Source of the DNA: Kiritimatiellia bacterium
Lineage (GTDB): Bacteria > Verrucomicrobiota > Kiritimatiellia > PWTM01
Length of the DNA: 64,000 nt
Assembly: GCA_026417735.1 (NCBI GenBank)
Contig: JAOACR010000003.1
Coordinates: 186,001 to 250,000 of the forward strand
Direction of reading: 5' to 3'
Part shown: positions 1 through 64,000 of the stretch, one piece after another
How the letters are laid out: each line of letters begins with the position of its first letter
Position numbering within the stretch: the stretch's first letter is position 1
Notes under the pieces: generated by a model
What the model was told of the DNA's origin: nothing
What the model saw: only the letters and a program-made list of their open reading frames with translations
Database searches by the model: none
Made by a program: the position numbers and the translations under genes

Positions 1-420
1 GTTGTACGCCCGGCCGGTCAGCGCACGCCCCTGCGGATCGCCCGGCGCCCATCCTTTCCCAACACACCCCACGTGCCATCCCCGGGCACCGAGCACCTCC
101 ATGATGGACGCATACTCGCGGGGAAACACACACACATGGTTTGCGGCCGCCCCCAGCTGCCAGGGGTTACGCCCTGTCAGAATACATGCGCGGGAGGGTG
201 CGCACTTGGCGTTCGGCGTGTAGGCTCGTTCAAAGAGCAGTCCCTGCGCGGCCACCCGGTCAAAGGCAGGGGTTCGTACCCACCGGCAGCCATAGGCCCC
301 CGCGTGCGGCCACGACCAATCGTCGGCAATCGCAAAAAGCACGTTCGGGGGCGCCGCGCTACCTGCGCCTGCAGCGGTCAGGCTAGCCAACGCGGCGGCA
401 AACAGCTGATGGCGCGTCAC
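1..420 (-). CDS. Sulfatase, N-terminal part (runs off the left edge)
   Basis: This is the first 140 residues of a secreted formylglycine-dependent sulfatase; the C-terminal part lies outside the window. After a short hydrophobic signal peptide (about residues 5-22) comes [14 protein letters not shown], where the Asp pair binds the catalytic Ca2+. The signature [11 protein letters not shown] follows, with the Cys (about residue 73) that FGE or AtsB would convert to formylglycine. I chose the GTG at 418-420 because it gives a compact signal peptide. An in-frame GTG at 463-465 would add a basic stretch and overlap the preceding GTPase gene. The family hydrolyses sulfate esters, often of polysaccharides; the substrate cannot be read from this part. 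Confidence 0.85.
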
Positions 421-457
421 CCGACGCCTCCGCTTCGTCGATGGGCCCCTCTTCCCC

Positions 458-1522
458 TCACACACTGAACCGCACGTGGATGACATCGCCATCCTGCACC
501 ACGTAGTCCTTTCCCTCGATCCGCAGCGTTCCCGCCTCTCGGCACCGAGCGAGGCTGCCCGCCGCCAGCAGCGTTTCGGCGGGGACCACCTCCGCGCGGA
601 TGAAGCCACGTTCCATGTCGGAGTGAATCTTTCCGGCCGCCACCTGCGCGGTCGTGCCTCTGGCGACTGTCCAGGCGCGAACCTCGTCCTCACCAACAGT
701 GAAGAAACTGATGAGGTTCAGCGCATGGTATGCGGTCCGTATCAGACGTACGCGTGCAGGCTCGTCGAGTTCGTACTCGCGCAAAAATTCGCGCTGTGTC
801 TCCGGTTCCATCAGCGCAATGTCCGCCTCGATCGGCGCGCAGAACTTGACGAGGTCCAGTCCGCGTGCACGAGCCGCGGCCTCGAGCGTCTGGGCGTCGG
901 TGCCGCGAAGCGACCGTTCATCCACGTTCGCCACCACAAACAGCGGCTTGCGGGAAAGAAACTGATAAGTGCGGATCAGCTTCTCCTCATCGGGCCGCAG
1001 CGCAAGGCTTCGCAAAGGCTGGTCCGTCGCTAGGTGCTGATGACAGCGCTCTAGCAGCGCGAGCTCCGCGGCCGAGACTTTCGCCCCGTGGCGGCGATCG
1101 GTCCGTATCCGCTCCAAACGGCGCCCGAGCTGCTCGAAATCAGCGATCGTCATTTCCAGCAATACCGTTTCCATTTGCGCGGCGGGATCCAGCGGGCGAC
1201 CGTCGCCGTCCGTCTCGCCAAATGCCTGCACGACCAGCACAAACGCGTCGGCCTGGGCAAGTGTGGGGACCGACTCACGGAACGCCGCCCCCTCGGCCCC
1301 GGGGAGCATAATGTCCGCGAAAGTGATTTCAGCGGGCGTGAACTTGCGGGGCCGGAAGAGATCTCGCAGCGCGTCCAGTCGAGCGTCCGGCACCTTCACC
1401 ACGCCCCATCGATGCCCCCCTCGGACTGTGAAGTGCGGCCCGTCGGGGGTGTTCGTCAACGCATTAAAAACGGATGACTTGCCGCAACGGGCAGCGCCGA
1501 TCAAATAGAGGGCGACACTCAC
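458..1522 (-). CDS. YchF/Obg-like GTPase with divergent nucleotide-binding motifs
   Basis: This 354-residue protein matches YchF in its C-terminal third, with [13 protein letters not shown], a region rich in GFIRAEV, and the ending [15 protein letters not shown] typical of the YchF TGS domain. The G domain is unusual. The P-loop reads GAARCGKSS (residues 9-17) instead of the NVGKS form, and the switch II region reads DIMLPGAEG. YchF proteins bind ATP or GTP and associate with ribosomes. The frame is open to 1678, but that extension lies inside the upstream receiver gene. The GTG at 1522 forms a GTGA overlap with the receiver's stop codon, so the two are probably translationally coupled. It may be a paralogue rather than the housekeeping YchF. 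Confidence 0.82.
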
Positions 1523-1953
1523 GTGCAGGTCGACTGGGAGTCGCCACCTCTCGGTGCTGGCGATTCGTCGCTCAGCCTGGGGGGTGGCCGAAGCCCGGCC
1601 ACCTCGTAGGCCTTCGCGACCACCGCGGCGGGCGAAAACGGCTTCGTAATGAACGCGCGGCTGCCCGCGGCCAGACACGCATCGCGCACATCGTCACCCT
1701 GCAGCGCGGTGATGCAGATCACGGGGATCAGGTGCGTCAGCACATTGCGACTCAACGACTGCAATACGGCTGCCCCGCCACCGGCCGGCATCTGCAGATC
1801 CAGCAAGATCACGTCCGGCCGCTCGTCGATCGCCAGCCGCACACCTTGGATCGGGTCGGACGCCGCGAATACCCGTGCACCGTGTTCGCTAAAGGCCATC
1901 TGCAGTGTTCGAACGATCGTGCGATCGTCATCAATGATCAAAACCCTCAACAT
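1519..1953 (-). CDS. Single-domain response regulator (CheY-like receiver)
   Basis: This is a receiver domain with a short Pro-rich tail and no output domain. The acidic triad DDD is at residues 8-10, the phospho-acceptor Asp at about 52 (LLDLQMP), the conserved Thr in VICITA and the Lys in ITKPFSP. Such proteins are phosphorylated by a histidine kinase and act through a partner protein; no kinase is present here. The stop overlaps the GTG of the YchF-like GTPase, suggesting that this GTPase may be its partner. Start choice: ATG at 1953, with an alternative GTG at 1959. A -10-like TATAGT sits at 1971-1976 on the minus strand. Confidence 0.88.
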   Translation of the reverse strand: MLRVLIIDDDRTIVRTLQMAFSEHGARVFAASDPIQGVRLAIDERPDVILLDLQMPAGGGAAVLQSLSRNVLTHLIPVICITALQGDDVRDACLAAGSRAFITKPFSPAAVVAKAYEVAGLRPPPRLSDESPAPRGGDSQSTCT

Positions 1954-2030
1954 GAACACCCCGCGCCGCGACTATACCAGATCCCCTCGCCTGAATCACA
2001 CTGACGTTGTCCCCTGCCGTGCGCCACCCG

Positions 2031-2846
2031 TCAGGCGCCCGCAATGCCCAAAAGTCGCAGCACGGCGCCCACCGCGTACGCGACCGTCGCCGCGGCACCA
2101 CCCACCGCGAGCATCTCCATTCCTCCTCTCAACCACCCGACTCCCGTCACAAAAGTGCGGGCAGCACCCAACCCGAAGAGCGTTGCCGCGGTCGCCGCCA
2201 CGGACCACGCAAACATTGCGGCGGACGACATCGGCCTCGCGAGGCCCGTCACGTAGGCGACCAGCGGTACCGTACCGGCAGCGACGAACGCCGCAAACGT
2301 CGCAAAAGCGGCACGAAGCGGCCGCACCGTTTCGCGATGCAGCCCCAGCTCATGGACCATCATCATGTCCACCCACAATGCGCGATCCTTGGTTTGAATG
2401 CGCACCAGTTCCTCCGCGTCGGCCTCAGAAAACCCCATCGCACGGTAAATCGCCCGCAGCTCCTCCCGTTCACCATCCGGAAAATGTTCGACCTCCCACT
2501 CTTCGCGTTCCCGCTCCCGCCGGTAGTAGTCTTGATCGCTACGCACCGAAAGATACGCGCCGGCAGCCATCGAGAGCCCGTCGCCGAGCAGGTTCGCCAG
2601 TCCCAGCACCAACACCACGCCCGGCCCTAACTGTGCCCCCGCAACGCCGCTGACGACCGCAAAGGTGGTGATCACGCCGTCCAGCGACCCGTAGACCATC
2701 TCGCCGAGATAGCGACCGGAGGCGCCCGCGTGCCGCTCTGCCGCCGTGCGGATGCGCTCCGGCTCGTGCGCCCGAGCGGATGCGGCCGTGTCCCGCCGCC
2801 GAAACGCTTCGCGCGCCTCTTCCAGACGCCGCACCCAGCTCACCAC
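2031..2846 (-). CDS. VIT family (CCC1-like) iron/manganese transporter
   Basis: This 271-residue membrane protein belongs to the VIT1/CCC1 group. The first membrane segment has the family motif GSLDGVITTFAVVSG (about residues 53-67). A second segment, LANLLGDGLSMAAGAYLS, follows, and then a cytoplasmic Glu-rich region (RREREREEWEVEHF, later SEADAEELV) that binds metal in family members. Two to three more hydrophobic segments lie in the C-terminal half. VIT proteins export Fe2+ or Mn2+ from the cytosol. An N-terminal basic and acidic helix of about 45 residues precedes the core. The start is a GTG (2846, or 2843). It lies 13 bp upstream of the TIM-barrel gene's stop on the same strand, so they may share a transcript. 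Confidence 0.85.
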   Translation of the reverse strand: MVSWVRRLEEAREAFRRRDTAASARAHEPERIRTAAERHAGASGRYLGEMVYGSLDGVITTFAVVSGVAGAQLGPGVVLVLGLANLLGDGLSMAAGAYLSVRSDQDYYRREREREEWEVEHFPDGEREELRAIYRAMGFSEADAEELVRIQTKDRALWVDMMMVHELGLHRETVRPLRAAFATFAAFVAAGTVPLVAYVTGLARPMSSAAMFAWSVAATAATLFGLGAARTFVTGVGWLRGGMEMLAVGGAAATVAYAVGAVLRLLGIAGA

Positions 2847-2859
2847 GAAGATACCACGC

Positions 2860-3735
2860 TCACGCCTCAGACCACTGCCGGCGCATCACCTCCAGCGCCC
2901 GACGCAGATCGGCCTCAATGTCGCGCCCCCACCGCCCTTCAATCGAGATCCCGCCGCGGTAACCGATCTCTTTCAGCGCGCGAAAGTACGGCCGGAAGTC
3001 CTCGCCCGACGTGCCCGGCGGTGCCCGGTTGACTTTCTCTGCGATGTGACAGTGACGCAGCCGAGCACCTGCTTTTCGGATCGAATCCGGTCCTTCCTCC
3101 TCCCGCAACATGTGATAGATGTCCGCCAACAGCTGAATGTTCGGGTGCCCGACCGCGTCCACCATCTCGATGCCCTCGGCCACCGTGTGAAAGAAGTTCG
3201 TCTCCGATCGGTTCAGCGGCTCGAGCACCACCGTCACGCCGTGTTCCGCCGCCAGGGGACCCATCCGGCGGCAAATGTCCAGAAACTGCTCACGCGCACG
3301 CGCCGGATCGAAACCGGCTGGGATTTTTCGCGCACCTCCGCTGCCCAGCACGATCAGTTGAATCCCGAGCCGTTGCGCGCGGCGGAAGGTTGTGCGCGCA
3401 TGCCGCTCAATCGCCGCAGCATCCACGTTCGGGCCCACCAGAGGCAGGCTCGCGGGGATGAATCCCGTGCAAGAACGTATCGGCAGTGCCAACGGCAACA
3501 GAGGGCCGGTCTTGGCCTCGAACGCATCGTCCGGATCGCCGGGCATCAGCAGCGGTCCCACGCTCCCCTCCCAGAAGTCGTAGCCGACTTCCTTCAGCAG
3601 CGCCTGCTGATCCGGCCCCCGACACGCGCCAAACAGCGGCGATTCCTTCGCCGTTGGCGCCGCACCTCCACCGCGCGCCATCCACATTCCCCCCATGACT
3701 GCCGAGCGAAGAAACTCTCTCCGGGTCGTGTCCAT
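2860..3735 (-). CDS. Tat-exported sugar phosphate isomerase/epimerase-like TIM barrel
   Basis: The N terminus has a twin-arginine motif (TTRREFLRS) followed by a short hydrophobic stretch, so the protein is probably exported folded. The rest is a xylose isomerase-like/AP endonuclease 2 barrel with VVLEPLNRSETNFF, LLADIYHMLREE and GISIEGRWG. The Glu, Asp and His residues in these strands form the family's metal site. Hydroxypyruvate isomerase-like proteins of this type are common in sugar catabolism of the PVC group, but the substrate is unknown. The ATG at 3735 has GGAGTGA about 9 nt upstream; a GTG at 3744 is also in frame. Confidence 0.82.
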   Translation of the reverse strand: MDTTRREFLRSAVMGGMWMARGGGAAPTAKESPLFGACRGPDQQALLKEVGYDFWEGSVGPLLMPGDPDDAFEAKTGPLLPLALPIRSCTGFIPASLPLVGPNVDAAAIERHARTTFRRAQRLGIQLIVLGSGGARKIPAGFDPARAREQFLDICRRMGPLAAEHGVTVVLEPLNRSETNFFHTVAEGIEMVDAVGHPNIQLLADIYHMLREEEGPDSIRKAGARLRHCHIAEKVNRAPPGTSGEDFRPYFRALKEIGYRGGISIEGRWGRDIEADLRRALEVMRRQWSEA

Positions 3736-3911
3736 CGGCTTCACTCCGCGTGCCCGGCCAGACTCCCCACAGACACGCGCACCAACGGTAAGAGCCTACC
3801 TCCGCCCGGTCAAGTAGCGGGGGCCGGCACCGCCGTCGGACGGGACAGACCGCACCCTCATGCAATAACCCTCCTCCCTCCTCCGTCTCACGACACAAGG
3901 AGAACCACCGC

Positions 3912-5120
3912 ATGAAACGACGCCCGGCGATGATGGCGACGTGGCTGACCGCCATGGCCGCTCTCAGCCCTGCACAACGCCCCGCCGCTTTGCCCTCCGC
4001 GGAAGTGGAGGTGCTCCGCGACATCCCCTATGTGACAAACGGACATCCCCGACAACGTGTCGACCTCTATCTGCCGCGGCGCGCACCCCGTCCGTTGCCC
4101 CTCATTATTTGGATCCACGGCGGCGCATGGCTGGGCGGCAGCAAGGACGCCGCGCGGCCCGCCCGCGGGTATCCTGAACGTGGCTACGCGGTCGCCAGTA
4201 TCGGCTACCGGCTCAGTTCCGATGCGATCTTTCCAGCGCAGATCGAAGACTGCAAGGCCGCCGTTCGCTGGCTGCGTGCGCACGCCGATCAGTACGGCCT
4301 GGATCCCGAGCGGTTCGGCGTCTGGGGCAGCTCCGCCGGCGGCCACCTCGCTGCGCTGGTCGGCACCGCCGCGGATGTTCGCGAATTCGACGTGGGCCTG
4401 TTCACCAACGTGTCTAGCCGGGTCCAGGCCGTTTGTGACTTCTTCGGACCAGCGGATTTCCGCCGCATTCCGCTGTATTTGGCCTCGAACCTCCCCAGCG
4501 CGTTCGGCCGCGCAGACGCGCCGGAGTCCAACCTGCTCGGCGGCCCCGTCCCCGCGAACCTCGAACGGGCCATCGCGGCCAGCCCTGCCGTGTACGCGAC
4601 ACCCGACGATCCCCCCTTCCTCATTGTACACGGCGACCGCGACCCGGTGGTGCCCTACGACCAGAGCGAGGCACTGTTCGAAGCGCTGAAACAGGCGGGC
4701 GTCCACGTGCACTTTCACACCGTCGTTGGTGGCGGGCACGGGCAGGGATTCGGCGGACCGGAGTTTGACCGCATCATCCATCGTTTTTTCGACCGCTGGC
4801 TGAAGGGTGACCTGTCCGTCGGCGCACCGACCGGCGCCGTGCGAACCGCTGCACCGGCGCTCGACATCGGTCGGCAAGGCGCCGAACCACCCGCGCGGGA
4901 CACTGCGATGCCGCGCTGGCCGGTCATTCACGACCGTTCAGACGCCGACCGGGACGGCCGCGTGACGCGCACGGAATTCCAGGGCCCCGCCGCGCTGTTC
5001 CGGCGCCTCGATCGCAACCGAGACGACGTGCTGACCGCCGAGGATTTTCCGCCCCCCACCGCCCGACCGGCTGCGCCCAGCGAGGCGGTCGCACCGGAGG
5101 CACCGCGGAGTGCGCCGTAG
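3912..5120 (+). CDS. Secreted alpha/beta hydrolase (esterase) with C-terminal EF-hand-like motif
   Basis: This is a 402-residue exported esterase. A signal peptide (about residues 1-22) precedes a BD-FAE/acetyl-esterase type fold. It has IWIHGGAWLGG (oxyanion hole, about 67-77), the nucleophile elbow GVWGSSAGGH with Ser at about 141, an acidic region HGDRDPVVPY and the catalytic His in VVGGGHGQGF. After residue 335 a tail carries DADRDGRVTRTEF and DRNRDDVLTAEDF, two EF-hand-like Ca2+ loops (dockerin-like). The family deacetylates or de-esterifies carbohydrates. AAGGAG lies about 9 nt before the ATG, a strong Shine-Dalgarno. It is transcribed away from the isomerase gene upstream. Confidence 0.85.
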   Translation: MKRRPAMMATWLTAMAALSPAQRPAALPSAEVEVLRDIPYVTNGHPRQRVDLYLPRRAPRPLPLIIWIHGGAWLGGSKDAARPARGYPERGYAVASIGYRLSSDAIFPAQIEDCKAAVRWLRAHADQYGLDPERFGVWGSSAGGHLAALVGTAADVREFDVGLFTNVSSRVQAVCDFFGPADFRRIPLYLASNLPSAFGRADAPESNLLGGPVPANLERAIAASPAVYATPDDPPFLIVHGDRDPVVPYDQSEALFEALKQAGVHVHFHTVVGGGHGQGFGGPEFDRIIHRFFDRWLKGDLSVGAPTGAVRTAAPALDIGRQGAEPPARDTAMPRWPVIHDRSDADRDGRVTRTEFQGPAALFRRLDRNRDDVLTAEDFPPPTARPAAPSEAVAPEAPRSAP

Positions 5121-5175
5121 GCGCGCACGCGCGGCTCTGTGCACGTGAGGTCGCGGGCCATCGACGGGTCATCAC

Positions 5176-5203
5176 TTGACAGGTTCGCGCCCGCGGATAA
5201 ACT
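5176..5203 (+). promoter_or_regulatory. Sigma70-like promoter of tRNA-Gly
   Basis: A perfect -35 box TTGACA (5176-5181) is separated by 16 bp from TAAACT (5198-5203). The tRNA begins 16 nt further on, as expected for a short 5' leader. Confidence 0.7.
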
Positions 5204-5219
5204 GTGCCCACAAACCGGG

Positions 5220-5294
5220 GCGAGCGTAGCTCAGTGGTAGAGCTCCACCTTGCCAAGGTGGATGTCGTGGGTTCAAATCCCATCGCTCGCTCCA
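5220..5294 (+). tRNA. tRNA-Gly (anticodon GCC)
   Basis: A full cloverleaf can be folded. The 7-bp acceptor stem is GCGAGCG/CGCTCGC, and the D arm is GCTC...GAGC. The anticodon stem is CCACC/GGTGG with loop TTGCCAA, giving anticodon GCC at 5252-5254. The T arm carries TTCAAAT. The discriminator is T5291 and the CCA end is encoded (5292-5294). It is the only RNA gene recognised in the window. Confidence 0.97.
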
Positions 5295-5312
5295 TCGTCG
5301 TTTCTTCCCCTT

Positions 5313-6284
5313 GTGAAGACGCTTCGACCACCCCTCAACGCCCGCGTCGAATCGCCCCGCATACTGTGTGTCGGTGAGATCATCTGGGACATCATCGGCC
5401 ACCGGGAGCATTTGGGCGGCGCTCCGTGCAACGTCGCCGTGCATGCCGCACGACTGGGCGCACGCGCGGCAATGTGGTCCGCCGTCGGCCGGGACGCCCG
5501 TGGTCGCCGCGCGATTGAGGAACTGCGCAAGCTCGGTGTCCGGTGGCGATGGATCGATCGGGTTTCGCACCACCCCACCGGATGGGCCCAGGTACGGCTG
5601 GACGAGCAGGGCCGGGCCTCCTACTCCTTTGCACCACGTCCCGCCTACGAGTGGCTGCGAGCCACGCCCACTCGGCTGCGCGCGATTGTCCGCTGGCGCC
5701 CGCACGCGATCGTCTTTGGCACACTCGCTCAGCGCGGCGAAGCGACGCGGCAGGCTTTGGGCGCGCTGCTGGATCGCTGCGGCGGCGCGCTTCGAGTGTA
5801 CGATGTGAACCTCCGCCGTGGCTTTGCGCCACCCGAACTGCTTCGCGCCCGACTCTGCCGCACCGACGTGCTCAAGCTCAACGAAGACGAGGCGACGGAA
5901 GTTTCACGCCGACTTTGGGGACGATGGCCGGGCGAAGAAAAAGCCGCGGCCCGCTGGAGAGAGGAGTTCGCGATCCGGATCGTAATTGTCACTCGCGGTG
6001 CAAACGGCGCTACCGCCTGGTCGGCCGAAGGTCGCATCGACGTCACCGGCCTGCGCATCAGGCTGGCGGACACGGTCGGTGCGGGCGACGCGTTCACCGC
6101 CGCGTTCACGGTCGCGTACCTGCAAACTGGCGAAATCAGCTGGACACTTCGCGTCGCCAACCGGCTCGGCGCGTTTGTTGCCTCCCGGCCTGGCGCAACA
6201 CCACCCTATCCCGCCGGGCTTCTCCAGCGGCTCGGCCTCCGGCCGACCGGATCGGTGCGAGACCGATCACGTCAAACAATCTGA
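5313..6284 (+). CDS. PfkB family carbohydrate kinase
   Basis: This 323-residue kinase is of the ribokinase/fructokinase family. The N-terminal substrate region reads CVGEIIWDIIG and then LGGAPCNVAVHAARLG. The C-terminal signature DTVGAGDAFTAAF contains the catalytic Asp and the anion hole. It would phosphorylate a sugar, probably fructose or a similar hexose, with ATP. The reading frame extends back through the tRNA, which cannot be coding, so I took the GTG at 5313 just after the tRNA. No clear Shine-Dalgarno precedes it. The 3' end overlaps the convergent gspF by 13 bp. It may be cotranscribed with the tRNA. Confidence 0.83.
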   Translation: MKTLRPPLNARVESPRILCVGEIIWDIIGHREHLGGAPCNVAVHAARLGARAAMWSAVGRDARGRRAIEELRKLGVRWRWIDRVSHHPTGWAQVRLDEQGRASYSFAPRPAYEWLRATPTRLRAIVRWRPHAIVFGTLAQRGEATRQALGALLDRCGGALRVYDVNLRRGFAPPELLRARLCRTDVLKLNEDEATEVSRRLWGRWPGEEKAAARWREEFAIRIVIVTRGANGATAWSAEGRIDVTGLRIRLADTVGAGDAFTAAFTVAYLQTGEISWTLRVANRLGAFVASRPGATPPYPAGLLQRLGLRPTGSVRDRSRQTI

Positions 6285-7468
6285 CGGTGCAGGGCGAGAA
6301 TCGGCTGTAAAATCGCCAGCGCCAGCAGGAAAACGAGCGATCCGAGCACGAGGATCAACGCCGGCTCAATCAGGGTCAGCCCGCGGCTCAGCCGGCGGTG
6401 CCAAGCCTGCTCGCACCGCGCCGCGGCAATCTCGAGCATCGCCGGCAGGTCGCCGCTCTGCTCACCGGCCTCCACCCACGCCGCCAGCATTCGGCGCAGA
6501 GGTTCGATGCTCCGAATCGCTTCGCTCAGGCGGCCTCCATGCCGAACCCGCTCCACTTGGGCGGGCATCTCCGCCACGACCCGCGCGCTGCCACATACCG
6601 CCGCGGCAAGGCCGAGCGCTTCGATCATCGGAATACCACCGCGCAACAGCAGCCCGAGCGTCCGTGCAAATCGCAACGCCACAAGCGCCTCGCGCGCCGG
6701 CCCCATCAGCGGCAGTCGCGACATCAAGCGTTCGATCGCCAGCCGGCATCCGACGGAGCGCCGGCACCGCTGGCGGATCCACCACACCGTTCCCCCAAGC
6801 ACGAGAAACGCGGGGACTGCCCCCACCGTGGAAAAACGGCCGGCTGCGATCACCGCGCGCGTCAGCGGAGGCAACGCCACTCGCGATTCTTCGAACATCC
6901 GCGCAAACGCGGGCAACAAGAAGAGAAATACCCCTGCGGCAATGAACAGCGCCACCCCCGAGACCATCGCGGGGTAAAGCAGCGCCGAGCGAACCCGATC
7001 GCGGATCATTGACTCCTCGTCGAGCAGGTCCGCCAGCTTTGTGAAGGTCGTGGCGATCTCCCCTGCCCGCTGTCCCGCATGCAACAGCGAGCTCTCCAAC
7101 ACGGTCACGCCCGACGCCTCGAACGCCTCCGCCGCTCCGGCCCCTTCCCGAATTCGGTCGCGGACGCCGGTCAGCGCGGCCGCAACCGCGGTCCACTCCG
7201 GCGACTCGATCAGCGCCTCGAGCGCAGCAGTCATCGGCAGCCCCGCCCCCAGCAGCGCGGCAAGCTCGCGATAGACGCCCGCCCGCTCATCGCGCCGGCG
7301 CCAGTGATGCGAGGCGCGCGCATCCGCCGCCAGCGGTTCCACCTTTGCCGGTAAAATTCCCCGGGCCGCGAGCCGTTCGCGGGCCTGCTTCGCGCTGTCC
7401 GCCTCGATGCGACCGGCAATGCGGCGGCCATCCTCCGCCCGAAAGCCGCGGTATGTCCAAGTCGTCAT
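6272..7468 (-). CDS. gspF: Type II secretion/type IV pilus inner-membrane platform protein (GspF/PilC)
   Basis: At 398 residues it has the family's usual length and order. A short N-terminal domain (TYRGFRAEDGRRIAGRIEA) is followed by two repeats of the T2SSF domain. The first has GLPMTAALEAL and SALLYPAMVSG, the second has GGIPMIEALGLAA and a C-terminal LIEPALILVLG segment. Three hydrophobic segments lie near residues 170-190, 215-235 and 370-392. It forms the inner-membrane platform on which the GspE ATPase acts. The ATG overlaps the gspE stop by ATGA. No pseudopilin or other gsp gene follows. Confidence 0.92.
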   Translation of the reverse strand: MTTWTYRGFRAEDGRRIAGRIEADSAKQARERLAARGILPAKVEPLAADARASHHWRRRDERAGVYRELAALLGAGLPMTAALEALIESPEWTAVAAALTGVRDRIREGAGAAEAFEASGVTVLESSLLHAGQRAGEIATTFTKLADLLDEESMIRDRVRSALLYPAMVSGVALFIAAGVFLFLLPAFARMFEESRVALPPLTRAVIAAGRFSTVGAVPAFLVLGGTVWWIRQRCRRSVGCRLAIERLMSRLPLMGPAREALVALRFARTLGLLLRGGIPMIEALGLAAAVCGSARVVAEMPAQVERVRHGGRLSEAIRSIEPLRRMLAAWVEAGEQSGDLPAMLEIAAARCEQAWHRRLSRGLTLIEPALILVLGSLVFLLALAILQPILALHRQIV

Positions 7469-9156
7469 GCGCCGTCGTCGTGCCCGAGCACCCGGCGCAG
7501 TTCGGCCAGGCTCGTACGCCCCTCCGCAACGAGCGCCAGCCCGGCCTCGCGCAGCGGACGCATGCCGGAGGCAACGGCCACCGCCCGCAGTTCCGCCGGC
7601 GGCGCGCGGCGCCGCAGCGCGTCGAGCAGTGCCGGCGTCGTGCGGAGCAGTTCGAACACACCCACCCGTCCGCGATAGCCCTCATCGCACCGGTCACACC
7701 CCACCGCGGTCCAGTGCCGCCCCGCCGGCAGGGCACCTTCAATCTGCGCCCCCCATTCTTCAATGTCGGCGGCGCCGATGGTCGCTGGCCGTCGACATGA
7801 GGGGCATAGTCGCCGTACCAACCGCTGGGCGAGCACCCCTTTGAGCGAAGCGGCCAGCAGATAGGGCTCCACGCCCATGTCGGCCAGTCGCATCGCCGCG
7901 GAGACTGCGTCGTTCGTGTGCAACGTGGTGAACACGAGATGCCCCGTCAGCGACGCCCGCACCGCGATTTCCGCGGTCTCAAGGTCGCGCGTCTCGCCCA
8001 CCAGCACCACGTCCGGGTCCTGCCGTAACACATGCCGCAACAACCGCGCGAAGGTAAGCCCAATCCGCGGATGCACCTGGATCTGGCTGATCGAATCGAG
8101 CCGATATTCGATCGGGTCTTCGATCGTCAGCACGTTCAGGCGCCGGGTGTCGAGTTCCTGCAGCGCCGCGTAGAGCGTCGTCGTCTTCCCGCTGCCCGTC
8201 GGTCCGGTCACCAGCACCAGTCCCTGTGGCTCGCTCAGCAAACGTCGAAAGGCCGCCAGGTCCGCCGGAGCGATGCCGAGCTCCGAGAGCGGCAGCAGCG
8301 CGGCGTCGCGGTTCAGCAGGCGCAACACCAGCCGCTCGCCATCGGCGATCGGCACCGACGAAACTCGAATATCTATCTCTCGCGTGCCCACCTGAACCCG
8401 CGCCATGCCATCCTGCGGAAGACGACGCTCCGCAATGTCCATCCGTGCCATCACCTTCAGACGCGAGATCAGCGCCGCCGCCATACCGGCCGGCGGCGAG
8501 GGCTGCTCCCGCAGCAGTCCATCCACACGAAAACGAATCCGGACCCGCTCCTCGCCCGGCTCGATGTGCACGTCCGAGGCCCCTGCGCGAAGGGCTTCGA
8601 GCAGCAAGTAGTTCACGTATTGCGTCACCGGCGCGCCGTCGGCGATCCGCAGCAGATCCTCGGCGGCCGGACTCCCGCCCCCCCCGGCCGCCGGCGCAAC
8701 GGCGACCTCCAGCGCCGCCGCGCCGCCCGCGGGCCGGCGCCGAAAGTAACAGCGCTCGATCGCCCGGTTCAGCTCCGCCTCCGTCGTGCACACCGGTGGC
8801 AGATCGCAGCCCAGCAACACCGAAAGGTCACCTGCGGCGGCCGCCGCGGAGACCCGCCCGATCAATGCCGCCAGTCCCCCCCGCCAGCGGATCGGCAGCG
8901 CACAGTGCGCTCGTGCCCATTCCACTGGCAGCCGCGCCACCAGTTCGGGGTCGAGCTGGTCGTCGGCGATGGACTCCACGAACTCGATGCCGAGCGCGGC
9001 GGCTTCCGCCTGCACCGCTTCGGCTTCGCCCAGCAGCCCCATCTCCACCAGCACCGCCGCGACCGATCGCCCGCTCGCTGCGCCACGCCGGCGCGCCTCC
9101 GCGATCGCTTCGGCCGACACACCGCGGCCCTGAAGCAGGGCATCCAGCTCCATCAC
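7465..9156 (-). CDS. gspE: Type II secretion/pilus assembly ATPase (GspE/PilB)
   Basis: This is a 563-residue hexameric secretion ATPase. An MshEN-like N-terminal domain occupies about residues 1-140 (LLQGRGVSAEAI, VLVEMGLLGEAEAV). The N2 domain carries ASDVHIEP (about 193-200). Then come Walker A GPTGSGKTTT (318-327), the Asp box, Walker B with VLVGETRDLETAE, and the zinc-binding pair CPSC...CDRC near residues 450-490. It powers extension of the pseudopilus or pilus. The start is GTG-ATG (9156 or 9153), directly after the gspD stop. The partner genes gspD and gspF flank it. Confidence 0.95.
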   Translation of the reverse strand: MMELDALLQGRGVSAEAIAEARRRGAASGRSVAAVLVEMGLLGEAEAVQAEAAALGIEFVESIADDQLDPELVARLPVEWARAHCALPIRWRGGLAALIGRVSAAAAAGDLSVLLGCDLPPVCTTEAELNRAIERCYFRRRPAGGAAALEVAVAPAAGGGGSPAAEDLLRIADGAPVTQYVNYLLLEALRAGASDVHIEPGEERVRIRFRVDGLLREQPSPPAGMAAALISRLKVMARMDIAERRLPQDGMARVQVGTREIDIRVSSVPIADGERLVLRLLNRDAALLPLSELGIAPADLAAFRRLLSEPQGLVLVTGPTGSGKTTTLYAALQELDTRRLNVLTIEDPIEYRLDSISQIQVHPRIGLTFARLLRHVLRQDPDVVLVGETRDLETAEIAVRASLTGHLVFTTLHTNDAVSAAMRLADMGVEPYLLAASLKGVLAQRLVRRLCPSCRRPATIGAADIEEWGAQIEGALPAGRHWTAVGCDRCDEGYRGRVGVFELLRTTPALLDALRRRAPPAELRAVAVASGMRPLREAGLALVAEGRTSLAELRRVLGHDDGA

Positions 9157-9157
9157 A

Positions 9158-11092
9158 CTAGTCCCGCGCTGCCGGCGCGCGGATCGTGTCCGACACTCCC
9201 GGCATGCCGGCGCGCCGCTCCATCGCGTTGCCCACCGCCTCCGCTTCTGCCCCTTGCTCCACGATCCGCGGCGTCACGAACACCAGCAAATTGTTCCGAC
9301 GGTTCACATCGCTCGCATAGCGAAACAGCGCACCGATCCAGGGAATGTCGCCCAGCAGTGGTATCTTGTGTTCCCGGCGCCCTTTGTCCTCCCGGATCAG
9401 GCCGCTGATGACCACCGTCGAGCGGTCCGGCACGGTGATGGTCGTCTTCACCTCGCGCTTCGCAATCGTCGGTGCGAACTCGCGTCCCGGCGCGGTGTCC
9501 ACTACAGCTTCGATGGTCGGATTCAGCACCAGCGAAATCTCACGATTCGGATTCACATGCGGAGTGACCTTCAACTTGATGCCCACATCCATTCGGTCAA
9601 TGTTCTGAATCACGTCCCGCGACGTGCCCGCACCGCCCTCGATCGTGGACCGCAGCACCGGAATGTTCTCCACCACGCTCACGCTCGCCTCGGTGTTGTT
9701 CTGCACCAGCAACGGTACGCTCGACAGGATCCGCGTGTCCCGGTCCTGCTTCAGCGCCTGCAGCAGGAAAGGAATCACCATCCCCTGCTGCGCCCCGTAG
9801 GCGACGCCGACGGACAACCCCTGCGGAAACACGTTCCTCTGCAGGATCTCCTGAACTGGATCGCTCGGCCCGGGCCGGCTGCGCCCGGCCACCACCGTCT
9901 CGCCCCGCCCCGGCAGTTCCACGGTCGACCAGTTCACGCCGAGATCGAGCTGCCGGTTCGCGTCGGTCTCCGCAATCAGGATCTCGATCAACACCTGGCA
10001 GGGCATCGTGTCGAGCGATTCGACCAGCTCTCGGACCCACTGGAAGTCCGCCGGCGACGCATGCACCAACAACGCGTTGTTCGCGCTGCTCGGCTCGATC
10101 GAGATCCGCTGCCGCGCGTCCTTCTCGACGCTCTTCTGCAACAACGCCGTGAGGCTTTTCGCCGCTTCCTCCGCCGAAAGATAGCGAAGGCGAATCGCAT
10201 TGAGCCGTCCAACTCCGGCGGCGGGCTCGACGTCGAGCAGCGCGATGATGCGTTTCAGCTCCGCGATCTGCACCGCGGTGCCGACCAGCACCAGGCTGTT
10301 CGCCGCCGGCGATGCGATCACCGTCGCGCCCGCCGGCAATGCGCCGCCCCCCTCCACCACCTGCCGGATATGCCGGCCCACGCTCGCGGCCGCAGGCTCC
10401 GCGCCCGCGATCGCCGCGTTGATCTGCTGCGCGAGCTCTTCCGCCGAGCCCCGCTGCAACCGAACGACCTCGACTGTCCGCGTCGAGCCGGGCCGATCCA
10501 GCTCCGCCAAAATGCCGGCAATCCGCTCAAGATTCGATCGCGTCTCCGTCACCACCACGCGGTTGCCGGGCGCAAACACCGCGAGCCCACCGGCCTTCGC
10601 GCCGCGCACCAGCGGTTCCAGCGTCCGCGCCACCTCCGCCGCCTCCACATGCTGCAGCGCAAAAATCCGCGTCACGAGCCCCTCCCCGGCCACGCCGGGC
10701 CGGTCGAGTGGCGGGGTCATCACCGCCCCCTGCGCCTCCGGTAGCGGCACGATGAAAAACGTGCCCTCCCGCTCCACCACACCGAACCCCCGAGACTCCA
10801 ACAGCGAAAGAAACAGCCGTTCCACCTCCTCCGCGGTCAGTGGCGCCGGCGCAACGACCGTGATGGTGCCGCTCACCTTGTCGGTCACCACGTACCGCCG
10901 GCCAGTGATTTCACCCACCACCCCCGCCAGCACGCGGATGTCCGCCTGATCAAAGCTGAAGCGCACCGTTTTGGCCGGGGTCGCCGCCTCCCGTGGCGAA
11001 GCCGAACCACCGCCCGTCGGTTCCGCGGCCGCGACGGCCGCCGCGACGGCGAGCGCGCCCAGCCCGAACCACACCGCCCGTGACCGGCTCAC
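9158..11092 (-). CDS. gspD: Outer-membrane secretin (GspD/PilQ-type)
   Basis: This 644-residue protein has a signal peptide (about 1-24) and an N0 domain (VRFSFDQADIRVLAGVVGEI). Three N domains follow, with FALQHVEAAEVARTL, VVRLQRGSAEELAQQINAA and IRLRYLSAEEAAKSLTALL. The C-terminal secretin barrel carries VTPHVN, VVISGLIRED and KIPLLGDIPWIGALFRY. It forms the outer-membrane channel of a type II secretion system or pilus. No pilotin gene is nearby. It starts with GTG 15 bp after lpxA, in the same operon. Polar residues dominate the last 30 positions, where an S domain may lie. Confidence 0.94.
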   Translation of the reverse strand: MSRSRAVWFGLGALAVAAAVAAAEPTGGGSASPREAATPAKTVRFSFDQADIRVLAGVVGEITGRRYVVTDKVSGTITVVAPAPLTAEEVERLFLSLLESRGFGVVEREGTFFIVPLPEAQGAVMTPPLDRPGVAGEGLVTRIFALQHVEAAEVARTLEPLVRGAKAGGLAVFAPGNRVVVTETRSNLERIAGILAELDRPGSTRTVEVVRLQRGSAEELAQQINAAIAGAEPAAASVGRHIRQVVEGGGALPAGATVIASPAANSLVLVGTAVQIAELKRIIALLDVEPAAGVGRLNAIRLRYLSAEEAAKSLTALLQKSVEKDARQRISIEPSSANNALLVHASPADFQWVRELVESLDTMPCQVLIEILIAETDANRQLDLGVNWSTVELPGRGETVVAGRSRPGPSDPVQEILQRNVFPQGLSVGVAYGAQQGMVIPFLLQALKQDRDTRILSSVPLLVQNNTEASVSVVENIPVLRSTIEGGAGTSRDVIQNIDRMDVGIKLKVTPHVNPNREISLVLNPTIEAVVDTAPGREFAPTIAKREVKTTITVPDRSTVVISGLIREDKGRREHKIPLLGDIPWIGALFRYASDVNRRNNLLVFVTPRIVEQGAEAEAVGNAMERRAGMPGVSDTIRAPAARD

Positions 11093-11107
11093 CTCAACGC
11101 CTCCGCA

Positions 11108-11878
11108 TCAACGCAGAATGCCACGCTCGGACCGCTCGATGAACTCCACCAGCCGCGCGATCTCCGGTCCGCTCAGCTCCGCCCGGATCCGCTCGAGCGC
11201 CTGCCGCACGTTCAGCCCCTCCCGGTACAACAGCCGATGCGCCCGTTTCAGCTGCTCGATCGTCTCCGGGGGCACTCCCCGGCGCTCCAGGCCAACCCGG
11301 TTGATCGTCGGCACCGTCGCCGGATGTCCATCCGCCAGCATGTACGGCGGTACATCCTGCGTGATCTTTGCCAGCCCCCCCACCATCGCGAGCGTACCGA
11401 TTCGGACGAACTGATGCACGCCGGCCAGCCCGCCGATCACCGCCCGCGCCTCCACCACCACATGTCCCGAAAGTCCCGCGCAGTTGGCCACAATTACCTC
11501 GTCGCCCAGCGTGCAGTCATGCGCGACATGGCAACAGGCCATCAAGAGACACCGCGAGCCCACCCGCGTCACGTCGCCATCCGCGGTCGCGCAGCTCACC
11601 GTCACATATTCGCGAATGGTCGTCTCGTCCCCGATCTCCGCCCGCGGCGCACCGCCCCGGTACTTCAGGTCCTGCGTCCGCGTCCCGACCGACGCAAACG
11701 GATAGATCACGCAGCGCCGCCCGATCGTCGTGTGCCCGTCGACGACCACATGCGACAGCAGTCGCGTGCCCTCGCCGATGCGCACATGCGGCCCCACCAC
11801 GCAGTACGGCCCGATCTCGACCTCGTCGGCCAGCTCCGCGGCCGGATCCACCACCGCGCTCGGATGGATGTGCCTCAT
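11108..11878 (-). CDS. lpxA: UDP-N-acetylglucosamine acyltransferase (lipid A synthesis)
   Basis: LpxA transfers an R-3-hydroxyacyl chain from ACP to UDP-GlcNAc, the first step of lipid A synthesis in the cytoplasm. The 256 residues (E. coli 262) consist of left-handed beta-helix hexapeptide repeats from MRHIHPSAVVDPAAEL on. The catalytic region CCHVAHDCTLGDEVIVAN contains the essential His, and GVHQFVRIG is conserved. The C-terminal helical part (ERRGVPPETIEQLKRAHRLLY) is typical. The frame is open to 11956, but the ATG at 11878 forms an ATGA overlap with the fabZ stop and starts at the conserved MRHIHP. Confidence 0.96.
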   Translation of the reverse strand: MRHIHPSAVVDPAAELADEVEIGPYCVVGPHVRIGEGTRLLSHVVVDGHTTIGRRCVIYPFASVGTRTQDLKYRGGAPRAEIGDETTIREYVTVSCATADGDVTRVGSRCLLMACCHVAHDCTLGDEVIVANCAGLSGHVVVEARAVIGGLAGVHQFVRIGTLAMVGGLAKITQDVPPYMLADGHPATVPTINRVGLERRGVPPETIEQLKRAHRLLYREGLNVRQALERIRAELSGPEIARLVEFIERSERGILR

Positions 11879-12330
11879 TCCGCTGATTCCGCGGTAGACG
11901 AGTTCCGCCCCGTGCCGAACATCAGTTCCGCCTCCGAGGCCAGCTCGCCGTTGCACGTGACGCGCCCCGCAAACTTCGCCATGTTGAGCCGCATTTTCAG
12001 AAACCGCACCTCCACCACCATTTGGTCGCCCGGCGTGAGCAGCCGCCGAAAGCGAGCCCGGTCAATCGCCAGAAAATACATCACCTGCACGCGCCCGGTG
12101 ATCTTGTTCAGCAGGATGCCCCCCACCTGCGCCATTGCCTCCAGCTGCAGCACCCCAGGCATCACGGGCTGGCCGGGGAAGTGGCCCTGAAAAAACGGCT
12201 CGTTGATGGTGAGATTTTTGATTCCGACAATCCGTTCACGGTCGTCGCACTCGAGAATTCGATCCACCATCAGGAACGGATACCGATGCGGCAGCAGCGC
12301 CTGTATCTGTTCAATCCCCATGATGCTCAC
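11875..12330 (-). CDS. fabZ: 3-hydroxyacyl-ACP dehydratase FabZ
   Basis: FabZ dehydrates 3-hydroxyacyl-ACP in fatty acid elongation and competes with LpxA for this substrate, which fits the overlap of the two genes. The 151 residues form a single hot-dog fold. The catalytic His is in FFQGHFPGQPVMPG (His about 50) and the Glu in LQLEAMAQ (about 64). The N-terminal LLPHRYPFLMVDRI is the family signature. AGGAGA lies 6-7 nt before the GTG at 12330, supporting that start over the ATG at 12321. It is the first gene of the fabZ-lpxA-gspDEF group. Confidence 0.96.
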   Translation of the reverse strand: MSIMGIEQIQALLPHRYPFLMVDRILECDDRERIVGIKNLTINEPFFQGHFPGQPVMPGVLQLEAMAQVGGILLNKITGRVQVMYFLAIDRARFRRLLTPGDQMVVEVRFLKMRLNMAKFAGRVTCNGELASEAELMFGTGRNSSTAESAE

Positions 12331-12410
12331 GCGTTGTCTCCTGTACAGCGACGGCCGGCGCCCGCCTCCCGACCACGCCGGCCCCGCGGTGTCCGACCTT
12401 CACACAGACC

Positions 12411-12599
12411 TCATTCTAGGCAGTTTTCCGCCGTCTGAAAACCCTGCCCTCGCGCGTGCGTCCCCGCCGCGATCGTGCTGCATCCCTTGGATACTCTCGC
12501 AACCTCCTTCTCCAATCGTCGGATGTGGAGCTGCACCATGCCCTCTTCCGGTGGCGCGTTTCCCGCCCGCCCCGGCTGCGGCGACAAAGGCGCGGTCAC
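12411..12599 (-). CDS. Possible small ORF coupled to rfbC
   Basis: This 62-codon frame begins with a GTG that overlaps the rfbC stop as GTGA, the same arrangement as many real gene pairs here. The middle, MVQLHIRRLEKEVARV, could form a short amphipathic helix. I do not recognise it. It ends on top of the fabZ promoter and may be chance. It fills most of the 265-bp gap between rfbC and fabZ; nothing else was seen there except the promoter. Confidence 0.2.
   Translation of the reverse strand: MTAPLSPQPGRAGNAPPEEGMVQLHIRRLEKEVARVSKGCSTIAAGTHARGQGFQTAENCLE
12413..12441 (-). promoter_or_regulatory. Candidate promoter of the fabZ-lpxA-gspDEF operon
   Basis: Reading leftward, TTTTCA (12441-12436) and TAGAAT (12418-12413) are separated by 17 bp. 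The predicted transcript starts near 12406, giving a leader of about 75 nt. Within the leader, AGGAGA precedes the fabZ GTG. Confidence 0.5.
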
Positions 12600-13162
12600 A
12601 ACGCCGGCAAATCATCGGCCGGCAGATCCGCCAGACTGGGCAAATGAGCGTCCTTCGGAGAAACCAGCGGCCGCGCAACCGGCCATGGAATCCGTAGCCG
12701 GGGATCGTCCCACCGCACACCGTATTCATCGGTGGGATCGTAAAACCGGCTACAAAAGTAGATCACGTCGGCCGGCTCCTCCCCGAGTACACAAAAGCCA
12801 TGCGCGAACCCCGCCGGTACGAACACCTGCCGGCGGTTTTCCGCGCTGAGCTCGTGTGCGGCCCACTGGCCGAACGTCGGCGAGCCCCAGCGCAGATCCA
12901 CCGCGACGTCCCAGATGCACCCGCGTGAGACCGCGATCAATTTGTCTTGCGGATGTCGAAGCTGGTAGTGCAAGCCGCGCAGCACACCGGGTCGCGACGA
13001 CGACTGATTCGCCTGTACAAACTCGACGGGGACGCCGGCCCGCCGGTACAGGTCGGCCCGATACAATTCCGCAAAATAGCCGCGCGCATCGTCGTGTCGC
13101 GGGGGCGTGATCAGCCACATGCCGGGCAATCCACCCGGCTCCACGCGCGGCATGCAGCTCAT
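12596..13162 (-). CDS. rfbC: dTDP-4-dehydrorhamnose 3,5-epimerase
   Basis: RfbC epimerises dTDP-4-keto-6-deoxyglucose at C3 and C5 in dTDP-rhamnose synthesis. The 188-residue cupin has [30 protein letters not shown] with the catalytic His in [22 protein letters not shown], and [13 protein letters not shown]. The ATG overlaps the rfbA stop by ATGA. The other two pathway genes, rfbB and rfbD, are not in the window. Unusually, the C terminus ([15 protein letters not shown]) is acidic and Pro-rich. Confidence 0.95.
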
Positions 13163-14031
13163 GGCCCCACCTCGAGCAGCCGTCGCAGGTACATCGCGTA
13201 TTCACTGCGGCCCAGCGCGTCTGCGAGGCGGCGCAGATCGTCGTCGCCGATCCAACCCTGCCGCCATGCAATCTCTTCGAGACACGCGATCTTGAGTCCC
13301 TGCCGGTCCTCAATCGTTTGGACGAAATTGGCGGCCTGCAGCAGCGACGTCGGCGTGCCGGTGTCGAGCCACGCGATACCCCGCCCCAGCAGACGCACCT
13401 GCAGCCGCCCCTCCTGCAGATAGCTGCGGTTCAAATCGGTGATCTCCAGCTCGCCCCGCGCGGAGGGCTTCAGCGCGGCGGCCCGCGCAGGTGCGTCCGG
13501 CCCGTAAAAGTAGAGGCCGGGCACCGCAAATCGGGACCTCGGCCGGGCCGGCTTCTCCTCGATCTCCACCACCTCGCCTCGCTCGTTGAACACCAGCACC
13601 CCATATCGCTCGGGATCGCGCACCGCGTACCCGAAGATACACGCGCCCTCGCGCAGCGTCGCCGCCCACTCAAGCTCTTCACGAAGGCCCTGGCCAAAAA
13701 AAATGTTGTCGCCAAGGATGAGCGCGGCGGGTTCGCCCTCGAGGAAGTCCCGCCCGATCGTGAGCGCTTGCGCCAGCCCTTCCGGCCGCGGCTGTTCCGC
13801 GTAGCTCAGCCGAATCCCCCACGCAGCGCCATCGCCCAGCAATTGACGAAAGCGGGGCAGATCCTCCGGTGTGCTGATCACCAAAATCTCCCGAAGACCC
13901 GCCAGCATCAGCACCGATAACGGATAGTAGATCATCGGCTTATCGTAGACCGGCAACAACTGCTTGCTCACCGCTCGCGTGATCGGGTGAAGCCGAGTCC
14001 CGGCGCCGCCGGCCAGCACTATGCCCTTCAT
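13159..14031 (-). CDS. rfbA: Glucose-1-phosphate thymidylyltransferase
   Basis: RfbA makes dTDP-glucose from dTTP and glucose-1-phosphate, the first step to dTDP-rhamnose for O-antigen or cell-wall glycans. The 290 residues have the nucleotide-binding loop [13 protein letters not shown] (about 6-18), [27 protein letters not shown] and [20 protein letters not shown] purine-rich stretch with GGAGG lies just before the ATG. It is preceded on the same strand by the amidotransferase gene (61-bp gap) and coupled to rfbC downstream. Confidence 0.96.
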
Positions 14032-14092
14032 GCCACCCCCCTCCTCCGCCCTGTTGGATCAGCCGCGCCCAGCCCCTGGCCGCCCCAATCGT

Positions 14093-14767
14093 TCACCGAT
14101 CGGCCTCCGCCACCCACAGGTCCAATACGCGCTCGGCGGCCGGATGCCCCGCAACCAGACGTTCCGGATGCCACTGAACCGCCCATGCCCTCACCCCCGC
14201 CGCCGGCAACGCCTCAATCGCCTCCACCACCCCCCCGGGGCTCAACGCCAGAACCCGAAACGACCCCAGCGCCCCCACCGCCTGGTGATGCGAACTGTTG
14301 ACTTCCGTGACCTCTCGCAACGCCGCTGCAAATGCACCATCTCCCGTCACCCGCAGCCCGTGCCGGGCATCCCCGCGCACCAGCTCGTGCCGCTCACGCA
14401 GCTGCGGCATCGCGCTCGGCAGATCGCGAATCAGGCGGCCGCCCAACGCCACCGCGATCAGTTGCAGCCCCCGGCACACGCCGAACACCGGACGGCCAGC
14501 CGCCGCAAAGGCCCGAAGCCACGCGAACTCCGCCGCATCCCGCGCGGGCCGACAACCTCGCACCTCCCCCGTCCCCGACAGATACCGCCCCTCCACCTCG
14601 GCGAGGTCACCACCTCCCCCCAGCAGCAGCGCATCGGCATCGGCCACCACCTCTTCCGGAGACGGCCAGTACCCGCTGCATCGCACCGCCGTCACACCTC
14701 GTCGAGCGATCCAAGCGGCCAGCTGCTCCGCCGCTCGCGCACTTCCCGCTGTCACGCGCCAACGCAT
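14093..14767 (-). CDS. Class I glutamine amidotransferase-like hydrolase (peptidase C26, PuuD-like)
   Basis: This 224-residue protein resembles gamma-glutamyl-GABA hydrolases. The nucleophile Cys (about 98) lies in PVFGVCRGLQLI, a conserved His pair in VNSSHHQAVG and the catalytic His-Glu in AVQWHPERL. It would cleave a gamma-glutamyl amide in the cytoplasm. Its substrate is unknown. It is set between parB (7-bp gap) and rfbA on the same strand, so all four may share a transcript, although no functional link is evident. Confidence 0.85.
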   Translation of the reverse strand: MRWRVTAGSARAAEQLAAWIARRGVTAVRCSGYWPSPEEVVADADALLLGGGGDLAEVEGRYLSGTGEVRGCRPARDAAEFAWLRAFAAAGRPVFGVCRGLQLIAVALGGRLIRDLPSAMPQLRERHELVRGDARHGLRVTGDGAFAAALREVTEVNSSHHQAVGALGSFRVLALSPGGVVEAIEALPAAGVRAWAVQWHPERLVAGHPAAERVLDLWVAEADR

Positions 14768-14774
14768 GGCCCCC

Positions 14775-15674
14775 TCAAAAATCCTCCGACAATCCCAGAA
14801 TCAACATCAGGCGGTCGAGATCGTCCGCCGAGTAAAACTCCCCCTCGATCCGGCCGGGCGCTTTTCGGCCCCCCGCCAGCGTCCGCGAGGGCGTAATCCT
14901 CACCGGACTGCCCAGCTTCTGTTTCAGCCGCTCCTCCACATCCCGCAAATGCACCTCCGGCACGTCCGGCGACGCCGCGCGCCGCCTCCGTGGTCCCCGT
15001 TGCCGGCGCGCCACCTCTCGCTCAAGTTCCCGCACCGACCAGCCCCGCCGGACACACTCGCCTGCAAGCTGTTCCTGCTCGGCGGCGATCGGCAACCCGA
15101 GCAGCACCTTCGCGTGTCCCACACTCAACGCCCCAGAGCGCAGCATTTCCCGCACCCCCTCCGGCAGCGTCAACAGTCGCAGCGCATTGGCCACCGCTGC
15201 GCGCGAGCGGCCCACGCGCACCGCGATTTGCTCCTGAGTGAGTTGAAACCTTTCTCCCAGCGCCCGGTAGCCCTCCGCCTCCTCGATCGGATCCAAATCC
15301 TCTCGCTGTAGGTTCTCGATCAGCGCCAGCTCTAACGCCTCGACATCCGAAACCTCCATCACCCGTACGGGCACCTCCGACAACCCCGCCGCGACCGCTG
15401 CACGATACCGGCGCTCGCCCGCAATCAACTCGTATCCCTCCCCCGCCGGGCGCACCAGCAGCGGCTGCAGCACGCCGTGCGCCCGGATGGAAGCCGCCAG
15501 CTCGTCCATCTGCGCCGGCGAAAACTCACGCCGGGGCTGCCACCGGCCGCTCCGAATCGCCCCCAACGGCACCATTTTCGTGTGACCGCCGCTCTCCGCC
15601 GCCGCTGGTTCCCTCTCCGCCCGCGGAATCAGCGCACCCAGACCGCGCCCCAAACCACCCGGTCGCGTCGTCAT
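14775..15674 (-). CDS. parB: Chromosome partitioning protein ParB
   Basis: ParB is a CTPase that loads on parS sites and spreads to organise the origin region. The 299 residues have the ParA-interacting N terminus RPGGLGRGLGALIPR, the ParB/Srx core (SGRWQPRREF, GVLQPLLVRPAGEGYELIAGERRYRAA) and the helix-turn-helix (LTQEQIAVRVGRSRAAVANALRLL). A C-terminal dimerisation region completes it (SADDLDRLMLILG). The frame extends to 15734, but the start at 15674 gives the conserved N terminus. No parA lies beside it: the upstream neighbour is divergent. Confidence 0.95.
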   Translation of the reverse strand: MTTRPGGLGRGLGALIPRAEREPAAAESGGHTKMVPLGAIRSGRWQPRREFSPAQMDELAASIRAHGVLQPLLVRPAGEGYELIAGERRYRAAVAAGLSEVPVRVMEVSDVEALELALIENLQREDLDPIEEAEGYRALGERFQLTQEQIAVRVGRSRAAVANALRLLTLPEGVREMLRSGALSVGHAKVLLGLPIAAEQEQLAGECVRRGWSVRELEREVARRQRGPRRRRAASPDVPEVHLRDVEERLKQKLGSPVRITPSRTLAGGRKAPGRIEGEFYSADDLDRLMLILGLSEDF

Positions 15675-15765
15675 CCCACGCCCTTTCCGATGCTGCCGTT
15701 TCACCGCTTGCGCGCCGAGCGGCCCCCAACCCATCCCGCAAATGAAGGCCTCGCACCCGCCCGGC

Positions 15766-15794
15766 TTGATTCCTCGTCACTGCGTACCTAGCCT
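15766..15794 (+). promoter_or_regulatory. Candidate promoter of the DUF2723 gene
   Basis: TTGATT (15766-15771) and TAGCCT (15789-15794) are 17 bp apart. The predicted start of transcription near 15801 leaves a leader of only about 9 nt, without Shine-Dalgarno, before the ATG at 15810. Confidence 0.5.
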
Positions 15795-15809
15795 AGTCAA
15801 TCCGAACAA

Positions 15810-18800
15810 ATGAGCAACAACATCCCCTCGAATCCCGTCCTTCTACCGGATGCCGACGACGGCTCCCCTCGCTCGCCCTCCCCCCCGGCCGACACCGCAT
15901 CCCCGGCCCCCTTTTTCCGCCGCGCGGACTGGATCGCGTTCGCGGCCGCCTTCGTCCTCTCCCTCATCGGCTACACCGCGACGCTCGCGCCGACAGTCAC
16001 CCTCGAGGACTCCGGTGAACTCGTCGTCGCCTCCGATTACCTTGGGGTGCCGCATCCGCCTGGCTACCCGATCTGGACGCTGGTCACCTGGTTCTTCCAG
16101 TGGGTGTTTCACTTCAAGACGTTTTTGGGTCACCCCAACCCCGCGTGGGGAGTCAACTTCGCCTCCGCGTTCTTCGGTGCGTTCGCCTGCGGCCTGCTCG
16201 CGATGCTCGTCAGCCGGTCCAGTTCGGACCTGTTGCGCGGTGTGTTGCGGTTCAGCGACGTACTCGATCCGGCAATCGAACGGCTGTTCTGCGCCGCGTG
16301 CGGAGTGTCCGCCGGCCTCGTACTCGCGTTCAGTCCCGTGATGTGGTCCCAATCGGTCATCGCCGAGGTCTACGCGCTCAACGCCTTTTTCCAACTGTTT
16401 ATCGCGCTGCTGCTGTACCGCTGGGTCGCCCGCCCCGCCGACCGCCACATTCTCTACGCCATCGGTTTTCTGTTCGGGCTGGGCCTCACCAATCACCAGA
16501 CGCTGCTGTTCTTCGTATTCGCGTTTGCGATCGCCATCCTGATTCGCGACCCCGAGCTCTTCCGCGATTTTGCGGTCGTCGGCGCCGCGCTGGTCGCGTT
16601 GCTCGCGTTCAACGTCGCAGCGGTCAAATTTGGTCACCCCGAGCTGGCCTGGACTGCGCCGTCGGGGCCCGCCGGCTTCGCCTTCTGGGTGCACCTGCTG
16701 CTCGCGGTCGCCATTCCCGTCGCCGGCTGGCTACTGCTGCCGCACGGACGCGAGGTGGCGATCACGATCCTGCTGATGGAGCTGGGGCTCTCGTTCTACC
16801 TCTATCTTCCGATCGCGTCCGACCAGAATCCGCCGATGAACTGGGGCTACCCGCGCACGTGGGAAGGCTTTCTGCACGCGATCAGCCGCGGCCAATACGA
16901 ACGGATCACCCCGACCGACGTGTTCTCCATCAAGTTCTTCCACCAGGTTGCCGCGTTCCTGTCGGACCTGCGCCGGCAGTTCTCGCTGCCGCTGGTGGTT
17001 GGTGGCGTGCTCCCGTTCACGCTGTGGGAAGTCACGGTCGCCGGCCGGCGGGTGCGAATGTTCAGCGTCGCGTTCCTGCTGGCGGCCGTCACCGGCGTGC
17101 TGGTGACGCTGGAACTCGTCCTGACGTTGCTCGGGCAGCCCGTCCCGACGGCGGTGGTCGCCATCTACCGGGCGGTCACGCTCGCCGCGCTGGCGATCGG
17201 CGGCGTCGGCGCGCTCGCCAAGGCGGCGGAACTGGTCGTACACGTCGCCGCGCAATGTCGCGCTCGCAGCGCCTACACGGCGAGCGTCTACGCGGTCCTG
17301 CTGGGCCTGATCACCGTCGCGCTGCTGTTCGCGGAACTCCAACTGGCACGAATGCTGTTTTCCCCGGAGCGGATGGGCGCGCTCGCCCGGCTGATCATCC
17401 TCGCCCTGATGCTGATCCCGGTCCTCGGGGCCGTCCTGCTCGCCGCGCAGCAGGGTTGGGTGCCGAACGTCCGGTTCGGACACGAGTGGCCGCCGGAGGC
17501 TCGCGGCTGGCTGCTGACCACCGCGGTCGGTTTCGTGATGGTCAGCGTCGTGTTCATCATGCTCTGGAACCCGTCGCTCGACATCCAGACCCTCTTTATC
17601 GGCCGCGTGCAGTTCATCCAGTCGCACACGCTGTACGCGCTTTGGCTCGGCTACGGGCTGGTGCTCGCACTGGCGATGATCGAGCTGTTCGTTGGTGCGA
17701 TCCCGCTTCTGCGCTGGGCCGCGATTGCCGCCGCGCTGGTCGCACCGCCGGGTCTGATGCTCTGGCAGAACTACTTCGACGAAGAGCTCGTCCGCATTGT
17801 CGGCGGCGCGGAGCAGAACGGGCACGATTACGGCTGGCAGTTCGGCGACTGGCAGCTCCGCGGCGCAGACGCCATCCGCGAATACTTGCAGAAGACACTG
17901 CCGCCGGAAGAGTTTCAGCGCGTCTGGGCCGAGTACCCTGACCCCAACTGGCCCCCGCCCATGGCGACCAACGCGATCTTCTTCGGGGGCACAGATCCGG
18001 GCCGCTTTGTGCCCACCTACATGATCTACTCCGCGAAGGTCCGGCCGGACGTATACCTGATCACGCAAAACGCGCTCGCGGACAATACCTACCTGAACGT
18101 GATGCGCGACCTGTACGGCGATACCATCTGGATTCCCTCCATCCTCGACAGCAACATGGCCTTCCAGCAGTACTTCGACCAAGTGCGCTCCGGCCAGGTC
18201 CCCGCCGGCGCCGACATCGCGGTGAAAGACGGCCGCATCAGCGTGCAGGGCGTTCAGGGCGTGATGCAGATCAATGGCATCCTCGCCCGCCAGATTTACG
18301 ACAACAATCCCCATCACGAGTTTTATGTTGAGGAAAGCTACGTGATCCCGTGGATGTACGAGTTTCTCGAACCCCACGGTCTGATCATGAAGATCTGCCG
18401 GCAGCCGTCCCGCCTGGAGCCCTCGCTCGTCGCAAAAGACCGTGCGTTCTGGGACTGGTACTGCAAACGCCTGCTGAGTGATCGTCGATTCCTCCGCGAC
18501 GCGGTCGCCCGCAAAACGTTCTCCAAGCTCCGTGGCGCAATCGCCGGTCTGTATGCGGCGCGCGGCCTCTACGATGAGGCCGAATACGCCTTCCGCCAGG
18601 CCATCGCGCTCTACCCCCTCAGCCCGGAAGCGAACTTCCGCATGGCCGACGTCTATCTCGCCCGAGGACGGTTCGCCGAAGCTCGCACGATTATCCAAGA
18701 GTTCCTGAAAGGAGACCCGCAGAATGACAAGATCCGCGAGTTTCTCGGCTTCATTGACCAGGTCGAGAGCGGCGTAAAGCGGATCGCCGAAATCGAACAG

Positions 18801-19265
18801 CGCGCGCAGAGCGGGAAACTGGAGATCCGCGAGGCGGTGGAGCTCGTCGGCCTGTACCGCCGCCACGGGCGGATGCAGCAGTTCGAGCAGCTTTGCGCAA
18901 ACCTGCTGTCGCAGACCGGTCTGCCGTTCCAGGTCTACCTCGAACTCGGCCGCATGGCCTACGAGGCACAGCGTCCGATATTGCTGGATCTGGCGCTGCA
19001 ACGCTACGTCGCCGCCCAGCCGTCCGATCCGAACGGATGGATCGAACTGGCCGCGGTGCAGCTGCTGCTGGGCCGTTCGGACAACGCCGTCATCGCGCTG
19101 CGCAACGCGGTGCAGATCGGCGGGGAGGCGGTCCGCGCGCAGGTGCGACAGGACCCCCGGTTCGAGCAGCTCCGGCTGCGATCCGATGTCGAACAGCTGC
19201 TCGCTCCCCCTGCGGCCGGGCCGCCGGTTGTGCTGCCCGGCACGCTCGCGCCGCTCGTGCGATGA
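15810..19265 (+). CDS. DUF2723 membrane glycosyltransferase with C-terminal TPR domain
   Basis: This 1151-residue protein begins with a Pro-rich cytoplasmic tail, then a GT-C type membrane domain. The DUF2723 signature TVTLEDSGELVVAS and VPHPPGYPIW (about 62-90) includes the acidic pair expected near a lipid-phosphate-sugar active site. About a dozen hydrophobic segments extend to roughly residue 650. A soluble domain follows, with TPR-like repeats near 910-1000 and 1040-1130 (AIALYPLSPEANFRMADVYL). Related proteins are thought to be protein O-mannosyltransferase-like enzymes using polyprenyl-phosphate sugars. Its stop overlaps the next gene's start by ATGA, implying joint production. Confidence 0.88.
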   Translation: MSNNIPSNPVLLPDADDGSPRSPSPPADTASPAPFFRRADWIAFAAAFVLSLIGYTATLAPTVTLEDSGELVVASDYLGVPHPPGYPIWTLVTWFFQWVFHFKTFLGHPNPAWGVNFASAFFGAFACGLLAMLVSRSSSDLLRGVLRFSDVLDPAIERLFCAACGVSAGLVLAFSPVMWSQSVIAEVYALNAFFQLFIALLLYRWVARPADRHILYAIGFLFGLGLTNHQTLLFFVFAFAIAILIRDPELFRDFAVVGAALVALLAFNVAAVKFGHPELAWTAPSGPAGFAFWVHLLLAVAIPVAGWLLLPHGREVAITILLMELGLSFYLYLPIASDQNPPMNWGYPRTWEGFLHAISRGQYERITPTDVFSIKFFHQVAAFLSDLRRQFSLPLVVGGVLPFTLWEVTVAGRRVRMFSVAFLLAAVTGVLVTLELVLTLLGQPVPTAVVAIYRAVTLAALAIGGVGALAKAAELVVHVAAQCRARSAYTASVYAVLLGLITVALLFAELQLARMLFSPERMGALARLIILALMLIPVLGAVLLAAQQGWVPNVRFGHEWPPEARGWLLTTAVGFVMVSVVFIMLWNPSLDIQTLFIGRVQFIQSHTLYALWLGYGLVLALAMIELFVGAIPLLRWAAIAAALVAPPGLMLWQNYFDEELVRIVGGAEQNGHDYGWQFGDWQLRGADAIREYLQKTLPPEEFQRVWAEYPDPNWPPPMATNAIFFGGTDPGRFVPTYMIYSAKVRPDVYLITQNALADNTYLNVMRDLYGDTIWIPSILDSNMAFQQYFDQVRSGQVPAGADIAVKDGRISVQGVQGVMQINGILARQIYDNNPHHEFYVEESYVIPWMYEFLEPHGLIMKICRQPSRLEPSLVAKDRAFWDWYCKRLLSDRRFLRDAVARKTFSKLRGAIAGLYAARGLYDEAEYAFRQAIALYPLSPEANFRMADVYLARGRFAEARTIIQEFLKGDPQNDKIREFLGFIDQVESGVKRIAEIEQRAQSGKLEIREAVELVGLYRRHGRMQQFEQLCANLLSQTGLPFQVYLELGRMAYEAQRPILLDLALQRYVAAQPSDPNGWIELAAVQLLLGRSDNAVIALRNAVQIGGEAVRAQVRQDPRFEQLRLRSDVEQLLAPPAAGPPVVLPGTLAPLVR

Positions 19266-21481
19266 GCCCCGCGCGCGCACACCAGCGGTCCGCTGCAGTA
19301 ATGTTGAGCACCTGCGCCGGGGTGTTGATGTTGCACGCCGGCGCGGAAGAGCTCCGCCCACTCCTTCCGCCCGGGGATCTGCCGGTCGCCATTCGACTGC
19401 CCTCGGCTCCCATCCCCGCGGAACGCCGCGCCGCCGCGGAACTCGTCGCCGCACTGTCCAGTCTCACCGGTCGAGCAGCTCGAATTCTCGAACATGACGA
19501 CGACAGCTTGGGCACAGTCGAGTTGCGGCACGACCCGGCACTGGGACCGGAGGAGTACCGCCTCAGCTGGGCACCTGCCGGCAATGCGCTGAGGATTGAT
19601 GGCGGCCGCCCCCGCGGGATCCTCTACGGCGCGATCGGCCTCCTCCATGAGCTCGGTTGCCGATGGTATACCCGCGAGGTCGCCCGGATCCCCCCCAACC
19701 CCGCTCCCATGCTGCCCTCCGGTCTCAACCGCCACGGGCGGCCGGCCTTTGAGTACCGCGAAGTCTATTGGACCGAGGCGCTCGATCCCGACTGGGCGAT
19801 GCGCAATCGCCTCAATTCCTCTGGCGCGCCGCTTCGTGATGAGCACGGTGGCCGCGTCGTGTGGGGCCGGTTTGTCCATACCTTTGCGCAGATCCTGAAC
19901 CCCGCTGAACATTTCGACGCGCACCCCGAATGGTTCTCGATGGTGAATGGACGGCGCCTTCGCGATCACACCCAACTGTGTCTCGCCAATCCCGACGTCC
20001 GCCGCATCGCGGTCGAAACCGTCCGCCGCTGGATCCGCGAGCGACCGGACGCGACGATCTTCTCGGTCTCGCAAAATGACTGGCTCAACCCCTGCCAGTG
20101 CCCCGAGTGCGCCGCGTTGGACACCGCCGAGGGCAGCCCCGCCGCCTCGTTGCTCCAGTTCGTCAACCACATCGCCGACGCAATCGCGCAGGACCATCCC
20201 ACGGTGTGGCTCGAGACACTCGCCTATCAGTACTCGCGCCGGCCACCCCGCACGATTCGACCTCGCCCAAACGTGATCGTGCGGCTCTGCAGCATCGAGT
20301 GCTGCTTCTCGCATCCGCTCGACGGCTGCAGCGAACCGTCCAACGTCTCGTTCATGGAAGACCTCCGCGGATGGCAGCGCGTCGCGCCCCGGTTGTACAT
20401 CTGGGACTACACCACCGACTTCGCGCATTACCTGCTGCCGTTTCCAAACCTCGACGTGCTCGCGCCGAACGTCCGTACGTTTGCGACGCACGGCGTGCGA
20501 GGCGTGTTCGAGCAGGGCAACTATTCCCCCGGCGGCGGGGGAGAGCTCGCTGAACTCCGTTCGTGGCTGCTCGCACAGCTGCTGTGGGACCCGAACCAGG
20601 ACATGGAGTCGTTGCTGCGCGAGTTTGTGAACGGCGTCTACGGCGCCGCCGCGACCGAAGTAGCCGCCTATCTCGAATCCAGACGCCGCATCGCGCGGGA
20701 TTCGGGCGAACATGTCCGCATCTTCGACGGCCCGGACCGGGCCGATCTGCATCCCGACGCACTGCTCGAGTGGGACACCACCCTCGAACGCGCCGAACGT
20801 GCCGCCACGAACGACCCGGCACTGACGCTGCGTATCGAACGACTCCGCATGCCGGTCTGGTATGCGCTGGTCCTTTCGATGGCCAGCGCCGACCGGCGCG
20901 CCGAAGCGGCGCGCCGGCTCGCTCAGGCCGCGCGCCGACAGCGTGTCACTCACCTGCATGAGCAAACCCGCGACATTCGGTCCGAGCTCGAGCGCATCGA
21001 GTTCGAAGCCTCTCGTCGTGTCGTCGCGCCGCCCCCCGGCGTGCTCCGCGGGGAGGACCACCTCATTCAAGTTGCGTTCCTCGATCGGTACGCACAGCGG
21101 CTGCACGATCCCGCGGCCGATGACCACATCGCCGTGCGCGCGGTGGGCGAAACCCGAGAATGGTTGTTCCAGTGGAGGCCGCGCGCCGCAGTCACCGGCC
21201 AAACGTATCGCGCCCGCGCCCGCGTCCGCATCGAAGGCGGCGGTACTCCCACCAATGCCGCATTGTCGTTTGGTGTGTACGACCCCTCCGCCCGCCGCGT
21301 GCTCGCCAATCGCGTCTGGCGCGCCAACGAGCTCGGCACCGAGACGTACGGCGAGATCGAGCTGGCGCCCGTGAGCTGGTCAGGCGGCGCCTATTTGTGG
21401 CTTGCCCCCTCCGGCGACACCAACGCCGTCCGCGCGGTCTGGCTCGACCGTTTCGATCTGGTCGCCGGCCCCTCTCAGTGA
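19262..21481 (+). CDS. DUF4838 domain protein (glycosidase-like), exported
   Basis: This 739-residue protein has an N-terminal hydrophobic signal, then a hexosaminidase/glucuronidase-like alpha-beta domain (about 40-140). The DUF4838 TIM-barrel region contains SVSQNDWLNPCQCPECA, LETLAYQYSRRPP and LYIWDYTTDFAHYLLPFPN. The paired Cys in CQCPECA are typical of the family. A C-terminal beta domain that may bind carbohydrate ends the chain. Catalytic activity is not established for DUF4838. The start at 19262 is set by the ATGA overlap with the DUF2723 gene. The frame reads further back, but only inside that gene. Confidence 0.85.
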   Translation: MSPARAHQRSAAVMLSTCAGVLMLHAGAEELRPLLPPGDLPVAIRLPSAPIPAERRAAAELVAALSSLTGRAARILEHDDDSLGTVELRHDPALGPEEYRLSWAPAGNALRIDGGRPRGILYGAIGLLHELGCRWYTREVARIPPNPAPMLPSGLNRHGRPAFEYREVYWTEALDPDWAMRNRLNSSGAPLRDEHGGRVVWGRFVHTFAQILNPAEHFDAHPEWFSMVNGRRLRDHTQLCLANPDVRRIAVETVRRWIRERPDATIFSVSQNDWLNPCQCPECAALDTAEGSPAASLLQFVNHIADAIAQDHPTVWLETLAYQYSRRPPRTIRPRPNVIVRLCSIECCFSHPLDGCSEPSNVSFMEDLRGWQRVAPRLYIWDYTTDFAHYLLPFPNLDVLAPNVRTFATHGVRGVFEQGNYSPGGGGELAELRSWLLAQLLWDPNQDMESLLREFVNGVYGAAATEVAAYLESRRRIARDSGEHVRIFDGPDRADLHPDALLEWDTTLERAERAATNDPALTLRIERLRMPVWYALVLSMASADRRAEAARRLAQAARRQRVTHLHEQTRDIRSELERIEFEASRRVVAPPPGVLRGEDHLIQVAFLDRYAQRLHDPAADDHIAVRAVGETREWLFQWRPRAAVTGQTYRARARVRIEGGGTPTNAALSFGVYDPSARRVLANRVWRANELGTETYGEIELAPVSWSGGAYLWLAPSGDTNAVRAVWLDRFDLVAGPSQ

Positions 21482-21641
21482 GGGCGGCCTCGGCGCGCTG
21501 GCCCTGACCGGGCCATCGGTCGGTCTCGATTACATTCGCGAGCATCGCGGTGAGCAGTCCCATCCCTCTCTGCGGCCCGAGCGGCTTCCCGCCGACTCCA
21601 CCCCTCGCCTCCTGACACGGTCATGGGGGACAGGTTCCGGA

Positions 21642-21670
21642 TTGAAGCGCCACCGAAATTCTGGCACTAT
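21642..21670 (+). promoter_or_regulatory. Candidate promoter of the rnf operon
   Basis: TTGAAG (21642-21647) is followed after 17 bp by CACTAT (21665-21670), a weak -10. Eight nucleotides separate it from the ATG at 21679, so the transcript would be nearly leaderless. The remaining 160 bp back to 21482 show nothing recognisable. Confidence 0.4.
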
Positions 21671-21678
21671 CGAACGCC

Positions 21679-21984
21679 ATGCGTGTTTCCCCAACGGATG
21701 CTGGCAGGGCCGTATCCGGGTGTGGCGCCGGCTGCTCCTGCTGCACTGAGAGTTCTCCCGCCACCTCCGCAACGACGGGTGGCGGATGGGCCTTTGTCGG
21801 CATGAGCGCGCTGGCGTTTCTGCTCCCGATGGTTGCGGCGGCCGTCGCGGCGCGCAGCGCCGGGCCGCAACCGGGCCGCCAGCTCGTCGCCGCGGTGCTC
21901 GGACTCCTCCTAGGTGCAACCGCCGTGCGCCCGCTGATCCGCCGGCTCGGCCGGCACATCCGCGCGGGGCTTGCAGAGCGATGA
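21679..21984 (+). CDS. Small Cys-rich two-helix membrane protein at the head of the rnf operon
   Basis: The 101 residues consist of a Cys cluster (C15-x3-C19-x-C21-C22, in GCGAGCSCC) and two hydrophobic helices (about 38-58 and 66-84) with a basic C terminus. It ends with ATGA overlapping the start of rnfC, so it is probably a real, coupled gene. The layout recalls RseC/MucC proteins, which have a cysteine-rich N-terminal domain and two central membrane helices and are often found near rnf genes, but it is shorter than them and I cannot confirm homology. The cluster could bind an Fe-S centre or take part in electron transfer. Confidence 0.6.
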   Translation: MRVSPTDAGRAVSGCGAGCSCCTESSPATSATTGGGWAFVGMSALAFLLPMVAAAVAARSAGPQPGRQLVAAVLGLLLGATAVRPLIRRLGRHIRAGLAER

Positions 21985-23339
21985 GCCCGCTCCTTGCCCA
22001 TAACGCTCCCCGCCGATTCCCGCGCGGTGTTCACCCGCCCGAGGAAAAACATTGGAGCCGCCAGCGGCCCATCGAGGTGATGGCGCCCCCCGCGATCGTC
22101 CAGATCGCGCTGCACCAGCACACCGGTACGCCCTGCACCGCGGTCGTTCAGCCCCGCCAACAGGTTGCCGCCGGCGATCGGATCGGCGATTCCGACGCCC
22201 CCGTCTCCGCCCCCGTGCACACGCCCGTTGCCGGCACCGTACAGCGGGAAACGGTCGCGACGCTGCCGAACGGCCGCCACGTGCGCGTCGTCCCCGTGCA
22301 GACGGCACCAAACCCGCCCGCTGCCGCCGACATCTGGAACGATATGTTCGGCGGCGACTGGCCTGCCGACGCGCTGGATCGCCATACGCCCGAAGACATC
22401 GTCCGCGCCGTTCGCGCCGCCGGCATCGTCGGCCAGGGTGGCGCCGCCTTCCCCACCCACGTGAAGCTGGCCCGCAACCCCAAAAAGCCGGTCGACACGG
22501 TCCTCGTCAACGGCTGCGAATGCGAGCCGTACCTCACCGCGGACGAGCGTCTGATGATCGAAGCCCCGCGCCCAATTCTCCTCGGTGCCCAACTGGCCGC
22601 CCGGGCGGCCGGTGCCAGCCGGATCGTCGTTGCATTGGAGGACAACAAGCCGGAAGCGGCGCGGGCACTGTCTACCGCAGCCTCCGGGCTCAACATCGAA
22701 ATCCTCACCCTCGAGACGAAATACCCGATGGGCGGCGAGAAACAGACCGTCCGCGCCGCATTGGGCCGAACGATCCCCACCGGCGGGCTGCCGCTCGACG
22801 TAGGAGTGGTCGTCATCAACGTCTCCACCGCCGCGGCGATCGCGCGCGCGGTGTTGAGGGGCAAACCCCTGACCCACCGCGTCGTCACGGTCACGGGGCC
22901 GGGCATCGTGGAGCCCAAAAACCTTCTCGTGCCCATTGGCGCACTGTATGCGGACCTGATCGCGGCCTGCGGCGGATTGAAGCCGGCGGCCGCGCGAGTG
23001 ATCGCGGGTGGTCCGATGATGGGATTTTCGCTCGGCAGTTTCCAAACGCCAATCACGAAGGGCACCAGCGGCATCGTGGTCCTGACCGCCGAGACCCGGC
23101 GGGCTCCGGAAACGCCGTGCCTGCGCTGCGGACGCTGCGTGGACGTGTGCCCGCTCAATCTCGTCCCGACTCGCCTCGCACTGGCGGCGCGCCACAAGGA
23201 CTGGCCGATGGCGCGCCGGTTCCATATCACAGCCTGCATGGAGTGCGGTTGCTGCGCGTACGTCTGTCCGGCGGCCATCCCGCTGGTGCAACTGATCCGC
23301 ACCGGCAAGGTGCAGATGCAGAAGGAGACCGCGCCGTGA
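21981..23339 (+). CDS. rnfC: Electron transport complex subunit RnfC
   Basis: RnfC is the peripheral subunit that exchanges electrons with NADH. The 452 residues show an N-terminal barrel-sandwich-like region (APVHTPVAGTVQRE), the flavin/NADH region GIVGQGGAAFPTHVKL and NGCECEPYLTADER. Two 4Fe-4S binding motifs are near residues 380 and 420 (CLRCGRCVDVCP and CMECGCCAYVCP). These motifs separate it from NqrA of the Na+-NQR. The start at 21981 is chosen from the ATGA overlap with the preceding small gene; the frame is open further upstream. Confidence 0.95.
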   Translation: MSPLLAHNAPRRFPRGVHPPEEKHWSRQRPIEVMAPPAIVQIALHQHTGTPCTAVVQPRQQVAAGDRIGDSDAPVSAPVHTPVAGTVQRETVATLPNGRHVRVVPVQTAPNPPAAADIWNDMFGGDWPADALDRHTPEDIVRAVRAAGIVGQGGAAFPTHVKLARNPKKPVDTVLVNGCECEPYLTADERLMIEAPRPILLGAQLAARAAGASRIVVALEDNKPEAARALSTAASGLNIEILTLETKYPMGGEKQTVRAALGRTIPTGGLPLDVGVVVINVSTAAAIARAVLRGKPLTHRVVTVTGPGIVEPKNLLVPIGALYADLIAACGGLKPAAARVIAGGPMMGFSLGSFQTPITKGTSGIVVLTAETRRAPETPCLRCGRCVDVCPLNLVPTRLALAARHKDWPMARRFHITACMECGCCAYVCPAAIPLVQLIRTGKVQMQKETAP

Positions 23340-23409
23340 AGTCGGCCCGCCCGGGCGCCATTGCCCGACCCGGTGTCGCCGCCCAAGCTTCGGCGCGGAA
23401 CTGGTCCCG

Positions 23410-24408
23410 ATGAACACCACTGGCAGCGTCTCGCCGGCCCCCACGGCTGGGCTGACCGTCGCACCTGGTCCTCACCTCGCCGACCGCTCCCTGACCACCC
23501 AACGCATGATGGTGGATGTGCTGCTCGGCCTGTTGCCGCTGGTCGCGGTCGCGCTCGCCCAGTTCCGGCACCACGCCCTCTTTCAGATCGCGGTGACGGT
23601 CAGCGCCTCGGTGATCGCGGAATGGCTGTTCGCACGGATGCGCAGCCGCCCCGCCACCTTGTGGGACGCTTCAGCAGTGGTCACCGGCCTGATCCTCGCG
23701 CTTTCGCTGCCGGCGACCGCGCCGTGGTACGCGGGCGCAGTGGGCGCCGTCGTCGCGATCGGCATCGGCAAGGCAATTTTCGGGGGCCTCGGACAAAATC
23801 TGTTCAACCCTGCGATGGTCGGTCGCGCCTTCGCAATGATCGCGTTTCCCGCCGCGCTGGGCGCCTCCGCCTATGTGAGTCCCGCGGTGCAACTGGATGC
23901 GGTCTCCGGCGCGACGCCGCTAACCGCGCTAAAAATGAGCGGCACTGTGACCCCGGTTCTGCCCCTCTTCCTCGGCCTCACGAACGGCTCCATCGGCGAG
24001 ACTAGCGCGCTGGCGGCCCTGCTCGGCGGCGCGTACCTCTGTGCCCGCCGCACCGCCTCGTGGGAGATCCCGGCGGGCGCGATCATCGCGCTGCTGGCCG
24101 CGACCGGTCTGCCGGTGCTGTGGCGCGGCCTGGCCGCGTGGACACCGCTACACGAACTGTGTGCGGGCGCTTTTCTGTATGGCGCATTTTTCATCGCGAC
24201 GGACCCGGTGACGACCCCCCTCACGCCCCGCGGCAAATGGATCTTCGGTATCGGGTTCGGCCTGCTGGTGGTGCTGATCCGCCGTCTGAGCGGCTACCCC
24301 GAGGGCGTGATGTTCGCGATTCTGATCATGAACGCGCTGGTGCCGCTCATCAACCGTGCAACGATTCCGGTGCCCGTCGGGGGGCCAACCCCTGGTACGC
24401 GAACTTGA
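23410..24408 (+). CDS. rnfD: Electron transport complex subunit RnfD
   Basis: This is a 332-residue integral membrane flavoprotein of the NqrB/RnfD family. It has about nine hydrophobic segments. The covalent FMN site is the Thr in DAVSGATPLTALK (about residue 160-172). The conserved FGGLGQNLFNPAMVGRAF and FIATDPVTTPLTPRGKWIFG are also present. With RnfG it passes electrons across the membrane and helps couple them to Na+ or H+ translocation. A 70-bp gap separates it from rnfC; I see no gene there. Confidence 0.95.
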   Translation: MNTTGSVSPAPTAGLTVAPGPHLADRSLTTQRMMVDVLLGLLPLVAVALAQFRHHALFQIAVTVSASVIAEWLFARMRSRPATLWDASAVVTGLILALSLPATAPWYAGAVGAVVAIGIGKAIFGGLGQNLFNPAMVGRAFAMIAFPAALGASAYVSPAVQLDAVSGATPLTALKMSGTVTPVLPLFLGLTNGSIGETSALAALLGGAYLCARRTASWEIPAGAIIALLAATGLPVLWRGLAAWTPLHELCAGAFLYGAFFIATDPVTTPLTPRGKWIFGIGFGLLVVLIRRLSGYPEGVMFAILIMNALVPLINRATIPVPVGGPTPGTRT

Positions 24409-24415
24409 AACCACC

Positions 24416-24982
24416 ATGAAAACGCATCCGCTCGCAGATGCCTGGCTGGTGCTGGTGCTGGCAATGGTCTTCGGCGCATCGCTCGCCGCGGTGCAGGCCG
24501 CGCTGAAGCCCCGCATCGACGCAAACAAACTCGGCGACACAATGAGCCAGGTCCCCCTGCTGGTGCCCGGCGCCACGCGCGGCGAGCGACAGCTCCTCGG
24601 CGACACTCCCCTTTACCGGGCGGTGGACGCCGCCGGCATGCCGGTGGGGTGGGTGCTGCCAGCCAGCGGCCAGGGCTTCGCGGACCGGATCGAGCTGCTC
24701 GTCGGTCTGGATGCGACCGCCTCGCGCATCACCGGGCTCTATGTGCTGGAGCAAAAAGAAACCCCCGGCCTCGGTGACAATGTCACCTCGGAGCCGTGGC
24801 GCCGGCAGTTCGTGGGCAAGCCCACCGACCTGCCGCTGCAGGTCCGCAAAGGCAAAGCGGCCGCTCCACATGAAATTGAGGCCATCACGGGCGCGACAAT
24901 TTCCTCCGAAAGCGTCACCGCCATCGTCAACGCCGCCGTGCGTCGTCTTCGCGAGCACCTGGCATCGGGTGCCCTTCGTTAG
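24416..24982 (+). CDS. rnfG: Electron transport complex subunit RnfG
   Basis: The 188 residues form a single N-terminal membrane anchor ([21 protein letters not shown]) and a periplasmic FMN-binding domain. The covalent FMN attaches to the Thr of [13 protein letters not shown] (about residue 158-160). ETPGLGDNV is also conserved in RnfG/NqrC. The frame begins at 24356 inside rnfD, but the ATG at 24416 gives the normal short cytoplasmic N terminus and lies 7 bp after the rnfD stop. Confidence 0.93.
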
Positions 24983-24991
24983 GATCGTCCG

Positions 24992-25633
24992 ATGAGCGCC
25001 GAACTTCCCACCCCCGCCGAACGCTTCCTCCGGGGCATCCTCCCCGAAAACCCCGTGCTTCGTCAGGTGCTCGGCATCTGCCCGACGCTCGCGGTGACCA
25101 ACACGATGAAGGGCGCGATGACGATGGCCGGCGCGGTGCTGTTCGTGCTCACCTGCGCGAACGTACTGGTAAGCCTCCTGAGGCCACTGCTGAAACCCCA
25201 CCTGCGCATCCTCGTCTTCACCCTCACCATTGCGACGTTCGTCACAATCGCGGATCGGTTCCTTGCCGCCTTCATGTACGACATGAGCAAACAGCTCGGC
25301 CCTTACGTCCCCCTCATCATCGTGAACTGCATCATCATCGCCCGATGCGAAGTCTGCGGATCCAAACAGTCGGTGGCGGCCGCATTTCTCGATGCGGTGG
25401 GCCAGTCCCTTGGCTTCGCGCTGGCGCTGGGCGCAATCGCCACAGTCCGCGAAACGCTCGGCTTCGGCACCTGGTTCGGCCTTCGAGTGATCCCGCCGGG
25501 TCTGTCGGACCGCATCTGGGCGCCGTGGACGGTGATGATCCTCCCGCCCGGCGCGTTTCTCACGCTCGCTCTGCTGCTCGGCGCGGTGAACTGGGCCGCG
25601 TCACGCACGAAGCGGCCGGAGGTTCCCCGATGA
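24992..25633 (+). CDS. rnfE: Electron transport complex subunit RnfE
   Basis: This 213-residue membrane subunit belongs to the RnfE/NqrD family. It has [18 protein letters not shown] at its N terminus and six hydrophobic segments. [15 protein letters not shown] carries the Cys proposed to help hold the intramembrane Fe-S centre shared with RnfA. The stop overlaps the rnfA start by ATGA, which fits the RnfA-RnfE heterodimer. Confidence 0.94.
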
Positions 25634-26367
25634 GTTATCTCTCGTCCGTGTTGATGCTCGCGATCGCGACCGCGCTGATCAACAACATGGTGTTCCATTT
25701 CTTCGTCGGATGCTGCCCGTTCATCGGCGTGTCCCGCAAGGTGGACATGGCCTTCGGCATGGGCGCCGCCGTCACCTTTGTGGTCAGCATCGCCGCGATG
25801 CTGAGCTGGACCATCACTTACTTCGTCCTCGCGCCCGGCGCGCCGCTCACCACTTGGATCTGGCGGCTCGCCCGGCCGGGGTCCACCGCGATGGTGGACC
25901 TCAGCATCCTCAACTATCTCGTCTACATCTTCGTCATCGCGTGGGCGGTCCAACTCGTCGAGATGTACGTCCGCAAGTTTTTCCCCGGGCTGTATCAGGC
26001 ATTCGGCGTCTTCTTGCCCCTGATCACGACCAACTGCGTGATTCTGTTTACCTGCCTCGAAATCATGAAACACGTCGGCCCGCTGCCGGGTTCGGTGCCG
26101 GAGCCCTGGGGGCTGGACAGGGCCCTGATCTATGCATTCTTCGCGGGCCTCGGCTTCATGATCGCCATCGTGATCATGGCGGGCCTACGCGAAGAGCTCG
26201 AACACTGCGACGTACCCGCACCGCTCCGCGGCCCGGGCATAACGCTGGCGATCGCAGGCATCCTCGCGCTCGCGTTTCTCGGTTTCACCGGCATGGACGC
26301 GAACCTCGCCCGCCTCCTGTCGCCCCCCCCCTCGCCGCCGTCAGCTACCACTACGCCATCTTCCTGA
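25630..26367 (+). CDS. rnfA: Electron transport complex subunit RnfA
   Basis: RnfA is the antiparallel partner of RnfE. The 245 residues have [20 protein letters not shown] near the N terminus, with the family Cys, and [17 protein letters not shown] in the middle. It is longer than typical RnfA of about 193 residues: extra residues lie between helices 2 and 3 ([18 protein letters not shown]) and at the Pro/Ser/Thr-rich C terminus. The start at 25630 follows from the ATGA overlap with rnfE. The next gene is an unrelated phosphatase, so rnfB, normally in the same operon, is absent. Confidence 0.92.
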
Positions 26368-26374
26368 AGCCCGC

Positions 26375-26391
26375 AGCAACGGGTTGCTTTT
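26375..26391 (+). terminator. Possible intrinsic terminator after rnfA
   Basis: AGCAA-CGGG-TTGCT forms a 5-bp stem with a tetraloop, followed by three T residues. It is short, but it is placed just after the rnfA stop and before the next promoter. Confidence 0.4.
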
Positions 26392-26402
26392 GCAAAGGTC
26401 CC

Positions 26403-26431
26403 TTGTGGCTCTGCGCCGGCAGTGATAGTTT
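26403..26431 (+). promoter_or_regulatory. Promoter for the HAD-TPR-helicase operon (leaderless type)
   Basis: TTGTGG (26403-26408), 17 bp, then TAGTTT (26426-26431). Six nucleotides further is the ATG at 26438, so transcription would begin at or next to the start codon. Confidence 0.5.
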
Positions 26432-26437
26432 GAGGCT

Positions 26438-27121
26438 ATGGCGGAGTTCGCGGTCTTCTTCGACTTTGACGGCGTGATCGCCGACAGCGAACCCGTCCAC
26501 TACCGCGCGTTTCAACGCGTTCTGGAACCCGTCGGCGCGGGTTTCAGCTGGGCGCAGTATCAGACCGACTACATCGGGTGCGACGACCGGGATGTGTTCC
26601 GTCACGCCTTCGCACGGGCGGGCCGCCCAGTGCAAGAGTCCGAAGTGCGCCGGTGGGTTGCAGAAAAAGCCACCGTGTTTGAGCGTCTCGTTCGCGAGGC
26701 GCCGCCGCCCCTCTACCCCGGGGTGCGGCCTCTGCTGGACAGCCTTCGGCCGAGCGCGATCGTCGGGCTCTGCACTGGCGCGATGCCCTCGGACCTCCAT
26801 GCGATTCTCGATGGCACCGGACTGCTGAATAGTTTCGACGTGGTCGTCACCGCCGCCGATGTGCGCGCCGGCAAGCCCGACCCCGAAGGATATCGCCTCG
26901 CGCAGCGCCGGGCGGCGGAGCTGGCTGGCGTGTCCGCCCTGCCCGGCGTCGCGATCGAAGACACACCGGCGGGGATCCGTGCTGCCTGTGATGCGGACCT
27001 CCCCGTCGTGGCGGTCGCCACCACCCATCCGCCGTCCGCCTTGAGCGGGGCGGTCTGCGTCGTGCGTTCGCTGGAAGAGATCGATTGCGAATATCTTGCT
27101 TCCTTGGCTCAGCTCCCATGA
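26438..27121 (+). CDS. HAD superfamily phosphatase (beta-phosphoglucomutase-like)
   Basis: The 227-residue protein has motif I FFDFDGVIADSE (Asp9 nucleophile, Asp11 acid/base), an alpha-helical cap of type C1, motif II in IVGLCTGA, and the Lys plus acidic pair of GKPDPEGYRLA...GVAIEDTPAGI. It would remove or transfer phosphate on a small sugar phosphate. No Shine-Dalgarno precedes it, in line with the leaderless promoter. Its stop overlaps the TPR gene by ATGA. Confidence 0.9.
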   Translation: MAEFAVFFDFDGVIADSEPVHYRAFQRVLEPVGAGFSWAQYQTDYIGCDDRDVFRHAFARAGRPVQESEVRRWVAEKATVFERLVREAPPPLYPGVRPLLDSLRPSAIVGLCTGAMPSDLHAILDGTGLLNSFDVVVTAADVRAGKPDPEGYRLAQRRAAELAGVSALPGVAIEDTPAGIRAACDADLPVVAVATTHPPSALSGAVCVVRSLEEIDCEYLASLAQLP

Positions 27122-28380
27122 GTCTGTGGACTCCTCAGTTGGCGGCCACGATCGTCGCCGCGCTGTCGGCGAAGGTTGAACCGATTCAGGTGGACGTTTG
27201 GCATGCCGATCCGCTCCAACCGGCGGCGGCGACGAACTTTGTGCCTCCACCATTGAAAATCAATGTCGGCGAAGACCTTTCCCGATATGTCTACCGGTTG
27301 CTCCAATCGCCCCCGCCGACCCCGCCCGAAATCGAGCAGGCGCGCCAACACTACCAGCGCGCCTCGGAGTACCTTCGACAGGGGGAAGTGGGGAAAGCGA
27401 TGCTCGAACTGCGCGACGGCCTAACTTACACCCCCGACAACCCCCGTCTCCTCGAGCTGGCCGGGTCGGTGTCCATCCAAATGGGTAAACTGGAGGATGC
27501 GGCCGGCTTTTACCGACGCTGGCTTGACGTTGAACCCGACAATGTGCGTGCCGCCGCGACCTACGTCGGCCTGTTGGTCCGGCTGTCCCGCATCGCCGAA
27601 GCGGAGGCCGTGATGCAGCGCTATACGCCGGTGGTCGGCCATCTGATGCCGTTCCGGTTCCACCGGCTGTGCCTAGATCTGATCGCCGATCGCACCATCG
27701 CCGCGGATCCTTTCTGGCAACAGCGGCCCATCGAAGACATCGTGCAGCTGGTGCAGTGGCTGCACGACGACCGGGACGCCCTTTCTCGCGTGCTCGGCGC
27801 TACGGGATATGTCCGGCTCTGCGAGCTAATTCTCGGACCGCGCGCCGCCGCCGAGCTGCCCCGCCTGCACGCAACGCTCGCCCGTCTGCTCCGCGCCCGC
27901 GAACAGGGCAAGCTCACGGCCGCCTTGCAAGCCGCGCGCGAGGTGGACGCCATGGGAGTGCGCGCCTACGGCGTCGCCGCCCTGCTGGCCGAGCTGCTCG
28001 AGCAAACGGGCGACCGCGCCGGTGCGCTCGCTGCGTGGCGCCAGATTCTCGCAGAACAACCCGACACCTCTCAGGCGTGGGTGAGCGCCGCGCACGTCTT
28101 TCTGCGCAACGGCCGCTTTGAGGAGTCACTGGACGCAATCCGTCGTGCGAAGGAGCTTCTGCCCCGCGAACCGGTCGTCGACTTTCTCCTCGCCAGCGCG
28201 CTCGCGCTCTCCGGTCGCACGGCCGAGGCGCATCCGGTTTACGTACAGCTGGTCTCCCGTCGCCCGGCCGACTTCCGCCGCTGGCTCGAGTCCGACGCCG
28301 TCTTCGAGGCGGCGCTCGACCGCATGCCGAACAAGGGGGCGATCATGCGCCGGCTCGACATCCCACCGGAGCTGGAATGA
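27118..28380 (+). CDS. Tetratricopeptide repeat protein of unknown role
   Basis: This 420-residue soluble protein has a short N-terminal domain of unknown kind (about 1-70). TPR-like helix pairs follow: IEQARQHYQRASEYLRQG, DNPRLLELAGSVSIQMGKLEDA and QARVG-type repeats to the C terminus. No signal peptide or catalytic motif is visible. TPRs mediate protein-protein contacts. It sits between the HAD phosphatase, with which it overlaps by ATGA, and the helicase 16 bp downstream. Confidence 0.75.
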   Translation: MSLWTPQLAATIVAALSAKVEPIQVDVWHADPLQPAAATNFVPPPLKINVGEDLSRYVYRLLQSPPPTPPEIEQARQHYQRASEYLRQGEVGKAMLELRDGLTYTPDNPRLLELAGSVSIQMGKLEDAAGFYRRWLDVEPDNVRAAATYVGLLVRLSRIAEAEAVMQRYTPVVGHLMPFRFHRLCLDLIADRTIAADPFWQQRPIEDIVQLVQWLHDDRDALSRVLGATGYVRLCELILGPRAAAELPRLHATLARLLRAREQGKLTAALQAAREVDAMGVRAYGVAALLAELLEQTGDRAGALAAWRQILAEQPDTSQAWVSAAHVFLRNGRFEESLDAIRRAKELLPREPVVDFLLASALALSGRTAEAHPVYVQLVSRRPADFRRWLESDAVFEAALDRMPNKGAIMRRLDIPPELE

Positions 28381-28396
28381 TGCTGCCGCTCCCGCG

Positions 28397-30430
28397 ATGA
28401 GCGCCCCTTGGCTCGAAGGCCTGAACGACGCGCAACGCCTTGCCGCCACCCATCCCGGCGGGCCGCTGCTGATCGTCGCCGGTGCGGGAACCGGAAAAAC
28501 CCGCACGCTCGCCGCACGTGTCGCCCATCTGATCGCCAGCGGTGTGCCCCCCGAACGTATCCTGTTGCTCACCTTCACCCGCCGCGCCGCCGCCGAGATG
28601 CTCGCCCGCGCCAGCGCGGCCGTCGGCGGTGCCGACCCCGCCGAAACGGTGTGGGGCGGCACTTTCCACTCCATTGCACACCGGCTGCTGCGCATCTATG
28701 CGCCCGCCGCCGGTCTCTCGCCCGACTTCATGGTGCTCGACCCTTCCGATTCTGCTGACCTGCTCGACGTGCTCCGGCAGCGTCTCGGTCTTGGCGGAGG
28801 TGCCGGGCGATTTCCCCGTAAAACGCTTTGCTGGGCGATCTACTCCCGATGTGTGAACGCCGATTCCCCCCTTACGGACGTGCTCGCCGCCGACCATCCC
28901 TGGTGCGCCGACCGGGCCGACGACCTCCGACGCCTCTTCGCCGCGTATGTGGCTGAAAAACAGCGTCGACATCTACTGGATTTCGACGACCTCCTCCTGT
29001 ACTGGCTGGAGCTGGCTCGCAGCGAGGAGATCGGCCCCCGACTCGACGAGCGTTTCGAGCACATCCTCGTCGACGAGTTCCAGGACACCAACGCGATCCA
29101 GTTTGCCTTGCTGGAGGCGATGCGACGCCGCCACCGCAATCTCACCGTCGTCGGCGACGACGCGCAAAGCATTTATCGGTTCCGCGGAGCTGTCCCAGAC
29201 CAGATGCTCCGTTTTCCGCAACGGTTTCCAGACGCCGCGGTTCTCCATCTGGACCTCAACTACCGCTCCGTCCAGCCGATTCTCGACACCGCCAACCGCC
29301 TCCTCCGAGAACGCCCCGCCGCAGCGGGTTACCCGCGTGAACTGCGCGCCGTGCGCCGCGGCGGCACCCGCCCGCGACTGGTGCCATGCCGAAGCGAGGG
29401 GTTTGAGGCGCGGTTCGTCGCCGAAGCGGTTCTGCGCCACGCAGAAGAGGGCATCCCCCTTCATCGGATCGCGGTGTTGATGCGCGCGGCAGACCACTCC
29501 GCCGATCTCGAGATCGAGCTCGCACGGCGCCAAATTCCATTTCGAAAGTACGGCGGGCTACGCTTCCTTGAAATCGCGCACGTGAAAGACGTGCTGGCCA
29601 TCCTGCGGATCGCTCAAAATCCCGGGGCGGAAATTGCGGCATTTCGGACTTTCCAGCTGCTGGCGGGTGTCGGCCCGGCCACCGCCGCAGCGATCTGGGC
29701 CTCCTGGGCAGCCGCCGGCCACCTGCCGGACGCCCTGCGCGCCGCACAGGTCCCTCCCGCGTCCCGCGCCGAACTCAACGCGCTCGCCGATCTGCTCGAA
29801 GCACTGTGGCGCAGCCCTCCCACGCCGGCGGCCGCAGTCGCCGCCGCTCGCGAGTTCTACCGGCCCATCTGTGAACGGATTCACGACCGCGCGGACGCCC
29901 GCATGCGCGATCTCGAAAACCTCGAGCGCATCGCCGCCGGTTACCACCGGCTGGCCGATTTCCTCGCCGATCTCGCGCTGGACCCGCCCGCCGCTGCGGG
30001 CGATGAGGCCGGATCGCCGGTCAAAAACGACGACTGGCTCGTCCTCTCGACAATTCACTCCGCGAAAGGGGGCGAGTGGGACGTCGTCTTTCTGATTCAC
30101 GCCGCGGATGGCTGCCTTCCTTCCGACCTCGCTGCGGGCTCCGCCTGCGAACTGGAAGAGGAACGACGGCTCTTTTACGTGGCCGTCACCCGCGCGCGGG
30201 ACGTGTTGTACATCAGTTGGCCCCTCCAGTTCCGCGTTCGCAGCCCCTCCCGCGATGCGCGCACCGTGACGGCACCTCCGTCACGCTTTCTCACCGCCGC
30301 GGTTCGCGCCACCATGGATGAAACCCCCTACCCCCCGGCCTGCGAACCTCCGCCCGAATGCGCCCCCCTCCCCCTTGTACCCGGGCTCCAAGAACGCTTG
30401 CGCCAGCGCTGGAGCCGACTGGCCACCTAA
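28397..30430 (+). CDS. UvrD/PcrA-like superfamily 1A DNA helicase
   Basis: This is a 677-residue ATP-dependent 3'-5' helicase. It has the Q motif region GLNDAQRLAA, Walker A VAGAGTGKTRTLAARV (about 27-42), motif Ia TFTRRAAAEML, motif II DEFQDTN (about 225), motif III DDAQSIYRFRGA, motif IV LNYRSVQPIL and motif V STIHSAKGGEWDVVFLI. Motif VI is in RLFYVAVTRARDVLYIS. It probably works in repair or recombination. The frame starts earlier inside the TPR gene; the ATG at 28397 is the first that gives the conserved N terminus. It ends in a 4-bp convergent overlap with yjbQ. Confidence 0.93.
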   Translation: MSAPWLEGLNDAQRLAATHPGGPLLIVAGAGTGKTRTLAARVAHLIASGVPPERILLLTFTRRAAAEMLARASAAVGGADPAETVWGGTFHSIAHRLLRIYAPAAGLSPDFMVLDPSDSADLLDVLRQRLGLGGGAGRFPRKTLCWAIYSRCVNADSPLTDVLAADHPWCADRADDLRRLFAAYVAEKQRRHLLDFDDLLLYWLELARSEEIGPRLDERFEHILVDEFQDTNAIQFALLEAMRRRHRNLTVVGDDAQSIYRFRGAVPDQMLRFPQRFPDAAVLHLDLNYRSVQPILDTANRLLRERPAAAGYPRELRAVRRGGTRPRLVPCRSEGFEARFVAEAVLRHAEEGIPLHRIAVLMRAADHSADLEIELARRQIPFRKYGGLRFLEIAHVKDVLAILRIAQNPGAEIAAFRTFQLLAGVGPATAAAIWASWAAAGHLPDALRAAQVPPASRAELNALADLLEALWRSPPTPAAAVAAAREFYRPICERIHDRADARMRDLENLERIAAGYHRLADFLADLALDPPAAAGDEAGSPVKNDDWLVLSTIHSAKGGEWDVVFLIHAADGCLPSDLAAGSACELEEERRLFYVAVTRARDVLYISWPLQFRVRSPSRDARTVTAPPSRFLTAAVRATMDETPYPPACEPPPECAPLPLVPGLQERLRQRWSRLAT

Positions 30431-30816
30431 CCGGCGGATACCCAGATCTGGCGGGTGCGCGGACCATCAAACTCGCACAAAAAGATTCCCTGCCATGTGC
30501 CCAGCCGAAGACGCCCGCCTTCGACCAGGACCCGGACGGACGAGCCCATCAGCGATGCCTTCACGTGTGCGGCCGCGTTGCCCTCCTCGTGAGCCCAGTC
30601 GCTGCGCCACGGCACCAGCCGCTCGAGCGCGGTGAGCAGGTCCCTCACAACGTCCGGATCCGCGTTCTCGTTGATCGTGATCCCCGCCGTCGTGTGCGGC
30701 ACGAAGACGGTCACCACGCCGTCCCTTACGCCGAGCTCGCGCACCGCCGCCTGTACCAAATCCGTCACCGGCACCAATTCCGACCGCCGCGACGTGACCA
30801 CCGGATACGCGCGCAT
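30427..30816 (-). CDS. YjbQ/UPF0047 family protein
   Basis: The 129-residue protein contains the family signature FVPHTTAGITINENADPDV and HEEGNAAAHVKASLMG, whose His and acidic residues bind a metal. YjbQ proteins have been linked to thiamine-phosphate synthase activity, but the true function is unclear. It begins 13 bp after the peroxiredoxin stop, so the two form an operon. Confidence 0.9.
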   Translation of the reverse strand: MRAYPVVTSRRSELVPVTDLVQAAVRELGVRDGVVTVFVPHTTAGITINENADPDVVRDLLTALERLVPWRSDWAHEEGNAAAHVKASLMGSSVRVLVEGGRLRLGTWQGIFLCEFDGPRTRQIWVSAG

Positions 30817-30829
30817 CGCTTTTTCGCCC

Positions 30830-31345
30830 TCAGGGCGCAGATGGTTTCGCCCCCAGCCGGTCGAGCGCGGCGACCAGATCGTCCCCGTGGGTCGCGACGG
30901 AGACGGACGTGATCACCTCGGCGATCTTGCCCTCCGGCGAAATGATGAACGTGCGCCGCATCGCAAAGAGCCCCATCGGCGCCAACACCCCATACAACTG
31001 GGCAAGCGTTTTCTTCGAGTCCGAGATCAGTTCGTACGGAAGTTGATGAGCGGCCTTGAATTTCTTCTGCGTCTCAAGATCGTCGAGGCTCACGCCATAC
31101 ACGACCGCGTTTCTGGCCACCAGCTTCGCATACGCGTCCCGCGCCGAACACATCTCCTTCGTGCAGCCCGGCGTGAACGACTTCGGGTAAAACATCAGAA
31201 TCACCCACTTTCCCCGCAGCTGCTCGAGCTTCACCGGCCCGCCCGTCGACTCCGCTTCAAACGGCGGCGCTTCCTCACCCGCCCTCTGCCCGCGTGCCAT
31301 AGCGGCCGCCATCACCGCGAGCACGGCGGCGACGATCCGTTTCAT
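30830..31345 (-). CDS. PrxQ/BCP-type peroxiredoxin with export signal
   Basis: This 171-residue thiol peroxidase starts with a hydrophobic signal peptide (MKRIVAAVLAVMAAAMARGQ), so it probably acts outside the cytoplasm. The active site SFTPGCTKEMCSARD has the peroxidatic Cys at about 61 and the resolving Cys at 66, the CxxxxC pattern of the BCP/PrxQ class. AGGAGG lies 7 nt before the ATG at 31345. The frame continues upstream without a plausible protein, and a promoter is found there. Confidence 0.92.
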   Translation of the reverse strand: MKRIVAAVLAVMAAAMARGQRAGEEAPPFEAESTGGPVKLEQLRGKWVILMFYPKSFTPGCTKEMCSARDAYAKLVARNAVVYGVSLDDLETQKKFKAAHQLPYELISDSKKTLAQLYGVLAPMGLFAMRRTFIISPEGKIAEVITSVSVATHGDDLVAALDRLGAKPSAP

Positions 31346-31365
31346 CGCGACACCTCCTGACTGTG

Positions 31366-31393
31366 ACGCTACCCACTTTTTCGCGTCCCGCAA
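31366..31393 (-). promoter_or_regulatory. Promoter for the peroxiredoxin-yjbQ operon
   Basis: Reading leftward, TTGCGG (31393-31388) and TAGCGT (31371-31366) are 16 bp apart. A leader of about 15 nt carries AGGAGG. Confidence 0.5.
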
Positions 31394-31442
31394 GTCCGTA
31401 CCACCGAACACACATGGTGCCTCGAGCGTCGTGGGCCGGGAC

Positions 31443-31471
31443 TTGTGGGCCGCTCGGCCGGTCCCTAGGAT
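31443..31471 (+). promoter_or_regulatory. Promoter for the GT2-CPBP operon (leaderless type)
   Basis: TTGTGG (31443-31448), 17 bp, TAGGAT (31466-31471), then 6 nt to the ATG at 31478. This has the same layout as the promoter at 26403. Confidence 0.55.
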
Positions 31472-31477
31472 GTCGGC

Positions 31478-32479
31478 ATGGACTGGCCGGGACCCCCTGC
31501 ACCGGCACCCGATGTCTCGATCGTCGTGCCGGTGTTCAACGAACGGGAAAGTGTGGAGCCGCTCTGTCGCGCCCTGCATGAGGTGCTGCAGCGACACGGT
31601 CGCCCCTACGAGGTGATCCTCGTCGACGACGGCAGCACCGATGGCTCCTGGGAGGTGCTTCGCCGCATGATCGCGGAGCTTCCCCACCTTCGCGGCATTC
31701 GGCTGCGCCGCAACTTCGGCCAGACCGCCGCGATGAGCGCCGGCATCGATGCCGCCCGCGGCGCGGTGATCGTCACGCTGGATGCCGACCTCCAGAACGA
31801 GCCGGCCGACATTCCCACTCTCCTGGCCGCGATGACCCCCGACGTGGACGTGGTCAGCGGCTGGCGTCGAGAACGCAAAGACCCCTTCTGGACGCGCCGT
31901 CTACCGTCCATGATCGCGAATGGCCTGATCAGCCGCATCACCGGCGTCGCGCTGCACGATTACGGGTGCACGCTGAAGGCCTATCGCGCGGAGGTGCTCC
32001 GCGGCGTCCGGCTCTACGGCGAAATGCATCGCTTCATTCCGGCGCTGGTCAGCTGGGTCGGCGCGCGGGTGGTCGAAGTGCCGGTCCGTCATCACCCGCG
32101 GCGTTTTGGCCGCTCCAAGTACGGCCTTTCCCGTACGCTCCGCGTCGTGCTGGACCTGATCACGGTGAAGTACCTACTCCGCTACAGCCACCGGCCGATG
32201 CAGATGTTCGGCAAGATCGCGCTGCTGCTGGGCGTGCCCGGCCTGCTGCTCTTTGCGGGAATGGTGGCGGCCCATCTCTCCTACCGTCTGTTCGGCACCA
32301 CGTTCGGAGCGGAGCTGATCAAGCGGCCATTCTGGCTGTTCACCGCAGGTGGACTGGTGCTGACGGGCGTCGAGTTCATCGCCATCGGGCTGCTGGCGGA
32401 GGTGTTGAACCGCACCTACCACGAGTCGCAGGACCGCCCGATCTACACCATCCGCGAGACCATCGAGTCCCCCCCATGA
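31478..32479 (+). CDS. GT2 glycosyltransferase, polyprenyl-phosphate type (DPM1/ArnC-like)
   Basis: The 333 residues have a GT-A domain with VSIVVPVFNERESV, VILVDDGSTDGS (Asp50-Asp51) and TLDADLQNEP, the DxD metal site. Two hydrophobic segments follow near residues 245-268 and 285-305. This layout matches enzymes that load a sugar on undecaprenyl or dolichyl phosphate at the inner membrane, such as a polyprenyl-phosphate mannose synthase. Such a product would be the donor for a GT-C enzyme like the DUF2723 protein in this window. It is coupled to the protease by ATGA. Confidence 0.9.
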   Translation: MDWPGPPAPAPDVSIVVPVFNERESVEPLCRALHEVLQRHGRPYEVILVDDGSTDGSWEVLRRMIAELPHLRGIRLRRNFGQTAAMSAGIDAARGAVIVTLDADLQNEPADIPTLLAAMTPDVDVVSGWRRERKDPFWTRRLPSMIANGLISRITGVALHDYGCTLKAYRAEVLRGVRLYGEMHRFIPALVSWVGARVVEVPVRHHPRRFGRSKYGLSRTLRVVLDLITVKYLLRYSHRPMQMFGKIALLLGVPGLLLFAGMVAAHLSYRLFGTTFGAELIKRPFWLFTAGGLVLTGVEFIAIGLLAEVLNRTYHESQDRPIYTIRETIESPP

Positions 32480-33366
32480 TCGCCCACGCGGCCGCGTTGC
32501 GAGACGGAGCAGAAGAGATCGGGGCGCTTGGACGGCTGCTGGAACGGCCGCTCAGCGCGCTTGCGCTGCACGTGGTTTTCGTCGCCTCTCTCGTGGCGAG
32601 CGTTCTCGTTGTCGCGACGCTCGCGGTCCGCCGGCCCCGGGCGAAGGAGCTTCTGGCCCGTCCCTGGACCGACTGCGACCTGCTGCGTCTGGTCTCCATC
32701 GTGCTGGCGCTCGCCTCGCTGGCCGGAATCGCGACCTGCTGGGCCGAACACCGTTGGAGCAACCGCTGGACAACCGAGGAATGGCGCGCACTGAACCTGT
32801 CGATGCAGAGCGTCACGTTCCACTGGCCGATCCTCGCGTTTGCGGCGGCGCGCATGCGACGGTTGGGCGTCCGCTCCAGTGACGCGTTCGGAATGTGTCG
32901 GCGTTCGCTGCCGCGCGATGTGCTATTGGCAGGCGTCCTCTATTTGGCCGCTCTGCCGATCGTCTCGGCGACCACCTGGGGTGCGAAAACGGTGATGCGC
33001 TGGCTCGGTGTGGAGCCTGCTCTGCAGCCGGTGCTCGAGGCGACAATCGACGACGGCAGCGGAACTCTGCGGGCCTATCTGGTGTTTCTAGCGGTCGTCA
33101 TTGCTCCAGTGGCGGAGGAAATTCTTTTTCGCGGCATCGGCCTGCCCGTGCTCGCCCGACGGCTCGGTCCGGTCGCCGCGCTCGGCGCGACCTCGCTGAT
33201 CTTCGCGGCCATTCACTGCAACCTGGCCGCGGCCGCGCCACTCTTCGTGTTGAGCCTTGCCTTCGGTCTGGCTTACCTCTACACGGGTTCGCTCACCGTC
33301 CCGATCGCGATGCACTCCGCGGTCAATGCGGTCTCGTTGGCGCTCGCGTCGTGGCTCGCCCGCTGA
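32476..33366 (+). CDS. CPBP family intramembrane metalloprotease (CAAX protease-like)
   Basis: This 296-residue protein has several membrane segments and the Abi/CPBP motifs APVAEEILFRG (the Glu pair, about 211-221), SLIFAAIHCN and MHSAVNAV, whose Glu and His residues bind zinc. Family members are related to the eukaryotic CAAX prenyl protease Rce1; bacterial substrates are mostly unknown. The start at 32476 rests on the ATGA overlap with the GT2 gene, since the open frame begins inside that gene. Confidence 0.88.
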   Translation: MIAHAAALRDGAEEIGALGRLLERPLSALALHVVFVASLVASVLVVATLAVRRPRAKELLARPWTDCDLLRLVSIVLALASLAGIATCWAEHRWSNRWTTEEWRALNLSMQSVTFHWPILAFAAARMRRLGVRSSDAFGMCRRSLPRDVLLAGVLYLAALPIVSATTWGAKTVMRWLGVEPALQPVLEATIDDGSGTLRAYLVFLAVVIAPVAEEILFRGIGLPVLARRLGPVAALGATSLIFAAIHCNLAAAAPLFVLSLAFGLAYLYTGSLTVPIAMHSAVNAVSLALASWLAR

Positions 33367-33378
33367 GCGGCGCGCCGC

Positions 33379-34329
33379 TCACCACGTAAAGCCGGCGCCG
33401 AAGCCAAGCGACATCTCCTCGCCCCGCAGCTCCTCCTCGATCGTCCATTGCTCGCCGGCCGTCATTTCCTCCGTAGTCGCATACACTCGGTTCTTCGAAT
33501 AGCCATCCGCGCTCAACGCCCACCATCGCAGCGAGGCCGTAAGATACCAACGCTTCGAAACTTCATAGCGAAGCAAGGCCTCCGCGCCCAACGCTATCCC
33601 CTCCGCATCCATCTCCGCGACCACTGCCCGCAATACGTGATCGTCCCGATCCCGTAGGCGGGCGAGCGGCGAAACATAGCCCCGAATCTCCAGGCCCACC
33701 TTCAGCTGACGAAGCCTCAGCGCAAGCTCCGCGTACGGCAGGTCGGCCTCCACGTCATATTCGATTGCGACGCCCGACCAGGTGTCGGGCGGCACGTCCG
33801 GCGTCGCCGGGTACACCTGCACCCCGTCTCGGGCCTCCCATGAATGCGAGTGCCGGGCCCAGCCCGCCCCCACCCCTAGCGCCCACTCCTGCTCACCCGG
33901 CCGAACCCGGCGCAACGGCCACCAGCGCACGCCACCTTCGATCGTCCACCCCTCGTACCGCGCGTCGCTCTCCGAATAGACTGCGAGCATCTGTTGCCCG
34001 CTAGGATACTCCCAATCCGAGTCCTTCACCGTCCCGGCGTCGTCTGTGAGCGTGTGGCCGGCCCGCACCCACCCCTCCCAATGGTCTCCCGCATGCACGC
34101 GCAGCCAGCCCTCTGCCACAAGCGCGCGAATCGGAAATTCGAGCCGGCTTATCGGAAACGGCAACAGCTCGCCGCCCCCCTCGAACCAAACCCGCCGGCC
34201 AATCTCATACCGCATCGCTCCCTCTCGGTGGGCCGCGCCAACTCCCGCATCCACACCGATGGCTTCCGCCGCCACCGTCGCGGCCATCATCCCGGCCGCG
34301 AGCGATGCCTTCAGTTTCCTCTGTGTCAT
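33379..34329 (-). CDS. Omptin-like outer-membrane aspartyl protease
   Basis: This 316-residue protein has a possible N-terminal signal and then alternating beta-strand sequence ending in the aromatic FGAGFTW, as in an outer-membrane barrel. It keeps the omptin active-site spacing. VKDSDWEYPS gives Asp103-x-Asp105 (compare Asp83/Asp85 of OmpT), and RDRDDHVLR gives Asp229-x-His231 (compare Asp210/His212). GYSKNRV near the C terminus also resembles omptins. Omptins cleave peptides, often between basic residues, at the cell surface. I chose the ATG at 34329 because it begins a signal-like segment; the frame is open to 34413. The assignment is by eye. Confidence 0.75.
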   Translation of the reverse strand: MTQRKLKASLAAGMMAATVAAEAIGVDAGVGAAHREGAMRYEIGRRVWFEGGGELLPFPISRLEFPIRALVAEGWLRVHAGDHWEGWVRAGHTLTDDAGTVKDSDWEYPSGQQMLAVYSESDARYEGWTIEGGVRWWPLRRVRPGEQEWALGVGAGWARHSHSWEARDGVQVYPATPDVPPDTWSGVAIEYDVEADLPYAELALRLRQLKVGLEIRGYVSPLARLRDRDDHVLRAVVAEMDAEGIALGAEALLRYEVSKRWYLTASLRWWALSADGYSKNRVYATTEEMTAGEQWTIEEELRGEEMSLGFGAGFTW

Positions 34330-34432
34330 GGCGCCACTTGCACCCCTTGTCCGATGAACCCCGACACCGTCCTGCCTCCGACCCGTGACGACCCACACCG
34401 CCGCTCGTCCCACCGTTACATCGCGGTCCGCC

Positions 34433-35695
34433 TCAGCCTCCCGTCGGCGCAGTCGTCAGCGCCGCGAGGGCCAGCAGCGACAGCAGCCCCACCCCCAGCC
34501 ATCCGATCGCCCGCCGCACCGCCGGCGCGCCACCGGCCGCGACCATGCCGCATTTCACCAGCGTATTCGCGCCAGCCGCAGTGAGCACCGCCGGCGCCAG
34601 CCACGGATCCGCAGCCCGCCGTGCGCTTTCCGCCAAGGAGAGCGTGATCGCATCCACATCCGTCAATCCGGCCAGCGCGGCCGCCAGCAACAGCCCCGCA
34701 CCCGGCAGCACCGCCCGCGCAAGCCGCACCACCGCCGCAATCCCAACAAACATCGCCGCAAACTTGATCGCCGAACCGAGACTGAACGGGCTGCGCAGCG
34801 GCACTTCCTGAGAGGGTCGAGCGGCGGCCCGCCGTCCTAGCACCGCACCTCCCAGCGCACACACCACGACCGCCCCTACCAAACCCGCCCACAGCGAACG
34901 AAACAACGCCGGGGCCGTCACCGCCAGAATCACCCCGATGCGCACGAACATCACCGCCCAAGACCACGCAATGCCAGCGGCCGCAGCCGGCGCCAGCGCC
35001 TCCCCATCCGCCCGACTCTGCCGGGCCAGAGACAGCGTGACAGCAGTGGACGATACCAACCCCCCAAACACTCCCGTCGCCATCACCCCCCGCTGCGGCC
35101 CGAACCACCGAGCCGCCACATAGCCCACCATCGACAGCCCCGAAATCAACACCACCAGCCACCAGGCCCGATAGGGATTCAGCACCCCCCACGGATCCAC
35201 CGCGCGGTTCGGCAGCAAGGGCAGCACGATGAACGTCGCGATCAGCAGTTTCAGCCCCGCGTACAGGTCGGCCCGGTCCAACCGGCCCACCAGCTCGTGC
35301 AAGGGCGTCCGATACGCCATCACTGCGGAGTTCAGAATCGCCAGCGCGACCGCCAGCGACGCTTCACCCGCCACTGCTAGCCCGCCGAGCAGATACGCGC
35401 TCAGCGCGGCCGCCGACGTCGTCAAACCCGCGTGATCGCCGTGAGTGCGCGCCTGCGCACTCATCGCGGTCAGCACCAGCCCCGCCACCGCCAGGAGCCC
35501 CGCCGCAAACAGCCAGGGCCACTCCAGCGCACGAGCCAGCCACATCGCCACGCCGCCCGACTCGGCCACCAGTATGAACGTCCGGATCCCACCAATCCCG
35601 TATCCCTTCTCCGCGATCCGCTTCTCCCGCTCGACACCAAGCAGCGCTCCAATGAAGATCGCGATCGCCAGATCCCGGATCAGTTCAAAAGTCAT
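34433..35695 (-). CDS. MgtC/SapB and DUF4010 family membrane protein
   Basis: This 420-residue protein has an N-terminal MgtC-like domain (LIRDLAIAIFIGALLGVEREK and GGIRTFILVA) fused to a DUF4010 domain with FGGLVSSTAVTLSLARQS and GLTDVDAITLSLAE. About a dozen hydrophobic segments are predicted. The function is not established; a role in ion balance or small-molecule transport is sometimes suggested. The ATG at 35695 gives a normal N terminus; 35728 is an in-frame alternative. It follows msrA on the same strand. Confidence 0.85.
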   Translation of the reverse strand: MTFELIRDLAIAIFIGALLGVEREKRIAEKGYGIGGIRTFILVAESGGVAMWLARALEWPWLFAAGLLAVAGLVLTAMSAQARTHGDHAGLTTSAAALSAYLLGGLAVAGEASLAVALAILNSAVMAYRTPLHELVGRLDRADLYAGLKLLIATFIVLPLLPNRAVDPWGVLNPYRAWWLVVLISGLSMVGYVAARWFGPQRGVMATGVFGGLVSSTAVTLSLARQSRADGEALAPAAAAGIAWSWAVMFVRIGVILAVTAPALFRSLWAGLVGAVVVCALGGAVLGRRAAARPSQEVPLRSPFSLGSAIKFAAMFVGIAAVVRLARAVLPGAGLLLAAALAGLTDVDAITLSLAESARRAADPWLAPAVLTAAGANTLVKCGMVAAGGAPAVRRAIGWLGVGLLSLLALAALTTAPTGG

Positions 35696-35738
35696 CACCG
35701 CGCGCCCCTCCTCCTGGCCTCCGTTCAACCGCCCTCGC

Positions 35739-36356
35739 TCATTCTTGCAAACCCAGCTTGTTCAGCTTCGGGCGAATCACAAACCGGCAGTAGGGCGCAT
35801 CCCGGTTTCGCCGGTAGTACTGCTGATGATACTCCTCTGCCGGATAGAACGGCCCCGCCGGCTCGATCGTCGTCACCACCGGCCGATCGAACCGCCCCGA
35901 CGCCTGCAGCGCCGCCTTCGACGCCTCGGCGGCGGCCCGCTGCCGCTCGTCATGCACAAAAATCGCCGAACGGTACTGCGTACCAACATCGTTGCCCTGG
36001 CGATTCAATTGCGTGGGATCGTGTGCACGCCAGAAAACCTCCAGCAAATCTTCGTATCGCACTTTCGCCGGATCGTACGTGATCTGGACCGCCTCCGCAT
36101 GACCCGTGCGGCCACTGCAGACCTCCCGATAGGTCGGATTCGTCGTCGTCCCGCCAGTGTACCCCGACACGACCCGCAACACTCCCGGCGTCTGACGGAA
36201 AATTTCTTCGATGCACCAGAAACAACCGCCAGCGAATGTCGCCACTTCCGCACGTGCCGTCGCCCCCGTGGACGATGCTGCGCTCATCGGACGCTCCTCC
36301 GCCGCCTGCGCCACGGCGACCCACAGCCCCAACCCAACCGCCTTGGCTGCGTTCAT
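35739..36356 (-). CDS. msrA: Peptide methionine-S-sulfoxide reductase MsrA, probably exported
   Basis: MsrA reduces methionine S-sulfoxide in oxidised proteins. The 205 residues start with a signal-like segment ([20 protein letters not shown]). The active site [16 protein letters not shown] has the catalytic Cys at about 45. [26 protein letters not shown] and YHQQYY are also typical. An exported MsrA would protect envelope proteins, which fits the exported peroxiredoxin nearby. Its promoter's -10 box lies 6 nt from the ATG, so the mRNA is probably leaderless. Confidence 0.95.
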
Positions 36357-36362
36357 GTATCC

Positions 36363-36390
36363 ACCCTACGATCCCCCCGTCGGGTTGCAA
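36363..36390 (-). promoter_or_regulatory. msrA promoter (leaderless type)
   Basis: Leftward TTGCAA (36390-36385), 16 bp, TAGGGT (36368-36363), then 6 nt to the ATG at 36356. It lies back to back with the sulfatase promoter. Confidence 0.5.
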
Positions 36391-36403
36391 GCTGTCGTCG
36401 CGC

Positions 36404-36432
36404 TTGCTTGCGATCGCCCCCCCACCTATCAT
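36404..36432 (+). promoter_or_regulatory. Sulfatase promoter
   Basis: TTGCTT (36404-36409), 17 bp, TATCAT (36427-36432; 5 of 6 matches). The leader of about 22 nt contains GGAGG (36449-36453). Confidence 0.6.
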
Positions 36433-36461
36433 GCCCCCGGCTCGAAATGGAGGTGTGCCGA

Positions 36462-37781
36462 ATGCGCTCCCGATTTTCGTGTGTGCAATGGCTCGGTTGG
36501 GCTCTGGGCGCGGTGTGCTCGATCGCCGCCGAGCCGCGCCCGAACGTGGTACTGATCATCTCGGATGATCACGGCTGGCCCGATTACGGCTTCATGGGTC
36601 ATCCGCACGTCTCCACCCCGAACCTCGATCGTCTCGCCGCCGGCGGGCTGACCTTCACGCGCGGTTACGTGACCACCGCGCTGTGTGCGCCATCGCTCAC
36701 CAGCCTGCTCACCGGCCTCTACCCCCACCAGCACGGTATCACCGGTAACGACCTCCGTGCGCCTCCGGATCGCCCCGAGGCCGGTGGCATGCGCGGCGAC
36801 CGTCGTCCCCTCATCGACCGACTGCTCGCAAACACCTTTCTTCTGCCCCGGGCTCTCTCCGCTGCCGGCTACCGCACCATGCAGACCGGCAAACTGTGGA
36901 ATGTCGGTTACGCGGAAATCGGCTTTACCGATGGCATGACCCGCCCCGGCGGACGGCACGGCGGCGAAGGGCTCTCCATCGGCCGTGAGGGACTCGAGCC
37001 GATCGCCCGTTTCGTGCAGTCCGCGATCTCAGAACAGCGCCCCTTCTTCGTGTGGTATGCGCCGTTCCTCCCCCACACGCCACACAATCCCCCCCCGCGA
37101 CTGCTGCAACGCTACACCGGACGCGGTCTTCCACCGGCCGCGCAAAAATACTATGCGATGGTCGAATGGCTGGACGAAACGTGCGGCGCGCTGGACGAGA
37201 TCCTGAAGACCAACGGCGTCTTCGAGTCCACGCTGGTGATCTATCTCGCCGACAACGGTTGGGACGCAGAGCTCGGCGACAACAGCCGCGTCGCGAAGCG
37301 CTCGCCCTACGACCTCGGCGTCCGTACTCCGGTGATGGTCCGCTGGCCGGCACGCGTCCGTCCGCGTCGGGACGACGACTCACTCGTCTCCATTGTTGAT
37401 GTGCTGCCCACCATCGCACACGCCTGTGGTATCCCGACGCCCGCCGGCCTGCCGGGCATCAATCTGCTCGACGCCGAAGCGCTCGCCCGTCGACGCGCCA
37501 TCTTCCTCGAAAACTACACGGTTGACATCATCGACATCGCGCGCCCCGAGCGCAGTCTTCTGAGCCGCGGGGTGATCGCCGGTGAATGGAAGCTGCTGGT
37601 GGCCCAGCCCGCCGCGACGATGCCGACGGGCGAAAACAGCAATCCGCCGCGGGAGCCAATCGAGCTGTACCGCATTCGAACCGATCCACGGGAAACTCAA
37701 AACCTCGCAGCTCAAGAACCGGATCGGGTCCGGGAACTGCGGGCCCTTCTGGACGCTTGGTGGGCGCCGCCCACCCCCTGA
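36462..37781 (+). CDS. Sulfatase family protein with altered active-site signature
   Basis: This is a 439-residue exported sulfatase-fold protein. After a signal peptide (about 1-23) come PNVVLIISDDHGWPDYG, the signature region at residues 75-84 and YLADNGWD. The signature is CAPSLTSLLTG: the Cys that would become formylglycine is present, but the Arg that normally completes C-x-P-x-R is replaced by Leu (Leu79, codon CTC). This Arg is part of the recognition site for formylglycine-generating enzymes. The ATG at 36462 is supported by GGAGG 8 nt upstream; the frame itself begins far upstream. The protein is either matured by an unusual route or inactive as a sulfatase. Confidence 0.85.
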   Translation: MRSRFSCVQWLGWALGAVCSIAAEPRPNVVLIISDDHGWPDYGFMGHPHVSTPNLDRLAAGGLTFTRGYVTTALCAPSLTSLLTGLYPHQHGITGNDLRAPPDRPEAGGMRGDRRPLIDRLLANTFLLPRALSAAGYRTMQTGKLWNVGYAEIGFTDGMTRPGGRHGGEGLSIGREGLEPIARFVQSAISEQRPFFVWYAPFLPHTPHNPPPRLLQRYTGRGLPPAAQKYYAMVEWLDETCGALDEILKTNGVFESTLVIYLADNGWDAELGDNSRVAKRSPYDLGVRTPVMVRWPARVRPRRDDDSLVSIVDVLPTIAHACGIPTPAGLPGINLLDAEALARRRAIFLENYTVDIIDIARPERSLLSRGVIAGEWKLLVAQPAATMPTGENSNPPREPIELYRIRTDPRETQNLAAQEPDRVRELRALLDAWWAPPTP

Positions 37782-37783
37782 CC

Positions 37784-37805
37784 AACGGGGCCCTTTCCCG
37801 TTTTT
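37784..37805 (+). terminator. Intrinsic terminator after the sulfatase gene
   Basis: AACGGG pairs with CCCGTT across a 7-nt loop, followed by T residues (37802-37805). It begins 3 bp after the stop codon. The rest of the gap to 37940 shows nothing recognisable. Confidence 0.65.
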
Positions 37806-37940
37806 CGCCGCGCTGCACCATCACTCGATCCGCACAGGGCGCAAGCGTTTTATCTCCGATTGCCGGCCAGCCACTGTTCCGAACCGCGCGCGACCTTCGG
37901 CCTCTTCCTGTTTGGGAATGGGAGAAACCTCGACACCACG

Positions 37941-38834
37941 CTAGAAGACACCCGGCAGCGCGCGGCGCAGGCCGTTCCCTCCAACACCCGGAAGATTGGT
38001 CGCCACCTCCCCGCCAAGCTGCTGCAACAATCGCATCGCGCCACGTTCAAGCTTCTCCATCGCCCGGCCCGCCGCTTCCGTCGCCGTCTCGGTGAGCGCC
38101 TCTGCGATCAAAATCGGTGCGGCACGAACCGCGATCACACCGGCCAGTTCACTCCCGGCCGCCCCCAGGTCACACACGTTCGTCAGAGTATGGTCCACCC
38201 GGACGTCCAACCGCCGGATCCGAGGCGCGCGTTCCTTCGAAGAAAACTCTCGCAACTCAACGGTGCCCACTTTCAGGTTGAGCTGCCCGATCCGCATCGC
38301 GGGCGCCGCCTTCGAAACGGGGGCGGGGGGAGCACCCGAAGACCCCTCCGAATCGCGCCGCCCCGACCCGGCGGGCTCTGCGGATGGCTCGACGGGTTCC
38401 ACCGGTGGACGCCGCCGCTCGGCCGGCACCGACGCTCTGGACGCGGCCATCTCACCGATTCGCTGCCAGTTCATTTGCCCGTCCGCTCTCCGCACCACGA
38501 CCACCCTCGGGACATCGAGCCGCACCAGCTCGAGACGCGGCTCGCGTCTCCAGAGAGCTGACCACGACGCAACGATCAACAGTTCCCGGATTTCCAGCGC
38601 CTCACCGGGGCCAAAACCATCCGGATTTTCGACCCGCACCTCTTCCAGGCGAACCCGCAGCGGCCACAGTCCGCCGCTGACTCGCCCCACCCGGACGTCT
38701 GCGCCGGTCGCTGCCCGCAGCGCACCCTCCATTCCAGCTCGCGCCAACCGCGGCGCAACGATCCCGCCCGCAATCAACAGCGCGATCAGCAGGCTCGCCG
38801 CGATCGCGATCCCTCGTGCGCTCGCGCCTCTCAC
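37941..38834 (-). CDS. AsmA-like envelope protein
   Basis: This 297-residue protein has one N-terminal membrane helix (GIAIAASLLIALLIAGGIV). A region typical of AsmA/DUF748 proteins follows (VRVGRVSGGLWPLRVRLEEV, VENPDGFGPGEALEIRELL), then a Pro/Glu-rich linker and a second strand-rich part. Such proteins span the periplasm and are linked to lipid transport or outer-membrane assembly. It is much shorter than AsmA itself. The GTG at 38834 overlaps the ugd stop as GTGA, which I prefer to the GTG at 38858. Confidence 0.72.
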   Translation of the reverse strand: MRGASARGIAIAASLLIALLIAGGIVAPRLARAGMEGALRAATGADVRVGRVSGGLWPLRVRLEEVRVENPDGFGPGEALEIRELLIVASWSALWRREPRLELVRLDVPRVVVVRRADGQMNWQRIGEMAASRASVPAERRRPPVEPVEPSAEPAGSGRRDSEGSSGAPPAPVSKAAPAMRIGQLNLKVGTVELREFSSKERAPRIRRLDVRVDHTLTNVCDLGAAGSELAGVIAVRAAPILIAEALTETATEAAGRAMEKLERGAMRLLQQLGGEVATNLPGVGGNGLRRALPGVF

Positions 38835-40243
38835 GCGACCCCCACCCCCGACGTCCACACCGCCGGGTCCCCGCCGTGGATTCGCGGCGGCGAACCAACC
38901 GGCACAACGTTGAACCCAATGCGATGCAGCGCGTCCGCGTCGAGCAGGTTCCGCCCATCAAATACGAACGCCGGCCGTTCCATCTGCGCGTACAGCCGGG
39001 CCCAGTCCAGCTCGCGGTATTCCCGCCAGGCAGTGAGCACCGCGATCGCGTGCGCGCCGCGAGCCGCCGCATACGGGTCCTCATAGAACTCCACCCGATC
39101 CGCGACGTCCGCGAGGTCCCGCCGTGCATTCTCCAACGCCTGCGGGTCGGTCACCGCAAGATGGGCGCGCTCCGCCAGCAGTGCCCGCGCAACAGCGATT
39201 GCGGGACTGTCGCGCGTATCGCCGGTGTCCGCCTTGAACGCAAACCCGAACAGCGCGATCCGTTTTTCCGCCAGCGTGTTGAACATTCGCCGCACCATGC
39301 CCGCAACAAACCGGCCCTGTTGCCGCTCGTTCATCCGGACCACGCCGATCCAATAGTCCGCCACCGCGTCCAGACCGGCCGCGCGGCAAAGATATGCAAG
39401 ATTCAGCAAATCCTTTCGAAAGCAGGATCCGCCAAAGCCGATGCCCGCCTCCAGAAACCGCGGCCCAATGCGGCGGTCCAACCCGATCGCGCGCGCCACC
39501 TCGCGAATGTCCGCGCCGGTCGCTTCGCACAGCTCCGCGATCGAGTTGATCGAACTGATCCGCTGCGCGAGAAACGCGTTCGCGGCCAGCTTCGCGAGCT
39601 CCGCCGACCATACGCTCATGGTGAGGATCCGATCGCGCGGTACCCACCGCGCATAAATCTCCACCAGCTCGGCCACCGCCGCCCGACCCTCCGGCGTGTC
39701 CCGACCGCCAATCAGCACCCGATCCGGCTCCAACAGGTCGCGAACCGCCGTGCCTTCCGCCAGAAACTCCGGATTCGACAGCACCTCAAAACGTCGCGGG
39801 CCGATCCCGTCGTTCAGAATCCGTTCCATCGCCTCCGCGGTACGCACCGGCACCGTGCTCTTCTCAACGACGATTCGGGGTCCGTCCGCGTGCGACCGGA
39901 TCGCGCGCGCGCTCGCCTCCCAAAACTGCAGGTCCGCCGCCATTCCGGCCCCCTCACCAAACGTCTTCGTCGGCGTGTTCACGCTGACGAAGATCAGTTC
40001 TCCCCGTCGCACCGCTGCGCCCACGTCCGTGGTGAATTCCAGATTTCGCCCTAGCCGGGAACGCAACAGCGGCTCAAGCCCCGGCTCGTGGATCGGCGGC
40101 ACGCCCGAGTTCCATGCCCGCACCCGTCCCTCGTCTCGGTCCGCCACCACAAAGTGGATGTCGGGACACCGGTCCGCCATCACCGCCATCGTCGGCCCGC
40201 CGACGTAACCGGCGCCGATGCACGCGACTGTCCGGATCGCCAT
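38831..40243 (-). CDS. ugd: UDP-glucose 6-dehydrogenase
   Basis: This 470-residue NAD-dependent dehydrogenase makes UDP-glucuronate for polysaccharides. It has the Rossmann motif CIGAGYVGGPTMAV (about 8-21), FVSVNTPTK, the substrate loop and catalytic Cys in GFGGSCFRKDLLNL (about 268-281), and FGFAFKADTGDTRDSPAI near the C-terminal domain. The sequence resembles the longer, eukaryote-like UGDH form. ATG at 40243; a GTG at 40252 is also possible. An AsmA-like gene follows with GTGA overlap. Confidence 0.93.
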   Translation of the reverse strand: MAIRTVACIGAGYVGGPTMAVMADRCPDIHFVVADRDEGRVRAWNSGVPPIHEPGLEPLLRSRLGRNLEFTTDVGAAVRRGELIFVSVNTPTKTFGEGAGMAADLQFWEASARAIRSHADGPRIVVEKSTVPVRTAEAMERILNDGIGPRRFEVLSNPEFLAEGTAVRDLLEPDRVLIGGRDTPEGRAAVAELVEIYARWVPRDRILTMSVWSAELAKLAANAFLAQRISSINSIAELCEATGADIREVARAIGLDRRIGPRFLEAGIGFGGSCFRKDLLNLAYLCRAAGLDAVADYWIGVVRMNERQQGRFVAGMVRRMFNTLAEKRIALFGFAFKADTGDTRDSPAIAVARALLAERAHLAVTDPQALENARRDLADVADRVEFYEDPYAAARGAHAIAVLTAWREYRELDWARLYAQMERPAFVFDGRNLLDADALHRIGFNVVPVGSPPRIHGGDPAVWTSGVGVA

Positions 40244-40331
40244 TTGGTGCACCTCACTCGTGGCCGGCCCTTCGGCCCCCGTCCGGCCAGTATCTCCCGG
40301 CCGCCCGCGCCGCGCAAATGACGCGGCGCAT

Positions 40332-41921
40332 CTACAGCGTCACGGAACAGGCGATGTCGGCGGTAATCTGCCGCGCAATCCGCTCCACGACGTCCGCGGC
40401 GACCGGCTGGTTCACCCGCAGAATCGCCAGCGACATCTCCCCCTTCGAATCGTGCGGATTGCGAACATCGTCAATGTTGATGCCGGCGCCGGCGAGCATC
40501 GCGCCGATTTGTCCCAAGACCCCGGGCCGGTCGCGATAGGAAAACGCGACCAAATGCCCCGCCGGTTCGATGTACAGTTTGTGGTAATCGTCCACGCGCG
40601 ACACCATCAGCGCCCCCTCCGCGACCGTGCCGCGCACACTGGTGCGGCGCATCACGCCGCCCCCGTGATCGACCGTCAGATCAATCGTGATCGAGTTCCG
40701 ATACCCCTTGCTGTCATCCGTGACCCGATCGGTGTATTCAATGCCGCGATTTTGCAACACCTTCAGCGCCGCGGACGGATCCATCGAGCGGTCGAAGGTC
40801 TCGTCCAGCGCGGCAACGATCGGCACCAGCAAGTAGTTCGCAAACGGCTTCAGCGCACCGTAAAAGCTGGTTTCGATCATCTTCAGCGGCCGCTCCGAAC
40901 CGGCCAGCGCGCGGCAAAACCGCGTGAGCCGGAACGCGAGATCCGCGTACGCGCGGTCGAGCCCCTCCGGAATGTCGCGGTTCACAATGTAAGAGGTGAT
41001 GCCCTTCTCGTCGAACTCGATCAACTGCTCCGCGGCCCTCCGCGCGGCGTTCGCGTTCGCCTCCCGGGTGCTCGCCCCCAGATGGGGCAGCATCAGATCC
41101 GCAATGTCCGCAACGGACTTCGGCCCTTCTGCGTCCTTCGGATACACATCGTTCAAAAACCGGATCTGCCGTTCCGCCTTCACTGCCCGAAGGTCCTCCT
41201 CCACGACGATGCCGGCCCGCGCGCAGTTCACTAGGATCGCGCCCGGCTTCATCCGCGACAGCAGCTCCCGGTTCACCATTCCCCGCGTCTTCTCATTCTC
41301 CGGCACATGAAGCGAGATCACGTCCGACTCCGCGAACAGCTCCGGCAGATCCACCAGCGTTACGCCGTACTCGGAGGCCAAATCGGGCGACACAAACGGA
41401 TCGTGGCCGAGCAGCCGGCACTCGAAGCCGCTCAACCGGCGAGCCAGCAGGCGGCCGATCGCCCCCAGACCGACGATCCCCACCGTTTTGCCCGACAGCT
41501 CCCGGCCCATGAAGGCCTTCTTCTCCCATTGCCCGGCGCGGCAGGACGCATCGGCCTTCACGATGTGCCGCATGTCCGCCAACACCATCGCAATCACTTC
41601 CTCCGCCACCGCGTTCGCGTTGGCACCAGGGGTGTTCATCACGTCGATTCCTTTTCGCCGCGCATAGCGGGTATCGATCGTGTTCACCCCAGCGCCTGCA
41701 CGAACGATAACCTTCAACGCCGGTATCGCATCCATCACTGCGGGGGTCACTTTCTCACTGCGCACAATCATCGCATACGCATCCGGATGCGATTTCGCAA
41801 AGGCCAGCAACGCCTCGTCAGACGCAATGGAATCGTCCTGAACAACTGTATAGTTCCCGTGCCGGCGCAAAATCTCCGCCGCAATCTTGTCGAGCTTCGT
41901 CGGAATCAACACCTTCTTCAT
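40332..41921 (-). CDS. serA: D-3-phosphoglycerate dehydrogenase, long form
   Basis: SerA oxidises 3-phosphoglycerate, the first step of serine synthesis. The 529 residues have a catalytic domain with IVRAGAGVNTID and the NAD-binding GIVGLGAIGRLLARRL. The catalytic Arg is in NCARAGIV, and the His in LMLPHLGAST. An ASB-type intervening domain and a C-terminal ACT domain (VAFSYRDRPGVLGQIGAML) suggest control by serine. The conserved MKKVLIPTKLDK start is the ATG at 41921. Confidence 0.95.
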   Translation of the reverse strand: MKKVLIPTKLDKIAAEILRRHGNYTVVQDDSIASDEALLAFAKSHPDAYAMIVRSEKVTPAVMDAIPALKVIVRAGAGVNTIDTRYARRKGIDVMNTPGANANAVAEEVIAMVLADMRHIVKADASCRAGQWEKKAFMGRELSGKTVGIVGLGAIGRLLARRLSGFECRLLGHDPFVSPDLASEYGVTLVDLPELFAESDVISLHVPENEKTRGMVNRELLSRMKPGAILVNCARAGIVVEEDLRAVKAERQIRFLNDVYPKDAEGPKSVADIADLMLPHLGASTREANANAARRAAEQLIEFDEKGITSYIVNRDIPEGLDRAYADLAFRLTRFCRALAGSERPLKMIETSFYGALKPFANYLLVPIVAALDETFDRSMDPSAALKVLQNRGIEYTDRVTDDSKGYRNSITIDLTVDHGGGVMRRTSVRGTVAEGALMVSRVDDYHKLYIEPAGHLVAFSYRDRPGVLGQIGAMLAGAGINIDDVRNPHDSKGEMSLAILRVNQPVAADVVERIARQITADIACSVTL

Positions 41922-42157
41922 CGGCGACCCCCGTTCCTTCACCAACTGCCCTGGTCACTCACTTCTGCCAATCACCACACCGACACCGTTGTATCAACAA
42001 CAACATGTTCCATGCAAGCAAAGATACGCTACGACAATCACAAGAAGAGCGCATGCATTCACAATATGGAACGAATCCCGGAGCCACCGAACCCCCTCCA
42101 CACAAGTATGTTGGACCCCCTCTCGGCACGCACCATCGTTGGCGTTGGGCCCAGCGT
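41922..42157. other. Intergenic region between argG and serA
   Basis: This 236-bp stretch is noticeably less G+C-rich than its surroundings. It holds a small inverted repeat on the minus strand (GTTGT-TGAT-ACAAC, near 41991-42004). A possible serA promoter (TTGCAT, 18 bp, TACAAC) overlaps the repeat, so the repeat could be an operator. No ORF or RNA was recognised. Confidence 0.35.
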
Positions 42158-43381
42158 CTAACGGGCTTCCGGCTCCCCAACCGCCGCGCGCACCGCCGCC
42201 CGCATCCGCAGCCGAAGCGCCTGCAGCCGAATAAAGCCCGTCGCGTCCGACTGGTCATAGCCCCCGGCCTGCTCAAAGGACGCGATTCCAGGGTTGTACA
42301 GCGATTGAGGAGATCTCCGACCCACAACCATACAACTGCCCTTGAACAACTTCACGCGCGCAGTCCCCGTCACCGCGGCTGCCGCCGCATCCATGGCCGC
42401 CTGAAGCATCTCCCGCTCGGGAGAAAACCAGAACCCGTAGTACACCATCTCCGCATATCGGGGCACGAGACTGTTGCGCAAATGAAGGACTTCGCGATCC
42501 ATGGTGATCTGTTCGACCGCCTCCCGGGCGCGATGTAGCACCGTCCCGCCCGGCGTCTCGTACACTCCGCGGCTTTTCATCCCCACAAAACGGTTCTCCA
42601 CAAGGTCCACGCGGCCTACCCCGTGCCGGCCCGCAATCCTGTTTAGACACTGCAGCACCTGCATCGGACTCATTCGCCGACCGTTCACCGCCACCGCGTC
42701 ACCACGTCGGAACTCCACCTCCACATACTCCGGTTCGTCTGGAGCGGCTTCCGGCGAACACGTGAGTTTGAACATGTCCGCCGGCGGCTCCGCCCACGGA
42801 TCCTCGAGAATGCCCCCCTCGTAACTGATGTGGAGCAAATTCCGGTCCATCGAGTAGGGCTTCTCCACCGACGCCTCCACCGGAATCCGCTGCCGGCGGC
42901 AGTACGCGATCATGTCCTGCCGCCCCCGAAACTGCCGGCGAAATCGTTCTTCCCGCCACGGCGCAATGATCCGAATGTCGGGCTTCAGCGCCATCGCGGT
43001 CAGCTCGAAACGTACCTGGTCGTTCCCCTTCCCCGTCGCGCCGTGCGCGATCGCGTCGGCGCGGTACTTCTCCGCCAGCTCCACCAACCGGCGGGCGATC
43101 AGCGGCCGCGCAATCGAGGTGCCCAGCAAATACCCCGACTCGTACACCGCCGCGGCGCGAAGCATCGGAAAGACATAGTCCCGCGCAAACTCGGCGCGAA
43201 GATCTTCAATCACGACCTCGGCAGCACCGGTGCGTCGCGCCTTCTCCTCCAGCCCCCCGAGTTCCTCCTCCTGCCCGATGTCCGCACAAAACGCAATTAC
43301 CTCCGCACGGTAGGTGGTTTGCAGCCACTTCAGCAGCACTGACGTGTCCAGCCCACCCGAATACGCGAGCACGATTTTCAT
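42158..43381 (-). CDS. argG: Argininosuccinate synthase
   Basis: ArgG joins citrulline and aspartate with ATP to form argininosuccinate in arginine synthesis. At 407 residues it has full family length. The N-terminal ATP pyrophosphatase loop is [16 protein letters not shown] (about 4-19). [16 protein letters not shown] and [11 protein letters not shown] are further family signatures. A purine-rich GAGGGA precedes the ATG. Its neighbour on the same strand, 66 bp upstream, encodes the SH3 protein, so the link is positional only. Confidence 0.96.
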
Positions 43382-43447
43382 TCTGGATCATCCCTCTGGT
43401 TTGAATATGATCGCGCGATGGCGACCGCCGTCGCGTTACGTCTGCCT

Positions 43448-44389
43448 TCAATCGGGCAGCACCGAAATTTGATCCACCACCACCACCGGATAGCGGCTGC
43501 CCTGCACCCAGTACTGCCGGCCGCGGATCCGCAGCCGCCGCTCGAGGAAGGACTGCAACTGCGCATCGTTACCCCTCAGATAACAACTGGTCTCCGCGGC
43601 GCCACCAGTCTCGTCCACCAGCTGATATCGCGAGGGTCGGCCGAGTGTGAGCATCGTCGCCCTCACCCGTCCCTCCCGCTGTACGACGGCGCCCTGGTTA
43701 TCCACCGGCGCCAGCCGCAAATCCGTGGGCACGTACTGCGGAGCGACCGGCGGAGGGGGAGGCACCGCGACCGCCGGCGGAGGAACGGGGGGCGGGGGCG
43801 GCCGGCTCGCAACGGGCGTCGAGCCGCTCGGACTGCTCGCCAGTGGCGGCGAAGCTGCCGGCACCGCCGCCGGCCGATCGGCCGGCACCGCCGGCGCCCC
43901 CGCGCCTGACGGCGGAGACTCCGTCCGTGCCACCACCGCCGGTGCCGGCTTCGGGGGCTCGGGAAACCGCACCAGCGATTTCGCAATCCATAACGAGGAG
44001 CCGGGAGGAGGCGCGATCTTCAGCCAGTCCCCGAATTCCCCGCGCACCTGCACCGTATCACCCCGTTTCAGCTCGCCAACCTTCGGATAGTTGATGCCCG
44101 GGCCTGCCCGAACCACCAGTTTGGAGGCGTTGACCGTCCCCTGCTCGACAAATTCCCGGTGCACCCACAGATCAAACTCGGCTGGTGGCACAATCTCGAC
44201 CCAATCGTTGCTGATGCCGCGCACCTGCACCACCGCCGGCTCGCTCAGCTGCCCGACCACCTCCGCCTGAGGATGTGGTCGCGCCCGCACGTTGACGCGC
44301 TCGCCCCGCACCGTCGCGTTCGTGGGCTCCGCACCGGCGACCACACTACCGCCGGCCAGCACCCCGGCGACCACCCACCAGCGTTTCAT
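43448..44389 (-). CDS. Exported bacterial SH3-domain protein with Pro-rich linker
   Basis: This 313-residue protein has a signal peptide (MKRWWVVAGVLAGGSVVAGA) and two SH3b domains. The first is VRGERVNVRARPHPQAEVVGQL at about 28-80. The second is KLVVRAGPGINYPKVGELKRGD at about 88-140. A long Pro/Ala linker (about 145-235) and a C-terminal domain follow. SH3b domains often bind peptidoglycan. The start at 44389 overlaps tilS by ATGA. An 18-bp perfect palindrome (43869-43886) lies in the linker and is probably a by-product of its composition. Confidence 0.8.
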   Translation of the reverse strand: MKRWWVVAGVLAGGSVVAGAEPTNATVRGERVNVRARPHPQAEVVGQLSEPAVVQVRGISNDWVEIVPPAEFDLWVHREFVEQGTVNASKLVVRAGPGINYPKVGELKRGDTVQVRGEFGDWLKIAPPPGSSLWIAKSLVRFPEPPKPAPAVVARTESPPSGAGAPAVPADRPAAVPAASPPLASSPSGSTPVASRPPPPPVPPPAVAVPPPPPVAPQYVPTDLRLAPVDNQGAVVQREGRVRATMLTLGRPSRYQLVDETGGAAETSCYLRGNDAQLQSFLERRLRIRGRQYWVQGSRYPVVVVDQISVLPD

Positions 44390-45885
44390 GAGTTCCTCTC
44401 GCGGCCGGACTTTCGCCCGCAATCGCCAACTATAGTCGCCTCACCCTGCCTTTCCAAGCGGCGACGCAGCGTGAGACGCCAGCTCGGCGCGCGCGGATGC
44501 TTCACTTTCGCCGCTTCCGCTACGCGGTAACCCGGTAGCCAGATGATTTCGCGCCCCTGAAGCACCACCGGCCATCGGGCCCGCACCTCGCGAGGCGTCT
44601 TTTCGTTCGTAAACACATCGGAGAGTTTTGCGGTGCCCGGCGCACCCAGCGGCCGATAGGCATCGCCCGGCCGCCACCGCCGGACGGTCAGCACCTCTCG
44701 ACCAGTGCCGCGAGCGATCCACGCGGTGGCCGGCAACCGACCGATCCCGTGCTCCCCCACGGTTCGCCATCCGCGATCCGCCACCGCCTCAAGCTCAAAA
44801 TTGGCTCCGGCCGGCCGCACGACGCCGGGCAGCCGAAACCGTACGGCTCTCCACCCCGTGCAGCATCGACGATCCGTTTGCGCTCGCAGAGCTCGCAGCC
44901 GGCCGGACTCCACCGATATCCTCCACCCACCCGCCAACGTGAGGCGTTGGTCGCCTCCCGTCGAGGCGATGCCGCGAACCGACTCCGTGACGGCCCACGT
45001 CAGCGCGCTGTCAGGCACGCCCACAGACCGCAACCACAATCGCACGACGCGTCGCTGAATCGCCAGCGGCATCCGCCCCCAACCCTCCACAATCAGCTGC
45101 CGTCTCTTCAAGCGACGCCGCATTGCGCGCCGCGTCAGCACCGCCAGCAGTGCGTCCTCTGCGGCCAGGATCTCCGCAGCGCGTGCGAGCGTCACGCGAA
45201 CGTTGCGAGCAACTTCGCGCTCAACCGCGGGCAGCAGCCGGAACCGAATGCGATTGCGGACGTGCCGCAAGTCCCGGTTGGAGGCGTCTTCCCGCCACGG
45301 AAGACCTTCGGCTGTCAAACCCTCCCTCACCTCTTCGCGCGAAACCTCCAACAGCGGGCGCACAATCCGCAGCCCCTGCACGACGGTATCGCGCGACATC
45401 GCGGAAAGGCCCTCCGCCCCCGCTCCGCGCAACAGACGCAACAGCACCGTTTCCGCCTGATCGTCGCGCGTGTGCGCAAGCGCAACGCGATCGGCGCCAA
45501 CCCGCCGTGCCACGGTTGCGAACCACTCGAGCCGAGCGACCCGCGCAGCCGCCTCAAGGGAAAGCCCTCGTCGCCGCGCGATAGCGGGAACGTCCCGACG
45601 GCCAACCACGCACGCCACGCCAATGCGCCGCGCAAACCGCCGCACAAACGCTGCATCTCGCTCCGCCACGCGACCGCGAATCCGATGGTCAAGATGTGCG
45701 GCGATCAGTTTGGGCGGGCCGTCACCACAGATCCGCCGCAGCGCGGTCAACAGCGCCACCGAATCAGCGCCGCCGCTCACCCCCACCAGTAAAGTCCGGC
45801 AGCCCTCGAGCAGCCGGTGCTCCCGAAGCGAGCAACGGACCGCCGCAATCCACCGCGGTTCCCCTCGCACCCCGCCTCCTCCCAT
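44386..45885 (-). CDS. tilS: tRNA(Ile)-lysidine synthase TilS
   Basis: TilS attaches lysine to C34 of tRNA-Ile(CAU) so that it reads AUA. The 499 residues include the PP-loop VGVSGGADSVALL (about 34-46), LIAAHLDHRIRG, LAHTRDDQAETVLLRLLRG and a C-terminal domain with LSDVFTNEKTPREVRARWPVV. The start is one base from the serS stop (TGATG), and its own stop overlaps the SH3 gene. It is an essential enzyme in most bacteria. Confidence 0.95.
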   Translation of the reverse strand: MGGGGVRGEPRWIAAVRCSLREHRLLEGCRTLLVGVSGGADSVALLTALRRICGDGPPKLIAAHLDHRIRGRVAERDAAFVRRFARRIGVACVVGRRDVPAIARRRGLSLEAAARVARLEWFATVARRVGADRVALAHTRDDQAETVLLRLLRGAGAEGLSAMSRDTVVQGLRIVRPLLEVSREEVREGLTAEGLPWREDASNRDLRHVRNRIRFRLLPAVEREVARNVRVTLARAAEILAAEDALLAVLTRRAMRRRLKRRQLIVEGWGRMPLAIQRRVVRLWLRSVGVPDSALTWAVTESVRGIASTGGDQRLTLAGGWRISVESGRLRALRAQTDRRCCTGWRAVRFRLPGVVRPAGANFELEAVADRGWRTVGEHGIGRLPATAWIARGTGREVLTVRRWRPGDAYRPLGAPGTAKLSDVFTNEKTPREVRARWPVVLQGREIIWLPGYRVAEAAKVKHPRAPSWRLTLRRRLERQGEATIVGDCGRKSGRERNS

Positions 45886-47159
45886 CAGACCGGCGGCGTA
45901 ATGCGCGTCCGACCCTCCAGGTAGGGTGCCAACGCCTCCGGCAACTCGACCGATCCATCGGCCTGTTGCCCGTTTTCCAGTAGCGCCACCAGCAGCCGCG
46001 GCAGCGCGACCCCAGACCCATTCAGCGTGTGCACATACGCGACCTTCCCATCGGGCCGGCGATATCGGATGCCCGCCCGCCGCGCTTGAAAGTCCTCAAA
46101 ATTGCTGCAGGAAGAGACCTCCAGCCAACCCCCGTGCCCCGGCGCCCACAACTCCAGGTCATAGCACTTCGCCGCCGCAAAGCTGAGATCCCCCGTACAC
46201 AACGCCACCACCCGGTAGTGCAAACCGAGCCGCCGCAGCACTTCCTCCGCATGCGCGGTCAGCAGTTCAAGCTCCTCATAGGACCGCGAAGGCTCGACAA
46301 ACCGCACCAGCTCCACCTTGTCGAATTGGTGCACCCGAATGATGCCCCGAGTGTCCCGACCTGCCGCCCCCGCCTCACGCCGGAAACAGGGGGAATAGGC
46401 CGTCACGCAGATCGGTAGCGGCTGCGTGATGATCTCCTCGCGATAGAGGTTGGTCAGCGGCACCTCCGCGGTCGGGATCAGGTAGAGATCCTCTTCGGCC
46501 AGCCGATACATGTCCGACGCCAACCTCGGCAGTTGACCCGTACCGGTCATCGCGGCGGTGGTGCACAGATAGGGCGGCGCCACCTCCAGGTAACCATGCT
46601 CCCGCGTGTGCAGATCCAGCATGAAACGGATCAGCGCGCGGCGCAGCTCCGCACCAAATCCGCGGAACAGCGGGAATCCGGCGCCGGACATCCGCGCCGC
46701 GCGGGGCAGATCGAACAAGCCCAGCGCCTCCCCGATCTCCCAATGGGGTCGTGGCGGAAATGCAAACTCGCGCGGGCGCCCCCACGTGCGCACCACCACG
46801 TTGCCGCTCGCATCGGCCCCCACCGGCGTCGTCGAGTGCGGAAGGTTCGGCAACAGCAACAGCCGCGCATCCCGCTCCGCCTCCACCTGCCGCAGTTCAC
46901 GCTCGATCCCACCGATCCGCTCGCCTAGTGCCCGCACCTCCGCCTGCGCGCCCGCCGTGTCGGCCCCCGCCGCCCGGAGCCGCCCAATTTCCTTCGACTT
47001 AGCGTTGCGCTCGCCGTTCAACGCGTCCCGCTCCGTCACGAGCGCCCGCCACCGGCGATCCAGTTCAAGCAACCCGTCAAGATCAAAGTCCGAGCCACGA
47101 TTTTTGAGCGCCGCGCGAACGTCCGCTTCGCGCTCCCGGATGATTCGAATGTCGAGCAT
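45885..47159 (-). CDS. serS: Seryl-tRNA synthetase
   Basis: The 424 residues include the N-terminal coiled-coil arm that holds the long variable arm of tRNA-Ser (about 25-105, with DALNGERNAKSKEIGRL). The class II motifs follow: TAEVPLTNLYREE, motif 2 in FRREAGAAGRDTRGIIRVHQF, and motif 3 in LNGSGVALPRLLVALLENGQ. The start at MLDIRIIRE (47159) is the conserved N terminus. GGGAG lies a few bases upstream. It is the first gene of a serS-tilS-SH3 group. Confidence 0.96.
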   Translation of the reverse strand: MLDIRIIREREADVRAALKNRGSDFDLDGLLELDRRWRALVTERDALNGERNAKSKEIGRLRAAGADTAGAQAEVRALGERIGGIERELRQVEAERDARLLLLPNLPHSTTPVGADASGNVVVRTWGRPREFAFPPRPHWEIGEALGLFDLPRAARMSGAGFPLFRGFGAELRRALIRFMLDLHTREHGYLEVAPPYLCTTAAMTGTGQLPRLASDMYRLAEEDLYLIPTAEVPLTNLYREEIITQPLPICVTAYSPCFRREAGAAGRDTRGIIRVHQFDKVELVRFVEPSRSYEELELLTAHAEEVLRRLGLHYRVVALCTGDLSFAAAKCYDLELWAPGHGGWLEVSSCSNFEDFQARRAGIRYRRPDGKVAYVHTLNGSGVALPRLLVALLENGQQADGSVELPEALAPYLEGRTRITPPV

Positions 47160-47194
47160 TCCGTTCTCCCACCGGCCGCGCACCGGCCGTCGCC

Positions 47195-47223
47195 ATACTA
47201 GCACCCGCCTCCCCGCGAGCGAA
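47195..47223 (-). promoter_or_regulatory. Candidate serS promoter
   Basis: Leftward TTCGCT (47223-47218), 17 bp, TAGTAT (47200-47195). The predicted leader is about 30 nt. Confidence 0.45.
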
Positions 47224-47255
47224 TCCGCCCCGCCGCCGCCACAAAGGAGCGGTGT

Positions 47256-49040
47256 TCAGTCGAGTCCTTCCAAATCCGCCGGCCGTGCCGTCTCGAGCAC
47301 CGTCTGACCACGGTGAAATACCCGAACCCGGTAGCCGTGAAATGCCGAGCCGTCGCGCTCACGAGCACCACGGGGGACCAAGTAGGAAAACGAGAGTTGA
47401 CGCACTTCACCCGGCTGCCACGGTTCCCCCGTCAGATTGAACCGCCGGCTGCCCTGCGCCACACGGCTGCGAAACACCCGCGGCGGATCCCCGCGACGAT
47501 CAAAAAACGCGACGTCGACCTGCAACTGATCCAGCGGCAGCGGCTCGCGTACACCGTCCAACTGGAGCTGAAGATTGAGCACCCTCACCTCGTCGCGCTC
47601 GGTATCGGGCGGGAAGCGTGTCAACTCCGCCTTCCGCACTGTGAACCTCGGCCGGGCATCCGCTGTCGTCGCCGGCGTTCGCAATGCCGTCCGGACGGGC
47701 TCCGCCGGAGTGGGGCCGGACAGCGTTCCCCCCACCACCGTCGCCACCGCCGCGGTCTGCCCGCCAGGCGGCCTGCCCACTGCCCCACCTGCGCCGACAA
47801 GATTACCTGTCGCCGGAGTGTCTCTCGCCGTCACCTCGCCGGGCCCGCGGACCGGCACGGGCGCGGCAGGCGGCGCTGGCGGTTCGGCGGGAGGCTGCGG
47901 TCGCGGGGCCCTGAGTGCCGCCAACACGGACGGCGGCAAGTCCGGCGCAGTCGGCGCCGTCGGCGCCGCACCGGTGACCGATGCGGCACGCTCGAGCAAC
48001 GGCGGGGGCGCCAGCGACACCTGGCGCTCCGCCAACCGCACAAGCTCCTGAAATGCCGTCTCGTAGAAGGGTGAATCGCTGCCGAGCCGAAGCACGTCGG
48101 TCCATAGCGCCTCCGCATCTCGAAAGCGGCCGGCCTGCTCCGCCGCGCGCGCCCGGATCATCAGCACGCGCGGAAATGCTGGATCCTCGCGCGGTACGCC
48201 CTCCACTGCGCGAGCCGCGCGCTCCCATGCACCCGCCTCCGCCAGCGCCTCCGCCGCTTTTACCTGAAGCTCGTAGGGCGAGCGCCTCGCCGCCTCCGGC
48301 ACAGCCGGCCGCCCTCCATCCGAAACGACCAGAGCTGCCGGCGAAGACGTCTCGGTCGGTCCCGCAAGCCGGACGGTGTCAACCGTCGCGGAACGGGTGG
48401 TCACCCCCGTGCTGGAGAGGGGTAACGCCGCCAACGCCGGCTCTGCTGGCGGCGCTGGCGTGGGCCGCGGCAGCTCGACCGGCTCGGCCTCTCGGCCCGC
48501 AGTCTCGGCCGCAGCCACCGGGGAAGACGTCGCTGCGGTCGACAGCTCGCTGATCAACAGCCCGCCCGGCGGCGGTGTCTGTGGCGTCACCACGCGCGCC
48601 GCTTCACTCAGCGCCGCAGCCTCTGCGCCCGGCGGCACCGTCGCGGCCGTCGACCACCATCGCCACACGGCCCATCCGCCTCCCCCCAGAGCCAGCGCCA
48701 ACGGTACCACCCACCGCAGCGCCGGCGCGCATCTCTCCATCCACGGCAACCTCGAACGATAGCGGATTCGTACACCCGCGATTTCGATCGTATCACCGTC
48801 AGACAACAAGCGGTCCGTTGTTACGATCTCGCCATTCAGCTTCAAAAGGTCGGACGGCGCTCGAGCCAGGCGTCGCAACATGACCGCGCCGGCCCGCTCC
48901 ACGATTTCCGCGTGTCGGGGCGCAACACCCGGCGCATCCACCCAGAAGTGACATGTCAAATCCGACCCGATCACCAGCGAGCGGCGGTGAATCTTTCTCC
49001 GCCCTCGGGCGGGACCATTGAGAATGTCGAGCCAGTACAT
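47256..49040 (-). CDS. FHA-domain membrane protein with Pro/Ala-rich extracytoplasmic part
   Basis: This 594-residue protein starts with an FHA domain (about 10-95; RRSLVIGSDLTCHFWV, APRHAEIVERAG, LKLNGEIV, LSDGDTIEIAG), which binds phosphothreonine peptides. One membrane helix (WVVPLALALGGGGWAVW) comes next, then a long Pro/Ala/Thr-rich region with a helical, TPR-like part (about 270-350). A C-terminal strand-rich domain resembles a jelly roll (YLVPRGARERDGSAFHGY). No kinase is nearby. It is divergent from the DUF3857 gene. Start at 49040 (MYWLDILNG); the frame is open to 49088. Confidence 0.8.
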   Translation of the reverse strand: MYWLDILNGPARGRRKIHRRSLVIGSDLTCHFWVDAPGVAPRHAEIVERAGAVMLRRLARAPSDLLKLNGEIVTTDRLLSDGDTIEIAGVRIRYRSRLPWMERCAPALRWVVPLALALGGGGWAVWRWWSTAATVPPGAEAAALSEAARVVTPQTPPPGGLLISELSTAATSSPVAAAETAGREAEPVELPRPTPAPPAEPALAALPLSSTGVTTRSATVDTVRLAGPTETSSPAALVVSDGGRPAVPEAARRSPYELQVKAAEALAEAGAWERAARAVEGVPREDPAFPRVLMIRARAAEQAGRFRDAEALWTDVLRLGSDSPFYETAFQELVRLAERQVSLAPPPLLERAASVTGAAPTAPTAPDLPPSVLAALRAPRPQPPAEPPAPPAAPVPVRGPGEVTARDTPATGNLVGAGGAVGRPPGGQTAAVATVVGGTLSGPTPAEPVRTALRTPATTADARPRFTVRKAELTRFPPDTERDEVRVLNLQLQLDGVREPLPLDQLQVDVAFFDRRGDPPRVFRSRVAQGSRRFNLTGEPWQPGEVRQLSFSYLVPRGARERDGSAFHGYRVRVFHRGQTVLETARPADLEGLD

Positions 49041-49050
49041 TCCGCGCCCA

Positions 49051-49079
49051 AGGATAGCCAAATTCCCGCCCCTCCTGAA
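49051..49079 (-). promoter_or_regulatory. Promoter of the FHA gene
   Basis: Leftward TTCAGG (49079-49074), 17 bp, TATCCT (49056-49051). Ten nucleotides follow before the ATG at 49040, so the leader is very short. Confidence 0.5.
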
Positions 49080-49101
49080 CCCCGCCATCCTGCCGCCTCC
49101 C

Positions 49102-49130
49102 TTGGTGGGGCCCGACTCGCGTCGTATATT
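49102..49130 (+). promoter_or_regulatory. Promoter of the DUF3857 gene (leaderless type)
   Basis: TTGGTG (49102-49107), 17 bp, TATATT (49125-49130; 5 of 6), then 6 nt to the ATG at 49137. It fixes the start of this gene and rules out the longer frame from 48912. Confidence 0.55.
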
Positions 49131-49136
49131 TCTGTC

Positions 49137-52100
49137 ATGATCCGTTGCACACCCGCCAGCACCGCGCTCCTTCTCCTCCCGCTGTTCATCGCCCGAAATG
49201 TATCGGCATGGCTCGCGATCGACCCGACGGCCGCCCGCCGTCTCGCGGAACAGTGCGACCCGGCGTTCATCGCCAATGCGGATCTCGTCGTGCTGGATCA
49301 GTTCGAACGTGCCCGATACGGGCCCGACGGCACCTCCACGAGCTGGTACGAAAACTGCACACTCGTCCTAACTGAAAAGGGCCGCCGCGATCTCGCGGAA
49401 CTCTCGATCCGGTTCCTCTCCATGTACTCCACCATCGAGGTCGCCCGGGTCGAGCTCGTACGGCCGGACGGCCGGCACGAGCCGGTCGATATGTCGCGCA
49501 CCACCCGTGTTGCAATTCACGCCGATCAGATGGCGGAGAACATCTACGACCCCGACATCAAAGTGCTCGCCATCGGGGTGCCGGGCATCGAAACGGGCGA
49601 CGTTGTATGCGTCTCGCTTGTCGAGCGACGGCATCGAACGCGAATTCCCGGCCATTGGTTTGATCTTTGCATGCTCGAAGGCGAATCTCCCCTTCTGCGT
49701 GCGGTGTATGAGGTCGAGGCGCCGACCGAACGGCCGTTGCGCCACCTCGCGCTACGAGGCGGGCCGGCCGGCCATGTCCGCTATGAAGAAGAACCCTGGG
49801 CGGGCGGAACGCGGCACCGCTGGATCGCCACCAACGTGCCCCGGATGTTCCCGGAACCGCGCATGCCCGAGCCCGGTGGAGTCCTGCAGCGAGTGCTGGT
49901 GAGCACCTGCTCCGACTGGCCGGAAGTCTCCCGCTGGTACTGGAACCTGTGCCGCCCTCGCATGACGCCGGACGATACGCTTCGGCAACAGGTGAGGAAC
50001 CTCGTCGGAGACCGGCCCGACGAGCGCACCCGCGCCGATGTGCTGTTCACCTTCGTATCACAACACATTCGTTACCTCGGCATCACCGCGGAAACCGAAG
50101 CGCCCGGCTACGAACCCCACGACGTGACCCTCACGCTTAGACAGCGTCACGGCGTCTGTCGCGACAAAGCGGCACTGCTGGCCGCGATGGCCTCCGAGGC
50201 GGGTCTGCGTGGTTTTCCCGTGCTCATCCACGCCGGCATGTCACTCGATCCCGAGGTGCCTCTCCCCTATTTCAACCACGCAATCGCCGCGATTCGTTTT
50301 TCGGACGACACGACCGCGCTGCTCGACCCGACCGACGAGGCCAGCCGCGACTGGCTGCCGGCCTACTTGGCTCACCGCAGCTACCTGATCGCGACCCCCG
50401 TTGGAGAGCCCCTACGGATATCCCCGATCCCCCCCGCTGAATCCAACCTCGTCCGTCTCGTCACCGAAAGCCGTCTCGGTCCGGATGGGCGGCTGCTCGG
50501 TCGCTGCGCGGCAGTCTTCCTTGGCATCAATGACAATGCCTACCGCAACTACCTCGCGCGCCGCAGCACGACGGAGCGCCGTCGCTTCTTTGAAACGGTC
50601 GCCCAGTCCGCGCTGCCCGGTTGCCGAATCCGTGCACTCACCCTCGATCCCCCCGACCTGCGCGATCGAAGCCGTCCGCTGCGCGCCGAATGGGAGTTTG
50701 AGGCGCCGGCCCCCGCCGTGCTGACCGGGGAGATCGCGCTTCTCTCTCCGCCCTCCTTTGCACGCGCGTTCGGCGTGATCCACCGCGAACTGGATGCGCT
50801 CTCGCTTGAACATCGCCGCTACCCGCTCCGCCTTCGCTCGACGGGCGGCGTGGACGAGACTTGTCAGGTAGAAACAACCCGTCTTCCCATGCCTCCGCTC
50901 CATGTGCCCCCACCGCACCGAGTCGAGCTGCCGACGGTGCGATCGGCCGTCGATTGGGAGGTGGATGGCAACATCCTGCGGCGACATCACCGGTGGACGT
51001 TCCACGCGATCGAGATTGCGCCCGAAGCCTACCGACAATTTCGCGACGCCGTTCGTGCGCTGGTCAGTGAACAGAGGCGACGCGTGGTCTTTCGCGCATC
51101 TCCGGCTCCGTCCGCTTCGTCCGCCGCCCCGCCCGACCCTCCGCCCGCCGCGCCGGACCTCGACATCCAGCGTCACATCACTGACGTGGTTTGGATCGGC
51201 CCCGGCGCATGGATGGTCACCAACGAGGTCGAACAGGTACTTCTCACCTACGCTGGCGTCAAAAACGCCGCTGAGCTGAAACTGCCCTTCCTCGAACGCC
51301 ACGACGAGCCGCGGGTGCTGCTGGCGGAGGTGATCACCCCGGAGGGTACGACGAATGTTCCCGCTCCACGGGATCTGCAAATCATGGACCAGCCCTGGAC
51401 CGCGGGCGCACCACGCTACCCCGCCGGGCGTCTCCTTGTGGCGGGCCTCCCCGCTGTCGCGCCGGGGGCGCGGATTCGATACCGCACGCTGCTGACGGTG
51501 CGAAACCGCCCCTTTTTCGCGGAGGCGCCGGTGCTTGCCGGCCGTGACCCGGTTCGAGAGCGAATCGTTCGCCTGTATGCGCCGACCGGCATCGCACTCC
51601 GCGTCGTCGAACCGTCCGCGGCAAAACTTGCCCGGCGGGAGGACTACATCCGTAACGGTATGCAGGTGCAAGCCTGGCGCATACTCCAAATTCCCGCCAC
51701 CGCTCGCGAGCCCTCCGAACCCCCGCCATGGCTCGCTGGACGCTGCTGGATCTTCAGCGACGGCGACTGGGCCGGCTACGCGCGCCAGCTCCGGGAAAGG
51801 TTGGAGCAGGCAGCCTCGCAAAGCCGCGAGGTCACGGAACACGCCCGCGCAATCGCACCCACCACGCTACCGCTGAAGGACCGCCTGAGGCTCATCCGCG
51901 ACGCGGTCATTTTGAGGGTCCGCGCCGCGGGCCCGTCCCCCACCTCCCTGCCGTCCGACGCGCTCACTCCCGCGGACCGTGTCTGGGCGGACGGCTACGG
52001 CCACAGTGCCGATCGCGCCATCGTCCTCATGGCGATGCTCCGCGCGATTGAATTGTCTCCCGAATGGCTGCTCGCCACCCCTGTCCCAGGGAGCGCCGCC

Positions 52101-52949
52101 CCGCACGCTCCCTTCTGCGAGGCACCCTGGCTGTCTCCCTTCGACCGGGTGCTGCTCAGGGTTCCTCTCCCGGACGGCTCCGCCGTCTTGCTCAATGATA
52201 CCGACCAGTACGCCGTGATCGGCGCCTCTCCCTCTCGGGGCTCGCTCGCACTGGACCTTGTCGATGGGCGCATCATCACCCTTCCCGATCCACCCGAGCT
52301 GAGCGACCGTACCGAGATCGAGTTTCAGATCGCGCTCAACGCGGACGGGTCTGCGCGCGTCCTGCGGCGAACCCGCTTCTACGGCATGCACCACGCCGAT
52401 CATGTTCGCCAACTCTGCGAGCTGACGCCGGAAGAACTCCGACGCCGCGACCTCGCGGAACTCGCCGAGATCGCGCTCGACGCGGATCCCGATGGCCCGC
52501 CTCTTCACATTCTCAACGAACATCCAGCGGTCGAAGAGCTTCGCTTTCGCATCGCCTCCCTCGCTCAGCGCGCGGGTGTGTGGTGGCATCTTGAGCCGCC
52601 GCTGCCGCTGACGACCATCCCCGGTGTTCAGGGAGAACGGCGGACCCAGCCGCTGTACTGGGAGAAACCCTTTCGCGAAACTATTACCATTCCCATCCGC
52701 CCCCCGCCGGCATTCGCCGCTTTTCCGGACTTGCCGATCCCCATGGCATGGTCCGATCCGGGGTCGGGAACCATCCAAGTCTCAGTCGCGCGTGGCGCCG
52801 ACGGCACACTCAGCTACACTCTCCAAACAGCTCTCGCAGCCGGCCTTCACCCTCCTTCTGCGTTCGACAAGCTGCTAAACGTGTTGCAACGTCTGCGCCA
52901 TCCGGCATCGAGAACGTGGGCGGGTCGTGTCGCCGCGCCCACCCCATGA
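49137..52949 (+). CDS. Large exported DUF3857/transglutaminase-like protein with a degenerate second copy
   Basis: This 1270-residue protein has a signal peptide (about 1-22) and an N-terminal DUF3857 domain (about 25-260). A transglutaminase-like domain follows, with Cys in LRQRHGVCRDKAALLAAM (about 341), His in YFNHAIAAI and Asp in ALLDPTDE. The second half repeats the theme: a DUF3857-like region (about 670-900), then ADGYGHSADRAIVLMAMLRA. There the catalytic Cys position is replaced, but LLNDTDQYA still mirrors the Asp motif. The first half could be a thiol peptidase or crosslinking enzyme outside the cytoplasm. The second is probably structural. The role is unknown. Confidence 0.85.
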   Translation: MIRCTPASTALLLLPLFIARNVSAWLAIDPTAARRLAEQCDPAFIANADLVVLDQFERARYGPDGTSTSWYENCTLVLTEKGRRDLAELSIRFLSMYSTIEVARVELVRPDGRHEPVDMSRTTRVAIHADQMAENIYDPDIKVLAIGVPGIETGDVVCVSLVERRHRTRIPGHWFDLCMLEGESPLLRAVYEVEAPTERPLRHLALRGGPAGHVRYEEEPWAGGTRHRWIATNVPRMFPEPRMPEPGGVLQRVLVSTCSDWPEVSRWYWNLCRPRMTPDDTLRQQVRNLVGDRPDERTRADVLFTFVSQHIRYLGITAETEAPGYEPHDVTLTLRQRHGVCRDKAALLAAMASEAGLRGFPVLIHAGMSLDPEVPLPYFNHAIAAIRFSDDTTALLDPTDEASRDWLPAYLAHRSYLIATPVGEPLRISPIPPAESNLVRLVTESRLGPDGRLLGRCAAVFLGINDNAYRNYLARRSTTERRRFFETVAQSALPGCRIRALTLDPPDLRDRSRPLRAEWEFEAPAPAVLTGEIALLSPPSFARAFGVIHRELDALSLEHRRYPLRLRSTGGVDETCQVETTRLPMPPLHVPPPHRVELPTVRSAVDWEVDGNILRRHHRWTFHAIEIAPEAYRQFRDAVRALVSEQRRRVVFRASPAPSASSAAPPDPPPAAPDLDIQRHITDVVWIGPGAWMVTNEVEQVLLTYAGVKNAAELKLPFLERHDEPRVLLAEVITPEGTTNVPAPRDLQIMDQPWTAGAPRYPAGRLLVAGLPAVAPGARIRYRTLLTVRNRPFFAEAPVLAGRDPVRERIVRLYAPTGIALRVVEPSAAKLARREDYIRNGMQVQAWRILQIPATAREPSEPPPWLAGRCWIFSDGDWAGYARQLRERLEQAASQSREVTEHARAIAPTTLPLKDRLRLIRDAVILRVRAAGPSPTSLPSDALTPADRVWADGYGHSADRAIVLMAMLRAIELSPEWLLATPVPGSAAPHAPFCEAPWLSPFDRVLLRVPLPDGSAVLLNDTDQYAVIGASPSRGSLALDLVDGRIITLPDPPELSDRTEIEFQIALNADGSARVLRRTRFYGMHHADHVRQLCELTPEELRRRDLAELAEIALDADPDGPPLHILNEHPAVEELRFRIASLAQRAGVWWHLEPPLPLTTIPGVQGERRTQPLYWEKPFRETITIPIRPPPAFAAFPDLPIPMAWSDPGSGTIQVSVARGADGTLSYTLQTALAAGLHPPSAFDKLLNVLQRLRHPASRTWAGRVAAPTP

Positions 52950-53002
52950 GCCGGTTCCGCCCGGATGCCGTCACTCGGGTTCGCGTTCCCCCACGTTCTT
53001 GC

Positions 53003-53030
53003 TTGCTCTTGCGCCGTGGTGTCGTAGTAT
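53003..53030 (+). promoter_or_regulatory. Promoter of the receiver/ATPase operon
   Basis: TTGCTC (53003-53008), 16 bp, TAGTAT (53025-53030). The predicted leader is about 27 nt and includes the purine-rich AGGGCAGG. Confidence 0.5.
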
Positions 53031-53063
53031 GGTCCGTGCCAGTGGGGCGAAGGGCAGGTGCCG

Positions 53064-53468
53064 ATGCCGAAAATCTTGATTGTGGATGATGATCCGGGAG
53101 TTCTGGGCTTCCTCCAACGCGTCCTGAACTCCACAGGGTGTGAAATCGTTTCGGCATCAGCGGCGGACGCTGCGCTCAAAGCGATCGTGGATCCGGAAAT
53201 TCAATTGGTAATCTCCGACGTATACATGCCCGGCGAACCTCACGGTATTGAGTTCATCCGGCGTTTGATTACGCTGCGCCCCGACTGCCCCTTGGTCGCC
53301 ATCTCGGGCTATCCCAATCCGGCATTCGTCGAGGAATGCCGTCGGCTTGGCGTACGAGATTTTCTGACAAAACCGTTCGAAATGGGCTTTGTCCGCGAAG
53401 TGGTCCGCCGGTGGCTCAACAGCCCTGTACCCGGAAAAGGCGGAGGAGACGAGAGCGAACGTGCATAA
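53064..53468 (+). CDS. Single-domain response regulator (CheY-like)
   Basis: This 134-residue receiver protein has ILIVDDDPG (Asp8-10), the phospho-acceptor Asp52 in VISDVYMPG, Ser in LVAISGY and Lys in FLTKPFEMG. There is no output domain. A charged C-terminal tail (PGKGGGDESERA) follows the domain. Its 3' end overlaps the GTG of the KaiC-like ATPase by 8 bp, which suggests it controls that protein or the AAA ATPase after it. The ATG at 53064 is preferred to a GTG at 53058. Confidence 0.88.
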   Translation: MPKILIVDDDPGVLGFLQRVLNSTGCEIVSASAADAALKAIVDPEIQLVISDVYMPGEPHGIEFIRRLITLRPDCPLVAISGYPNPAFVEECRRLGVRDFLTKPFEMGFVREVVRRWLNSPVPGKGGGDESERA

Positions 53469-54336
53469 GGAGCTGACAGGCGTCGAATTCTTCGACACCG
53501 CCACCGGCGGAGTGTACGCTGGACGTTGCTGGCTGCTCTGCGGACCAACCGGCTCCGGAAAATCGGCGATTTCTTTGCAATTCCTCGCGCAGGGCATCCG
53601 ATCAGGACAGCGCGCCCTGCTGCTCTCCTCACGTCCCGCCGCCGACTCGGCGATCTGGGCGGCGGCCTACGGTTCTGACGTCGAGGCCGCGATCGAAAGC
53701 GGTGAACTCACCTTGCTGGAATACAGCCACTACGTGCCGGGACGGAACAGCGAGTCGAGCCTCATGCTGCCCAGCGAAGGGTTCTTGGAGCTTCAGGACA
53801 TCATTGAGACGCAGGCCGTCCGCCGGATGGCAATCGATACCATCGTCCCATGGGTTGCCGCCGCCCAACCGGAGCTGGTCGCCGAACACGTGTTTTCGTT
53901 CGTTCGTGCCTTCGAACGCCTTCGCTGCACCACGTTGCTCACCCTCCCCCGCCCCGTCTCCCCCGCCGCGTGCCGGATCAAAAACGCATTGGATGATGTT
54001 GTTCCGATCTCGGTCACGCTCTCACTGGACCCGCGCAGCGGCCAGCGGACGTGGACCACTTCCAAATACCTCGGTGCCAGCCGAGGGACTCCCCCGACTG
54101 CGTATGTGTTGGTGGCGGGTCGCGGAGCCGTCGAGGGAGTCGAACCGGAGCCTCCCCCCGCCGCTGAGGTCGCCGCTCCAGCCGCAACGGCTCCGGCCGA
54201 GGCCCCCGCCGCCCCCGCCATCTCGCCGTCTCCATCGCCGCGTGTGCGGTTCTCCCAAGTGGTGCTCGGCGAGCAAGGCAAACCTGAAACGGGGCCATCG
54301 CGCGGTTTTCGCTTCGGAATCACGTTGGGCAAATGA
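53461..54336 (+). CDS. KaiC/RecA-like ATPase with Pro/Ala tail
   Basis: This 291-residue protein begins with a KaiC-like domain: TGVEFFDTATGGVYAGRCWL then Walker A GPTGSGKSAISLQFL (about 28-42) and a Walker B-like strand RMAIDTIVPW. One domain is present, without KaiC's second copy, and no catalytic Glu pair is evident. From about residue 225 the chain is Pro/Ala/Glu-rich, and it ends in the basic segment GPSRGFRFGITLGK. KaiC-like proteins are ATP-driven switches in signalling. The GTG start has GGAGGA about 12-15 nt upstream. It is 10 bp before the ExeA-like gene. Confidence 0.72.
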   Translation: MHKELTGVEFFDTATGGVYAGRCWLLCGPTGSGKSAISLQFLAQGIRSGQRALLLSSRPAADSAIWAAAYGSDVEAAIESGELTLLEYSHYVPGRNSESSLMLPSEGFLELQDIIETQAVRRMAIDTIVPWVAAAQPELVAEHVFSFVRAFERLRCTTLLTLPRPVSPAACRIKNALDDVVPISVTLSLDPRSGQRTWTTSKYLGASRGTPPTAYVLVAGRGAVEGVEPEPPPAAEVAAPAATAPAEAPAAPAISPSPSPRVRFSQVVLGEQGKPETGPSRGFRFGITLGK

Positions 54337-54345
54337 GAGGGTGCA

Positions 54346-55209
54346 ATGTACCTGTCGCACTGGAATCTGCGCGAGGAGCCCTTTCAGAACGTTGCTGACC
54401 CGCGTTTTGCCTATCTCTCCGACCAACACCAGGAGGGTTTGGCTCGCCTGATCTATATCGTACAAGGCCGCAAACTTGGCGGCGTACTGGTCGGACCGTA
54501 CGGCGTCGGCAAGTCCATGATTCTGGAGCTTCTTGCCCGGCATGTCGAAAGCCAGGGCACCTCGAAAATGGTCCGACTGGACGTGCCGCCAGGCGGCGTC
54601 GACACACTGGCTCGCCAGATCGGCCGTGCGCTGATCCCATCAATGTCGTTTGCGGATGTGGCGGCCGTGCTCGATGCGGTGCGCGAGCTCGTCGTCGCCA
54701 CTCGGCCACCGTTCGTGCACACTGTGCTCGCGATCGACGAGGCACAGTTGATTCGGGATTCCGCTTCCCTGGATTTCCTTCATCTGCTGACCAATATCCG
54801 GCTGCCTTCCACCACGGGACGAACCGAGTCCGCCGCATTCACCATCATCCTTGCCGGTCACGATCAACTCGTCGCCAGCATCTTCCGCGAAGCAGCTCTC
54901 CGTCAGCGACTCTCCATGATCTGGCATCTCCAGCCCCTCAATGAACGTCAGGTGATCGAGTACGTGGAATTCCGGATGCGCGCGGCCGGGGGCGACATCT
55001 GGGTGTTTGATGAAGACGCCCTGCGGGAGGTCGCGCTGGCCTCCGGAGGAATCCCGCGCGTCATCAACAATCTCTGTGACGTTGCGTTGATGATGGGATA
55101 CGTGATGAAGGCGACGAAGATCACCCGGCAAATCGTGCACCAGGCCGTCGCCGAGGCCGGCATCGAGCGTTCCGTGACATCGGCGGTCGGCGCCGGAGAG
55201 CCCGCCTGA
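54346..55209 (+). CDS. ExeA/XrtA-associated type AAA ATPase
   Basis: This 287-residue AAA+ protein has the typical N terminus of GspA/ExeA and exosortase-associated ATPases: MYLSHWNLREEPFQNVADPRF. Walker A is VGPYGVGKS (about 49-57), Walker B VLAIDEAQLI (about 127-136), and sensor regions lie in LAGHDQL and GIPRVINNLCDVAL. It lacks the peptidoglycan-binding tail of ExeA. Relatives help place secretins or polysaccharide machinery in the envelope. The last base of its stop is the first of the next gene's ATG (TGATG). Confidence 0.85.
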   Translation: MYLSHWNLREEPFQNVADPRFAYLSDQHQEGLARLIYIVQGRKLGGVLVGPYGVGKSMILELLARHVESQGTSKMVRLDVPPGGVDTLARQIGRALIPSMSFADVAAVLDAVRELVVATRPPFVHTVLAIDEAQLIRDSASLDFLHLLTNIRLPSTTGRTESAAFTIILAGHDQLVASIFREAALRQRLSMIWHLQPLNERQVIEYVEFRMRAAGGDIWVFDEDALREVALASGGIPRVINNLCDVALMMGYVMKATKITRQIVHQAVAEAGIERSVTSAVGAGEPA

Positions 55210-55637
55210 TGAGCTGGGATCCGGCCGCTCTTACCATCACCGGTCTGATCGCGACGGTCCTGAGTCTCGTGTTCGCGGCAGCCGCCCACGCCACGACCAC
55301 GCGGCGCGCGAGAGAACGCGAAAACCTTCGACGCCTCCTCGACGCTCGTGAGCAGGGCAACGTTCAGTCGCCCCCGCCAGAAGCCTCACCCACCCCGAGC
55401 GCGGCGGTGGCCACCACCGCCCCCTCGCAACCGACTGGCTTTCGTCCCGGCCCCGCCGCCCCCGCGGCGGCCGCCCCTCCCGTGATCCCGGCGTCCACCG
55501 AGGCTCCGGCGCCTCGTCGGGCCCCGAATTCGCCAATCACCCAGTTCAAACGCTACGCCATCGCTCCCAGGTCCCTGCAGCCCCCGCCCCCCGGCAACGC
55601 TTCCGCTCAGAATCCCAACGAACTGATCTGGGAGTGA
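55209..55637 (+). CDS. Small membrane-anchored Pro/Ala-rich protein
   Basis: This 142-residue protein starts with one membrane helix (about 7-28; LTITGLIATVLSLVFAAAAH), then a short basic helix (TTRRARERENLRRLLDA). A long Pro/Ala linker ends in a more ordered C terminus, ITQFKRYAIAPRSL...NELIWE. I do not recognise it. Its position as last gene of the receiver-KaiC-ExeA group, overlapping the AAA gene, suggests a membrane anchor or docking factor for the ATPases. Confidence 0.65.
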   Translation: MSWDPAALTITGLIATVLSLVFAAAAHATTTRRARERENLRRLLDAREQGNVQSPPPEASPTPSAAVATTAPSQPTGFRPGPAAPAAAAPPVIPASTEAPAPRRAPNSPITQFKRYAIAPRSLQPPPPGNASAQNPNELIWE

Positions 55638-55736
55638 ATGTGCGGCCCAGCTGAAGCACTCCGCTTTCACATGCAAAGCGGTGCGGGTGATGCCGGGACC
55701 AAGGCCTCCTGCGCCGTTTTGGGGATGCGTAGTAAC

Positions 55737-55767
55737 AAAAAGCGCGGGCGCCCACACGGGCGCCCGC
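55737..55767 (-). terminator. Intrinsic terminator of the RRM gene
   Basis: A perfect 10-bp stem (GCGGGCGCCC) with a 4-nt loop (55744-55767) is followed, leftward, by GC and five T residues (55741-55737). It lies 20 bp after the stop of the RRM gene. Confidence 0.85.
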
Positions 55768-55787
55768 ACCATCTTGATCGTCTTCCG

Positions 55788-56108
55788 TTAAAACCGGCGC
55801 CCGCGGCCGCGCTCAAACCGCCCACCGCCACCGCCGAAATCACCGCGCGGCCCGCGCTCTTCACGCGGACGCGCCTCGTTCACGGTCAGGGCACGCCCGC
55901 CCAGCCGATAGCCGTTGCAGTCGGCGATCGCACGTGACGCCTCGTCATCCGACGCCATCTGCACAAACGCGAACCCGCGCGATCGCCCGCTGAACTTGTC
56001 GAGCACGATCTCGCAGCTCACCACCTGCCCGGACTTCTCGAACAGGCTGCGCAGCTCGTCCTCCGTGGTGTCGAAGGACAGATTCCCCACGAACAGTCGT
56101 GTGGCCAT
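55788..56108 (-). CDS. RRM-type RNA-binding protein, Gly/Arg-rich tail
   Basis: The 106 residues hold one RNA recognition motif. RNP2 is LFVGNLSF (about 5-12) and RNP1 is RGFAFVQM (about 46-53). A tail rich in Gly and Arg follows (GDFGGGGGRFERGRGRRF). Similar small RRM proteins of cyanobacteria and other bacteria are RNA chaperones, some cold-induced. It has its own promoter, a long leader of about 146 nt and a strong terminator, so it is monocistronic. Confidence 0.93.
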   Translation of the reverse strand: MATRLFVGNLSFDTTEDELRSLFEKSGQVVSCEIVLDKFSGRSRGFAFVQMASDDEASRAIADCNGYRLGGRALTVNEARPREERGPRGDFGGGGGRFERGRGRRF

Positions 56109-56260
56109 GTTGTGTTCTCTTTCTTCCCGCCGGCAACGCGGACGCCTCAGTGGCTGTTCCCGAGTCTTTCGGGTTTCGGACTGTCACCGAGGCACGAACA
56201 CCGGCCAGGTGGGCAATCTACCAACCGAACTGCTGCTACGATCCGCATGCAAGCACAGCC

Positions 56261-56288
56261 AGGATACATCATTCCGAACACAATGCAA
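56261..56288 (-). promoter_or_regulatory. Promoter of the RRM gene with a long 5' leader
   Basis: Leftward TTGCAT (56288-56283), 16 bp, TATCCT (56266-56261). The leader from about 56254 to 56109 has no ORF, but holds a small hairpin (CCCGA-AAGAC-TCGGG) and a purine-rich stretch just before the ATG. Long structured leaders are known for cold-shock genes; here this is inference. Confidence 0.5.
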
Positions 56289-56337
56289 CTCCGTCACGGT
56301 CGCGACGCATGCGGGTCGAGACAGCACTCTTCAGGGA

Positions 56338-57456
56338 TCACATTACCGGTGTCTTCAGCGCGTGCGCGGTCAGAATCCCCACCACGGGATCTCGCCACCC
56401 ACCCCCCTCCAGACCGCGCTCGATCGCCCGCCAAACCACCGCCGAGGTCGTCTCGACGCCGAAGCCACGCAAGCCCAGCTCCGCGCGACCGGCACGAATG
56501 TCCGGCTCGTCGACCACCGCCAGCTCAACCTCCCCCCGCCGCGCCAGCCCGAGCAGTTCCGCCGTCCGGACCGGTCGCTCCACGCAAATCCCCTCCGCGC
56601 AGGTCCGGCCCGCCACCTCCGCTCCCGCCACACCGGATGAGTGCGCCAACGGTGCGCAACACCTCGCCTGCACGCCGACCAAACGAGGCAGGCGGGTTGC
56701 TTCACCACCCACGATCTCCATGAATCCCAGGTGTAATCCCAGTAGAAGCCCCCCCTGCCCCACCGGCGCCACCACGGTGCCGGGCAGTGTGTCCAACTGC
56801 TCAACCAGTTCGAAGGCGATCGTTGCATACCCCGCGATCTGGAACGGCTGATACGCGTGACTCGCATATGCCACGCCGCTCTCCGCCTCCGCAATTGCGG
56901 CGGCGGCCGCCGCCGCTCTTGACCCCTGCACACGGATCAACTGCGCGCCATGCAGCGCAATCTGAAACACCTTTGTGCCCGAGGCACCTTCCGGCACATA
57001 CACCCTCGCGCGAATACCCGCTCGCGCCGCATACGCGGCAAGCGCCACGCCTGCATTGCCGGAAGAATCCTCGACCACCTCGCGAAGGTTCCTGCAGAGG
57101 GTTGCCGCTGCGAGCACCGCCGCACCACGATCCTTGAACGATCCGGTGGGGTTCTGCCCCTCGACCTTCAGCGCCACCTCCGCCCCGCCGGCGGTGCGCG
57201 CCCAACACAGCGCCGTTCCCCCTTCTCCCAACGATACCCGCCTCAGCGCGTCCGAAGGTACCCCCAGCCACTGCGCCCACCGTGCCAGACCCGGCGCCTT
57301 CCTTTCCGGCAGCGGCGCCCGACCGCACGGCAACACGCAAAACAACCCGCCGCACTGCTCGCACCGCCACGGCAGCGCGTCCGATGGATACGGCGCGCCG
57401 CAACCTCCACATGCATGGCGGGCTCCTGACCCCTTCGCGCCGCGCGACGCCCTCAC
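56338..57456 (-). CDS. thrC: Threonine synthase-like PLP enzyme
   Basis: This enzyme converts O-phosphohomoserine to threonine. A zinc-ribbon-like N terminus (ACGGCGAPYP...CEQCGG) leads to the PLP domain. There the Lys of GQNPTGSFKDRGAAV forms the Schiff base, SSGNAGVALAAYAARAG holds the phosphate, and PVGQGGLLLGLHLG is the Gly-rich loop. A GTG at 57456 follows AGGGCGGGAT, a possible Shine-Dalgarno. A GTG at 57486 would overlap the lactonase gene by 19 bp. Without an alignment I cannot exclude a related beta-family enzyme. Confidence 0.85.
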   Translation of the reverse strand: MRASRGAKGSGARHACGGCGAPYPSDALPWRCEQCGGLFCVLPCGRAPLPERKAPGLARWAQWLGVPSDALRRVSLGEGGTALCWARTAGGAEVALKVEGQNPTGSFKDRGAAVLAAATLCRNLREVVEDSSGNAGVALAAYAARAGIRARVYVPEGASGTKVFQIALHGAQLIRVQGSRAAAAAAAIAEAESGVAYASHAYQPFQIAGYATIAFELVEQLDTLPGTVVAPVGQGGLLLGLHLGFMEIVGGEATRLPRLVGVQARCCAPLAHSSGVAGAEVAGRTCAEGICVERPVRTAELLGLARRGEVELAVVDEPDIRAGRAELGLRGFGVETTSAVVWRAIERGLEGGGWRDPVVGILTAHALKTPVM

Positions 57457-57467
57457 ATCCCGCCCTA

Positions 57468-58586
57468 TCAGAGCCACAGCACGCACACCGGCGCCGGCAC
57501 CGAGATCTCGCTTGTTGGCTCACCAAGTGCACCCGTCCCCTCATCCAACGGAAACACCACCACGTTGTCGGTGTCCTGATTCGCCACCACGAGCCACCGC
57601 CCCGAGGCGTCCACCCCGAAATGTCGTGGTGTCCGGCCTCTTGTGGCGGTGTGACCCATCAGTGCCGGCCGTCCACTTGCGTCCAGGCGAAACCTCGAAA
57701 TGCTGTCATGGCCCCGGTTGGAGGTGTAGAGCCACTCCGCTCTGGGGTGAATCGAAATCTCCGCGGCGGTGCTGACGCCTTGAAACTCCGGCGGAAGAGC
57801 GCAGACCGTCTCCCTCGCCGTCAGCACTCCACGTTCCGCATCCCATTCGTACGCCGTCACCGAGGATGTCAGCTCGTTCACGGAATATGCCCACCGGCCA
57901 TTCCGATGCAGCGCGAAATGGCGAGGACCGGATCCGGACGGCGGCCGACCGGTGGCCGTTGCGGATGGTTTCAGCCCAGCGTCCGTCACCCGATAACCGA
58001 AAACGGCATCGGCCCCCAGATCTGGTATCCAGCACCAATCGCCCCGCTGGTCGAATGTCACCCCGTGCGCATGCGGTCCCTGCTGCCGACGCGTGTTCGG
58101 CCCACAGCCTTCGTGCTGGATGCGCTGCCGTCGCGCACCCGGCCGCCCCTCCGAATCGAGCGGGAACACCGCGACACTCCCATCCGCATAGTTGGCCACC
58201 ACCAGCCAGCGTCCCCGAGGATCCACCGCCAAATGACATGGCACGGGCCCCTCCGTGGGACGCACAACGAGCAGGTCCAGCCCACCATCTGCCCGCCAAG
58301 CGTATGCGGCTACCGCGCCTTCCGCTCGCCCCTCGTACCGGTTCAGCTCATACACCGCATAAACCACCGGCCGGCTCGGATGCCGCGCCAGAAACGACGC
58401 GTTCGTCGCCGCGGCGACCGGGCGGGGAACGCTCAGACGCCCCGCGGCAGGGTCAAACTCGGCCGAATAAATTCCTTCGCTGCCGCGCCGTGAATACGTC
58501 CCAATCAGAACATGCCCGGCTGCCGCCACACCGGCCGTCATCGCCGCGGCGGAAATCACCATCACCCGCTGATGGATGTGCCACAT
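57468..58586 (-). CDS. Exported lactonase-family beta-propeller (6-phosphogluconolactonase-like)
   Basis: This 372-residue protein has a hydrophobic N-terminal segment (VMVISAAAMTAGVAAAGHVLIG) and the seven-bladed propeller of the YbhE/Pgl family. Family repeats include FLARHPSRPVVYAVYEL, CHLAVDPRGRWLVVANY, ADGSVAVFPLD, GPRHFALHRNGRWAYSVNEL and FGVDASGRWLVVANQ. Cytoplasmic members hydrolyse 6-phosphogluconolactone; exported ones probably act on other lactones. The ATG at 58586 has a G-rich stretch upstream. It ends next to the threonine synthase start. Confidence 0.87.
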   Translation of the reverse strand: MWHIHQRVMVISAAAMTAGVAAAGHVLIGTYSRRGSEGIYSAEFDPAAGRLSVPRPVAAATNASFLARHPSRPVVYAVYELNRYEGRAEGAVAAYAWRADGGLDLLVVRPTEGPVPCHLAVDPRGRWLVVANYADGSVAVFPLDSEGRPGARRQRIQHEGCGPNTRRQQGPHAHGVTFDQRGDWCWIPDLGADAVFGYRVTDAGLKPSATATGRPPSGSGPRHFALHRNGRWAYSVNELTSSVTAYEWDAERGVLTARETVCALPPEFQGVSTAAEISIHPRAEWLYTSNRGHDSISRFRLDASGRPALMGHTATRGRTPRHFGVDASGRWLVVANQDTDNVVVFPLDEGTGALGEPTSEISVPAPVCVLWL

Positions 58587-59019
58587 GTGATCCCCCGCTT
58601 ATTCCGTCAGCCCCATCATAAGCCCCGTGCGCCAAATCACCAGCCAAAGGCCACCAACTTCCCATTGGTCGCGGTCACCGGCCATCGAACAATCGCCTCC
58701 ATTGACCATCGCATCGCGCGGCGAACCCAACGCCCATTTCTCACCAGCATGACCGCCAATCCGTGAAAACCAGATGGTTCCCGTTGCGCCCCCTGGGATC
58801 CGCACTTCTGGTGCGATCGGCTAGCGTCGCATCGCCAGCAACCGACCACCGCCACGGCGCCGGTACCCCCTCGTCGCCGATCCACACGGTACGCACCGGC
58901 GCCCGTCCGCTGCGACCCACCCGATGCCGGCAGACGCGCAGGTCCCGAACGGCTTGATTGCGTCCGCGTTCGGTCCTACAAGGCGCCTCTGCAGCCGCCG
59001 CTCAAAAAGAGTCATCGCA
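58587..59019. other. 433-bp gap without a recognised gene
   Basis: The frames here are short and overlap each other on both strands, and none gives a recognisable protein. A 64-codon rightward frame at 58763-58957 begins like a signal peptide (MKTRWFPLRPLGSALLV) and could be a remnant. A possible promoter of the next gene lies at 58954-58982. No structured RNA was recognised. Confidence 0.4.
58954..58982 (+). promoter_or_regulatory. Candidate promoter for the TIM-barrel gene
   Basis: TTGATT (58954-58959), 17 bp, TACAAG (58977-58982). It argues for the start at 59020 over the upstream ATG at 58924. Confidence 0.4.
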
Positions 59020-59934
59020 ATGACACCGCACGCAGGTGAAGTCCCGCGACCCGCGGGGGGAAACGAGCCGACGAGAGGAGCTCGCCAGCACCTCCACGCC
59101 CCAGCCGTCCGCTCGCTGATCACACTGGCCCTCCTGGGGACCGCATGTGCCTCTGCCGGACGCGACCTCTTCGCGATGGACACCGGCTTCCAGGTGCCGG
59201 GCATGAACGAAATCGAGCAGCTAGAACTTGTGCGCAGCCTCGGCTTCGCCGGCGTGACCTGGTCACTCGGCGATCCGGAGCGTCTGCGCCGCGTCGGCGA
59301 GCACGCCGAGCGCATCGGCTTGCGACTGATCGCCGTGTACACGGTTGCGCAACTGAAACGGGACGCGCTGGTTCCCGACCCACGAGTGGATGGCGTGCTT
59401 GCCGCGATGCGCGGGCTCGCACCGCGTCTCTGGCTCGCGATTCAAAGCAGCGACTTCGCCCGATCTTCGGAAGCTGGAGACGAGCCGGCCGTGGATGGGC
59501 TTCGCCGGCTGGCGGACCGCGCCGCTGCCGCCGGGGTCACGATCTCGCTCTACCATCACAGTGGCTATTGGATGGAACGAATTGAACATGCCGTGCGACT
59601 CGCCCGCAAAACGGCGCGGCCCAACGTCGTCGTAACGTTCAATCTGGCCCACTGGCTCAAGACGGACGGTCGCAACCTGGCCGAGCACCTCGACGAGGCG
59701 ATGCCGCTGCTGGACTCAGTTACCATCAACGGCGCGACCGTCACCAACGACACTTCCTGGGCCAACCTCATCCAGCCCCTCCACCGGGGCACGTTCGACT
59801 GGGCCGCCGTTGTCCGTGAACTTGACCGGAGAGGCTTCCGGGGCCCGATCTGTCTTCAGCTATGGGGCATCGGCGGGTTGAAACAGGACAATCTGCGGAA
59901 CTCGATCGCGGCCTGGCGAGCGGCGTTTCCCTGA
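59020..59934 (+). CDS. Exported TIM-barrel protein, sugar isomerase/epimerase-like
   Basis: This 304-residue protein has a basic N-terminal segment, then a hydrophobic signal (SLITLALLGTACASAG). A xylose isomerase-like barrel follows, with LGFAGVTWSLG, LAIQSSDF, ISLYHHSGYWMER, VVVTFNLAHWLKTDG and SVTINGATVTND. Asn, His and Asp residues in these strands are placed as in metal-binding family members, but the usual Glu in strand 5 appears replaced (ISLYHHSG). The substrate is unknown. The true start could differ, since the signal begins about 40 residues in. Confidence 0.75.
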   Translation: MTPHAGEVPRPAGGNEPTRGARQHLHAPAVRSLITLALLGTACASAGRDLFAMDTGFQVPGMNEIEQLELVRSLGFAGVTWSLGDPERLRRVGEHAERIGLRLIAVYTVAQLKRDALVPDPRVDGVLAAMRGLAPRLWLAIQSSDFARSSEAGDEPAVDGLRRLADRAAAAGVTISLYHHSGYWMERIEHAVRLARKTARPNVVVTFNLAHWLKTDGRNLAEHLDEAMPLLDSVTINGATVTNDTSWANLIQPLHRGTFDWAAVVRELDRRGFRGPICLQLWGIGGLKQDNLRNSIAAWRAAFP

Positions 59935-59969
59935 TGCCGGGCTGGGTCGCTCCGCGCCTCGTCCCTCCG

Positions 59970-59975
59970 TAGAAT
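59970..59975 (+). promoter_or_regulatory. lon -10 box adjoining the start codon
   Basis: TAGAAT (59970-59975; 5 of 6) lies 7 nt before the ATG at 59983. No good -35 is present. The ATG at 59974 overlaps this box, so 59983 is the better start. Confidence 0.4.
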
Positions 59976-59982
59976 GCTCCTT

Positions 59983-62367
59983 ATGAACACGCGCGCGATG
60001 GGCCATTCGTCCAGCCCGCCGCCACCGGGCACTCAAAGCCGCGGGACGGTGCTCCCTGCCGTCCCCATCCTGCCGCTCAACGACGTCGTTCTTTTCCCTG
60101 CGATGATTGCGCCGTTGTTGATCAACACGGCCCGTTCCAAACGCCTGGCAGAGTTCGTCTCCGCTGGCGATCGTCTGTTCGCCGGCGTGCTGCAGCGGCA
60201 GGGAGACCTGCCCGACGACCAGGTGGGCCCTGAGCAGCTGCACGATGTGGGGTGTTTCGCCCGGGTCTTGCGCATGCTCCGGTTCCCCGACGACACCGTC
60301 CGGATGCTCGTGCAGGGCGAACGCCGCTGTCGACTCGGCCCGTGGGAGCGCACCGGCGATCCGTTCCTCCGTGCCGACGTGATGCTGTTGGATGACATAG
60401 TGGAAAGCGGTCCGGAACTCGCAGCGCTCGCGCGTACCGCGTCGCATCAGTTCATGGAAGTGATCAGTCTCTCGCCGGTGCTGCCGGAGGAGCTCAAAAT
60501 TGCGTTGTTCAACACCGAAGATCCGGCCCGCCTCTCCGACCTCATCGCGGCCAACCTGCCGATGCCGATCAGCGAGCGCCAGGCGTTGCTCGCCGAGCTC
60601 TCCGTCCGAACGCGGCTCGAACGGATCCTGGTGTTGCTGAACCGGGAACGCGAAGTCTTGCAGCTCGGCAGAAAAATTCAGGCGCGTGTTTCAGAGACGT
60701 TTTCGAAGACGCAGCGCGAACACGTGCTGCGCGAACAGCTCCGCCAAATCCGGGCGGAACTCGGCGAAACGGAGTCCACCGTTTCGGACATCGAGCGGCT
60801 GCGCGAACGGCTTCGCGAGGCCAAACTCCCGCCGGAGGCGTCCAGCGCGGCGGAGGCAGAACTGGAACGGCTCGCGGTGCTGCCACCCGCCTCACCCGAG
60901 TACGGTGTCGCCCGCACCTATCTGGACTGGCTCGCTTCGCTGCCATGGTCGGTTGAGACGACAGACCGCCTCGATCTGCGCGCGGCCGGTCGCGTACTCT
61001 CGTCCCGCCACTACGGACTCGACAAGGTCCGCGAACGTATCCTCGAATTTCTCGCGGTGTTGCGGCTGAAGCGCGACCTCGCCGGTCCCATTCTCTGCTT
61101 CGTAGGGCCTCCCGGCGTCGGCAAGACTTCACTGGGCCAGGCCATCGCCGACGCGATGGGACGCCGGTTTGTCCGGCTCTCGCTGGGTGGCCTGCAGGAT
61201 GAGGCCGAAATCCGCGGCCATCGGCGCACCTATGTTGGCGCGCTACCCGGTCGCATCCTGCAGAGCATCCGACGCGCCGGCAGCCGCAATCCGGTGTTCA
61301 TGCTGGACGAATTGGACAAAATCGGCCGCGACTTTCGCGGCGACCCGGCCGCAGCGCTCCTCGAAGTGCTCGACCCGGAACAGAACCGCCAGTTCCGCGA
61401 CCACTACCTCGATGTCGCCTTCGACCTCTCCCACGTGCTGTTCATCACCACTGCAAACGTGCTCGATCCGGTCCCCGCGGCGCTGCGTGACCGTCTCGAA
61501 GTGATCGAGCTGCCGGGCTACACCCCTCGCGAAAAACTCGAGATCGCACGGCGCCACCTGCTGCCCCGACAGATAGAGCAACACGGCCTTCGCCCCCATC
61601 AGCTCGAGGTCCCGGATGAGGCGATCGATACGATCATCCGCCGCTACACCCGCGAAGCCGGCGTGCGGCAACTCGACCGTCATCTGGCCGCGCTGTGCCG
61701 CAAGGCCGCCCGATCGATCGTCGCGCGCCCCCGCGCGCGCTTCTGCGCACGCGCCCACCGCCTCCGGCGCTGGCTCGGTCCACCGCGTATTCCTGATGCG
61801 GGTCGGGATCTGAACCCCCCGCCAGGTCTCGCGCAGGGGCTCGCCTGGACGCCGGAAGGCGGCGACATCCTCACGATCGAAGTCGCCACAATGCACGGCC
61901 AGGGTCGCCGCATTCTTACCGGGCTCCTCGGCGACGTATTGAAGGAATCTGCTGAAACCGCCGTATCGCTCGTGCGCGCCCGTTCGGAAGCCTGGGACCT
62001 TCCCGCCGACTTTACCGAACATCACGATCTGCATATTCATGTCCCCGCGGGCGCGGTCCCCAAGGATGGCCCCTCCGCCGGCCTGGCCATCGCGGTCGCG
62101 CTGGTCTCGCTGTTGAGACGCCAACCCGTCCCCTCCGACTGCGCGATGACCGGCGAAATCACGTTGCGCGGGCGCGTGCTGCCGGTCGGTGGCATCCGGG
62201 AAAAAGTTCTCGCGGCTGCGCGCGGCGGCATCCGACGTGTGATTCTGCCCGCCGCCAACCGCGACGATCTCGCTGAGGTGCCGCTCGAGGTCCGCCGCCA
62301 GCTCCAACTGATCCGCGTCCGCGACGTGGACGCCGCGCTCGCGGTCATTTTCGGAGATGACTCATGA
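59983..62367 (+). CDS. lon: ATP-dependent protease Lon
   Basis: This is a 794-residue cytosolic AAA+ protease. The N-terminal substrate domain has [19 protein letters not shown], then a coiled coil (about 190-260). Walker A is [14 protein letters not shown], with the conserved [19 protein letters not shown] and Walker [12 protein letters not shown] after it. The C-terminal serine-lysine protease domain has [15 protein letters not shown] (catalytic Ser about 698) and [14 protein letters not shown] (catalytic Lys). The linker before the protease domain is rich in Arg and Pro. Its stop overlaps the LolA-like gene by ATGA. Confidence 0.95.
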
Positions 62368-63119
62368 TGATCCGGCGGTTCGGCCCCGCCGTGCTCGCCG
62401 CCGCCGTGCTGAACGTCGGCGCCCAGGAGTCCAACGTCGAGCCCGCCATTCCACCTCCGCCCTCCGTCGCGGACTTGATGGCCCGGGTGCGCGACACGTT
62501 CCCCCACGGAGCTTGGCACATCAACGGCGAATTGCTGATCCGCGATAACCGCGGCGAACCCGTGCGAACGCTCCTCGCCGATATCCGGCTCGACCTGCGG
62601 GGACATCCTCCCTCAGGTCGCGTGCGGATCGCGGACGCGTTCGGCGCGGAGCTGGCGGCTGTACAGGCGCAGCTCGAACCGGACGGCACCGTCACGCTGC
62701 GCGAAGAAGCGCCGGAACACGCGCTGAGCCGCGCCGTTCCGCCCGACGCCACCGTGCTCGACACCGGACTGCAGTGGTCCGACTTCCTGTTCGATTTTCT
62801 ATGGTGGAACCGCGGTCGCGTGCTCGGCATGGAAATGAAGCGGGCACGCGAGTGCTGGGTCGCCGAGCTGCTGCCGCCGGCCCCCGGCCGCTTTGCCTCG
62901 GTGCGCGTGTGGGTGGACGCCCGCGAACATCTCCTGCTTCAGGCGGAAGGACGCGAACCGGGCGGCCGCGTACTTCGCCGGTTCTCCGTAAAAAGTGTGC
63001 GAAAGATCAACGACCGCTGGGTGATCGAGGACGTCGACTTCGAATTGCCCGCGCAGCCGGCTCGTATCACCCTTCGTGTCCGCGAAAGCCGCGCACTGCC
63101 GAGAGAGGTACCTCCATGA
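62364..63119 (+). CDS. Exported LolA-like outer-membrane lipoprotein-sorting family protein
   Basis: This 251-residue protein has a signal peptide (about 1-20), then a strand-rich half-barrel fold. [39 protein letters not shown] and [20 protein letters not shown] match LolA-like proteins (DUF4292/PF17131 type). It probably binds a lipid or lipoprotein in the periplasm. It overlaps both the lon stop and the xthA start by ATGA. That lon, a periplasmic protein and a DNA repair enzyme share a transcript seems to reflect packing rather than function. Confidence 0.75.
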
Positions 63120-63889
63120 AGATCGCCACCTTCAATGTGAACTCCATCCGATCGCGCATGCCTGTGCTCGTGCGCTGGCTTTCCCTTGCGGGACCCGACG
63201 TGCTCTGCCTGCAGGAAACGAAAGTCCGCGACGAAGAGTTCCCCTGCCGCGAGCTCGAGCAGCTTGGCTACCACGTTGCCTTCCGCGGCGAGAAAGCCTG
63301 GAACGGTGTCGCGATTCTCTCCCGAAGTCCGCCGGACGAGGTTGAATTCGGCCTCCCCATCGGAACTCCCCCCGATCAGACCCGCATCATGCGCGCCCGG
63401 TTTCGCGATCTGTGGGTCGTGAACACATATGTGCCGCAGGGACGAGAAATCAGCGACCCACATTACCAGTATAAACTTCAATGGTTCGCGCGCCTCCGGG
63501 AGTTCTGGGCATCACGGTTTCGGCCCGACCGGGACCGCGTGCTCTGGGTTGGCGACATGAACGTTGCGATCGAACCGGAAGACGTGCATGCCCCCGACCA
63601 ATACACCGATCACGTCTGCTTTCACATTGACGCCCGTCGCGCGCTGGCCGCCTGTCGGGACTGGGGTTTCATCGACGTCTATCGGCGCTTTCACCCCGAG
63701 CCGGGCCGGTATTCCTTCTTCGACTACCGCACTCCGAACGCCGTTCGGCGCGGATTGGGCTGGCGGTTGGACTACATCTTCGCCACGGCGCCCGTCGCGG
63801 ACGAGGCGAAAGATGCGTGGATTGATCTCGAACCCCGCACGTGGGAGAAACCCTCCGATCACGCTCCCGTTGTCGCGGTGTTTCCGTGA
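63116..63889 (+). CDS. xthA: Exodeoxyribonuclease III (AP endonuclease)
   Basis: XthA cleaves DNA at abasic sites and removes 3' blocking groups. The 257 residues show [14 protein letters not shown] (metal-binding Asn), LCLQETKV (Glu), WVVNTYVPQG, WVGDMNVAIEPED, GLGWRLDYIFAT and the catalytic His in SDHAPVVAVF. The frame opens further upstream, but the ATG at 63116 is the conserved start and overlaps the previous stop. Confidence 0.95.
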   Translation: MKIATFNVNSIRSRMPVLVRWLSLAGPDVLCLQETKVRDEEFPCRELEQLGYHVAFRGEKAWNGVAILSRSPPDEVEFGLPIGTPPDQTRIMRARFRDLWVVNTYVPQGREISDPHYQYKLQWFARLREFWASRFRPDRDRVLWVGDMNVAIEPEDVHAPDQYTDHVCFHIDARRALAACRDWGFIDVYRRFHPEPGRYSFFDYRTPNAVRRGLGWRLDYIFATAPVADEAKDAWIDLEPRTWEKPSDHAPVVAVFP

Positions 63890-63896
63890 CCATGCG

Positions 63897-64000
63897 GTGA
63901 CCAAGATTCCGAACGCCCTGCCGCCGCATCAGCCGCGCGCAACGGCTCTGTGGGCTGGAACAGCCGACCCAGCGCCGCCGTGGCTCGCCTCACGGTGCAC
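63897..64000 (+). CDS. Possible start of another gene (cut off at the right edge)
   Basis: A GTG at 63897, 7 bp after the xthA stop, opens a frame that stays open to the window's end (VTKIPNALPPHQPRATALW). I do not recognise it. It could also be chance, since only 34 codons are visible. Confidence 0.2.
   Translation, partial: MTKIPNALPPHQPRATALWAGTADPAPPWLASRC

Follow-up and report, generated by a model that had tools for sequence, protein, structure and literature searches.

Four adjacent genes in a 64,000-nucleotide stretch of a Kiritimatiellia genome (contig JAOACR010000003.1; this whole stretch is referred to as the window) form a real conserved unit in one class of the PVC group, represented by Kiritimatiellota/Lentisphaerae MAGs. 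The association of this operon with a polymer secretion apparatus is well supported, and we consider it reasonably probable that the four genes constitute a regulatory or assembly module for synthase-dependent exopolysaccharide secretion that works in the phosphorylation-gated manner proposed below. The initial annotation had suggested an envelope system in which phosphorylation acts through two NTPases. Linkage and co-occurrence now identify the envelope structure as synthase-dependent exopolysaccharide secretion, while phosphorylation as the switch is still what we infer.

All four genes lie on the plus strand. Gene 1 (53064..53468) encodes a stand-alone receiver of 134 aa, i.e., a response regulator without an output domain (Pfam Response_reg 2e-21). 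Gene 2 (53461..54336) has a GTG start and encodes a single-domain KaiC-like P-loop protein of 291 aa with a Pro-rich C-terminal tail (Pfam KaiC 6.1e-22). Gene 3 (54346..55209) encodes an ExeA-like AAA+ ATPase of 287 aa (Pfam AAA_22 9.5e-15; alignment of 19), and gene 4 (55209..55637) a single-pass membrane protein of 142 aa with a Pro-rich linker and a conserved C-terminal W-E motif, as judged by hydropathy and positional homologues. Genes 1 and 2 overlap by 8 bases and genes 3 and 4 by 1 base; a 9-base gap separates genes 2 and 3. The interval delimited in the initial annotation begins at position 53003, some 60 bases before gene 1 starts. By eye, the nearest upstream gene (48912-52949) is about 115 bases away and the nearest downstream gene (55788-56108) is convergent to the operon; this upstream spacing and the convergent neighbor limit the operon to the four genes. 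A promoter scan detected no sigma-70-like site on the plus strand upstream of gene 1. The small convergent gene appears, also by eye, to encode an RRM-type RNA-binding protein, and between it and gene 4 the minus strand has a strong hairpin, rich in GC and with T's after it (window 55741-55770).

The existence of a four-gene operon, originally claimed from the window alone, is borne out by these open reading frames, found at the positions given for them, and by the relatives, in which the gene set stays together (38 KaiC loci). The order receiver, KaiC, AAA+ is unchanged in distant families by neighborhood read-out, at 35-80% protein identity. The AAA+ gene adjoins KaiC in 34 of the 38 loci and the receiver does so in only 25; because of the latter count, loci without a neighboring receiver gene may manage without one or encode it elsewhere. 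A sample of 58 genomes of the class contained KaiC-like relatives at E<=0.001 in 22 genomes, 19 of which gave strong matches. When a profile was searched against 289 genomes of the phylum, 29 were positive, all but one within the same class. A genome-collection scan with a 7-row alignment found 12 loci, all in MAGs or single cells, labelled, where informative, as Lentisphaerae, Kiritimatiellaeota, or PVC group. Four genomes contain two KaiC copies (L030+L035, L032+L036, L108+L109, and L110+L111), and the duplicates mostly have their own AAA+ gene. The motif preceding the tail of gene 4 differs (QYxTWPGTK or similar) in L030, L109, L111, and L004, which may reflect another polymer system under control of its own.

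Of the 38 KaiC loci, 28 have one or more polymer genes within 10 kb and 21 have two or more, several contig flanks being truncated. The linked genes encode a GT2 synthase, a large deacetylase-containing protein, a TPR-deacetylase-barrel exporter, MBOAT, DUF459/SGNH, and GHL10 hydrolase-like proteins. One locus (L070) carries the full set in one stretch, with DUF459, exporter, deacetylase, and GT2 followed by RR-KaiC-ExeA-gene 4-GHL10 (RR, receiver); in another (L071) the deacetylase gene lies upstream of RR-KaiC-ExeA on the same strand. Among the 58 genomes, with kinship addressed by within-family contrasts only, the KaiC gene (E<1e-30) and the exporter (E<1e-20) were both present in 19, KaiC only in 0, the exporter only in 1, and neither in 38 (Fisher 2e-14). 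The exporter-only exception, G012, is a genome with a completeness of 69%, and gene 3 finds a match in it at 1e-77. The same comparison of KaiC with GT2 (E<1e-150) gave 17/2/1/38 (p=1.5e-11). Six families are internally mixed (f1, f2, f6, f7, f17, and f18), and in each of them KaiC and exporter are present or missing together. In the window's genus the control operon is not adjacent to synthase or exporter genes; it is unlinked yet accompanied by the apparatus. In the window's genome the genes of the deacetylase and of the GT2, which shares 57% identity with the GT2 of L040, are on the operon's contig about 217 kb from the operon, and the exporter, MBOAT, and DUF459 genes are grouped on another contig.

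From sequence and predicted structure, the apparatus is assigned to synthase-dependent exopolysaccharide secretion, with a putatively processive GT2 and a TPR/16-strand barrel protein. The GT2 resembles hyaluronan and chitin synthases by sequence, its nearest solved structures are hyaluronan synthases, and it is predicted to be a processive membrane synthase. The C-terminal domain of the exporter is predicted as a 16-strand barrel (mean pLDDT 82.8), and a TPR scaffold is present in the same protein. The best PDB matches of the barrel were PgaA (4y25), BcsC (6tzk/9b8a), and PelBC (9h80), ahead of general porins. To judge by the families of the enzymes, an amino-sugar chain that is partly de-N-acetylated and O-acylated is the probable product. 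The PNAG (Pga) and Pel systems likewise have a processive GT2, a polysaccharide deacetylase, and an exporter with TPR and 16-strand barrel, PgaA being the best barrel match, but here the deacetylase is fused between TPR and barrel, and MBOAT and DUF459 SGNH proteins are added. We know of no KaiC/ExeA/receiver module that is part of Pga or Pel. The large deacetylase-like protein carries TFDH or TFEQ at the usual TFDD metal-binding motif (L061:5585-9910, L035:11656-15972, and L040:3-2186), and (S/T)FDD is intact in the deacetylases fused to the exporter; one or the other type of deacetylase may be inactive or serve as a sugar-binding guide. G000 also has, by itself at a separate site (contig C9, 234147-236204; L063:8381-10909), the gene of a further TPR-deacetylase protein, which lacks the barrel and shares 34% identity with the exporter protein.

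The motifs listed in the initial annotation (Asp52, GPTGSGKS, GPYGVGKS, AIDEAQ, and the NELIWE end) were all found. In the receiver, D52 and the KPFE block (K103-P104-F105-E106) are invariant in an alignment of 17 homologues; the codon of Asp52, the phospho-acceptor, is at 53217..53219 (plus strand). In one genome (G050) a hybrid histidine kinase of 1798 aa (dCache, HAMP, PAS, HisKA, REC, Hpt) is encoded downstream of RR-KaiC-ExeA (L075:4121-9517) and is a candidate phospho-donor for the receiver there. A small stand-alone GGDEF protein with an intact GGDEF motif is encoded at L062:12334-12852 (G000 contig C20) and also in L124, L125, and L126. Its gene is divergent from the exporter-MBOAT-DUF459 genes and is kept in four species of the window's genus, in which c-di-GMP may be an input to the polymer system. 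Across the 58 genomes the presence of GGDEF proteins does not track the operon (p=1). Two operon-bearing genomes (G027 and G051) gave no GGDEF match, and therefore c-di-GMP is not required everywhere.

Gene 2 is the sole KaiC-like match in the window's genome. Foldseek matched its AlphaFold2 model to the CI domain of KaiC (E 3e-15), and Lys34 of its Walker A motif GPTGSGKS (53542..53565, plus strand) is kept in 17 of 18 homologues. KaiC has two catalytic glutamates, at whose place gene 2 encodes Arg58-Pro59 (53632..53637, plus strand), and Glu occurs in neither column in 18 of 18 sequences. The protein probably binds ATP and has lost the catalytic glutamates, with ATP hydrolysis unproven. Its description as an ATPase thus stood as far as the ATP-binding loop is concerned and did not stand for the catalytic pair, while an active clock-like ATPase is not supported, the catalytic Glu being missing. 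Gene 2 shares the CI domain fold and Walker A and B with the KaiC clock protein and archaeal KaiC-like proteins, and differs from them in being single-domain, in lacking the Glu pair, and in having the Pro-rich tail. Membership in the KaiC clock proteins was rejected on the first two grounds: the clock protein has two tandem RecA-like domains in about 500 aa, whereas gene 2 has one in 291 aa. In the model pLDDT is < 50 from residue 241, and the tail past residue 240 is disordered. This tail contains an RVRFS motif (54241..54255, plus strand), and most homologues have an RxxFS-like motif after a variable linker, which may be a second docking peptide.

Gene 4 has no Pfam match. Its product consists of a single transmembrane helix (55230..55286, plus strand; residues 8-26, hydropathy 2.16), a basic stretch, a variable Pro-rich linker, and a conserved end, the NELIWE motif (55617..55634, plus strand). 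The initial annotation had pointed out this tail, which proved to be the best-conserved part of the C-terminus; the homologues usually end in a YVWE-like sequence. The gene 4 count of 27 in the 38-locus survey depends on the very motif by which the gene was recognized and is therefore biased. In a motif-blind test of 20 loci, open reading frames starting just past the AAA+ gene were listed by position: a membrane-helix ORF lay within about 100 bases of the AAA+ gene in 16 of the 20, and a W-[E/D/Q] end was present in all 16 of these position-selected homologues, which is the unbiased count. At two of the remaining loci (L040 and L041) gene 4 is relocated to the divergent strand with the motif kept.

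The set of proteins can be compared with BcsE, BcsF, BcsR, and BcsQ of E. coli cellulose secretion. There, the N-terminal domain of BcsE overlays on KaiC, is catalytically incompetent, and is followed by REC* and GGDEF* domains; it is recruited by the cytosolic C-terminal tail of the single-pass peptide BcsF, and the ATPase is provided by BcsRQ (PMC7439463; PMC11470070). In both systems a polymer synthase goes with a receiver domain, an ATPase, a KaiC/RecA-like NTPase domain that has degenerated, and a single-pass tail protein, and at the relatives' loci the operon is encoded together with polymer synthase genes. In P. putida, BcsE is divided over several ORFs. The differences are that the ATPase is AAA+ here and MinD-like there, that the receiver is apparently intact here and degenerate there, that Walker A is kept here, and that the module here has no GGDEF domain and serves another synthase and another polymer. 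No homology between the operon and BcsE (represented by one sequence) was detected by BLAST or hhalign, and the BcsE and BcsF Pfam families gave no match in the four proteins. Because sequence comparison gave nothing, we speak of a module that would work like BcsE, not of one that is a BcsE. We put forward, tentatively and as plausible rather than probable, that the operon evolved independently as an equivalent of the BcsEFQ vestibule, in which a membrane-tethered, phosphorylation-gated complex of a KaiC-derived non-hydrolysing platform and an ExeA-derived AAA+ protein would be recruited to an amino-sugar polymer synthase and activate it, with the receiver replacing or adding to c-di-GMP.

Since the operon offers the roles of BcsE, BcsF, and BcsRQ as separate proteins, we propose the following scheme of tether, platform, and gating. 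Through its one helix gene 4 would serve as the inner-membrane anchor of the module, and its YVWE-type tail would hold the cytosolic partners. The KaiC-like protein would be an oligomeric platform, and the AAA+ ATPase would provide remodelling or assembly work. The phosphorylated receiver would then switch the module so that the GT2 synthase becomes active or is coupled to the TPR/barrel exporter. Complex formation and contacts, the target, and the direction of control are what we infer by analogy.

The KaiC-like and ExeA-like proteins could instead form a transcriptional or quality-control module acting on polymer-gene expression or folding, not on the synthase complex. A receiver without an output domain would fit such a module, and dual roles do exist, as the BcsE N-terminal domain also binds transcription antitermination factors (PMC7439463). 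We nevertheless find this unlikely: a DNA-binding domain was found in none of the four proteins, and the conserved membrane anchor of gene 4 points to action at the membrane.

Gene 3 has invariant residues in both Walker A (GPYGVGKS, 54493..54516, plus strand; G50, G53, G55, and K56) and Walker B (AIDEAQ, 54730..54747, plus strand; D131 and E132). ExeA-like ATPases act in envelope assembly. This general role, together with the membrane anchor and long disordered linker of gene 4, is consistent with a motor in which the AAA+ and KaiC-like pair would place synthase and exporter at a cell pole or pull them together, the receiver being a tie to the cell cycle. Such a motor seems to us rather improbable. 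In the 287 aa of gene 3 Pfam found only AAA domains and no membrane or peptidoglycan-binding domain; without a periplasmic peptidoglycan-binding domain it cannot work as ExeA does. Gene 3 was also rejected as an ExeA/GspA of type II secretion, whose C-terminal membrane segment and peptidoglycan-binding domain it lacks.

The initial annotation had given gene 3 an XrtA/ExeA-type role. Gene 3 does share an N-terminal MYxxxWxLxExPF start and the AAA+ core with ExeA/GspA and with the XrtA/PEP-CTERM ATPase (TIGR03015), the latter is its best NCBIfam match (1.1e-33), and an exosortase is present in the window's genome. The operon might thus be part of an XrtA/PEP-CTERM (exosortase) protein-sorting/polysaccharide system with gene 3 as its ATPase, but this is very unlikely, and the role is not supported: the score of 116.8 bits is far below the cut-off of 324.5, the exosortase is on a different contig from the operon, exosortase does not track the operon (18/1/33/6, p=0.41), and no exosortase accompanies the operon in G050. 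A control comparison of exosortase with synthase/exporter sites in the same genomes gave one common contig (G000 C9), on which the genes are >100 kb apart. Finally, four unrelated adjacent genes or a defence system, which the small diverse domains (one of unknown family) might suggest, are scarcely credible against a gene order conserved over many families. PADLOC reported no anti-phage defence system, only a weak receiver match, and that assignment was rejected.

We therefore return to a control module for synthase-dependent exopolysaccharide secretion. Literature searches found nothing joining KaiC with ExeA, KaiC-like proteins with exopolysaccharide, KaiC with polysaccharide deacetylase, or Kiritimatiellota with exopolysaccharide; no description of the module was found in the literature searched, which included few subscription papers, and with it the apparatus would be a variant among synthase-dependent polymer secretion systems. 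The reason why a degenerate KaiC-like domain, a receiver-like domain, an ATPase, and a peptide with one helix are needed in E. coli cellulose secretion is only partly understood. If the proposal is true, an unrelated lineage has similar parts on another polymer machine, which would point to a general design in which an NTPase platform and a membrane-tail tether control processive synthases. The C-terminal YVWE would be a newly named short motif that is directly testable, and a function would be available for KaiC-like and ExeA-like PVC-group proteins whose role is unknown.
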